Below, piece after piece: positions 1 to 64,000 of a DNA stretch of 64,000 nucleotides (the first letter of the stretch is position 1; each line of letters starts with the position of its first letter). The position numbers were made by a program, and so were the translations under genes. This DNA comes from Gigantopelta aegis (taxonomy: Eukaryota; Mollusca; Gastropoda; Neomphalida; Peltospiridae), in contig NC_054704.1 of the NCBI RefSeq assembly GCF_016097555.1, positions 76,557,638 to 76,621,637 on the forward strand. Direction: 5' to 3'. The notes beneath the pieces were generated by a model. The model did no database searches, was not told the origin of the DNA, and saw only the letters and a program-made list of their open reading frames with translations.

Positions 1-719
1 AATCAATAATAAATACATTGGCTAGGATTTATCTAAATAAAGCTAAGAGCAAGTTCAATATCACATTGTGTCTGAGGTGTGAAAAGCAGCCATTGATTTC
101 CACTGCAGCGTGTCAGTTATATTCAGTATTGTGCTGTACGACGGCCCAGTGACTTGTGATCGAACAATCACCTGTCTCGCAGTTTTCCAGATCTAATTGT
201 TGTGTCCTACCACTGTCTACCGTACGTTTGAAACATGTTACATTTTGTCTTGTCAGTTAATATGCCAGCAGGGATTTCAAAACATATCACAAACATGTAT
301 CACAGACAACATAAATGTGGGGTTCTTCATTTTCATTATTTATTTTGTGTGTGAATATACCTGTACCATAATATAACTAATATTAAAAAACTTGGTGTAC
401 ATGTTTAATTAAAGGCTAGACACCACACTGAAAAACATGCCCACTACATCAATCACAAAATAATCTTTTCAACATAGACCAGTATACATTTCCTTTTGTG
501 AGCACAAACAAACTTTGATTTTTAAAAAATGAAATATGCAGTAGATATTAGCTCATGGTATTTGAACATTGTCAGCTATTTCTAGGTCTCTCATAGTTAA
601 TACCAGTTGGCTATCTTTTACATTTTATATGCCCATCATCGATTTGTCATATTATAATATGACATTGTTCGTCCTACCATTAACTTTTCTTGTCCAGGGC
701 ATATTTTCCTTATCTTCCC

Positions 720-1380
720 ACTTTTTATACACCCATCTTTGACGGGTCGTATTGTGGTATGAAGTTGTGTCGTGTACCATAACTAGGTCACTGTGATCTA
801 CTTTTCACGCATTACTGCACATAAAAGGAAATCCTTGTCAGGACCATATGTTCCTTATCAATTCATAAAGTATCATCAAACCTTGCATGCAAGTACAAAT
901 TCGGATGATGATGTGTTGCATACCATTACTAGGTCATTGCGACCTACTTTTGATAGACAAACAGGGATTATCCAGGTGTTCTGTGGATCCAAACATAGGC
1001 CCCTTTCCAAAAGAAAGTGGCGCTGAAAATTCCCAATTTCTGTACTAAAAATTCCCAATATATATATGTTTGTTCTAATAAATTAGTTTAACAATGGTAT
1101 ACTACATCATTCAGTGGCCTGAATACATATCCCAAGTATGATTTACTTGTGCTATTTTACCATAATCCGATTAGACATGGGACCCTGGCAAACTATCCAG
1201 GATAAATCCTTGGCGTATCATGTTCCTCATTGGTAATCTTGTTACAGATTACTGCACATTAAAGTTAATCCTTGTCTAGGCTGTATATTCCTTATCAGTT
1301 CATATATGAGATCATCAAACCTATATGGTGACCTACATTTCACAGATTACTACATGTCTTCATTATCAGTTCACATAGGC
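720..1380. repeat. Dispersed repeat with internal sub-repeats (copy 1)
   Basis: The segment carries loosely repeated blocks containing phrases such as CATAACTAGGTCACTGTGA, a run around AAAGGAAATCCTTGTC and a run around CATGCAAGTACAA. The same blocks in the same order recur at about 32495-32925, and a short piece recurs near 23810-23870. It has no coding capacity and no clear terminal inverted repeats. The short ORFs inside it are incidental. Confidence 0.55.
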
Positions 1381-1409
1381 TCATCAAACTTTGCATGCTT
1401 GTAGAATCT

Positions 1410-2110
1410 CAATCTAATTGAAATTAGCTCCACTATTACATGTGGATCTAACAGCAGCCAGTTGGAGCTTATGTCCACCGATCAAAACCTTACTTGCAGA
1501 ATCTTGCCAGTGATTTAAAAATAATTTGAAAACATTCCGAATTATCCTGAGGGTATACAACATGTTTCGTGTGAATTACGAATGCCGTAAAACATGTTTT
1601 ATTTTATAAAATAAATAATTTGTAATGTAAAACTGAAGACTGATTTAGTTAGGGTTTTTTTTATAAATAAATAAATAATTTTTAATGTAAAATTGAAGAC
1701 TGATAACCCACCCCGTACGTATTGGTATGGTTCGCTGTACTGCGGCCACTAAAATAGACTCGCCCGATATTTTTAGAATTTGTATGCTCCCAAATAACGT
1801 TATAAAAGGCGAAGTGTGATTGGTCAATATTTAAATTATTATTTACAGACGAAATGTTACCTGGACATTGTGGACTACACAGAGTTAGCAATCCGATTAA
1901 AATTAGTTCTACTGGTCTAAATAAGGCATTCGTAATTCACATGAAACATATCGTATACCCTCAGGATAATTCAGAATGTTTTCAAATTATTTTTAAATCA
2001 CTGGCATGATTCTGCAAGTACCCGGTAAGGTTTTGATTGGTGGACATGAGCTCCAACTGCCTGGTGTTAGATCCACATGTAATAGTGGAGCTAATTTTAA
2101 TTAGATTGGT
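1410..2110. mobile_element. Palindromic MITE-like element, about 0.7 kb with long inverted arms
   Basis: The left arm (about 1410-1596) reappears as the reverse complement at about 1926-2110, at high but imperfect identity. Both arms begin with CAATCTAATT followed by AAATTAGCTCC and end near the words GTGAATTACGAATGC. The roughly 330-bp centre holds a short direct duplication (TAATTT, GTAATGTAAAA, TGAAGACTGAT at about 1614-1645 and 1676-1705). I see no transposase. I could not fix the exact ends or the target duplication, so the superfamily is open. Confidence 0.6.
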
Positions 2111-3819
2111 AGAATCTGGAATGACAATGTGTCACTACGACCTGCATGGCTGTTAACTGTCCGTCGTGAGACGGATTTCCGTCGTCAGAGAAATTGTGGA
2201 AATTATTGTTTCAGTCAGGTTTTTTTTTTTTGGGTTTTTTAAAAGAGAATCACTTCGGCTGTTTTCGGTTTCCGTAATATCAACCCGATCGCTTCTGACA
2301 TTTTCTTTGCCCTACTGACCCCCTTTAGGGACCCATATCAGGGTATAAACTGCTATACATTTTGGGGCCGGTGAACGGCCCCATTCCCCTAACGTAAATT
2401 CCCAATCCAATATCAAACTTTTCCCCAATTAGACCCTTCAACCCAACAGTTTCCCAATAAAGATTCCCAAAGTTGCTCTTATCATTTACCGACCAGCGGT
2501 ATGTTACTTCTTTATTATTTACGACTGAATAATGGGGTCATTCGAGAACTACTCAACGTGCACTAAGGAGAGTAGGAATTATGGGATGTGTGACAAAATG
2601 TAATGGAGGGGGGAGGGGGTGTTATTGTGCAACGTAATGTTAATTAATAAAGTATGCAACCAGTCATTGCCGTTTTATTTTAACATATATGTATTACTAA
2701 AGACCCCAAAGTAAAATATGACATGGTCACAAAACATTACACGAGCGAGAGGAGTATTAAAACTGCAAGATTTTGCGTTACGTATTGTTAAATGGACACA
2801 AAGATCAACAGAGGACTATTCAACGTTAGCGTAATGCAGTATCAGACATTGGCTTTTACCCCAATTTTTAACAACCATAATCAATTTGCAATAAGACTAC
2901 GGCGACCCGATGTAAATGTATTTGAATATTTGATTTGCCGTCCATTAGCTGGCAGTCAAGCCTAAATTAATATCAAGTAATAATGCAAACTTTAAAAAAC
3001 ATTTCCGTAGCTAAGCCTTGTGAAAGAACACCCCAGCAAATGTCAGTCTAATAGGACTATTTTTATTAATATAGGTTCACTGCAGGACCCATCAAATTAA
3101 TGTTTTTGTCCAATATAAAAAAAATAACAGGGTTTGGGTTGGGAGAAATACATGTTTAAAGTGGACTACAATTGTCACGTAAAACACTACCATTTTGAAT
3201 GGTGATATAATAATGGCACTGACATCTGCCATCTAAACCCCCAACCAGGGCAATGCCCTGTACCTTGAAATTTCAGTCACAACATTTTACTTTTGTTAAC
3301 AGCCATGGACCTGCTTTTCATGGTTCTAGATAACTAACCTTCTGTCACAGATAAATCACATAATTTGTCTACATTCTGATCATCATAGGAAAGTCTTGTT
3401 CAGTCTGAAGAAACCAAGATGGTTTACTTTCCCAGAAATTAACATTACACTTGTCTATAAAAGGTTTGACAGTCATATCGTGTTAAATAATGAATTCTGT
3501 GTTACATTTTTCATCTTAAATAATCACTATGAAGTAAATAATACAAAAAAATGTTGGTAGGAATGAGAATTGAACTTTTAGATAAGATAAATTGTATATC
3601 ATAAAAAAACCTTACCCCGTATTCAGTTTAGGAACTTAATTTGCTCTACCATTTTGAAAAAAGAAGATAATTTGGAAATAGTATATTTGTTTCTACACAT
3701 TTGCCTGTTTGTATTTGTCGCACTCATTAGTGACGGCAACAATCAATCCTTAAGAATTAATATTATCCCACATATGTGAGTATACTTAAACCTTGCTATT
3801 TTTTTTTTTTTTTGAACAG

Positions 3820-3899
3820 GGACAAAATACTTCCAGAGTCGGTGATTAGAAACATAATGTACCAAATCCTGCAAGGATTGAGTTTTATGCACAAACACG
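3820..3899 (+). CDS. MAK/CILK1: MAK/CILK1-like exon: alpha-E helix region
   Basis: After one base that completes a split codon, the exon encodes [20 protein letters not shown] followed by SFMHKHG, the helix before the catalytic loop. The acceptor is TTTTTTGAACAG and the donor GTGAGT. It ends in phase 1 (a lone G) and joins the next exon's GT to make the glycine before FFHRD. Confidence 0.93.
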
Positions 3900-6800
3900 G
3901 TGAGTAATATATGAAATAAATGTTCACTAGCCTTTACTTGTTTGTAAGCAGTTATATGAAATTGTAAACTCTGTCAGCTGTGATTGCGGGATCTAGCTCG
4001 GTCAGTAGAGCGCTCACCTGATGTGCTTGCATCGTCGGATCAAATCATCTTAGTGAACCCATTTAAAAAAAAAAAAAAATCAGAAAATTTCAGGTTGTAT
4101 TTCTTTGGTGTTCAGTTTTCCACAGACAGAACAATGTACATCATTCTTGTTCCAGTCAGTGCACCACGACTGGTATATAAAGGCCATGGTGTATGTGCTG
4201 TCCTGTGTGGGGAAGTGCATATAAAAGATCCCTTGCTGCTAATGGGAAAATGTAGCGGGTTTCCTCTAAGACTTATGTGTAAACAAATGACCAAATATTA
4301 GACATCCAGTAGCTGATAAATCAAGTGGTGTTGCTCTAATGCAGGGGTCGAATTTTACGCTGTTCAGCTATTCTGCAAATAGTAAATTTCGAAACTGAAT
4401 AGTAAAACAATTCTTCCAATATTCCGTCATAAAAGTGAAAATAAAGCACGGAATACCGAAAATCGCCTGCGACTATTCCGCTTACGTTTTTTCTTCATAG
4501 TCTGGAAGAATTTCAAGTTCAGGTGGAAATGTTGTACATACTTTTTTTGACGGTTGATATGAGTTAATTATGGCCTACGGTCATAATTTCCAGAGGGTGT
4601 GCAAAATTTCATCCGGTGGCATTTTTGCAAATCCAAGATGGCCACTATCGCTGACCGATATAATTAAAATGGCCATTACTTAGTCAATATTTGTGCTAGA
4701 GATGTAATGTTGGACTCTATACCTAGGTTTTTATGTACACGGAATCGAATGGAAAGGTTATTTATGTGATTCGACAACTGTATCACCATTAAAAATCCAA
4801 TATGGCCACCAAAATACCCTATAAAATCATTGAACTCATGCTTTGACCATTAGATGCAATATTTAATAAACTGTCGTAGTACATACCGGTATGTGAAAGC
4901 TATTCAACTTTAACTGGCAGCGGCATGAAAGAGGTTCTAGCGGAACATTTGGAAGTGTTGACAAAATACTAAATAGAAAGAAATATCCCCAAAACTTTCG
5001 CGCCCTCAGAATGCTAGTGGAGGAGCTGCTCCGTGATGTGGTACAGGAGCCAGAAGTTATTTCGTTCACTCGCCTCATCGAAGTGCTTGAAGCTCGAGCA
5101 AGTTGCAGCAGGACTACGAAGATGTGGACTGACAACCTTGTCAAGACAGTGATCATAATGATGAACTTTTCCCGTGGAGGGTCGAATCAAGGTAGATACA
5201 GCTGATCGCCTAAGCCTATGCAACACACTCGATGTCTGTATTAATCCTTTAGATGATGACTCACACCCGGATGGTGCACTGATGAACATCGTTACTGGAC
5301 AAATCGCTCACCTTGACGTGAATGCGGATGATGCCGTCAGTCTTGGACAACGGGCGATGAGCAACTTCAAGGCTGGTTGGCCAGGATCTTTCTATGATCT
5401 TCTCGGCAAACTAGTTGTCACCATGGATGTGACGAAGAAACACGTGTTAGTTGGCAAGGAATGTGTCTATGACCAGGAACTGATTTATGCACGTGTCATT
5501 GGTCTACTTGCAAGTTCACGGGAGATCAACTTTGATGATGTGTTGGCATACGAGTACGAATATCCACCATCAATGTTCAACCCAGGCGGTGAAATGAAAA
5601 TCACGAAGTCAAAATCGACCTTGAAACTGAAACTTCAAGTCGTTATATCGGAGCATAAATGCCCCATCCCGGAGACCGTTATCTATGATGTTTCTGCGCT
5701 CCTCTGGATCCTCACTTGGCCGTCTGACAAACTCTACATGTATGTGGATGCCTTTTTGTTGTTTGTTCATCAAGCTCTTCAAAAGTCAAATGTCACTCTC
5801 GTGTTTGACAGATACTTCCCCAACAGCACCAAGAACTTCATGAGGATGCAGAGAGCTGGATCAAGCCGGGTGCACAAGCTGACACCGGAGATGCCTGCTC
5901 CAGCCAAACCAGTCATTCTCACCAACACGAAGAACAAGATTCAACTGAATGCCATGCTCATAGAAGGCCTGCTCAAATCCGACTACTACACGAATGCAAC
6001 ACAGAAGCATACTCTCAAGATTGCTGGTGTCAGCGACATGCCAGTGGAGATAGTTGGTGGTGTACAGATTGACCGGCATGATCTCTGTTCCACACACGAG
6101 GAGGCTGATATCGTCATAACACATATCTCGTGTTTACTCTCAGGCAAGTGTGTTCGTGTTGTGTGCGATGACACTGACGTATTTGTGCTCCTTGTGCACT
6201 TCTACTACATTAAGTGTAGAGGTAGGAACTCTGCTCCAATGATCATGTCATCACTAGTGAAGGAACGAGCAGTTATCGACATCGGTGCCACTGCAACAGC
6301 ACACAGCAACATAGCCGATAATCTTCTGGCAATTCATGGGATCTCCGGAGCAGATACTGTAGCTTCACTGCATGGCGTAGGCAAGACAACTGTTATAAAA
6401 ATTGCCAAGAAGGGAACACTCTCCCTCTCTAAAGTTGGTGATGTGAAGGCTGATATGAAATCAGTGCAAGCTCAGGCCACGAAGTTCATAGGTGCGGCAT
6501 ATGGCAAGGTAGCAGACACGTGCACATCCATGACCGAATGCAGGATCAAGATGTGGCATTCAAAAACAGGGAAGAGTGGGGCATCATCGGTTAAACTCTG
6601 CTCCCTTCCACCAACCAATGATGCGTTCGTCGAAAACATCAACAAATGTCACCTGCAAGTCGCAACATGGAAAGCAGCACTTCTTGAATCACCACCGACA
6701 ATGGACCCAACAAGTCATGGCTGGGAACTCGACCACCAGGGCTTCCTGCTACCACGAACAGTGCCAACAGGCACAATATCTGCACCTGCAGATATACTGA

Positions 6801-7501
6801 AGCTAATTCACTGCAACTGCAAGACTTCTTGGTGTCTAATTGCAGCTTGCAGCTGCTCCAAGGTAGAAAGAAAGAAAGAAAGAAAGAAGTGTTTTATTTA
6901 ACGACACACTCAACACATTTTATTTACGGTTATATGGCGTCAGACATATGGTTAAGGACCACACAGATTTTGAGAGGAAACCCGCTGTCGCCACTACATG
7001 GGCTACTCTTCCGATAGGCAGCAAGGGATCTTTTATTTGCGCTTCCCACAGGCAGGATAGCACAAACCATGGCCTTTGTTGAACCAGTTATGGATCACTG
7101 GTCGGTGCAAGTGGTTTACACCTACCCATTGAGCCTTGCGGAGCACTCACTCAGGGTTTGGAGTCGGTATCTGGATTAAAAATCCCATGTCTCGACTGGG
7201 ATCCGAACCCAGTACCTACCAGCCTGTAGACCGATGGCCTGCCACGACGCCACCGAGGCTGGTACCTCCAAGGTAGAATGCACAGTGTTTTGTCTGTGTG
7301 AGGGTGGGGAGGCATGTAAGAACCTTCTGACATAAAACTGATCGGACAAAGAATCCGTTGAACCAGACGAGGACACTGATAAGTAATGTGCACAAATCAT
7401 GCTCAGGTTAATAGTCGTTTGCAAACATAAATGTCAATAAAGTTATTTGTTTGAACGAATGGAATTTGGATTTTAATTTTAGTTGTGTTCTTTGCAGTTA
7501 A

Positions 7502-7587
<86 letters not shown>

Positions 7588-10500
7588 TGATCCCCATATC
7601 TAGCAGGTAATTTTGGACGTTTTAGCTGCCATATTGAATTTTTAATGGTGACAGTTGTCGAATCACATAAATAACCCTTCCATTCGATTCCGTGTACCTA
7701 AAAACCTAGGTATAGAGCCCAACATTACATCTCTAGCACAAATATTGACTGAGTAATGGCCATTTTAATTATATCGGTCAACGATGGTGGCCATCTTGGA
7801 TTTGCAAAAATGCCACCGGACGAAATTTTGCATACCCTCCGGAACTTATGAGCTAAGGCCCTTATTGACTCATATCAACCATCAAAAAAACACTGTACAA
7901 CATTACCACCCTCCGGGCCATATTCTGTATATTCCTCCTGACTATCGGCTACATTTTACTGCAGAACAAATCCTCGCACTACTAAGACTAATGATCGAGA
8001 CTAATGTTTGGAGTGAGTTCGTTTGTAATTCCAGCTAGTATGCAGTAATGCATAGACTGGTATATAAACAATTGTTCGTCAAGCAATGTTGTACAGGGCG
8101 ACGTAGCACAGTCAGGAAAACTAGTGGTACATTAATAATTGAAGGGATAGTACATTTTTAAGCGGAATAGTGTTTTTTGAAATTCACTATTTCTTTGGGA
8201 TAGTGGTAAAAAAAATTAAATTTCAACCCCTGTAGTGGTGTTGTTGAACAAAACAAACTTTACTGGATTGGAAAAAATCTATTAATTATAAGTAATGTTA
8301 ACATTAAAATTATTGAAACTGTTTTGTTGCAGGTTTCTTCCACCGTGATTTAAAGCCTGAAAATCTGTTGTGTTCTGGGACCGATTTAGTAAAAATAGCT
8401 GACTTTGGCCTGGCGAGGGAGATCCGTTCTCGTCCGCCATACACCGACTACGTCTCAACACGATGGTGAGTAGCTGTGTAGTCCCCTTTAATTAAAATAC
8501 CAAGACAGAGAGTAGCACATTGAGGGGTTGCATTGAGTTTGTGATCGATCAGTAGTATTAGTATTTGAGTGGGAATAAGTCCAGGGAACCATAGCAGTTC
8601 ATTATAAGGTTAGTATGGGGTGAGCTCATTTACAAATAGGGGTGGGACGTAGCCCAGTGGTAAAGCGTTCGCTTGATGCATGGTCAGTCTAGGATCGATC
8701 CCCGTTGGTGAACTCATTGGGGTATTTGTCGTTCCAGCCAATGCTCCACAACTGGTTTAACAAAGGCCGTGGTATGTACTATCCTGTCTGTGGGATGGTG
8801 CATATAAAAGATCCCTTGCTGCTGATCGAAAAGAGTAGCCCATGAAGTGGCGACAGCGGGTTTCCTCTCTCAATATCTGTGTGGTCCTTAACCATATGTC
8901 TGACACCATATAACTGTAAATAAAATGTGTTGAGTGCATTGTTAAATAAAACATTTCCTTCATTTACTGGTGTGGACCTATTTCCAGTTATATACAGTAT
9001 CTGCAGAATATAAAAATAATTTTATTTTGCATTAAAGGCGCTGACCCTAGTTACCAGGCAGTGTAAAATATGTCTGGCTGTTACAGATTTTTTTATCATT
9101 AACGTACATGTTGCTTTCAGGTTTTTTTTTATCATCCATGTGTTTAGAATAGCTCAAAAGTAATTGTATATGTGAAACACATACTGCGCCGTGACAAAAA
9201 CTGAAGAGAGTGATTAATTGCACCTCCAACTTAGATCTTGGCAGGCCTTTTAGAATACGGTGGCCTGATGCCCGAGGCCAGTGTTTTTTAGATTCGGGCC
9301 AGTGAAAGTTACTTTGTGCAATCCCAATGGCAAGTGATAAAAAAAAAAAAAAAAAAAATCTACAAGTCACTTCTTTCGATTTGCTATCACATGCAATATT
9401 TCACTAACAAATAGTTGGCCACCAGTAATCTCTGACCCATCCATGACATCAATATACCTACTGATGTAACTTTATTAAAGTTATAAAGTGTAAACATTGG
9501 AAAAACAAAAGTTCATTGTTTTGCTGCCATTTTGTTTTTGACACTGGAATCCAAAGATTTGTTACTCTAATACTAATAATATGCAAAACGGTAACCAGTC
9601 TTTTATTAGTTTTAAAGGTTGCATGTTACTATTTACAAATACTTTAAATGTGTAAATTATTAATTTAATTTATAAAATATGACATAAATTGCAAAAAAAG
9701 TTTTTTTAAAAGCTTAGTAACACAGTATCTAGAGCTGGGCGGTTTTGAAATTTGAGGATCGGTATCGATATCGATATTTTGGAGGTGATTTACCTCGGTA
9801 AAGGTTACGGTATTCGGTATTGACACGATACCGATATCGAGCGCTATTTTTGGTATACTCGGCTTTAAACGCATACCTGTGTTAAGGCTCACCCGCTAAT
9901 TTCATCTAAATACAATTAAATTCCATACACAAGACTCTCGTCTGATTTATACCAACCCATTTTGCGTTCGTGAGATATATTATTAGTGCTTTCCGGGAAA
10001 TATTTTTCAATACCGAAATTTAGGTATTTTGAAATTTGCTCGGTACGGTAAATCGGTATTGACATAATACCGATACCGAACGGTACATACGGTATATCGC
10101 CCAGCTCTAACAGTATCATGAAATAGATAACGTTAACAAAGTACCCAAATTGAAAAATTACTACTAATATTGTGTGAGTGTGTGTGGGTGGGGGAGGTGG
10201 GAGAGAGCCTTAAACTGCAATACATGTACACTTTATTCTAATAAAGGTTCTAAATTGTTTCTTTTCTCATTTTATTTTTTGAGGGGGTGGGTGGGTGGGG
10301 AATGAGTTCCCATTCATAAGTAAATAATTAATGCTGTTAATTGTTGTAATATCTCGGTAACATGGATTATTTTTTATAACTTAGGTGGTTTTAGTGGACA
10401 CAATTCGTTTAAAATTTTAATAGGTACAGTAACTTTATTCTAAACTAATGAAAATTATTTGCATTTTTTTCTAAACAAACCATAAAGCATGCCCATTGAG

Positions 10501-13500
10501 CCTATCTGTTGTATAAATTTACAAATTGACTAAACATGATCTCAGTATGAAAAATGGGCAAGTGAATTTTTCACCATGGCCAGTGAATTTTCAAATCCAC
10601 TGGCCCTATGGCAAGTGAATTTTAAAAATATTCTAGAACCCCTGATCTTGGGGATCCATTTAAGATATTGCGAAATTGATACCATATACATTCACATGCT
10701 AAGGGGAACAAAGAATTACTCCTTGAATTGAGTGATAGGAAATGAGGTCTGGAAACAGTGGCTTTAAATATTCAACAGAAACAACAAACATCAATCAAAA
10801 TATACTGGTTATTTTGGATTGACAAACGTGATAGTTAAATTAAAGGTTGTAGGTAATTATGTTTAATTGGTTGTTTGCATATCCTATTTTGTTTCATTTA
10901 ACTTAAATATTTAAAAAAATTATAAATTCAATGCTGAAAAAACAAAATGACTTAAATATTTTAAAAAATAAAAAATTCAATGTTGAAAAAACCTAAATGG
11001 TAACTTTGGTAATTTTTGTATTGTTTTGGATGATATCAATTGTTACGTTAATATTAAATTTGTAGGTACCGGGCTCCGGAAGTACTGCTACGCTCCACAA
11101 ATTACAGTTCCCCAGTTGACATATGGGCTGTTGGAACCATTATGGCAGAGGTTTACACTTTGAGACCTCTTTTCCCTGGCAGTTCAGAAATAGATCAGAT
11201 ATTCAAAATCTGTTCTGTGCTGGGAACACCAAAAAAGGTTAGTATTAATAGCTTTGTAGTCATACATGTGTGAGATACTTTTAGTTTAAATCTCTTGTGT
11301 TGCTCTTGTTAACAGATTTCATTTCTAAAATCAAATTTCTTAGGCTGACAACCAGAATGGGTTGTGTCGACACATGAAAATAAGAGTAGTACATTATCTT
11401 GCCTTGTAAAAAAGTGTTTAAATGTAATTTTTATGTGAAACATATATGTAATAGTAATGTAAAGCTAAATAAATAAAACAATTTTTTAAAAGCTTTTTCT
11501 GTAATTTTTGTATCTGGAGGAAAAAAGCAAGATATAGATGTTACTTTTTACCAGCGACGGCATCAATATTTGTATTTAAATTTCATGTTTAGATCACTTT
11601 CTTAATAACTAAAAGTCTTAGGTCATTAAAACTTTGTTTATAGTTTCACCTATGGATGTTCATCACAGTACACCAAGACATTTAATTTCACACAATTGTT
11701 GTTAAATGTTAAAAACCTGTTTTCAAAAAGTCATGACTTTGTACATGTACAAAGTCATGTATAGCCAGTTCTGGTTGTCAGCCTTTATTTTGACTGCCAA
11801 GTTCATCATCTCTATGCAAAATGTTACGACTTTACAGGAAGAATGGGAGGAGGGACACCGCCTGGCCAGCATGATGAATTTCCGTTGGCCGCAGTGTGTG
11901 CCGACAAACCTGAAGACTCTGATCCCTAACGCCAGTCACGAAGGTCTGCAGGTCATGAGGGACATGCTCATGTGGAACCCACAGAAACGGCCTGGCGCCG
12001 GCCAGGTAATGACAGTTATGTAGCGGTTTGTGTCATGTTAACACTGGACTATGTACAGCAGTAGTTGGTTATTATCAACATTTTAAAATTTTATATTTCG
12101 GTTTCTTTGTTGAATATTTTATTGTCAGAATAATCATGTATACGAATGTGACACAATTTCTGGGTTTAAGCTGTCATTAAGTTATCGGCAATTTCAAGAG
12201 TGAACAAAAATCACTCCCTTTTTCTTTTCTTTTCTTTTTTTTCTTTGTTTCTTTGTTTCTTCTTCCTTCCTTCCTTCCTTCCTTCCTTCCTTCCTTCCTT
12301 CCTTCCTTCCTTCCTTTATTTGTCCTGGTAATCCATGTGAACTGCTAATGAATGTTTTCAGGACTTGAATTTGAGAAATATTTTACAGTCAGTCAGTCAG
12401 ATTGTTTTCCATTTTGTTATATATTTTAGTGTTTGCGATACCCATTCTTTCAAGTGGGTCAAAACCTGGGTGCATCCATGGCTGCCAGCAGACCACAGGT
12501 ACCACAGGCCTCAAGTCACTACAATCAGCCCCTGCCAGCGAGAACTACGAATCCCAAACCCTACACAGACCCCACGCCGATGAGACAAAACCAGATGATC
12601 CATGAAAATCCAATGCTACCAGTGACAAGCAAACCAAAGAAGAATGAAGACCAAGTAAGATTTACATTTTTACCAGTATTTGATTTATTAGTCTCCTACT
12701 GTTCCAACCAGAGGGGACTATAGGTTTTATATTTGTCTGTCTGTCTGTCTGTCCCACTTCTGTATTATTTTTTTTCACATTGCCTTGAGATACAATGAAA
12801 TTTTATGTGTATATGTTTATCATGTACTGTTACAGATCAAGTTTGACTTTCATGGTGATTTACTCATTTGTCACAGAGTAATGGCCCTTGAACTTATAAG
12901 ACCTGGAAAGTTACATTAATCAGTATGTAGTGGTAGAGCACTAGCCAGATATGCGATGAGTTGTAGCATTGATAGCCCTATATTGGTACATTCAAAGACC
13001 ATGGTATGTACTGTCAGTAAGAATGTTTGATGCCTTGTTTGCAGTGTATGTCACTATTCTATATATTATTGGGGATTGAGGGAATTTTGTTTGTAAATGT
13101 GTAATAAATGTTTGATATAGCTTAGAGAAGGCCATATGGAAGACTAGTCTCTATTTGTACCGAATGTGTCAGCTTCTTTAAATAAAGATTACTATTATTA
13201 TTATTATTATTATGTTTGAAAATTTATATAAAATATCTCTTGCTGCTTTATTGGTAGAAGTAGCCATCATAACAGCAGCAAATATCCTCTCTTTCTCAAC
13301 AAAGTTTAAAAAAAAAAAAAAAACATGTTTTAGCAGATAATAATTTTTAAATGTGCTGAGGTGTCGTTAAACAAATATTCCTTTCCTTTCCCCTCATTAG
13401 TTTTTCTCTGTCGGTCTCCGTGTTTCAGGATCTATTTGCCGTGTCGGTTCCAAAGAAGGCCAATCCCAGAAAGCGCTGGGGCACAGGCATGTCCGACGCT

Positions 13501-16500
13501 TGGGATGACTGGGACGACCTTGACTTTGGCTTCCCTGAGAAGAAAAATACCAAAAAGTTACCGATGCTTGGCCGACGCAACAGTAAAAAGAAAGATGACT
13601 TTGATGATGATGATTTTTTTCAGTAAGTGTTACTTATTTAGCAGTTTTGTTTGTGCCCATTGGGCTATTTCTCGTTCCAGCCAGTGGACCACGAGTGGTA
13701 TATCAAAGGCCGTGATATGTATTATGCTGTCTGTGGGATGGTGCATATAAAAGATCCCTTGATACTAATGGAAAAGTGTAGCGGGTTTCCTCTCTTAGAC
13801 TATATTTCACAATTACCAAATGTTTGACAACTAAGGTCGACGACAGTCACTTTTTGCACCCTTTGTTTTGGCTTCATACACAATAAATATTGCATATATG
13901 ACTGTAATTTCACTTGAAATCCATATTTCGTAAAAGGTACAATTTTTTAATCACAAGATTTTCTTCAAACACATTCAGGTGCATTAGTAATGTTCAAACA
14001 AAAAAATTTCAATAGCAATTTTGCATTGGAATTTTTCCAGCATTCTTAAAATGGAAATGTCATGTACACAGTTTATGGTTATTGTAAGAAGATGCAAAGT
14101 GACGTCATTGGAATACTGACGTCATTCAAATTCAAAATTAGCTGTATTATTACAATGTTTCGTCACATTAAAATAAAAACTGGTCTACTAACCTTGACCC
14201 CTGTCAAATTTCTATAACAAGCAGACAACGTTGTTTACACGTCAGTATTTTTTTAATATTTCATAATTCTGGACATAATATTAATTTTAATTTTTAAAAG
14301 ATGAAAAAAAAAAAGTACTTTTTGTCAAATATATCATATAAAAAAAGTACCGTTGGATATGTTTTATTTATTGTGTACAAAGCCAAAACAAGGGTCCGAA
14401 AAGTGACTGTCATCTACCTTAATAGCCGATGCTTAATATATCAATGTGCTCTAGTGGTGTCGTTAAACAAAACAAACTTTTATATAACATGGTTTAAATA
14501 AATATTTGTTAAAAAAAAGAGATTACATTATATTTGTCAACCACAAGGGCCAGAACAAACTTTTACTGAAAGTAATTCATGGGAGCTGTAGAAGCAGTTG
14601 ATTTTTAATTTTCTGCAGCTACAGTTATTGTTCATTTTTAAATAAATATTTTAAACCATTTTTTTTTTATCTTTATATAATTATATATTTTATTGTAAGA
14701 GTGACTTTATAGTGATTTTGTCTGTATCCTTGAAATTTACATATAAGACTTACAAAAATGAAAAATATTTGTTTATATTTTAGGAGTAAAGTAAAGAAAC
14801 CCTCCAATCGTATGAATTCTGGAAAGTCGACTGCACGTCTGGAATCGGCGAAGCAGCACTATATGAGTAAAGCAAGATATCTCCCAGGTAAGAAACTAAT
14901 TTTTTTGTTTTGTTTATGTACCTGTGTAGAGGTTGCTACATTGTCTTTTGGCATTTTTTAGTCCAATAACTCGAGTTGCCAAAGTACAGTGTTTCACCAT
15001 CAGGTGTTCTTTTACATTTTAAGAGTAAAGAGTTGCATTCCTCAAAATAATCATTGAAAGAAAGTGTTATTTGTTTCAATGCAGGTGTGGTATTTAGAAC
15101 CCCTAAGTTTGAATTGATGCCCCCTTTCTTTTCTCTCCTCTTTGAATTCCATCTTAATTTTTCCTGATCTGGCAGCTGCTCCTATTTTTCCATTTCATTT
15201 GCTCTCCACCTCTTCTTCTTGGTTCTTGTCTCTCCAACCGCGTCAGGTGCTTGTCTTTTTTCCCCTCAAAAACAAATCTATTAGAGGGCCATGTTAGTAT
15301 TCTGGGCCCATATTTTCGAAGCTGTGTTAGTGCCACGAAATCGTAAAACCATCATAAGCTATGATGTCACTATGGCATGTTTTACAATTTCGTAGCGCTA
15401 AGATAACTTCGAAAATCCCTAGCCTGAAATGGAATATTTTACTGCATCAAGATTTAACTGTTCATGAATTGTGAAAATTATGTTTCATGGAAAAATTTTA
15501 AAGTTTGGATCAATGGTGATGGACATATATCACTTTTGGAAATAACTAAAAATGTTCTATGCATTTAAATACAGTTTTACGAAGTAAAAAATGCATGATA
15601 TGGGTATTACTTTTATGATGTGTTTGCATTTCGATCAGTTTGTCACAAGTTATAAGTCCTAGGTCAGTGAAACTTGGTTATAGTTGCACCTATGGATGTT
15701 CATCACAGTGCACTGAAACTTGGTTTATAGTTGCACCTATGGATGTTTATCACAGTGCACTGAAACTTGGTTTATAGTTGCACCTATGGCTGTTCATCAC
15801 AGTGCACTGAAAACGTTTTTATTGTAGGTGTGAGACATTTAATTCTGTGGATTTCTTGTTGATCAAATGTTTAAAAGAATATTGTAGTCTTACTTATCTC
15901 TTAATGCATCAGGTAAGTCAATTTGCTGAAGTATATGTAGATAGAAATACATTTGAGTTATGTTTAATTGAATATTTTCTGAATACGGTAATAATTTTGT
16001 TTTGCAGGAATCAATCCTGGGAAGAGTGCCAAGAAGGAGAATGCCAACCCATGGAGTCCACAAGGCCTCATGAGACCTAACCCAGTCTCAAGACATCATA
16101 ATTTAGGTAAGTGAAAAAACTATTGTTCATGTAGCTGTTAGTACTACAGATAAGCATTCTTCTGATTGGATCTGATATTTATAATGTATGAAACCAAATT
16201 GATGATTGAGGAATATTTATGTTCTACTATGCAAATCTTGAAGGTCGCTATGCAACTAATGTTAAATAGAAGTAAATTTTCAAATTGATTAGCGACTGTC
16301 ACTAATAGGGCTTGAAGAATACCATAGCCTGACACCCACGGCTAGTGGGGTTTTTTTTTACCATCGGGCTAGTAATTATTTACTTTGACCATGTCAAATG
16401 GTGGGGTGGAGGGTGAAAAGTTAAACCTCAACTAAAATGTGACTGTTTTTAATTATCAAATTCATATGCAAAATCTGATAGTCATGAATATATACAATCT

Positions 16501-18786
16501 TATACAATCTCTACAGTTATTAATACCCTGAAGCATTGTTGCATTTTTCTATTGATAATCGGAAATTTGTGAATATTGTCATAGATATGCTGCTATACTT
16601 ACAGACCCATGGGAATAATTTGTGAAGTTGGGGCTTGGCCAAATGTCAAGAAAGTGTGAACTTTAATTAGTTATTTTTTTTTTTTATTCTATTGATATGA
16701 TGAAAATTACCTTTTTCATTACCAGGTGGCAATGTCTTTGGTATGCCAGCCACCGACAGTGGTGGTAGTGGAAATGCTGGCTATGTTCCTTCATTCATGG
16801 CTCCTAGCAAAAACGGTAAGTAGCATAACTACAAGGAACAACATTTCCAAAAACATTAGATAACGTTGGAAGACGGTACATCTTATTTTTCTTACCCTAG
16901 AATTATGTTTGCATAACCTGTGAATTATTTAAGCCTAATACACTAGTAGTTCCGTACTGCACTGACTGACATTCCATATGCAATTCAACAATCTTACTGA
17001 TTTTTCAGTGAGAAGGTATTCGTATATTTAATTACATGTACTGTTGTGCTATGCATCAAGTGTCAAACAAATCTGTCTAGAACTGTTTACTACAACTTTT
17101 AATCTTAGAATATAACAGTTTACCACTTAACTATTTAGCGATTTAAATGATTTTTTAAAAAGTGTAACAGACGTGTGAAATATTATGCCCTGAATTACTT
17201 GATCGAAAATAGTGTTGGGCGGGGGGTCTGACACTATCTTGTGACTACTCTGTAACATAGCAACTGAAAACGGAAACATGTTGAAGCAGTATTAAGCTTA
17301 GTAAAACAATATTTTTGCAATGTTCTTAAAATTAATTATGCACAGTATTTTGATACTTTTTCCTTCTTTTTTTTTAATACTGAATTAAAATGAAGATAAC
17401 AAGGGTATATAGGAAATACAGAACTTAATACATTGCTTAACCTATTTATTGCACTTATTTATTGTATGCTACAACATACAAAGAGGATTCTTCACGAGTA
17501 TTTTTTAATATGGAAAATATAATAATTTTTTACAGTTAATTTGGATTTAAATTGTATCTGATGGTATTTCCTCCTATTCATCCAGTTTCTGACATAATTG
17601 GTAATAATTATTTTTCAGCTTTCCCATCAAATGTAGGATGGAAACCAGCTCAGAACAACCCACTAGCACCAATCAACAAAAACACATCGGGCACTTTCCG
17701 TCAACCTGTCGGCAAAGTGGGACACGGACGCACTGATTGGGCAGCGAAGTAAGTTTATTTAGTAACTGTTGTGCTACCTATAGACCTTCTCACAGGGAAC
17801 ACCTTTTTTCATGTGGAATTTTCTACAGCTAATTTATTTCTAAGCCTATTGTTTTCTAAATTACACACAAAAAAATGGTTTTTTGTTTTTTTTCAAAAAC
17901 ACTGTTACTTTTCTTCTTATATCAAACCAAACTGAAATTATTTACAATTTTTTTTTTTGGAGGACTATAGTGCATTATAAAACATTCTGAGTTAAACTGA
18001 AGACTCAAAATATGGATTGTAACATTAGATTTGATTTTATTCAAATAGCTAATGGCTATTATGTTTGATTGGTCTTAGTGGTTTAGTCTTTAAGTCATCG
18101 GTCTTAAGCCTTCATCTCCTGATGCTGGCTTGTTTTAACGGCTTAGTGGAGAGGTGTAAGGCTATATTAATCTGACTTATCTCATACTAACAATTGTCAA
18201 TGCATTTCCTAGACACCAGATAGCAGAGGTGTGTGCCCAGGACAGTGTGTTTGAACCTTATTTGGATATAAGCATGAAAGTCATAAAATAAAATATGATA
18301 TTTGAGTCACAGAGCTGTGTCAAAATGGAGTTGAGTATACCTGATTTGATGTTCTTTGATTCATGGACAAACATGTTTCCTTTCCTATTGAACTGACTTT
18401 ATAATGTTTTATGGTTGGAATGAAATTGTAATAAATATAAATTTGTAAGCAAAATTTCTAAAACAAATATTCATATTTTGTTGCAACATTCCATATAATT
18501 TTAAAATTAAAAGAATTATTTGAAGAAAATTGGGTACAATGTTGTATCCAGTATCTTCAAGTGTTTATTTTCATTTTCATTGTTTAACACACGTTAAGGA
18601 GTTGATAGGTATCTAGTTCAGATTTGTTTTACATTGGACAGCTTAGTGAGAACAAACTAAGAGATTAACAGAATTTTAAAATACTTAGATTTGAAAAATA
18701 ATTTGCTATACCCAGGATGAGTGTTTAAAATACATTTTAGTGACATTGCTTTGTTTTGTTTTATTTTCAGATATCTGAAGTCCTGA
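3820..18786 (+). CDS. MAK/CILK1: MAK/CILK1-like ciliary serine/threonine kinase, 3' eleven coding exons (5' partial)
   Basis: Exons: 3820-3899, 8333-8465, 11066-11237, 11838-12005, 12430-12654, 13429-13622, 14784-14887, 16008-16106, 16726-16815, 17619-17748, 18771-18786. All have AG/GT borders and the phases join without a break, giving 469 residues and a TGA stop. Seen in the sequence: the catalytic loop [12 protein letters not shown], the KIADFGLA magnesium loop, a MAPK-like TDY activation motif followed by STRWYRAPE, and the C-lobe ending near [10 protein letters not shown] low-complexity tail follows, with an acidic [14 protein letters not shown] patch, [22 protein letters not shown] and a terminal [12 protein letters not shown]. 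These tail motifs are typical of the RCK family (MAK, CILK1/ICK, DYF-5, LF4), which by established knowledge controls cilium length and intraflagellar transport turnover. About 100 N-terminal residues, including the glycine loop and VAIK lysine, are missing. MAK and CILK1 cannot be told apart here; an invertebrate may have one co-orthologue. Confidence 0.93.
3986..4341 (+). mobile_element. tRNA-headed SINE (head type C), split by the 3.9-kb element
   Basis: The head reads GGATCTAGCTCGGTCAGTAG, like the A-box region of a tRNA. The shared SINE core follows (CCAGTCAGTGCACCACGACT, then TATAAAAGATCCCTTGCTGC, then TTTCCTCTAAGACT). The copy stops at TCTAATG. Its missing tail (AGTGGTGTTGTTGAACAAAAC) resumes at 8233-8264, beyond the inserted CAGGGG element. 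An ORF of 105 codons over this copy is a chance reading of the SINE. Confidence 0.85.
4342..4830 (+). repeat. Left long inverted arm of the 3.9-kb element
   Basis: Runs inward from CAGGGGTCGAATTTTA. The outer 200 bases match the right arm only in patches (for example ACTATTCCGCTTA). The inner part, from the AACATCTTTGA-poor stretch near 4558 to AAAATCCAATATGGCC near 4805, is strongly complementary to the right arm. Arms this long could form a hairpin in the intron RNA. Confidence 0.7.
5011..5170 (+). pseudogene. Detached N-terminal fragment of the element's FEN1-like protein
   Basis: This stretch reads [20 protein letters not shown] and later [15 protein letters not shown], in a different frame from the large ORF that follows immediately. 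From memory of the metazoan family, a phrase like K-WTDNLVKPV belongs to its N-terminal half and is normally followed by well over 100 residues that are not found here before the large ORF's first conserved block. I therefore read it as the remnant of an internally deleted, frame-shifted copy. The family comparison is recall, not a search. Confidence 0.5.
5174..6901 (+). CDS. FEN1/XPG-like nuclease-domain protein of the 3.9-kb element (3' end altered by a SINE)
   Basis: The intronless 575-codon ORF is open from 5174. It was probably truncated at its start, and the first Met is arbitrary. Ordered landmarks: [14 protein letters not shown] (residues 81-94), [16 protein letters not shown] (103-118), [10 protein letters not shown] (169-178), [12 protein letters not shown] (209-220), [10 protein letters not shown] (308-317), [12 protein letters not shown] (329-340), [20 protein letters not shown] (387-406), then a Cys-rich end ([12 protein letters not shown]). 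The acidic EEAD and DDTD clusters followed by GADT...GxGK resemble the FEN1/XPG catalytic acids plus helix-hairpin-helix region. I recall this as a highly multiplied metazoan family of unknown function. Codons 1-565 belong to the element. The last ten residues ([10 protein letters not shown]) come from the (GAAA)n tail of an inserted SINE. No intron, signal peptide or membrane segment is visible. Activity is unproven. Confidence 0.75.
   Translation: MEGRIKVDTADRLSLCNTLDVCINPLDDDSHPDGALMNIVTGQIAHLDVNADDAVSLGQRAMSNFKAGWPGSFYDLLGKLVVTMDVTKKHVLVGKECVYDQELIYARVIGLLASSREINFDDVLAYEYEYPPSMFNPGGEMKITKSKSTLKLKLQVVISEHKCPIPETVIYDVSALLWILTWPSDKLYMYVDAFLLFVHQALQKSNVTLVFDRYFPNSTKNFMRMQRAGSSRVHKLTPEMPAPAKPVILTNTKNKIQLNAMLIEGLLKSDYYTNATQKHTLKIAGVSDMPVEIVGGVQIDRHDLCSTHEEADIVITHISCLLSGKCVRVVCDDTDVFVLLVHFYYIKCRGRNSAPMIMSSLVKERAVIDIGATATAHSNIADNLLAIHGISGADTVASLHGVGKTTVIKIAKKGTLSLSKVGDVKADMKSVQAQATKFIGAAYGKVADTCTSMTECRIKMWHSKTGKSGASSVKLCSLPPTNDAFVENINKCHLQVATWKAALLESPPTMDPTSHGWELDHQGFLLPRTVPTGTISAPADILKLIHCNCKTSWCLIAACSCSKVERKKERKKCFI
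6869..7265 (-). mobile_element. Full-length tRNA-headed SINE (head type A) inserted in the FEN1-like ORF
   Basis: Read on the minus strand it has a head with GGCGTCGTGGCAGGCCATCG, a B-box-like GGGTTCGGATCC, the shared SINE core (AAATAAAAGATCCCTTGCTG), the tail GTCGTTAAATAAAA-like and a (TTTC)n end. It is flanked by an exact 13-bp direct repeat, CTCCAAGGTAGAA, at 6856-6868 and 7266-7278. That is a retrotransposition-type target duplication. It lies in the coding frame of the element's ORF and ends it early. Confidence 0.92.
7279..7335 (+). pseudogene. Stranded C-terminal end of the FEN1-like ORF
   Basis: If the SINE and one copy of its target duplication are disregarded, the frame of the FEN1-like ORF carries on here. 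It adds a cysteine-rich tail ([15 protein letters not shown], then LLT) and stops at TAA. That extends the CxC/CxxC pattern begun before the SINE, which suggests a small zinc-binding end in the ancestral protein. Confidence 0.7.
7499..7586. repeat. (AT)n microsatellite
   Basis: About 43 AT dinucleotides, nearly pure after a short interruption at the left edge, lie between the FEN1-like ORF and the right inverted arm of the 3.9-kb element. The length is probably polymorphic and may be imprecise in assembly. Confidence 0.95.
7612..8232 (-). repeat. Right long inverted arm of the 3.9-kb element
   Basis: This is the reverse complement of the left arm. The inner part (about 7612-7890) has ATTTTTAATGGTGACAGTTG and GTACCTAAAAACCTAGGTAT, matching the left arm with scattered changes. 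The outer part is more diverged and ends TTTCAACCCCTG. An 84-codon ORF over this arm is incidental. Confidence 0.7.
8333..8465 (+). CDS. MAK/CILK1: MAK/CILK1-like exon: catalytic loop, DFG and TDY activation loop
   Basis: Encodes [12 protein letters not shown] with the catalytic Asp, [13 protein letters not shown] with the metal-binding Asp, and [11 protein letters not shown] with the Thr-x-Tyr motif that RCK kinases need phosphorylated on both residues. The acceptor is TTGTTGCAG. The donor GTGAGT splits the Trp codon (TG|G). Confidence 0.96.
8641..8962 (+). mobile_element. Full-length tRNA-headed SINE (head type B)
   Basis: The head GGGACGTAGCCCAGTGGTAA with AGGATCGATCC resembles the A and B boxes of a tRNA. 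The shared core follows (CCACAACTGGTTTAACAAAG, CATATAAAAGATCCCTTGCT). It ends in the AAATAAAATGTGTTGAGTGC tail variant and TTCCTT. It sits in a kinase intron, in sense. Confidence 0.88.
9242..10643. mobile_element. hAT-like non-autonomous element, 1.4 kb
   Basis: The left end CAGGCCTTTTAGAATA matches the reverse complement of the right end (TATTCTAGAACCCCTG). The flanks are an exact 8-bp repeat, GATCTTGG, at 9234-9241 and 10644-10651 (or 7 bp if the last G is counted in the element). Single diverged ends of the same family seem to occur near 16308 and 47032. There is no coding capacity, and a second hAT-like element is nested inside. Confidence 0.75.
9730..10109. mobile_element. hAT-like MITE, 380 bp, nested in the 1.4-kb element
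   Basis: The ends are TAGAGCTGGGCGG and CGCCCAGCTCTA, with GGTATCGATA/ACCGATACCG-rich subterminal sequence. The flanks are an exact 8-bp duplication, ACAGTATC, at 9722-9729 and 10110-10117. Ends of the form TAGAGCTGGGCGATA plus an 8-bp TSD are characteristic of hAT elements. Short minus-strand ORFs in it are incidental. Confidence 0.9.
11066..11237 (+). CDS. MAK/CILK1: MAK/CILK1-like exon: APE motif to start of the CMGC insert
   Basis: The first base completes the Trp codon. The exon then encodes [38 protein letters not shown] and [19 protein letters not shown]. The acceptor is ATTTGTAG, the donor GTTAGT, and it ends in phase 0. Confidence 0.96.
11838..12005 (+). CDS. MAK/CILK1: MAK/CILK1-like exon: C-lobe end
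   Basis: Encodes [38 protein letters not shown] and [14 protein letters not shown], including the conserved Arg of kinase subdomain XI (KRP). Phase 0 at both ends, with acceptor TTTACAG and donor GTAATG. Confidence 0.95.
12261..12316. repeat. (CCTT)n microsatellite
   Basis: About 13 TTCC/CCTT tetranucleotides follow a pyrimidine-rich run in a kinase intron, about 115 bases before the next acceptor. Confidence 0.95.
12430..12654 (+). CDS. MAK/CILK1: MAK/CILK1-like exon: end of kinase fold and start of tail
   Basis: Encodes [16 protein letters not shown], the usual RCK-family close of the catalytic domain, then a Pro/Gln/Asn-rich linker ([20 protein letters not shown]). Phase 0 at both ends. 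The acceptor is ATATTTTAG and the donor GTAAGA. Confidence 0.93.
12920..13385 (+). mobile_element. Old SINE copy interrupted by a LINE-like 3' end
   Basis: Diverged SINE pieces (GTGGTAGAGCACTAGCC head, ACCATGGTATGTACTGTC, ATATCTCTTGCTGCTTTA, GAGGTGTCGTTAAACAAATA tail) surround a foreign block at about 13021-13212. That block ends TTTAAATAAAGATTAC followed by (TTA)n, which looks like the 3' end of a LINE with a simple-repeat tail. The exact borders of the insert are not clear. Confidence 0.55.
13429..13622 (+). CDS. MAK/CILK1: MAK/CILK1-like exon: acidic tail segment
   Basis: Encodes [20 protein letters not shown], an Asp/Trp-rich stretch ([18 protein letters not shown]), a basic GRRNSKKK and a run of aspartates. 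It splits the last Gln codon (CA|G). Reading through the donor gives a stop at once, so correct splicing matters. Confidence 0.9.
13645..13833 (+). mobile_element. SINE core, 5' part, split by a TA-flanked MITE
   Basis: Holds CCCATTGGGCTATTTCTCGT, CATATAAAAGATCCCTTGAT and GTAGCGGGTTTCCTCTCTTA. The remaining tail (AATAGCCGATGCTTAATATA to GTCGTTAAACAAAACAAACT) resumes at 14420-14480. Confidence 0.8.
13834..14419. mobile_element. TA-flanked MITE, 586 bp, inside a SINE
   Basis: The ends AGGTCGACGACAGTCACTTT and AAAGTGACTGTCATCTACCT are inverted, and the similarity continues for over 50 bases (CCTTTGTTTTGGCTTC, ACACAATAAAT). Each end is flanked by TA, and the SINE reads on continuously once it is set aside. 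A TA duplication fits Tc1/mariner-like mobilisation. A TAA/TTA reading, as in Harbinger-like elements, is also possible. No transposase. Confidence 0.8.
14784..14887 (+). CDS. MAK/CILK1: MAK/CILK1-like exon: SAKQHY motif
   Basis: Encodes [20 protein letters not shown] and [15 protein letters not shown]. The latter matches a short conserved block in the tails of MAK and CILK1. Phases 2 in and 1 out, with acceptor ATATTTTAG and donor GTAAGA. Confidence 0.92.
15302..15423. repeat. Imperfect 120-bp palindrome (hairpin MITE-like)
   Basis: The left half (GGGCCCATATTTTCGAAGC, CACGAAATCGTAAAACCAT) is complementary to the right half (ATGTTTTACAATTTCGTAGC, ACTTCGAAAATCCCTAGCC). It has almost no loop. 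No target duplication could be fixed. Confidence 0.7.
15664..15813. repeat. 47-bp minisatellite, about 3.2 units
   Basis: The unit holds CACTGAAACTTGGTTTATAG, TTGCACCTATGGATGTTCAT and CACAGTG, and CACAGTG recurs at 15704, 15751 and 15798. A single diverged unit with flanking similarity is present at about 11618-11690, in an earlier kinase intron, so the array probably grew from one copy of a dispersed repeat. Confidence 0.9.
16008..16106 (+). CDS. MAK/CILK1: MAK/CILK1-like exon: tail segment
   Basis: Encodes [20 protein letters not shown] followed by [13 protein letters not shown]. Phase 1 at both ends, with acceptor TTTTGCAG and donor GTAAGT. Its place and phase fit the neighbouring tail exons. 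The residues themselves are weakly conserved. Confidence 0.88.
16726..16815 (+). CDS. MAK/CILK1: MAK/CILK1-like exon: AGYVPSF motif
   Basis: Encodes a Gly/Ser-rich stretch and [19 protein letters not shown] is a block I recognise from CILK1/MAK tails. Phase 1 at both ends, with acceptor TTACCAG and donor GTAAGT. Confidence 0.9.
17619..17748 (+). CDS. MAK/CILK1: MAK/CILK1-like penultimate coding exon: GRTDW motif
   Basis: Encodes [20 protein letters not shown], a short linker and [16 protein letters not shown] near the C-terminus is typical of MAK/CILK1. The donor GTAAGT splits the last Lys codon (AA|A). If this intron is kept, the reading is AAG TAA, so the protein would end at that Lys. Confidence 0.93.
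18068..18290 (+). mobile_element. Diverged SINE of a second family (GTGTGCCC-type)
   Basis: Shares with 22066-22294 (opposite strand) the words GTGGTTTAGTCTTTAAGTCA, GGAGAGGTGTAAGGC, AGGTGTGTGCCCAGGACAGT and GTTTGAACCTTA. A further piece lies at about 54505-54570. This looks like a tRNA-related SINE with a distinct 3' body. The copy is old and its ends are unclear. Confidence 0.6.
18771..18786 (+). CDS. MAK/CILK1: MAK/CILK1-like last coding exon (four full codons and stop)
   Basis: The acceptor TTATTTTCAG is followed by A (completing Lys), TAT CTG AAG TCC and TGA, giving the tail KYLKS. A K-Y pair right after GRTDW-A- is what the family shows, which supports this tiny exon over read-through. 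Confidence 0.85.
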
Positions 18787-19600
18787 GGTTTAACAGACAG
18801 CTAGCTGGAAAACTTGATATTTTTTTCAGTGGAAATGTCTTGTTACAGATGTTAATCTCATCACGGACGGCAAATGCGATGCCTAAATCTACACTAGAGC
18901 ACCTGTTGATTGGAGACTTTCTCCCACACTATCATCTGACAATCTTTACAAACTGCTGCTGTTATATGCTGGGTTTTCGTTTGTGTGTGCCCCACTCTAT
19001 AATCTGTTGTTGGCTCTCTGAAAGAAGTTGTTTTCATCAATAACTTTTTGTTTCAAAGAGTATAGAGAAAAACAGCAAAAAAAAAAAAAAATGATGAAGA
19101 ATTTAAGCAACATAACTTTTCAGCCACTAGTTTGGATAAGGCTCATTATGCGATTACTCACATGGACTTGTCACATGCAGTTTGACAGCCCTACAAATAT
19201 CAGAACTTATAAGACTAAAGTCGTTCTGATTTAGGTGTTCTCACAGTATGATTTGATCGCATGCGGTAAGTCAGTGTGACTAATTGCATAATGAGAACAC
19301 CTCTTTAGTAACTCAACTGAATGACATTACTATAGTGTTTATTTGTTAAGTTGTTTTTAATGTATATATGGCAGACTTGTGTTATAGTTGTCACTTTTAA
19401 AATATACAGAAAAAAGAGTACAGTGTAATCATTGGCATTTCCTAAATTAAAATACAAATTAGTCGCAAAAAATGTCATAGTTCTTGAAAAATATAAATAA
19501 ATTTTAAAACGGAAGAATTTTTTTTCCTTTTGTTCTCTCTAACATTTTTTTAAAGCATTTGTTACATTTTGTAAAATAAAAAGTTATACATTCAATACTG
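18787..19600 (+). other. MAK/CILK1: Probable 3' UTR of the MAK/CILK1-like gene
   Basis: AT-rich non-coding sequence after the stop, ending near a candidate AATAAA at 19575-19580. No exon-like stretch follows. Whether longer transcripts use later AATAAA hexamers (for example about 24505 or 24700) cannot be told from sequence. Confidence 0.5.
19575..19580 (+). terminator. Candidate polyadenylation signal AATAAA (kinase gene)
   Basis: First well-placed canonical hexamer about 790 bases past the stop, followed within 30-40 bases by a T/G-containing stretch. Other AATAAA hexamers occur in this AT-rich DNA, so the choice is tentative. Confidence 0.4.
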
Positions 19601-22065
19601 GTATTCTTTTGTCCCTGCTTCAAACTAAACAAAACTTATTTATGAAAAATACTTCTGGTGATCCAAACATGGACTGTAGATGATGAGAATTGTAGACGTG
19701 TTGTCAGTTTGTGCATGTTGTGGCGGAAAGCCCTTCTTTCTTGTCTTCATGAATGTGGGTCATACTAACAATTTTTTGTTTTTAACATTTCAACAGTTCT
19801 TGAGGATTGATAGAAATGATGTTAACTCATATGTGGATATATGTGTATGTTAAAAACCAATGACGGCACCTCAACAGTTATTAATTATCAATTAGTTAAT
19901 TATTGTTGATGAATCTGGAGGCTTCAATGGGCATTTTGTTTGGGGGGTTTCTAGTTATTTAAAATTTACTGTTAAATTTTTATTTTATTTTATTTTTACT
20001 GAGGTTTTGGAGAATGTTTAAACTTAACATTTATGCATCATACTTAATACATTTAGGCATGCCTTGGTTATTTCTACAAAAAATTCTCCCCCTTTTATCA
20101 AATTCATAGATAATTATTTCATGATTATTATATTTTTTTAAACTTATTATAATTTTTTATATTTAGGGGTGTTGCATATATCCACAAACAAATCTTTTAT
20201 TGCTAGTTTGTTATTATGTTTTGGCCATTTTAGATTTATCTTTCCATTTCACTCTATTAGGCTCAAGTTTGAGAGGTGGGGGTCGAAACTCGCCCTGCTC
20301 ATAGCAAATTTTCCTGTTTAAGTATATTTAATGGGGTGCATGATTTGTGTTACATGTGTACTTACAACCAGCTTGATGATAAGAGTTACCCTCCCCCCTA
20401 TTGTTGCGTGAATCTTGTTTATTTTCACAGATTTTATAATCTGGCAAGTGAACCAAGTACTTTAAAAACATTTTGGTAGGAGATGCCATATACTTTTCAT
20501 TTTTAGTTTTCTTTGTACTTGTACGTTAATATTTGTGTTAATGGAATTATTTTTTATATTCTAAATGTTGAGTAAGCACTCAGATCATGCTAATAGAGAA
20601 TTACTGTGAGAGTTATGAAAACAATCATTACTAAACTGAGTAAAAATGTCTATATTCTTATCAACATTTCACACCCCATTGAGAGTGATACTTTTTCATG
20701 ATATAAAAATTATCATTTGACCTTATTGACTTGGAACAAATATTTTGTTTACCTACATTCTGTAAAATTACTTCAACATATTATGCTGTTTGCAAACATG
20801 AATCTTAGGCAATATATCATATATTAAACTAACATTTCATGTCAAGCTTATGTCCCTTGACATAAAACTTATTACAATTGAAAATTATTTGAGTTGGGAA
20901 TATAAACTTGGTATCAAATTAAAGCTTGTTTAATATCCTAGTTACCATGACACAAATACACAGGTAATATTCATGTTAATTGAGCAGAAAACCCGGTGTG
21001 TGTAATAAGCCACACCAAGGGTTATGTGACGAGAATACGAGAACATACCTCACTGATGTGTATACATTTTATTATTTTGTCATACAAGATTCATTATCAT
21101 TTTCAATATTTAACCCTCCAAATTATACATACTACATAATAGTATTTAATGTGTGTTTTACTAACTTTGTTCAGATACATGGTAAAGTAATGAACTGGTC
21201 TCCGACAAAAAATAAAAATATATACTAGTATCTATAATTATATTTATTTATGATAATATTATCCATTGGAAATTATTATTTTAGCAGATAAGAGGCTGTT
21301 CACAAACTGTACACTGACATTGGGTGTATAAATGTAAGTGTACACATTTAAAATGGAGGGGGGGGGGGGATAAAAAATTATCCTTGCAAAAAAACATTTT
21401 TAATGTGCGCAGTGCATTCTTAGGAGGGGAAGAGAATGGATTTTTTAATTTTAAAAATGGTGTTTATATACTTGTGAATATGTTGATACTTTTGATTGGT
21501 CCCTAAACTTATTTTGTTTTTGTGTATTTGATTTGGCACTAATGGAAAATACCAGGTGGTTATGGTTTGTTGTTGTTTTTAACAAGGTAATACTGAAAGA
21601 AGTTTGCCGGGTATTGACCTTGAACCGGAGGACAAAATTGTTTTGTAAATAATACTTTGAATAGTTTTCTTTGATTATTTTGTGTGTTCTTTAAGTACAA
21701 AATATTAAGATTTTTTTTTTTTTTTCAGGTGTCCAAAGCAATAATTTTGTAAAAGTAGGCCAATTACAATGTACCATACCATAAAACAATGTATGTGCCA
21801 TAAATAATTATTAAAAAAAAAATATATTTAATTCTGTGAAATGTGCTGTATTTGTATATTTTACTTGATGGGGTTTTTTGGTGTTTTTTCTTTACTTCTG
21901 TGGGGGGTTTTTGTGGGGTTTCATGCAGAATTTTAATTTCTTTTTTAATTTAGTTATGTATTTTGTAGATATCAATTACAAGAAGTCAATACATTCAGGC
22001 AACTATGGGTCTAGTTGTTGATTCAGAATTCATTCATTAATTCATTTCAACTTATTTCCATGCTT

Positions 22066-22294
22066 ATATCAAATTAAGGTTCAAGCACGCTGTCCTGGGC
22101 ACACACCTCAGCTATCTGGGCTGGCTGTCCAGGACAGTGGGTTAGTTGTTAGTGAGAGAGAAGAGGGTGTCGTGGCCTTACACCAACCCACTGAGGTGTT
22201 AAAACGTGCTCTGGGTGGAAGCTGGTACCAGGCTGCGAACCCAGTACCTACCAGCCTTATGTCCAATGGCTTAACCATGACACCACCGAGGCTG
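22066..22294 (-). mobile_element. SINE of the GTGTGCCC-type family
   Basis: On the minus strand it starts CCAGCCTCGGTGGTGTCATG, has TGGGTTCGCAGCCTGG near a B-box position, and runs to CAGGACAGCGTGCTTGAACC. It is related to 18068-18290. The head resembles that of SINE type A in this window while the 3' body differs. Confidence 0.7.
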
Positions 22295-25065
22295 GTATTC
22301 AGAATTTAATACACTTCCTTTTTAGCTTTTGATTCTCACATCTAAATTATAGTATCCTGTATTCTATAATTGTTTTAATTAAATTAAAACTAATGTAACT
22401 TTTACTTGTATGTCCTCTGTCATGGAAAGCATTCAGTATTTTAATATTGCACTTGTTATTTACTGCATTTTTGTACATTACAAATCATGTATAGTGGAGC
22501 ACTGTTGGTTTCAAATTCAGTTATCATGGTTTTGTCAGTTACCGTAGTTATCATAGATAATTAAGAATGTGTGTTTAGGTAAAAACATATATCAGTGTGT
22601 GCAAATTAGTTATGGCATTTAACTAGTCACCTCAGATTGTTAGACATTGTTACTCATTGCCCAACATTGTATTACTAGCAATTTGATTTTTAATTTAATC
22701 TTCTTCTTTTTTTCAGCTGTACAATTATATAATCAGCTTCAAGTCAAACTGTGTCAAACAGTTTGTGAACAGAGTTTAGTCCGTGTATAATTGTAATCTT
22801 CCTGCCTTTGTAAAACATTTTGTATTGAGTAACAATTTATTTCTCAGTATGAATGTTCATGAATTAACAGTTCTAGAAAACACAGTTTTCCAGGAAACTG
22901 CAATACCTTGGTCCTTTAAAAAAAAAAAAAAATGACTAAAAAAGAGGTTTTGACTTTAAGCTGATTAAATGTGTATTTCTTTTGAATTATTACATGATTT
23001 GCAAAATCAAAAAAAAGAGTAAGAAATAGTAAAATATCAATTTGTTGTTACAAGTAGTTACAAGAACAGTTAAAGACCTGAGAAATACAACAAATTAGAC
23101 ATACAGTGCAGACTGTCTAAATCGGCATCTGACTAACTAGCAGTATATTTTTGTTATCAATCACACATATATTTGCTTTGAACAGACTGTATGATATATA
23201 GCTTTTCTGGATAACTGTATACTTTCATACTGTAATAATATGTAGTCTATTCTGAATGAATGATAAATGAAAAGAATCCAGTTTAACCGTTATGACAATT
23301 AGTATACCATGTTTTATTGTTACTCAGGACAAATATATTTATAAATGGACAGTAATAATTATAATACAAAACAAGAAAAGAAATGTTATTTTTGTTATTT
23401 TTATTATTATTGTTTATTAAATCAAGATTATTTTATATATGGACTAAGCATTGAGTAGGGTTTTTTAATGATAAAAAGGGGAATTGAAGATCGGAGTATT
23501 TTTCTCAAAGTCATTATTAGTTAATATTAATATGATACGTTGTATGATATCAGTTTATTTGTTTTTGATGGGCTTGATTTTCACTTTATCTTATATGGAA
23601 TCTCTACATCTGTGATAATGTGTGATAGCATGCCTATCACACATGTGCAAATAACATGTTTTTAAAATATCTGTAAATAATATTTTTATATTCATGTATT
23701 TAAAAATATGTGACATATTATGTTGCGGCATATGTATTGAAAACATCTTCTTTACTGTATTAGGTAGGATCATCAGTCTTGGTGTGGAAATACAGGTTGA
23801 AAGAACAGTGTGTTGTGTACCATAATTAGGACACTTTGACCTACTTTTAATGCAAAATTGATCATAGAATCTTGCTAATTCAAATGGTTCTCCAGACTGT
23901 ATGAGGCAACATCATTAAACTCTGTGTATCATTTCTTCTTGAGAAGCAAGTATTATGTGTATTTAAAACATGTTATTGTTAAGAACTGGTAAAACTTCTT
24001 CTTTCTTTTTTTTAAGCTAGCTTAAAATCCTGAGAAAAGAAAGAAAAGAATGTAATATCGACTGTGCCAGTAAAGTGATTGAAGACCTAGTTTCATTTTC
24101 TTCTTTATTTCTGTTAATTGTGCATGGTATCAACATGTATAGCCAAACTTTCAAATGTAAATGACATTCTCTATAATCCAATGAAATAATAAAAATGACC
24201 CTGACTCCCTTTTTTTTTTTTCCTTGCAGTAATACATCATTTTCACTTTGATTATTTTCATTATTATATTAAGAATTATATTAAGAATTGTAAATAAAAT
24301 TTTACCAATCGACACAATGCTAACCTTGTGAGTCGGGTAACAGCATACAATACTCTTTTAATGACCCTACAGTAAATAATGTAATTTGTGGTGTTTCTTT
24401 TTCTTGTAAAAGCAATTACATTCCCTAATGGTAATAGATTGTGTGTTCTGCTGCATACAGTCTTTATTTTAGGAACGTGCACCACAATACATGTATATGT
24501 TGTATCAATAAATTATTGATAATAATTAGAACTATTGCAATGTTACAGACATAATAATTTTATTCACTTGTATATTCAATGTACATTAAATGTATATTTT
24601 AACTATGTGGGTACACTAATCATTTTTAATGCACATTTTAACTACATGGGTACACTATGTTCATTTTAAACCATATTTTAAATATTCATGTATATAGAAA
24701 TAAACCATATCAGTAAACTAGTATATTATTTGTGTTGTTTCTTCCACCATATTTCCATTATTCTCTGAAGTAATGACTATAGTTGCCAAGGAAAGCTACA
24801 GAATGGAACAGAAACGATCTTTATTTCACTCCAGACCACCAACCGACAGCATCATGGGATTGTATACGTACTAACACATATGACAAGATTGCAAGAGTCC
24901 TATCTTTATAGCATATACAGACGTAAATACAAATTTTAAGATCAGTATCGGAAGATCTAGCACAAATTGGTTTTCAAGAGGAAAAGGGGTTATTTATAGT
25001 GTTCATAAATTAGGGTTTTTTAAGAGTACTGACACATTTACAGTTGAAGAGTTCTTTCATTTTAA

Positions 25066-25468
25066 TTGAGACCGGCCTTGGTGGCGTCGTGGCAGGCCAT
25101 CGGTCTACAGGCTGGTAGGTACTGGGTTCGGATCCCTGTCGAGGCATGGGATTTTTAATCCATATACCGACTCCAAACCCTGAGTGAGTGCTCCGCAAGG
25201 CTCAGTGGGTAGGTGTAAACCACTTGCACCGACCAGTGATCCATAACTGGTTCAACAAAGGCTATGGTTTGTGCTATCCTGTCTGTGAGAAGCGCAAATA
25301 AAAGATCCCTTGCTGCCTGTCGTAAAAAGAGTAGCCTATGTGGCGACAGCGGGTTTCCTTTTAAATACCAGTGTCAGAATGACCATATGTTTGACGTCCA
25401 ATAGCCGATGATAAAATAAAAAAATCAATGTGCTCCAGTGGCGTCGTTAAATAAAACAAACTACTTTT
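25066..25468 (+). mobile_element. Full-length tRNA-headed SINE (type A head, AACAAACT tail)
   Basis: Has the type A head (GGCGTCGTGGCAGGCCATCG, GGTTCGGATCC) joined to the shared core. It ends in the tail CCAATAGCCGATG...GTCGTTAAATAAAACAAACT, unlike the type A copy at 6869-7265. The junction shows that heads and tails have been exchanged in this SINE group. Confidence 0.9.
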
Positions 25469-26067
25469 TTTCATTTTAATTGAATTGGGTCTGACAGAGT
25501 AATATTTTATTAACAATCTCATTCATGCTTCTTTAAGTTTATGACATATAAAAAGATAATGAAATTTATTACCCATATTGTCTATATTACATAATGTGCA
25601 TGTCCTTTGTTATTTTGGTATACAAGGGTATTTAAGATCAGTTTCCAAGCTGTAAACTTTTAACTAAGCCATTACCATTTTCGTGTTTCTGCACACTGCA
25701 GTCAAATGGATGTTTTAACAAGGTCACGACTCTTTCATTCCCCCCCCCCCCATATGAATTGCTATTAGGTGTTTTGCCTATAAATAAACTGCCATTCCCT
25801 TGAAGGATACATCCTACTTTGCCTGTAGTAAGACTGCCACTTCCAGAACTGATTTCACAAAAACGGTCTTGACATGGTGAAATAACTTAAGTCAGTACAG
25901 GTTATTATCCGCCTAGTTCCAGATATACAGGGAGATACAACCAGTGCAATATGTGTATAACTATTTCACATGGCCAATGAATGATGTTATTTTGGGAAGC
26001 TCTTTGTTTGGGCAATACAAAACTCCTGACATTTATTTCGTAAAATAAGTACAACACACAAGTTTAT

Positions 26068-26391
26068 TAGGGCCTCCACGAGTCCAAAATATTGTACTCG
26101 AGTACTCGAGGGTCAAATTCGACCTGGACCCAAGTACCTGACACTAATTACTAGATGATGATGAAACTAAAGAATAAAGTAAAATATATGCATCTTAATT
26201 TCAGCGCAGGACATGAATCTGAAATCATGTTATTGAATTGCATTTAAAAACCGGTTGATGCATTCAGTATTGTGATGGATGGACGGCCAGATTAAAAAGA
26301 GAAACTAGTGCGTGATCATACGTTTATTGTGTAGCTTGTATTACTGGTTAGACTAGACTCAACCCGTGCCCGAGTACTCGTGGAGACTCTA
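26068..26391. mobile_element. hAT-like MITE, 324 bp
   Basis: The ends TAGGGCCTCCACGAGT and ACTCGTGGAGACTCTA are inverted. The flanks AAGTTTAT (26060-26067) and AAGCTTAT (26392-26399) match at 7 of 8 positions, as an aged 8-bp hAT duplication would. It contains repeated ACTCGAGTACTCGAG-type words and no coding capacity. Confidence 0.85.
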
Positions 26392-26445
26392 AAGCTTATA
26401 TGTAAATCTCGCTTTATTGTCATATACCTAAATTAACAAGTGGGC

Positions 26446-26896
26446 AGGATCTAGCTCAGTTAGTAGAGCACTCGCCTACGGTGCTTGCATTGTATACAAA
26501 CTAATTGCAGTTAAATAATATTTGGTTTACTATATGAATTGTTGAACAACGGGTCCTTCAAATGTCACCTTTTGTTGTCTGTAAGTGGGCTATGGCCTAA
26601 AAATGGAATAAAGAATTGAATTGAATTGAATTATAGGATTGAACCACCTCAGTGGATCCATCCTCTGATTGTTTTTTCCCCGATCCCAACCAGTGCACCA
26701 TGACAGGTATATCAAAGGCTGTGGTATGTGCTGTCCTGTCTGTGGGAATGTGCGTATCCCTTGCTGTTAATGGAAAAATGTATGTGGGTTTCCCTAAGAC
26801 TACAAGTCATAAATTACCAAATGTTTGACATCCAATAGCCTATGATTAATAAATCAGTGTGTTTTAGTCACATGTTAAACAAAACAAACTTCAACT
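26446..26896 (+). mobile_element. SINE (head type C) with a LINE-tail-like insert
   Basis: The head GGATCTAGCTCAGTTAGTAG and the core from about 26632 on are separated by about 130 bases. That insert ends AATGGAATAAAGAATTGAAT and (GAATT)n, the pattern of a LINE 3' end with a pentanucleotide tail. The SINE tail ends GTTAAACAAAACAAACTTC. Confidence 0.7.
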
Positions 26897-27408
26897 TCCC
26901 ACATCAGAATGACTAAAAATTAATATTTGAATAAGGACTAAAATAGTTCTGAACATTAGCATTAGCAAGTTTCTATTTTTAACGGTATATGCCTAAAAAT
27001 TTAATAACAGGATTAGTCATTAATTCCACATGTAACAATAATAATATTAGTAGTAATAATAATAGTAAAACAATTTATTATAAACTTCACCATTGCAGTT
27101 GGTGAATACATCGTAATTCTATATACTTATTTTAAATAATTCATGTTCATAATGACTTGCAGATATCATTTTGGATAAGTTTGAATAAAATTGCTCACAC
27201 ATTTTTATAATATTATCATTAATACTTTTGAATGCTATAAATTATAATTTATTTTTCATGAATTCGTTAATTTTTACTTTTGTATTGTGCAAAGTTATAT
27301 AATCTTTATTTCAAACCCTTAAAGGGCCTCATATTATTACCGACTGGAATGTCAATACACAGTAGCCTCCCCATGATTAAATCATTTAAAAACACCCGGA
27401 TTAGGAAA

Positions 27409-27416
27409 TGACGTCA
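27409..27416. promoter_or_regulatory. CRE-like palindrome TGACGTCA upstream of RAB10
   Basis: A perfect 8-bp cAMP-response-element consensus lies about 225 bases before the RAB10 start codon, in a locally more GC-rich stretch that probably includes the promoter. Its use is not shown. TGACGTCA also occurs by chance and in nearby repeats. Confidence 0.35.
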
Positions 27417-27640
27417 GGGGACACAGTGGCCGGTGGAGTGTGAACTTAACGAGTTGTGTTGATTAAAACAGTACAATACACAGTCAGAATCCATTATGCA
27501 AGTGAACGAGGAAAGGTGTCAAAAATTATTATGGACTGTATAATTATTACTCTTTAAATCTCTATTTCTGTTGAAGTGTAAGATCGAAGCGTAGAACTGC
27601 ATCTGTCTGGACGCCATATTGCATTTTGAATGACTGAAAA

Positions 27641-42599
<14,959 letters not shown>

Positions 42600-43328
42600 G
42601 ACTTAAACAAATATGAACCATGAACTTTCTGTTATCTATAATATATCTCGGCACCTTGCTCATGTTGTGGACTTAGTTGTACGTCTGCAAAATTCCAGTC
42701 TTGGTGCTAGAATCTTAAAAAGTCTGATGCCTGCTCGTTGAAAGATTATTAATATTTTCGGCATCAGGGGTTGTAATCAAGATGTCATATAAGCAGTCTA
42801 ATGTTTTGGGGATCATTAAGAAACGGTGTTCCAGATTTTTCCTTTCGGACAGGAGTGCCCGAGCATCACTGTGACGAGTCCACAAAGAACGGTTCTTCTT
42901 CAAGTCGTAAACATCACAGCTGTTAATCCACCATGGATCCATCTTTAACAGTCGCGGATCAAGAGAGTTTGTGTGTGTGTATATATATGTATATGTATGG
43001 AGAATCAACATTAGGGAACCAGTTTCATCGATTAATTATTGCTACGGCTTGCAGTGTCTCCTTTAATCTTTTTGTCCTCTGACCCGAGTACATTGTACCA
43101 TACCGCTGGTTCTGCGTCGTTCTGTGTTTCCACAGTCTATGGCCAACATCCCTTTTCTCTTAGAAAAATTCACACATGTTCATCAATTCTGTTAGTAGTT
43201 AAAATGTCTTCTTTTCTGTTTGGAATGGCAGTGTTTTACTTTTGGTGTACACTATTTTTAAGTGAGCTTGTTAGTAATGTTATGCATAACGTCATTACAT
43301 CAATATTGTGAATGAGTAATGCTGGCTT

Positions 43329-43334
43329 AATAAA
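43329..43334 (+). terminator. Candidate polyadenylation signal AATAAA (RAB10, proximal)
   Basis: Canonical hexamer about 730 bases past the stop, with GU-rich sequence 25-50 bases downstream, just before the 73-bp tandem array. Confidence 0.45.
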
Positions 43335-43417
43335 ATGAATGACTAGTTTTGTCACTGCGTGAATGTGTTCAGCTTGTGTGATCTCTGGTATACAGTGCCG
43401 TTCTCTCCACAGTTAAA

Positions 43418-43709
43418 TGGACAAGATGTCAAGATAAACCATTTGCTTAGATACTGCATTTTGTTGCCAGTAACAGGTTTGAAAAGCCAATGGACAAGAT
43501 GTCAAGATAAACCATTTGCTTAGATACTGCATTTTGTTGCCAGTAACAGGTTTGAAAAGCCAATGGACAAGATGTCAAGATAAACCATTTGCTTAGATAC
43601 TGCATTTTGTTGCCAGTAACAAGTTTGAAAAGCCAATGGACAAGATGTCAAGATAAACCATTTGCTTAGATACTGCATTTTGTTGCCAGTAACAGGTTTG
43701 AAAAGCCAA
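43418..43709. repeat. 73-bp tandem repeat, exactly four units
   Basis: Each unit runs TGGACAAGATGTCAAGATAA through ACTGCATTTTGTTGCCAGTA to GTTTGAAAAGCCAA. Units start at 43418, 43491, 43564 and 43637, and only one or two bases differ (for example AACAAGTTTG for AACAGGTTTG in one). Since 73 is not a multiple of three, it is not a coding repeat. The near-identity means a recent expansion. Confidence 0.97.
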
Positions 43710-44520
43710 AAATATAACGCAATTCTGAACAGCTCGATATCCATTCATCTTTACATAATTACACAAACACTGAATAATTTGGGAGAATGCATTAAAAGTA
43801 TTTATAGAAATGAGAGAGTTGCAGATAAAGAAGTAATGTTTTAGAAAGAAAATTATGAAAGTGAAGCAAGAATCATTTATACAATGAAGTACTTATTATT
43901 TGGAAAAGAAAAGGCCTAAACAGATTAAACATGGAAAAAAAAAAAATTGAAGTGAGGGTTGTAACTTCAGTGAAGTGTAATTATATATAAGATCTTTTAT
44001 TTATTTAAAAAAAAAAAAAGCAGAGAGGAGCATGGGAATGAACAAGATTCAGCATTTTATATTTACTAATAGGTACACACATTTCCCAATCTTAGCAGCA
44101 AGTAGTATGTAAACATGACTCGAGCATATATCTTGCTTTTGCAATGGCCTTAGTAATACTAACGGATGTCTTGTACATTTGCTTTTGCAATGTACGCTAG
44201 AAATCTTGCATGTCTTAATGAGTAACTGACAGGTTTGGCTTACCCCCCATTAATAAGAAGACATTTTTTTTTGATCTCAATGGTTTTTTTTAAATGAGTC
44301 CAAAATTGGTAGCTTTGAATGTCTGGATTTCATACCACGCATAACAATAATAGGCCCTGTTTCTTCAGTACCTCATCAGTCGTGCCACTGCTCTTTAGCA
44401 TAGTGCAAGTGTTGTTCACAAAATATATACTGTTGGTATGTTATATAATACTGTACATGTCACAGCCTACGTGATAGCTTAAACATTTAAATATTATTTT
44501 CACTTTGTAATATTGCTATA

Positions 44521-44526
44521 AATAAA
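44521..44526 (+). terminator. Candidate polyadenylation signal AATAAA (RAB10, distal)
   Basis: Canonical hexamer in CTATAAATAAAATAACC, with a T/G-rich stretch after it. It would give a 3' UTR of about 1.9 kb. Confidence 0.4.
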
Positions 44527-44686
44527 ATAACCTTGTAATTTGTGCTAAATTTTGTTTTATTTTTGTTTTGGTATACAACACAAAATAAACGACTGTCCCT
44601 TGGTATTTTTTTTGCCTTTGTAGTTGAATATGGTACACAATTATTATTATACTAGACTAAGGGGTGCAGAAATGAAAATATCTGAC

Positions 44687-45310
44687 TACCGTATACACAA
44701 ATATTTTCGTGGCTAAAATAATTGGCGACGGGCTTTCATTTTACATTTTCGCGAGGAATTATTTTCACGACTGTTCCCCGATAATGAAATCAAAATTACC
44801 CATATTTCATTTGTCAAACTCTTTTCAATGACTATTTCATGCACACACTTGGACATGTTACCATGCTGTCAGCGAGATGTCAATGTTGTATGTATGTCTG
44901 ATAAGACATGTTATTGATGGAACATGCACATGCGATACAGAAAATTGAAAAACGCAAATATCAGAAGAAATAACTTTTAGTTATTGGTGGTAACCAAAAA
45001 CTTCTATTCAAGGTTAAACAAAAAACAAACAAAACTCAGATTACGTAACAACAGACTTGCCCACAACTCTGTCACTTCGATTCAAATCCACGTGACCAGG
45101 CAGGTTTACAGAATCACATGACCTTGTGGACCTCTGACTGCTTGATTCTGATATGGGTTGGGCGTGTAGAGATAAGATTATATATTATATGGTAAATAAT
45201 AATATACCAAATCAGAAATAAGTTTGTGTGTAATTAAATTTGCGGTGCTATCAACATGTTTGTGATTTTCACAGTATATTTTATTCGTGAACATATTTGC
45301 GTATACGGTA
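44687..45310. mobile_element. TIR element, 0.62 kb, CCGTATAC ends
   Basis: The left TACCGTATACACAAATATTT is the complement of the right AATATATTTGCGTATACGGTA-type end. Subterminal TTCGTGG/TTCGTGA words also pair. TA flanks both ends, so a TA duplication is possible. The exact ends are uncertain by a few bases. No transposase. Confidence 0.6.
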
Positions 45311-46760
45311 ATTCCAGAACCAGTACGGTATTGGCCAAAATTTACTGGTCTGCTAGAATTTCTACAGCACTGATCATGTTATTTAATTTTATTGTAATAC
45401 ACAAAAACTTAAATAATCATCCATTGAAAACACAAAATGTTGAGATCTTTTGTTCATTTTATAATATTAACTTAAAATGGGTGAAATGAAGAGTAATAAA
45501 GGTTGTCCATGGCGCTAGTAAGTGTTTGTTTTTTTAATTCATCCGTCAGATTTTTAAATCGCATTGGTGAGTGAACTGGTACTTTCTGCACCCTTATACT
45601 AAGGACCCTACATAGAAGCAGAAACAGCTGGTGGGAGGGGGTTGTTTTTTCAGGAAGATTGTAGATTTTGAGCTCAATAAGTAGACATTACCAGTAATAT
45701 CGGAGTATCGCAAGTGAAATTTGTTTTTACAAAACTTGTTAAGATTACCAAACGTTAATTTGAGAAAGACTGTTTTATGTTTATAACTTTATGTACATGC
45801 ATATATCACTTGTTTATATCAATTACATAACAGGATTTAATCAATTTTAGGATAACCACCATGCATATAACCTTCCTTGCACAGTAAATAAAAAAGCAAT
45901 TACGTGAAAACTTCAATTTTTTTCAGTTTTTGACTTTAGAAATGCAGGAGTTGAATTTTAATTTTGGAGGGACATGGCAAGTGTTACATTCATTTAAATA
46001 ACAGAAATTAGGGCAATTTGGAGGGGGGATGCCAGGACAAACTTTTCCTTCACAAGAGAGGCACAAAGGCAACTTACTTTCTATCAAATTTTTTAGGACA
46101 AAAAATTATTTTAAACTGGTGCCTTGGGCTCTAGCCTATGCAATTTGTTGGAAATGGATGCCTTGTATCACATTACCAATTATAGTTTTCTGTCTTACAT
46201 GTACAACATTGAATCTGTGGGAAGGGCACTGTGGCAAAACAGGTAAGGAACCATGGCATTTGTCTTGCCATAAACAACTTATAATAGTCATTGTCATGAT
46301 ATAATTTGAATCTTGCATATGTTGTAAAAACAGTTTTCTATTGCATGTACTAGTAAGAAACCACAAACTGGTTGGAGATGATATACAGGTACATAGTAGA
46401 AAAAAATTCCAATTGCAAATAATAGAGGATTGTATGCAATAAGTATGGAATTGTAAAATGTCCTAGTTTGTACCAGGTATAAAGAATGTTGACCAATGAC
46501 AGAAGTTGTTTTTCTCAAACATTGAATTCTAATCTTACTATTCACTCCAATGCAAGACATGAATGTTCTAAATCGCAGGAATCCCCAACAATAACGTCAG
46601 GTATGTTATAGTAACATTATATATGTAGCTATAGTATTTGTATTGGGGGTTTCTGTTTTGGGGTACCTGTGTTCTAAATCAGCTGTTATTAGATTGAGTG
46701 TCCTTGAACCGTATCCTGTGTTTACGTGTGAGGATAGGGCTAGATCTTACTTTGTTTTAA

Positions 46761-46930
46761 AGGGACTGTACTGAGTTTGCTGCCATTCTAAGGAGATTAA
46801 ACATAGCTGTTTTAACAACTAAAATTACAAATTAAATACATTTTCTTGTTTATAATGTCCAGTATCTGTATATATTCAGTATTTCTGGACATCTTACTGT
46901 TTATAATAGCTAAAACTTCATTTTACTTTG
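46761..46930. mobile_element. Truncated copy of the TTAA MITE
   Basis: After TTAA comes AGGGACTGTACTGAGTTTGC TGCC, the left end of the 36727-37067 family, with more similarity inside (TCAGTATTTCTGGACATCTT). No right end was found. Confidence 0.65.
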
Positions 46931-47136
46931 TAATATTTTTTCCCCCGTACATTTGAAGTTATTGGGTGGTAAAATCTGGTATTGAATTCTAGAAACATTC
47001 AGGTGAACACAAACACCTTGTATATACACCAGGGTTCCTAGAATTTTCTAAATATCCACTAGTCATGGGATTGGTGATTTTCAAAATCCACCAACCATGG
47101 TTAAAAATCTACTGTATAATACACAAACATTGAGAG

Positions 47137-47240
47137 AAAAATTTACGAAACCTGTTTTACTTAAATACTGGTATTTAAGCATAGTAAATGTATGCGGCTA
47201 CACCTGTCTAAGTCTAAAACAGGCTTTGTAAATTCGGCCC
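47137..47240. repeat. Hairpin MITE-like palindrome (copy 1)
   Basis: The left ATTTACGAAACCTGTTTTAC pairs with the right AAACAGGCTTTGTAAATTCG around a short centre holding GTAAATGTATGCGGCTACAC. Same family as 51973-52082. Confidence 0.75.
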
Positions 47241-48180
47241 TGATATTCTAAACAAAAATATGCATTTCATATGTAATTTTAGTGATTAAGAATGCTCATT
47301 CAGTCAGAAACATGTTATAACAATAGCAAACCCAGGTTGTCTGGTTCTGACAAGTACTGGTTCTAAAATACACATATTTCCTTAAATCTGATATTACAAT
47401 GTACAATAAATGTGTAAGTTTTAAAAGCTGTGGTGCTGTTAAGCTTAAACAATTGCTGGTTGTTGAAGATGTGCATCATTTCGATAGCCAACACTGGCAG
47501 ATATTTTGCTTTATATTTGCTTTATAATAGTGTAAAAGAGTAAATATAAAAGTGTTCCCCCACTTTTTGGCACCTTCCTACGCCACTGGCCAATACTTTA
47601 TTTATCAACAGACAACAACAAATTTTGATCTAACTTTGTTAAAGTAATTAATCTTCTCGTCGAAGGAACTGAATGGCAAAAAAAACAAAAACATTTTAAT
47701 GAGAGAACATCATGTATTTCAAAAACATTGTTCAGGGTAAAGTTCATGTTCCAGTTAAACTTAAGAGAGTTGTCCAATATGTCATCTGAAAACTGTGTTA
47801 TGAAACTGTTGTGCTAATACTTTTATGTTGTGTCATACTTCACTGAAAACAGATTTTCTTGTCACCTGTCCTTTGTTTTATTCATGTTTTGAAGCATAAT
47901 AAAGATTCATAGGTAGCTGGAAAAACTTCATAAAACAACTGTTATTAGTGTTTATTGCCCTTGTTGTGTTGAAACATTTCACACTTTTTTGTTTGTTTAT
48001 AATTATTGTACAGACCTTTTGCAGCAATAACTTTTACAGTTTGGAAACAATTAAGATAAAAATAATAGAAAAATGGTCTCTCTTTTGTTTTGTTTTGTTT
48101 AATTTAATTGATATGATTTTAAATAATGTGAAAACCAATATGTATATGAATAACACTATTACTAATGTTTTGGAGAATAA

Positions 48181-48705
48181 ATGTCTTTAAACAAAACAAA
48201 CTTTAATTTGAAAGTTAGTGTGTATAGTCATAACTTCATTGCATACAAACATGACCAATTTTCAGTGGTAAAAGATGCCATGTTATCATTTGGTAGATGC
48301 AGCCTATGTAAAGTATTGGCTTTTCTCTGTCACTACCTAATAACCATGATACACATCAACAAATTGCCAAAGTTTAAAACATACAAACATGACCAATTTT
48401 CAGTGGTAAAAGATGCCATGTTATCATTTGGTAGATGCAGCCTATGTAAAGTATTGGCTTTTCTCTGTCACTACCTAATAACCGTGATACACATCAACAA
48501 ATTGCCAAAGTTTGAAACATACAAACATGACCAATTTTCAGTGGTAAAAGATGCCATGTTATCATTTGGTAGATGCAGCCTATGTAAAGTATTGGCTTTT
48601 CTCTGTCACTACCTAATAACCGTGATACACATCAACAAATTGCCAAAGTTCGAAACATGCTCAGATATCATTAGACTTTCCTTTCCCATTTCTGATGATC
48701 AGTAA
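48181..48705 (+). other. 174-codon ORF made by an in-frame 138-bp tandem repeat
   Basis: The ORF starts in a SINE-tail-like word (AATGTCTTTAAACAAAACAA) and runs through three 46-residue repeats (YKHDQFSVVKDAMLSFGRCS, LCKVLAFLCHYLITVIHINK, LPKFET). I do not recognise the protein. There is no Kozak support, no splice context and no non-repeat coding sequence. A 138-bp unit (46 x 3) with one open frame stays open in every copy, so the ORF length alone proves little. The unit has a hydrophobic stretch (LAFLCHYLITVIHI) that could span a membrane if made. Confidence 0.3.
48244..48657. repeat. 138-bp tandem repeat, three units
   Basis: Units start at TACAAACATGACC (48244, 48382, 48520). They differ at only a few bases: ACCATGATAC in unit 1 against ACCGTGATAC in units 2 and 3, and small changes at the unit joins. 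A recent tandem amplification. Confidence 0.96.
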
Positions 48706-50784
48706 CAGTACAAGCATATGTTTGGTTTATAGAAAAACAAATAACCATTAAAAGAATTGCTTGACCACTATTTGATATCTGTTGGATTTGTAGTAATACC
48801 ACCAAGAATATGGGGGTGGGGGTAATAATCCAAAGCTTTGAAAATGAATTTCCATGTAGGTAAACAAAATAAAATTGCTGCCTATTCTGGATTATCAGTT
48901 AGTATATTAATAGTACAAGATGTATCTTCTGTATTCACCAAACAAAATATTTAAAAAAAATTGTTAATGTTTCAGATTATTATACTTTTTTCTTTCTTTT
49001 TTAATTTAATAGAAAATGAAAATAATTTTATTTTGATAGATTTTGTGTCGGTGAGAATATTTTTTTTAAAGTTTTAACAAAAAGTACAGTTTTGGGGATT
49101 TTATGTGTTGAATGAAGAGTTCTCTCTTCTTATTTTGTGCTTCCACTTCATTTTGCTCCTTGTTTGTTTTCTAGTTTTTGTTACTAATGATAAGCACCAA
49201 ACTCTTTTTGGAAGCTATAACTATGCTGTTTTTTTATTGGTTATTGCTGTTTAAAATCTTTTTATTATGGCTATTTCATACAGTGTTATTGAAAATTTAT
49301 TTAATGTGTATTTTTAAAATTATTTATTTATATTAACGACTCCTTTACAAAACTTCAGGATATAGATAATATCAGAGTAGCAGATTGATACTGTTATCTT
49401 ACAAATTATTTTAGACGTATCTAATGAGCGAAATCGAGTCGGATACATTTTTAAACAAGTTGTAATATAAATGGTATCTAATGGACAGGAGTGTAGTATT
49501 CTATTTCTTACATCGTCTCAAAAATCAGATTTAAAATAATTTTAAAGTGTTTTCCAACTAAACATTATTTACTGTACTTAAACTAGCAGTTATCTTATTT
49601 ATGATAGAAATTGGTTTGGATGGTGTTAATTTCATTGGATGCTTTGACATCTTGGTCATCACTATGGAGCAGCCAATCACATGTCTATAAATTGATCTCT
49701 AACATAGAATATCTTGGTGGTGTACCACAAATTCTCACACAATGTTTTCTCCAACAGATGTGTCAAAAGACTTTCAAACATTTCACCCATAATTTACTCT
49801 TCACATATTTTTTATTCACTTGAATCCTGAAGGGGCATGGATAACTACTCTGTTAATTCTAAAAGGAACTGTACAGTTTGTGATAAATAGTTTCTAGTCA
49901 AAGGAATGCAGGAGCAAGCTAACAGTAACAGAAAGCTTCATCTGTACAAACTGTGTTATTAAACCCACTTTTTCACTGCATTTTATTATCCAATTTGATA
50001 GGCATTTTTTGTACTTAGTGGTTTCACTGTTTAAAAGCTATGAGGAAATATTATTGGGAGTGTACCATCATTTCTTCTATTTGGATATCCATGACACTAA
50101 AATTAGCTGTTGGTGATTTTTGAGGGTCATAGAAACTTGATGTAGATATTTCTGGTCATAATGTGCAAGTTATTTGTAATCAACATGCTATAAATATATA
50201 GGGTTAGCACGGATCTTGAAAAGTTCTTGAATTGTCATTCATGGTGCTTATAAGGTTGTTAAATTTTGTAAATATGCATTTTATGCTTAGAAAGTGCTTA
50301 AACTGCAGAAACATCCCAAAATTTTGAAAAGAAGGTTTAACAGCAACAATAAGTTCAACACTATTTTTTGAAGAAAGACATACTTTTTTTTTTTTCAAAA
50401 ATGTTTTTTAAAATATGATTGGACCAAGTGTCGATTTATGGATATTTGTTTGTAAACGTAAGTGGCTGTGTACATTTATGATCTGTAGTATGTAATATAG
50501 TAATATTATAGCAGAACAATGTAGTTCTAGAAAACAACAGAAATGTGCTTTTTAAAAATTTAGTTTACATAAACCCTGTATGACTTGAACGCTGTAATTG
50601 TATTAAGAGACAAGTGTTCATATTACAGTGGCGCAGTAACAGTATAGTTTAAGCCTCTGCTTGGTGGATACAGGAGGGGGACGGGATATATATACACACA
50701 CACACACACCTTTTTTACAGAAATTAGCTACTCATTTTGATGTATTTGTTCCTGTTATAGGATGGTAATGCACATGATATTCAG

Positions 50785-51152
50785 GGTTTGGATTGGGTGA
50801 TTACAGCACAGAGGTAAAGCTGATGTGCAATGGGTTTCAGGATTGTTTGCCCTCTGTGGACTTTTCTCCCAGTCTCAACCAGTGCTCCAGGACTGGTACA
50901 TCAAAGGCCATGGTATGTACTACACTGTATGGAATGTGCATATAAAAGGTCTCTTTCTGCTTTATCAGATTTTTTTGTTCTGTGTTGTCGTTAACCATCT
51001 ATTCTATTCTATTCTATTCTTTATCATTAGACATAGGGGTTTTTGGTGGCAGCAGGTTTCTTCTCTTTGTGTCTCAAATAAGCATATGTTAGACACCAAA
51101 TGGCTGTAGTTTAAAAATATGATGAGGTGTCGTTAAACAAATACCCGGTAGG
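50785..51152 (+). mobile_element. Old SINE with an internal (ATTCT)n insertion
   Basis: CCAGTGCTCCAGGACTGGTA, GTGCATATAAAAGGTCTCTT and TGAGGTGTCGTTAAACAAAT are recognisable. The core is broken at about 50965-51035 by TTTGTTCTGTG and (ATTCT)n. Confidence 0.65.
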
Positions 51153-51972
51153 AACTTCCTTTACTTTCAGGGCTTGGCACCCTAAACATTTTACACCCAC
51201 ACCTTTTTCAAAATCCTGTATCCACACCTGAATATTTTTGTAGTGTTTCTGCTTGGTATTTGCTAGTTTGTTGCTGGATTAAATAGTAAATACTGTATAA
51301 CACTACTGACTAGATTGAATTATTCTTCTATCGCTCTATCTCCAGTATATGTTCTGACCAAAATGAAATGTAAAATTGTCTGCTACTTTGAGACCATTAA
51401 CAACCAAATGTGGGCAATCAATAAAACATACTCTTTGTAATTACATTGTAGAGGAAAATGGTCTTGTATTGCTGTACTATTTTATTTTATTCTTTGATAT
51501 AGAGATTTTTCTTTTCTTTCTTTTTTGCTCAATTAGAGGTTTATAGCATTACATGTATTCTTGATCGTTTTCCATTTTTGATAAAGCGAGTTGTATAATC
51601 TTTAAATTTCCATCCAACTATCTCATTTAGCTTCTTCTTTTTTTTTACCGTTTGCACCATTTGTCTACAGGCTGTTCAAAAATTAATTTTTTAGCATTGT
51701 TTGTATTGCTATATTATGGCCACTCCCTCTAAAATTATATAACACCTGTCAATACCTGTCATGATATAATTTGATCAGTTTAATTGGATTTATTATTTGT
51801 ATTTATTTTTGATTGATTTGATAATAAATACATGTAATTGATAGAAAATCATCTGTTTAAGAACAAAATAGCCATGACTGGCTGCATTTTACTTTATAAA
51901 TAAGAATGAGATGATACTTTTTACTCTGGACAAACACTCTCTCCCTCCCCTATAATGTTTACTAAACACTGA

Positions 51973-52082
51973 GGGCCAAATTTACTAAGCCTGTTTCTTT
52001 CTTAACCGCAGGTGTTTAAGCATTGTAAATGTATGTAGTTACATGCGTGCCACACTTAAACAGACTATGTCAATTTGGCCCC
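51973..52082. repeat. Hairpin MITE-like palindrome (copy 2)
   Basis: GGGCCAAATTTACTAAGCCT pairs with AGACTATGTCAATTTGGCCC around a centre with GTAAATGTATGTAGTTACAT. Same family as 47137-47240. Confidence 0.78.
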
Positions 52083-53039
52083 TTGTGTTTTAGGGTGGGG
52101 GCTTTTTGTGCACATTTCAAAGTGTGCTAGAGTGATGGCTCTTTAAGAATTATATGAATTACATCTTATATTTGCAAGTGCAATATTTTAGAAATTTGCA
52201 TGATAGTGTGTATATTGGAGCTATTCATATGGCATTGTGTTGTTGCGGAAACATTTTAAATAAAACGACAAAACATTTCTGTAAAAATATTCTAGTTAAA
52301 ATATCCTCCACCAGACCATATACCCTGTATATTTTAGCAATTCAAATTAAATATTTTGTACAATAATGATAACTTATTAATTAATCTCTGTAATGAAAAG
52401 TAAAGTTTTTGGATGTACAATTTGTGATGATTTTTTTTTTTGTGTGTGTGTATATGCTATGTATTTATTATTTTTAATACTGTATTACTATTTTGCAAAA
52501 CAAATGTTTTTGTTAGTACTTAAAACATGTGAATATCCCTTCATAAAAAATAAAGGCATAAATCTAAATATTTTTGATTGATGAAATAGATTTTAGAAAA
52601 GACTGCAATAACATAACCCGTTTTCAGCTACCAGTGGTTGTTTGTAGGGAGAGCAACTTGTGCACACATGATGGGCAGAGCATTTACATGTTGAATTAGT
52701 ATGTACATAGCTTATATCGCAACTGTTTGAAGTATTGAATAAATAAAAGAAAATGCTTACAATACATGATTGATATTTTTATTGTATTTTTCACAACATT
52801 TTCCTAAATTTTTTCATGTTTCATTTGCAATGAAATCCATGTATTGTGAAAATAAAATGTGGATACATTCGCCATATATTTCCATTTTAATTCAAGTTAT
52901 GCTTGTATTGGAGTGAGCCTACTTTGTTTTGTTTGGGGGAGGGGGCTGCATCATCTTTCATAGGGTGGGAGTGGTAGAAAGGCCGCCTGAAATATGATAG
53001 GTCAAGATATACTAATTTTTTTCCCTCATCCCAACTAGT

Positions 53040-53305
53040 GCCGCTTGACTGTCGGTCTGTGATGAATCCCCAGTGGTCTATTTTTCGTTCCAACCAGTGC
53101 ACCACGACTGGTATATTAAAGGCTGTGTTATTTGCTATCCTGTCTGTGGGATGGTGCATATAAAAAATCCCTTGCCACTAATGGAAAATGTAGCAGGTTT
53201 CCTCTCTAAGACTATATGTCAAAATTACCAAATTTTTAACATCCAATAACCGATGATTAATAAATCAATGTTCTAGTGGTGGTGTTAAACAAAACAAACT
53301 TTAAC
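53040..53305 (+). mobile_element. SINE copy
   Basis: Core words TTTTTCGTTCCAACCAGTGC, GGGATGGTGCATATAAAAAA and AATGGAAAATGTAGCAGGTT, and the tail GGTGTTAAACAAAACAAACT. The head is degraded. Confidence 0.8.
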
Positions 53306-53349
53306 TTGACCGTCACATCAAAGGTTGTGGTATGTACTATTCTGTCTAT

Positions 53350-53632
53350 ACTATGGGGGTGGGATTTAGCTGTCGGTTGTGTGCTCGCTTGATCGAACCA
53401 CCTCGGTGGATCTATTCAACTAATTGGGGGTTTTCCCGTACTAAAGGCAAAGGCTGTGGTATGTGCTTTCCTGTGGGAAAGTGCATATAAAAGATCCCTT
53501 GCTGTATTAGGAAAAAACGTAATGGGTTTCCTCTGATGACTTCATGTCAGAATTACCAAATTTTTGGCATCCAGTAACTGATGATTGATTAATCAATGTG
53601 CTATAGTGGTGTCATTAAACAGAAAAAGCTTC
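53350..53632 (+). mobile_element. SINE copy (head type C, degraded)
   Basis: GGGATTTAGCTGTCGGTTGT head, GATCGAACCACCTCGGTGGA box, AGTGCATATAAAAGATCCCT core and GTGTCATTAAACAGAAAAAG tail. Confidence 0.75.
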
Positions 53633-53699
53633 TCTATTTTAGACTATACTATAAAAAGTATATTGTACATATTAAAGATCCTTTGCTGCTTTATCATGC

Positions 53700-53864
53700 T
53701 TAGTGCAAGTGGTTTACACCTACCCATTGAGCCTTGCGGAGCACTTGCTCAGGGTTTGGAGTCATTATCTGGATTAAAAATCCCATGCCTCGACTGGGAT
53801 CCGAACCCAGTACCTACCAGCCTGTAGACCAATGGCCTGCCACGACGCCACCGAGGCCGGTCGA
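53700..53864 (-). mobile_element. Truncated SINE, type A head
   Basis: Minus-strand head with GGGTTCGGATCCCAGTCGAG and GGCAGGCCATTGGTCTACAG. It lacks the shared core, which shows the head region as a separable module. The 84-codon ORF across it is a SINE reading. Confidence 0.85.
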
Positions 53865-54967
53865 AAACTCATCGAAGTTGGATCCTGGCATAGTTGGTAT
53901 GATGGTCACCATCCATGGTGGTACCTCTGTACGTAATCAAGGTACACAATGCATTTGCTATCCTAGAAGAATTTCCAATTCATGGTAGTTCCTTTTTACA
54001 GGAAAAAGATTTTGATTTGATGCATTTGCTGTTCTAGAAGACTGTCTTGATGTTTCTTGCAGCCTGGAATTTCTTGGATTTTTGTGACCCCAGGTGTTTA
54101 ACTCATGTATATTGTACTGCTCTCAGAACTATAGCAGTACGTCCTAAAGGTTTCATCACAATATTAAAGTCTGGATTGAGAATATACCTACGATGTTCAC
54201 TTGTGCTGCCTACTTTGGATATTGCACATGCATGCCTTGGATATGTAAACGTTCGTGTAAGATGGTCTCAATAAATCTGTGGGCAAGAGTGTTCTCTTCT
54301 TAAACTGACAAAAATGGGTATGTTTTTCTAAGCACAGTGTAATGTATGGTATACCATCAATGTGTTTTTATGAGTTATTGTAGCTGAATGTTCTCAATGG
54401 TTAGTTAGGTCGTCTTGTAACCTATATGTTCATTCATGTTGAAATTCTTGGAAACAACATTTGGTGGTTGCATAGGGTAGGTCCATACATTACGTAACAC
54501 AGACATCCAAACCCACTAACAACTAACTCACTGTCCTGGAGTGTGCTTGAACCTTAATTGGATGTAAGTACAAAAATAAGTTGAAATGAAATTGTGGAAA
54601 TAGAAAGTGCGTGTGCGTGTGTGTGTATTGGTGAGGGGGACGACTCGCACAGCGCCACCAGTTCTCCACAAACGCTGCGCTCCATCTGTAAGACTAGGGA
54701 GTGTTTGCCAATCTTGTGCTGACTGGTCATACAAATCATTTCAAATAGGTTATACAATGGCATGTTGCCTATATACAATAAGGGTGTCTAGACTGACGAG
54801 TGAAGTTTATAGGAGAGATCGTTTTGTACTTCCCTAGAAAATATATTGGGAATAAAACAATTGCTTGATCAGGGATGGGTTTTGACGCCTGCACATGCGC
54901 CTTCTGATTTTACAGATTTTAATTAAACTCCATTTGAAGCAATGTTGAATATTTGCTCTTTAGATAA

Positions 54968-55114
54968 TTGGTGCAAAAAAAAAAATCCCTTGCTACTAAT
55001 GGAAAAATGTAGCGGGTTTCCTCTCTATGACTATCAATATGTTTGACATTTAATAGCCGATGATTAATAACTCAATGTGCTCTAGTGGTGTTGTTAAATA
55101 AAACAAAGTTTAGA
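54968..55114 (+). mobile_element. 5'-truncated SINE
   Basis: AAAAAAAATCCCTTGCTACT core onset, TAGCCGATGATTAATAACTC and the tail GTTGTTAAATAAAACAAAGT. Confidence 0.8.
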
Positions 55115-55996
55115 TAATTAAACACTGCCATGTCACTGATAGTGAAATGTGTGTTATTTTACTAGTGACCTGAATTCAAGCAGTTGGTTCTGAACTAAAA
55201 TCCTAATCAAAATTAGACCACCGGTTTTGGGGGGTTGGGGTTTTTTCCTTTCTGGTTATTTTTTTTAGTATGTGTGTTTTTGTGGTTGGTGGGGTGTTTT
55301 TTTGTGTGGGTTGTTTTGTTTTGTTTTGGGGTTGTTGTTTTTGTTTTTTTGTTTTTTTTTATTGGGGGGGGGGGGGACAAAATTTACAAAAATTCCTGGA
55401 ATAAAAACTTAATTCGAATTATGATGACCAATTACTGAAAACAAACAACAATCAGAATAAACATCCAGAAGTTGCCTTTTGTAAGTAAAATTTAAAAAAT
55501 AAAATAAATGTACATGTACTTTAAAAGCTTTGAAACAACTATAATTATAGATCCGATGTGTGACTACAATAGCCATGTGTTTTAATAAAATCTAATGGTT
55601 TGTTTAAAAGTATGTATTCGTAGCGTAGGTTTACGTGAAGTAACTTTTTGATCTATAAAAGACAACTTTTTGATGTCATGTCTATTGTTTATGTATGATA
55701 ATTATTACAGGCTTTTTCAGTTTTCAAGAATCGTGTAATGAGCAAACAAAATAAATATAATAATAATAAATGGCTGGATATAATTTGATTCGGACTTTTT
55801 GAATGGGAATACCATGTACTATCGTGTTTGAAACTTGTACAAGCAGGTTACCACTGTAACTACATATAGCATTTCAATGCACGATATTAGGATTGCGAAG
55901 CACGCTAATTTATATCTTCCTATTACATGCAAAACAAATAACTTGACCTTTCGCCTTCTTCAATTGATTGGGCGCAATGTGGTAAAATACTGTGAG

Positions 55997-56312
55997 AGAA
56001 AGAAAGAAAGAAAGAAATGTTTTATTTAACGACGCACTCAACACATTCTATTTACGGTTTTATGGCGTCAGACATATGGTTAAGGACCACATATATTGAG
56101 ATCTAAGAAACCTGCTGTCGCCACTTCATGGGCTACTCTTTTTCGATTAGCAGCAAGGGACAGGATAGTACATACCACGGCCTTTGTTACACCAGTTGTG
56201 GAGCACTGGCTGGAACGAGAAATAGCCCAATGGGCCCACCGACGGGGATCGATCCTAGACCGACCGCGCATCGAGCGAGTGCTGTACCACTGGGCTACGT
56301 CCCGCCCTTACT
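55997..56312 (-). mobile_element. Full-length SINE (type B head)
   Basis: The minus-strand head GGGCGGGACGTAGCCCAGTG, AGGATCGATCCCCGTCGGTG box, core and AATGTGTTGAGTGCGTCGTT tail, ending in (TTTC)n. It matches 8641-8962 in structure. The core has lost the AAAAGATCC word. Confidence 0.88.
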
Positions 56313-57102
56313 GCGAGATTGGATGTAGCCGTTCTATCCAGTTAACAATAACACGCTCGTAGGAATGTAGGGGTGGAATCGTGCGAAATTATCTTTGAAA
56401 GACTTCAAACACAATTTGGGTAAACAGACCAATCACCATATCTCGACCAAGTCTTATAATTTCGATCACAAATTGACAGGAACATATGGTTAGAATATTA
56501 GCAATCATTATTTAAAACTGCCGCTGTCAGAAAAAAAAAAAAAAAATGATACGATAGTTTGTTTATTAGACGTCCTTATGTAATAAATAACGGTATATAA
56601 TATACGTGGTTGAAGTGTGTATATATGCATAGTGGTCAGGAGGTGGTCGTTTTGACATTTTTAATTTTGAAAAAAACAAAAATTCAAAGGACATAACTTA
56701 TATCAACATGTTTTATTTGGGTTGTGGTTAGTCACAGTAGACTCTGTTACGACTATAACGTTTGCATATGGCAGACTGTTTTGAAAAACGATATGGTTCA
56801 GATAGTAATCAAATTGCACTCCCTTGGGTCTAGAGAACGACAAAGAAATGTGTTGGATAACGTTTTAAACACTGTTTTTATATAATCGAGAAAAAGGTAC
56901 ATGTATTGTATGGTCTTCAAAAGAGTTGGTTTTGATACACAGGTCCCCTCCCCCTCCATTCTCTCCCATGGTTATTCGGGTCGGTGTTGTTTGTTCTGAG
57001 GGTATTAACCCTGAATGCACAGTACACTTTTAAGAAAGAAAAAAAACATTTACGAAAAAAAAATTGTATTTGGCTTCAAAAACACACATATCTGAAAAAA
57101 AG

Positions 57103-57306
57103 TAGTTTGTTTTATTTAACGACGCCACCAGAGCACATTGATTTTTTTATCTTATCATCGGCTATTGGACGTCAAACATATGGTCATTCTGACACTGGTA
57201 TTTAAAAGGAAACCCGCTGTCGCCACATAGGCTACTCTTTTACGACCGGGATCCGAACCCAGTACCTTCCAGCCTGTAGACCGATGGCCTAACCACGACG
57301 CCGGTC
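57103..57306 (-). mobile_element. SINE with internal deletion (type A head joined to tail)
   Basis: The minus-strand type A head (GGCGTCGTGGTTAGGCCATC, GGGTTCGGATCCCGGTCG) is joined directly to GTAAAAGAGTAGCCTATGTG and the AATAAAACAAACT tail, so most of the core is missing. Confidence 0.8.
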
Positions 57307-57507
57307 AAGCATTATCTCGACAAAGTCCTAATTTCGGCCACAAATTAAAAGAAACATATGGGATGATATGGTTATAATATTTGAAAGCATTAATTAAAAC
57401 TAACATATGACACGGTGGTTTGTTTAGACGTCCTTATATAATATATAACGGTATTATATACTAGTACCACTATGTTAGGTGCCTCTAATACATAGCTTGG
57501 AATTTGG

Positions 57508-57563
57508 TGAGAGAGAGAGACAGAGACACAGAGAGAGAGAGAGACACACACACACACACACAG
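57508..57563. repeat. (GA)n/(CA)n compound microsatellite
   Basis: AGAGAGAGAGACAGAGACAC, then GAGAGAGAGAGACACACACA, then a CA run. Translations of it give spurious Ser/Leu/Val/Cys ORFs on the minus strand. Confidence 0.95.
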
Positions 57564-57766
57564 GCAGAGACAGTAAGGTACATAGAGACACAGAGAGGCC
57601 ATTGTGTTCGGGAATTGGTCTTCTAGCCATAGGGCTCTCTTTTTGTTGAGGGTGAGGTGGGGGTGGGAACAGGCTGTTGTTTGACTGAATTACACAAACA
57701 TACCCAAATCTGGTTAACAACATTTATTCATATTAGCATGACGGCCAAACGGATATTATAGGGTTA

Positions 57767-57916
57767 CAATCCCACAGACAGGATTGCAGATACCACGGCC
57801 TTTGTTACACCAGTTGTGGAGCACTGGCTGGAACGAAAAATAGCCTAATGGGACCAATCCTAGACCGACCACGCATCAAGCGAACGCTTTACCATTGGGC
57901 TACGTCCCGCCCCTGG
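57767..57916 (-). mobile_element. 3'-truncated SINE (type B head)
   Basis: The minus-strand head GGGGCGGGACGTAGCCCAAT through AGGATTGGTCC to CCACAACTGGTGTAACAAAG and CTGTCTGTGGGATTG. The tail is missing. Confidence 0.82.
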
Positions 57917-58010
57917 AAAATATAGAAATGTGTTGGATAACAATTTTCAGCTGTTTTAATGGTTGTTTTTAAATAATAGGAAATAAAAAAATAAAACAAC
58001 AAAGTAGAAA

Positions 58011-58171
58011 CAGTGGCGTAGCCGGGGGGGGGGGGGGGGACAGGGGGGCGCCATCCCGGAAAATGTTTACCTTTTCGCTTATTAATAACATTAAAAAGGT
58101 TCCTGTGTCATATCCCACTACACGGGTTGCCCCCCCCCCCCCACCCCTACAAAATCCTGCCGACGCCACTG
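58011..58171. mobile_element. hAT-like MITE, 161 bp, G/C-run subterminal
   Basis: The ends CAGTGGCGTAGCCGG and CCGACGCCACTG are inverted. Long G and C runs lie just inside. The flanks AGTAGAAA and CTTAGAAA match at 6 of 8, an aged 8-bp duplication. Confidence 0.7.
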
Positions 58172-58614
58172 CTTAGAAAAAACAACAAAAAGAAAAATGC
58201 GTACATGTATTTTATGGTTTTCAAATGACGTGAGGTTGGATCACGGATTCCCCCAATCATGAATGCCATGCATATATACATTACATGCATCATCAGTGTT
58301 GTTTGTTCAGAGGATATTAACCCTGAATGCACAGTGTACTTTTAACAAGTAAGAAACATTGACAGCGGTGTAAACATGTACTCTAACCATTAGAGCGTTG
58401 AACACCGGCTCGCAAAGTCACAAGGCGCCGTCTATTAAATCTATTCACGCGGCGAGTTCTTGCGGTGCGACCTGCACTCGGTAAACGCAGATAAACTTGC
58501 GATTTGCTTGGCTAAGACTCTTAAGAAGCCTCCGATTGTATAACATTATTATAAACTAATTGAAAACTGAATCAGTTATCAATCCTATATTCAAGTCATT
58601 CAGATTCTTATGAT

Positions 58615-58808
58615 CAGAGGCGGATCTAAAGGGGGGGACAGGGGCCTGCCCCCCCTAAATTTTGCGAGTTATAATTTTATTATATATTAATTTTCATTTT
58701 TTTTTTTTTTTTTTTACAATCTCCCTCCAAAACTCCCCCAAAGTTCCTTTGGCATTCCGCCTCAAGTCATTCCCCCCCCCCCCAATGGATGTTCTGGATC
58801 CGCCACTG
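58615..58808. mobile_element. CAG...CTG-ended MITE, 194 bp, exact 5-bp TSD
   Basis: The ends CAGAGGCGGATCTA and TGGATCCGCCACTG are inverted, flanked on both sides by ATGAT (58610-58614 and 58809-58813). G and C runs lie subterminally and a poly-T run in the middle. No coding capacity. Confidence 0.85.
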
Positions 58809-59366
58809 ATGATGCATCTCGAGTTACGTTCGAACGAATAACGTATATAATTTTGTTAATTATTATTTTAGCTGCAAAACAGTCTACAATTTAAAACTGA
58901 TCGAAAAAAAAGAGTAGGCCTATATTGAGAACAAAATCTACGAGTTTGATTAATTTAATATAAAACCACCGCTATGACGTATTAGTAACTGTAAAATAAT
59001 TTATATTTGTTGCCTGGAACAAATAATTGAGGGAGGTCATCTGAGCGTGACCCCCCTGGGCCTACGTTCTGCACCACAGGTAATCAAGGACATGTTTTTA
59101 AAAACATATTTACCCCCACATCACATTCTTTGTAAATGAATACACTTGCACGATCAGACAGGCCACGGAAAGAGGGTGAGATTGTTATAAACAAGATCCT
59201 TTTGTCGTCATCGCAGGTCAAAGCGGTTTTTCGCCTTCACCTTGCTTGGTCTCTTCTATTATCTATTGACTATTATATATCTGCAAGAGTTACTGTCCGT
59301 CACTTCATTCCAACCAACTTGCGGTCGCCTGTCAAGTAAACAAAGACGCAAACAATCGAAAAGAAT

Positions 59367-59780
59367 ATGTCCCGATGGACACGGAATCTCTTGCTTCTAA
59401 CTCGCCAGGCCAGAATACTGTCTCAAGTGCGGTTAACACACGTTGCTCCAATCGGGTACTTGCAATGTTCGAATCCGGTTTTGCTGGATAACTTTGGACG
59501 TCGCGAGGTTTTCGTTTGTCGGCGCGGACACGCGACTTGGGTCACGGCGGAAGATATGGATTATAAAGGCCAGATCCTCGTTTATTCCATTCTAGGATGC
59601 CCCCACTGCATGAAATCTAAAAACACCTTACAGAAACTCAACCTGCCGTATACGGATATTAACTTGGAGATGTTTCCGCAGTGTCGAGAACCGCTGAAGG
59701 AAAGGACGGGTAAACGGACGGTTCCTCAGATCTTTTTCAATGCTACTCATGTTGGAGGAAATGACGATCTACAGAACTTG
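59367..59780 (+). CDS. Glutaredoxin-DEP exon 1: N-terminus and most of the glutaredoxin domain
   Basis: 138 codons ending DDLQNL at the donor GTAAAT, phase 0. The 48 residues between the presequence-like start and the redox fold include two cysteines (34 and 51) of unknown role. Confidence 0.93.
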
Positions 59781-62700
59781 GTAAATATGAAATATTATAG
59801 TGTTATAGGGATAAATATGAAATGTATTGTGTTCTACTGGGGTAAATAAAACTTAAAATACCTCCACGAAACAGACACACCGGTGACATGTCAGATCGCC
59901 AAGTGCTGTAGCGATGGAAAGGAAATTGTAATTAACTTCCGTGTTGAAATTTAGTTTATTCATAGATATTATTGACGTTCAGTCTAGTTTAAAATAAATA
60001 AATGAATAAATAAATAAATACTAATGTATTATTTTAGTTTTAAAGATAGAATTGATAGAATTTATGATAGAAAAAGGCACTTGTAGGTAAGGCCTACAAT
60101 GCTGGTTTAAGTCTAAAGATGCCTGCAACTGGGAGTGGCCAGTTACCGTATTTCCAGTAATAAGCGTCGGCCTCTAGTAAATGAAATAATGTAATGCAGT
60201 AAGGTGATCTTACAGGGAACATTTTGTTTTCCCTATCTTGATTAGCGATATTTCTACTCAATTGAAAATTGATTAGCAACTACTGTTTAATGTTTTAAAA
60301 TTGTGTGGGTATCTTTGAACCTTGTGTAAGAAGTATGATCACCTCAAGTACATTAGGCAGTTGTGCACGTGACTTACATGCAAGGTGATCTTAGTGCTAA
60401 GATCGTGTCGTAGAATGCGGCCTAGGACCCAGTTTTATGAAACGATCTTAGTGCTAAGATCACCTTAAGTGTATACAGTAGTTATGCACTTAAGGTGATC
60501 TTAACGCTAAAATCACTTAACAAAATGGGCCCCCGTTCCAAAAAGCAATCTTAGCCCTAAGATCACCTTAAGTGCATAGCTACTTTATGCACTAAGGTGA
60601 TCTTAGTGCTATGATCACTTCGTGGAACGGGGCCTTGTTCTGTAAACCCTTGTGAAAGAAATAAATACTTTGCCTTTAATAAGCACAGGCCCTGTTCGAC
60701 AAAGCGATCATAGCCTTAAGATCGTCTGACATCCATAACTATCTGAAGTGCATAACAATTGTTACAGACCCACCAAGTGTAAACTAATAATTACATTGCC
60801 TCCCATCTCCCCAATGTGATGAGTTTTGGAATCGGCCCTTAAAATATTGTGCCTGAACTTCTTTTGGATATAGGCATGTTAATAAAGTACCCATAACCCG
60901 TAAAATATTTCTCTTTCCCAAATTGGGATGTTTTTGTTTGTTGTTTTTTTACACCAGGTTAAAGACAAGTCTCGCCTGCAACAGCTGATTGAGGATGTGA
61001 AATTTAATGCACCTCCACCTGAAGCACCTGTACCACCTGACCCCAGCACAGCAGTGGTTGATGCAGGTAGGTGACAGGGTCAGTGGTAGTCATTGTATAC
61101 TGTTCATCTATAGTGGGAGGTATGTAATGGATATTTCTCTAGTTTCTCATGGGGTAGAGCACAGAATATTAACCCTGTGGGTCACTGGTTCAAATACTCT
61201 CAATACTTGGAAGTGTATGTTGATTAAAAGTATCACACACATCCATTCAACCATCTGTCCATCCATCCATCCATTCATCCATTCATTCATCTATCCATCC
61301 CCATCTATTTACTCACCCACATGTCTATTCATCTGCCCATCCATCCATCCATCCATTCATCCATCTATCCATCTATCCATCTATCCATCTATCCATCCAG
61401 CCATCCAGCCATCCAGCCATCTATCCATCCATATGTAAAGACTGAAGTGTTTTCCACGTCATTCCTAAAAATGTTTGTAATTAAACTATTGTAACAGGTT
61501 CATTTAATAATTCTGCTGATTGGGACCCACTGTCAACACACAGATCTGCCACTGGTGCGGGCAAGATTTTTTTTTTGTGGGTGGGTGCATAGATACATGT
61601 GTACTTGATGACAGGATAATAAAGTTAAACCATTTTCCAATAATACTAGTACATGATACGGTGATTACTGCATTGAGTTAGCCACCGGCCCACTGTGATC
61701 GAAAGCCTTTTGTAATCAATAAATGTCAACTTGTTTTAAAATAGCATTTGTTATATAATATACCTGACTTTGAAAATGTAAGGTTTTTAATTACTTTTTT
61801 AATATCTACATTTGACATTTTATCTCATCTTTATAAACCAGTTTAGAAATTTAAAAAGTTTAATTAATAATTTTTAAATTATTTCAAGTCTGTTTTCAAA
61901 TTTATATTTTTGCGTTCAGTGTTGAGAAAACGCTTGTGCCAATATAGGCTACGTGTTAGTGGTTGGGATGCTAATTTATAGAAATAAAACAATCTTTCTA
62001 ATAATTATTGTAAATATTATTATCTTTCTCCTTTTTTTCTTTCTCTTTGACCATAGCAATACTTTTAGGGGTTTGTATGTAGCTAGTGTGTGCCTTAGAG
62101 GGGTTTTTTTTTTTTTCTTATCTTTTTTTTGGGGGGGGATGGGGGGTATATTGTGGTATATTGAGAATAATTAAATTATCCTGTCATCAAATGCCTATGG
62201 GTGGGTGGGCATATACAACTGCTACCCTACCCTAATCTATAATATAATACACAAAATCGTTTTGACAATTTTCGATCATTCTGACTTGCATCTTCTTTTA
62301 ATTTGTAATTCAAACAACCTTCTTTGTACTTCACTTCATAAGGCTCTTTTCGCACTCAGGTCTAGTTGACTACCATGAACACATCATGCTAAATATCGCA
62401 TAGAAAGATGAATTCCATAAATTCAATGGCAATGGAAGTGGCCATCTTTGTCACTTAACATCAGGGCTCTAAACGGCCTGTGGCCAGGTCGCCAAATGCA
62501 ACCAATGTCCTGTTTGGGCGACTTATTATTATTAAAAAATAATTGCGATCTTTTTTAGAAGCTATAACATATGAACCACTATTAATATTTGTATTGCATA
62601 TATTTGTTCCACATTAAAATCTTGCTCGTGGTTCATGGTTCGCTTACCTTAATTTGCCAACATCCATTATTATTTTTGGGGCCACCATATTTTTTTGGCG

Positions 62701-63700
62701 AGTTTCGGGCCTTACTTAACATTAAGTTTTCTATGCGACATGGCTGTGAGAATTGAAAATTTGCGTAATCCATTTATGGGTTACGTAAAAACAAATTCAG
62801 GTAACCCATTTTGTGTTTATGTAACCCATCATGATCAAAAAAGAAATGTTTTATTTAACGACGCACTCAACACATTTTATTTACGGTTATATGGCGTCAG
62901 ACATATGGTTAAGGACCACACAGATTTTGAGAGGAAACCCGCTGTCGCCACTACATGGGCTACTCTTCCGATTGGCAGCAAGGGATCTTTTATTTGTGCT
63001 TCCCACAGGCAGGATAGCACAAACCATGGCCTTTGTTGAACCAGTTATGGATCACTGGTCGGTGCAAGTGGTTTACATCTACCCACTGAGCCTTGCGGAG
63101 CACTCACTCAGGGTTTGGAGTCGGTATCTGGATTAAAAATCCCATGCCTCGACTGGGATCCGAACCCAGTACCTACCAGCCTGTAGACCAATGGCCTGCC
63201 ACGACGCCACCGAGGCCGGTCCATCATGATCATGTAAATGATGACCTAAATTCAATGTGCTAATGAAAAATGGGTTACACAAACTATACTTACGTGAGCA
63301 GTGCGCGAACAAAACTATCGCTCTGGCAATTTTCAGAGGCCTGTATATTCTCTGCTAGTGAGGGCTGGCTATATACAGGACAGTCTCTTTTTTTTCTTTT
63401 TATTTTGGGAGGGTGATGGGCGAGTCCAGTATTAGGACACCACACCCCATATAACCTTTCCCATGCTAAGCACAGGTTACATCTGGTATAATGTAATTTG
63501 TTGTAATGTTTTTAATTTTGTTTATTGTGTGTGCACAGGTTCAGGCAACTTTGTGTGTGAGCCGGACGAGTATGTCCAACTGGTGCAGGAACTGAGGAAG
63601 AGTGGTCTGATCGGCGATCACTGGCAGGGCATCCGCGTTCACCACAATTCGTTTGTCGGGCGGGACTTTGTCAACTGGGTCGTCAAAAACAAGCAATTAG
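59367..63700 (+). CDS. Glutaredoxin-DEP fusion protein, first three coding exons (3' partial)
   Basis: Exons: 59367-59780, 60958-61066, 63539-63700, joined in frame for 228 residues, with the rest beyond the window. An in-frame stop (TAA at about 59337) precedes the first Met, so the start is well placed. Seen: an Arg/Leu-rich N-terminus ([20 protein letters not shown]) that could be a mitochondrial presequence; a glutaredoxin fold at residues 65-150 with the dithiol site CPHC (78-81), TVPQIFF (118-124, the cis-Pro loop) and GGNDDL (130-135); a Pro-rich linker (about 156-170); then the start of a DEP domain ([20 protein letters not shown]). Glutaredoxins reduce disulfides with glutathione; DEP domains bind membranes or partners in signalling. 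I recall glutaredoxin-DEP proteins continuing into a DUF547 domain, but that part is not in view. The active site is CPHC, not the commoner CPYC. Confidence 0.9.
60330..60650. repeat. Cluster of palindromes built on GATCTTAGTGCTAAGATC
   Basis: Two near-palindromes of about 110-120 bp stand side by side (about 60425-60537 and 60528-60640), each with CACCTTAAGTGCATA meeting its complement at the centre and GATCTTAG-GCTAAGATC in each arm. Half-copies lie at about 60350-60422 and 60690-60745. The outer words GGGCCCCGTTCCA/TGGAACGGGGCC are inverted. They look like small hairpin MITEs inserted at or next to each other, in intron 1 of the glutaredoxin-DEP gene. Confidence 0.85.
60958..61066 (+). CDS. 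Glutaredoxin-DEP exon 2: end of glutaredoxin domain and linker
   Basis: Encodes [20 protein letters not shown] followed by [16 protein letters not shown]. LxxLIEDVK fits the last glutaredoxin helix. Donor GTAGGT, phase 1. A second GT (GTGACA) four bases on would shift the frame and is not favoured. Confidence 0.9.
61251..61435. repeat. (ATCC)n microsatellite
   Basis: Irregular ATCC/ATTC/ATCT tetranucleotides over about 180 bases in intron 2 of the glutaredoxin-DEP gene. It yields a spurious Ile-His-Pro-Ser-rich ORF. Confidence 0.95.
62462..62714. mobile_element. hAT-like MITE, 253 bp, exact 8-bp TSD
   Basis: CAGGGCTCTAAACGGCC on the left and GGCGAGTTTCGGGCCTTA on the right are loosely inverted. 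The flanks are an exact CTTAACAT at 62454-62461 and 62715-62722 (9 bp if the preceding A is counted). GGCGACTT/GGCGAGTTT words lie subterminally. Confidence 0.75.
62838..63220 (-). mobile_element. Full-length SINE (type A head), exact 12-bp TSD
   Basis: Minus-strand copy with head, B-box-like GGTTCGGATCC, core and AATAAAACATTTCTTT tail. Flanked by CCATCATGATCA at 62826-62837 and 63221-63232. It is nearly identical in plan to 6869-7265, so it is recent. It splits an older GGGTTACGTAA-rich repeat (about 62745-63300). Confidence 0.92.
63539..63700 (+). CDS. Glutaredoxin-DEP exon 3: DEP domain start
   Basis: Encodes [40 protein letters not shown] and [14 protein letters not shown], then one base of the next codon. 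The W/F-V-G-x-D/x-V-x-W pattern is the DEP core. The acceptor is TGTGCACAG and the donor GTAAAC. Confidence 0.92.
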
Positions 63701-64000
63701 GTAAACATTCTCTTTTTTAAAGTGAGGCATAATATGTGTTTGGTATGTCCAGGAATATGACATTTTTAAAAGATAGAATAGGACTGGTCAGCTTTTAATT
63801 ATTATACAAAAAAAACCCCAAAACATTCAACTCGGCCGTTTCGCAACGGTGTTAGAGAAACATATATAGTCTGATTTCGACAGGAGGATATAAACAATAG
63901 TGAATACATTTCTTTAATCATAATAATATATAAATATAAATATCTTTCATGGTATCGAGAACAAATACAATGTACCTAAGCCATAAAGTAGTCATGTTTT
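63701..64000 (+). other. Intron 3 of the glutaredoxin-DEP gene (partial)
   Basis: AT-rich intronic sequence with a poly-A run. No exon before the window ends, so the remainder of the DEP domain and C-terminus are outside. Confidence 0.75.

Follow-up and report, generated by a model that had tools for sequence, protein, structure and literature searches.

The window, a 64,000-nucleotide stretch of Gigantopelta aegis DNA, contains a SINE that is split into a left part (4144-4341, forward strand) and a remainder (8233-8262, forward strand), both recognized from similar copies elsewhere in the window. Between them lies an insertion that starts with CAGGGG at 4342 and ends with CCCCTG at 8232, as described in a first-pass annotation of this DNA. 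The window also contains uninterrupted SINE copies with the sequence GCTCTAGTGGTGT; the insertion is flanked by GCTCTAATG on the left and TAGTGGTGTTG on the right. This comparison shows that the 5-bp target duplication in the SINE reported by the annotation is real, with one mismatch (TAATG at 4337-4341 and TAGTG at 8233-8237, the latter opening the SINE remainder).

When the outermost 159 bases on the left of the insertion were searched against the genome, 40 places out of 317 candidates were scored, and the 39 places other than the window all stopped at query positions 150-156, which correspond to the start of an inner element. The CAGGGG element, a hAT5-like MITE, comprises a left part at 4342-4497 and a right part with the CCCCTG end at 7945-8232. 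In all seven other copies that were read, the left part ran straight into the outer right part without an intervening ORF, with some of these copies interrupted or cut further along the right part; the uninterrupted junction was TTCTTCAGCTACA in six copies and TTCTTCAACTACA in L046. The terminal repeat is only about 16 bp long (14 of 16 positions matching), accompanied by short subterminal matches. Ends of hAT elements resemble CAGGG. Families of hAT elements with 5-bp duplications are designated hAT5 in an excerpt of PMC12730594. The outer element matches hAT5 in this respect, as 5-bp duplications were detected in the window, with one mismatch, and in three of the seven other copies tried (L045 and L048 exact, L044 with one mismatch). 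Among the same seven, no 5-bp duplication was found at L046 and no right end was found for L047, and L042 and L043 have doubtful right ends. The subterminal motif ACTATTCC was seen five times in the CAGGGG element compared to 0.13 expected, for a motif chosen after the fact.

The annotation had proposed that a FEN1-like ORF inside this insertion represents cargo or a working part of a transposon with CAGGGG termini, either moved in trans by a hAT5-like transposase or itself participating in the reaction. In the window, the CAGGGG and CCCCTG ends and their 5-bp duplication do enclose the ORF, but the ORF was absent at the site in seven of seven copies examined from the 39 other places. Moreover, other genomic copies of the ORF have different boundaries, with TAGTC...GACTA ends and without CAGGGG arms, and the outer halves matched only L001 among L001-L030. 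Both the missing ORF in the other CAGGGG copies and the different boundaries are outcomes that the annotation itself had named as counting against its proposal. Because the ORF does not belong to the CAGGGG transposon, nothing links it to a hAT5-like transposase, and we consider this reading extremely improbable. These results remove a false lead, that of a DDE-less FEN1 transposon with hAT-like ends.

The ORF-bearing element, an internally deleted AcademX-type transposon, spans 4498-7944 on the forward strand (3,447 bp including a later SINE), with boundaries set by comparison with other copies and with an empty site. It has a left terminal inverted repeat starting TAGTCTGGAAGAATTTC (4498-4814, forward strand) and a right one ending ATTCCTCCTGACTA (7620-7944, reverse strand). 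These are the long inverted arms noted by the annotation; they are real, aligning over 293 columns at 91% (4522-4814 against 7620-7910), but the long arms and the CAGGGG ends are parts of different elements. Exact occurrences of the 29-base left end were restricted to the window, L002, and L003. Homology to L002 and L003 stops at window position 4498 on the left, and homology to L002 stops at approximately 7944 on the right; at these limits, the copies start with TAGTCtGGAgGAAT and finish with ATTCCTCCtGACTA, and their flanks are unrelated. Where other CAGGGG copies continue uninterrupted, the window reads TTCTTCA / TAGTC...GACTA / TCG GCTACA, and this comparison provides an empty site and a 3-bp target duplication for the inner element (TCA at 4495-4497, TCG at 7945-7947). 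The ORF-bearing element was therefore rejected as a hAT5 candidate, given its different ends and the 3-bp duplication at 4498/7944 with an empty site.

Similar ends were read in more distant copies. Eight copies about 40% identical in protein (L005, L010, L011, L012, L015, and L019-L021) have right ends ...AATTCTTCCAGACTA, and six of the eight have readable left ends TAGTCCGGGGG. L008, L013, and L016 also start with TAGTC, as placed by eye, and L008 ends with GGCTA. Both ends could be read in 11 copies, and in all of them the duplication fits 3 or 4 bp, exactly in nine and with one mismatch in two. An exact 3-bp duplication was found in eight copies (L002, L005, L010, L012, L013, L015, L019, and L020) and an exact 4-bp duplication in L008, while L016 has 4 bp and the window 3 bp, each with one mismatch. 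L002 alone, which sits in an AT repeat, would fit 5 bp as well. This count leaves out L003, L014, L018, L021, L023, and L028, which did not offer two readable ends; a 6-bp match is possible at L028, and L023 gives 3 bp only if its end is shifted.

The 575-codon ORF (5174-6901) reported by the annotation exists as a mechanical reading frame with FEN1-type motifs in the expected order, but it is not a natural unit; it is the tail of a larger protein. Its GTG "start" adjoins an internal-deletion junction (5170-5182, forward strand) with 5-6 bp of microhomology, and its final codons are inserted SINE sequence. Approximately 392-397 bp were lost at the junction, as determined by hand from coordinates relative to L002, L003, and L009. 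Upstream of it, a coding remnant in another frame (4939-5176, forward strand) corresponds to residues ~313-394 of the relative P0082, the match in this frame covering residues 313-399 (77% over 4939-5202), and the DDE part further upstream is missing. Since the window match to P0082 starts at residue ~313, nearly everything before this point has been lost. The segment lost at the junction (P0082 residues ~400-524) bears the conserved glutamate of D-M-x-I-E. Downstream, the FEN1-like coding region (5177-6859, forward strand) is 74% identical to P0082 residues 525-1088, with all seven FEN1 acids intact (codons 5687, 5807, 6101, 6107, 6170, 6176, and 6353).

A second SINE (6869-7265), which L002 and L022 lack at this position, lies within the C-terminal coding region and is flanked by a 13-bp target duplication, CTCCAAGGTAGAA (6856-6868, second copy 7266-7278). 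Beyond it, coding resumes at P0082 residue 1088 and stops after residue ~1109, with the end of the cysteine-rich (CXC-like) C-terminus and the stop codon at 7267-7335 on the forward strand. There was no Pfam match for the window ORF, and none of the four DDE motif strings tested was found in six frames of the window copy. The annotation was therefore correct that no DDE motif is present here, but the family does carry a DDE domain. The window copy is an internal-deletion derivative that is unable to move itself, since the DDE part is absent; either it would have been moved in trans, or it was deleted after landing.

Boundaries, duplications, nesting, domain make-up, and folds were all established directly by this analysis. 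It is very likely that the locus arose by successive insertions, and the nesting gives their order. A SINE would first have received a short CAGGGG...CCCCTG element with a 5-bp duplication. An AcademX-type DNA transposon with TAGTC...GACTA ends, a 3-bp duplication, and a FEN1-like tail, its DDE domain since or already lost, would then have entered the CAGGGG element, and another SINE would have landed later in the AcademX-type coding region.

Searches for related proteins returned at least 62 matches to the ORF among 5.8 billion proteins and at least 105 matches in a second search with P0017 as the query; scoring in each search was confined to the ~8,000 candidates with the most words in common. 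All motif tests, from the first DDE aspartate through the FEN1 part, were passed by 23 of 161 proteins, with lengths of 1,130-1,499 aa. Relatives encode a single protein of ~1,470 aa, with a Cys/His-rich N-terminus, a DDE domain with a helical insertion, a FEN1/EXO1-like nuclease, and a cysteine-rich tail. The FEN1-like domain adopts a PIN-like fold and has all seven acidic metal-binding positions, which, with the motif order, bears out the FEN1/XPG-like assignment of the annotation. Identity to EXO1, FEN1, and XPG nucleases was 9-17% among the matches listed, and unlike in these repair enzymes, the domain here lies inside a transposase. These results connect the FEN1-like ORFs found here with a DDE transposon whose ends are defined.

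The closest solved fold to the DDE part was the Drosophila P element transposase (PDB 6p5a), at 10% identity. P element transposases have a GTP-binding insertion, generate 8-bp duplications, and are not known to carry a FEN1 domain. The DDE part matched Pfam DUF6589 weakly or at the borderline, with P0189 just above the cut-off; DUF6589 was found in none of the papers of the collection searched, and a PDB sequence search with alignment A1 returned nothing at E <= 1. In the cysteine-rich tail, nine cysteines were conserved in 37-38 of 40 sequences. Pfam TCR (Tesmin/TSO1-like CXC) scored 9.3 bits in P0054, below the cut-off of 23.5, with no TCR match in the other four proteins scanned. One source names P0041 Tesmin/TSO1-like CXC. 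The family also includes P0159, which is a chimeric gene model under a Gigantopelta aegis name. Relatives were not found in viral-contig scans with P0003 and alignment A1, nor in one genome-contig scan with A1.

In the assembly that contains the window (1.149 Gb), at least 92 stretches matched the ORF, with several stretches per copy. In all four close copies (L002, L003, L009, and L022/L024), the FEN1 part is preceded by at least some of the DDE region, and a single frame of L003 contains both the second aspartate and the glutamate as well as the FEN1 start. At least some of this upstream region was likewise present in 15 of 24 other, less similar loci, within the DNA examined; in the remaining nine (L008, L013, L016-L018, L023, and L026-L028), the match begins no earlier than residue 737 of the relative used. 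Six end-to-end copies (L005, L010, L012, L015, L019, and L020) measure 5,176-5,464 bp. Four of these (L005, L015, L019, and L020) match nearly all of the relative P0083 in broken pieces and keep the seven FEN1 acids and the second aspartate, with a gap in L020 at the position of the first aspartate. Residues ~582-687, which include the second aspartate, are missing from L010 and L012, and two FEN1 acids are unaligned in these two copies. The exact string HEEAD was found in none of the six, while its E and D aligned in all six.

Truncated P-element proteins can act as repressors, and a comparable activity of the truncated protein, for example in repression, could explain why deleted copies such as this one retain the FEN1-like ORF. 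The window copy does retain seven FEN1 acids in a 1.7-kb open frame despite loss of the DDE domain, but its reading frame also changes, ~395 bp have been deleted, a SINE sits in the C-terminal part, and close relatives are broken in different ways. We regard a retained function of this kind as very improbable.

The AcademX nuclease is of the XPG type, and an XPG/FEN1-type nuclease is encoded in the same element here. Excerpts of PMC10045372 describe 3- or 4-bp duplications for AcademX and 9- or 10-bp duplications for AcademH and tie these to the encoded nuclease and helicase, while an excerpt of PMC10294476 places Academ in the DDE/D transposase superfamily. Compared with published descriptions of Academ elements, the inner element agrees with AcademX in every feature tested. 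A DDE domain is present in its relatives, its family has 3- or 4-bp duplications, and its end-to-end copies are close to the mean Academ length of 5,565 bp given for a bivalve-centred library in the excerpt of PMC10294476. The window copy differs from a full AcademX element in being deleted and lacking the DDE domain. The annotation was thus right to assign the ORF family to a DNA transposon and to choose Academ for comparison. Within the collection of papers searched, none contained both "Academ" and "XPG" as whole words.

AcademH was rejected for the inner element, as the duplications are 3 or 4 bp rather than 9 or 10 bp and Pfam detected no helicase in six family proteins of 1,184-1,499 aa. 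Precomputed helicase domains were also absent from the 106 proteins listed in a DDE-alignment search, a weak negative in that scoring was limited to the 7,995 candidates with the most words in common. The family could instead represent a separate DDE + FEN1 superfamily that resembles AcademX without descending from it. The reliance on descriptions, the weak or borderline DUF6589 match, and the P-element fold are all consistent with this, but domain make-up, duplication size, and length agree with AcademX and bivalve Academ as described in the excerpts of PMC10045372 and PMC10294476, and we consider a separate superfamily unlikely.

For AcademX-type elements, we tentatively infer a mechanism in which an intact protein would bind at the TAGTC ends, possibly with help from the cysteine-rich tail in binding DNA, and the DDE domain would cut and join these ends, inserting with a 3- or 4-bp stagger. 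Based on its fold and intact acids, the FEN1-like domain would most plausibly trim 5' flaps or overhangs from staggered cuts. It is conceivable, though we would not call it probable, that AcademX proteins combine a P-element-like DDE transposase with an internal flap nuclease whose catalytic site is complete, and that this nuclease acts in transposition by trimming the cut ends and so sets the 3- or 4-bp duplication. Such a sharing of tasks would be unusual among cut-and-paste transposases. The TAGTC ends, the 3- or 4-bp duplications, and the six end-to-end copies provide a handle for testing the role of the nuclease. These copies also place Academ-type elements in a gastropod genome (Peltospiridae), compared to their near-restriction to bivalves in a mollusc survey with five gastropods, as excerpted from PMC10294476.

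A short way to the right of the nest of SINE, CAGGGG element and AcademX-type copy, a protein kinase exon was detected at 8317-8466 (Pfam Pkinase, E 4e-14), in which a motif of 10 residues (not shown) is followed by DFGLAREI and STRW. Because this exon lies so close to the nest, the whole set of insertions probably lies within an intron of a kinase gene. The SINE at the base of the nest belongs to a single family with many copies in the window (31547-31765, 34600-34793 and 53087-53303, among others), and these other copies supplied the empty site for the CAGGGG element.

At least 92 stretches of the Gigantopelta aegis genome matched an Academ-type protein, with several stretches per copy. Their presence in a gastropod contrasts with the part of a mollusc survey that describes Academ as nearly restricted to bivalves, in a sampling that included five gastropods (PMC10294476). 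In one less similar, deleted relative, L016, the terminal inverted repeats (780-1499 versus 2985-3700) each span ~720 bp and are 96% identical; the repeats of the window copy are much shorter. A further member of the transposase family, the Gigantopelta aegis protein P0159, is a receptor gene model containing transposase pieces, a combination that is probably an annotation artefact.

In the window copy, an AT dinucleotide run follows the coding remnant at 7508-7585, ahead of the right arm, and by eye, a similar run occupies the same place in two close relatives, L002 and L009. The DNA adjoining a third relative, L003, resembles a Tc1/mariner-type transposon, again as judged by eye only (L031).
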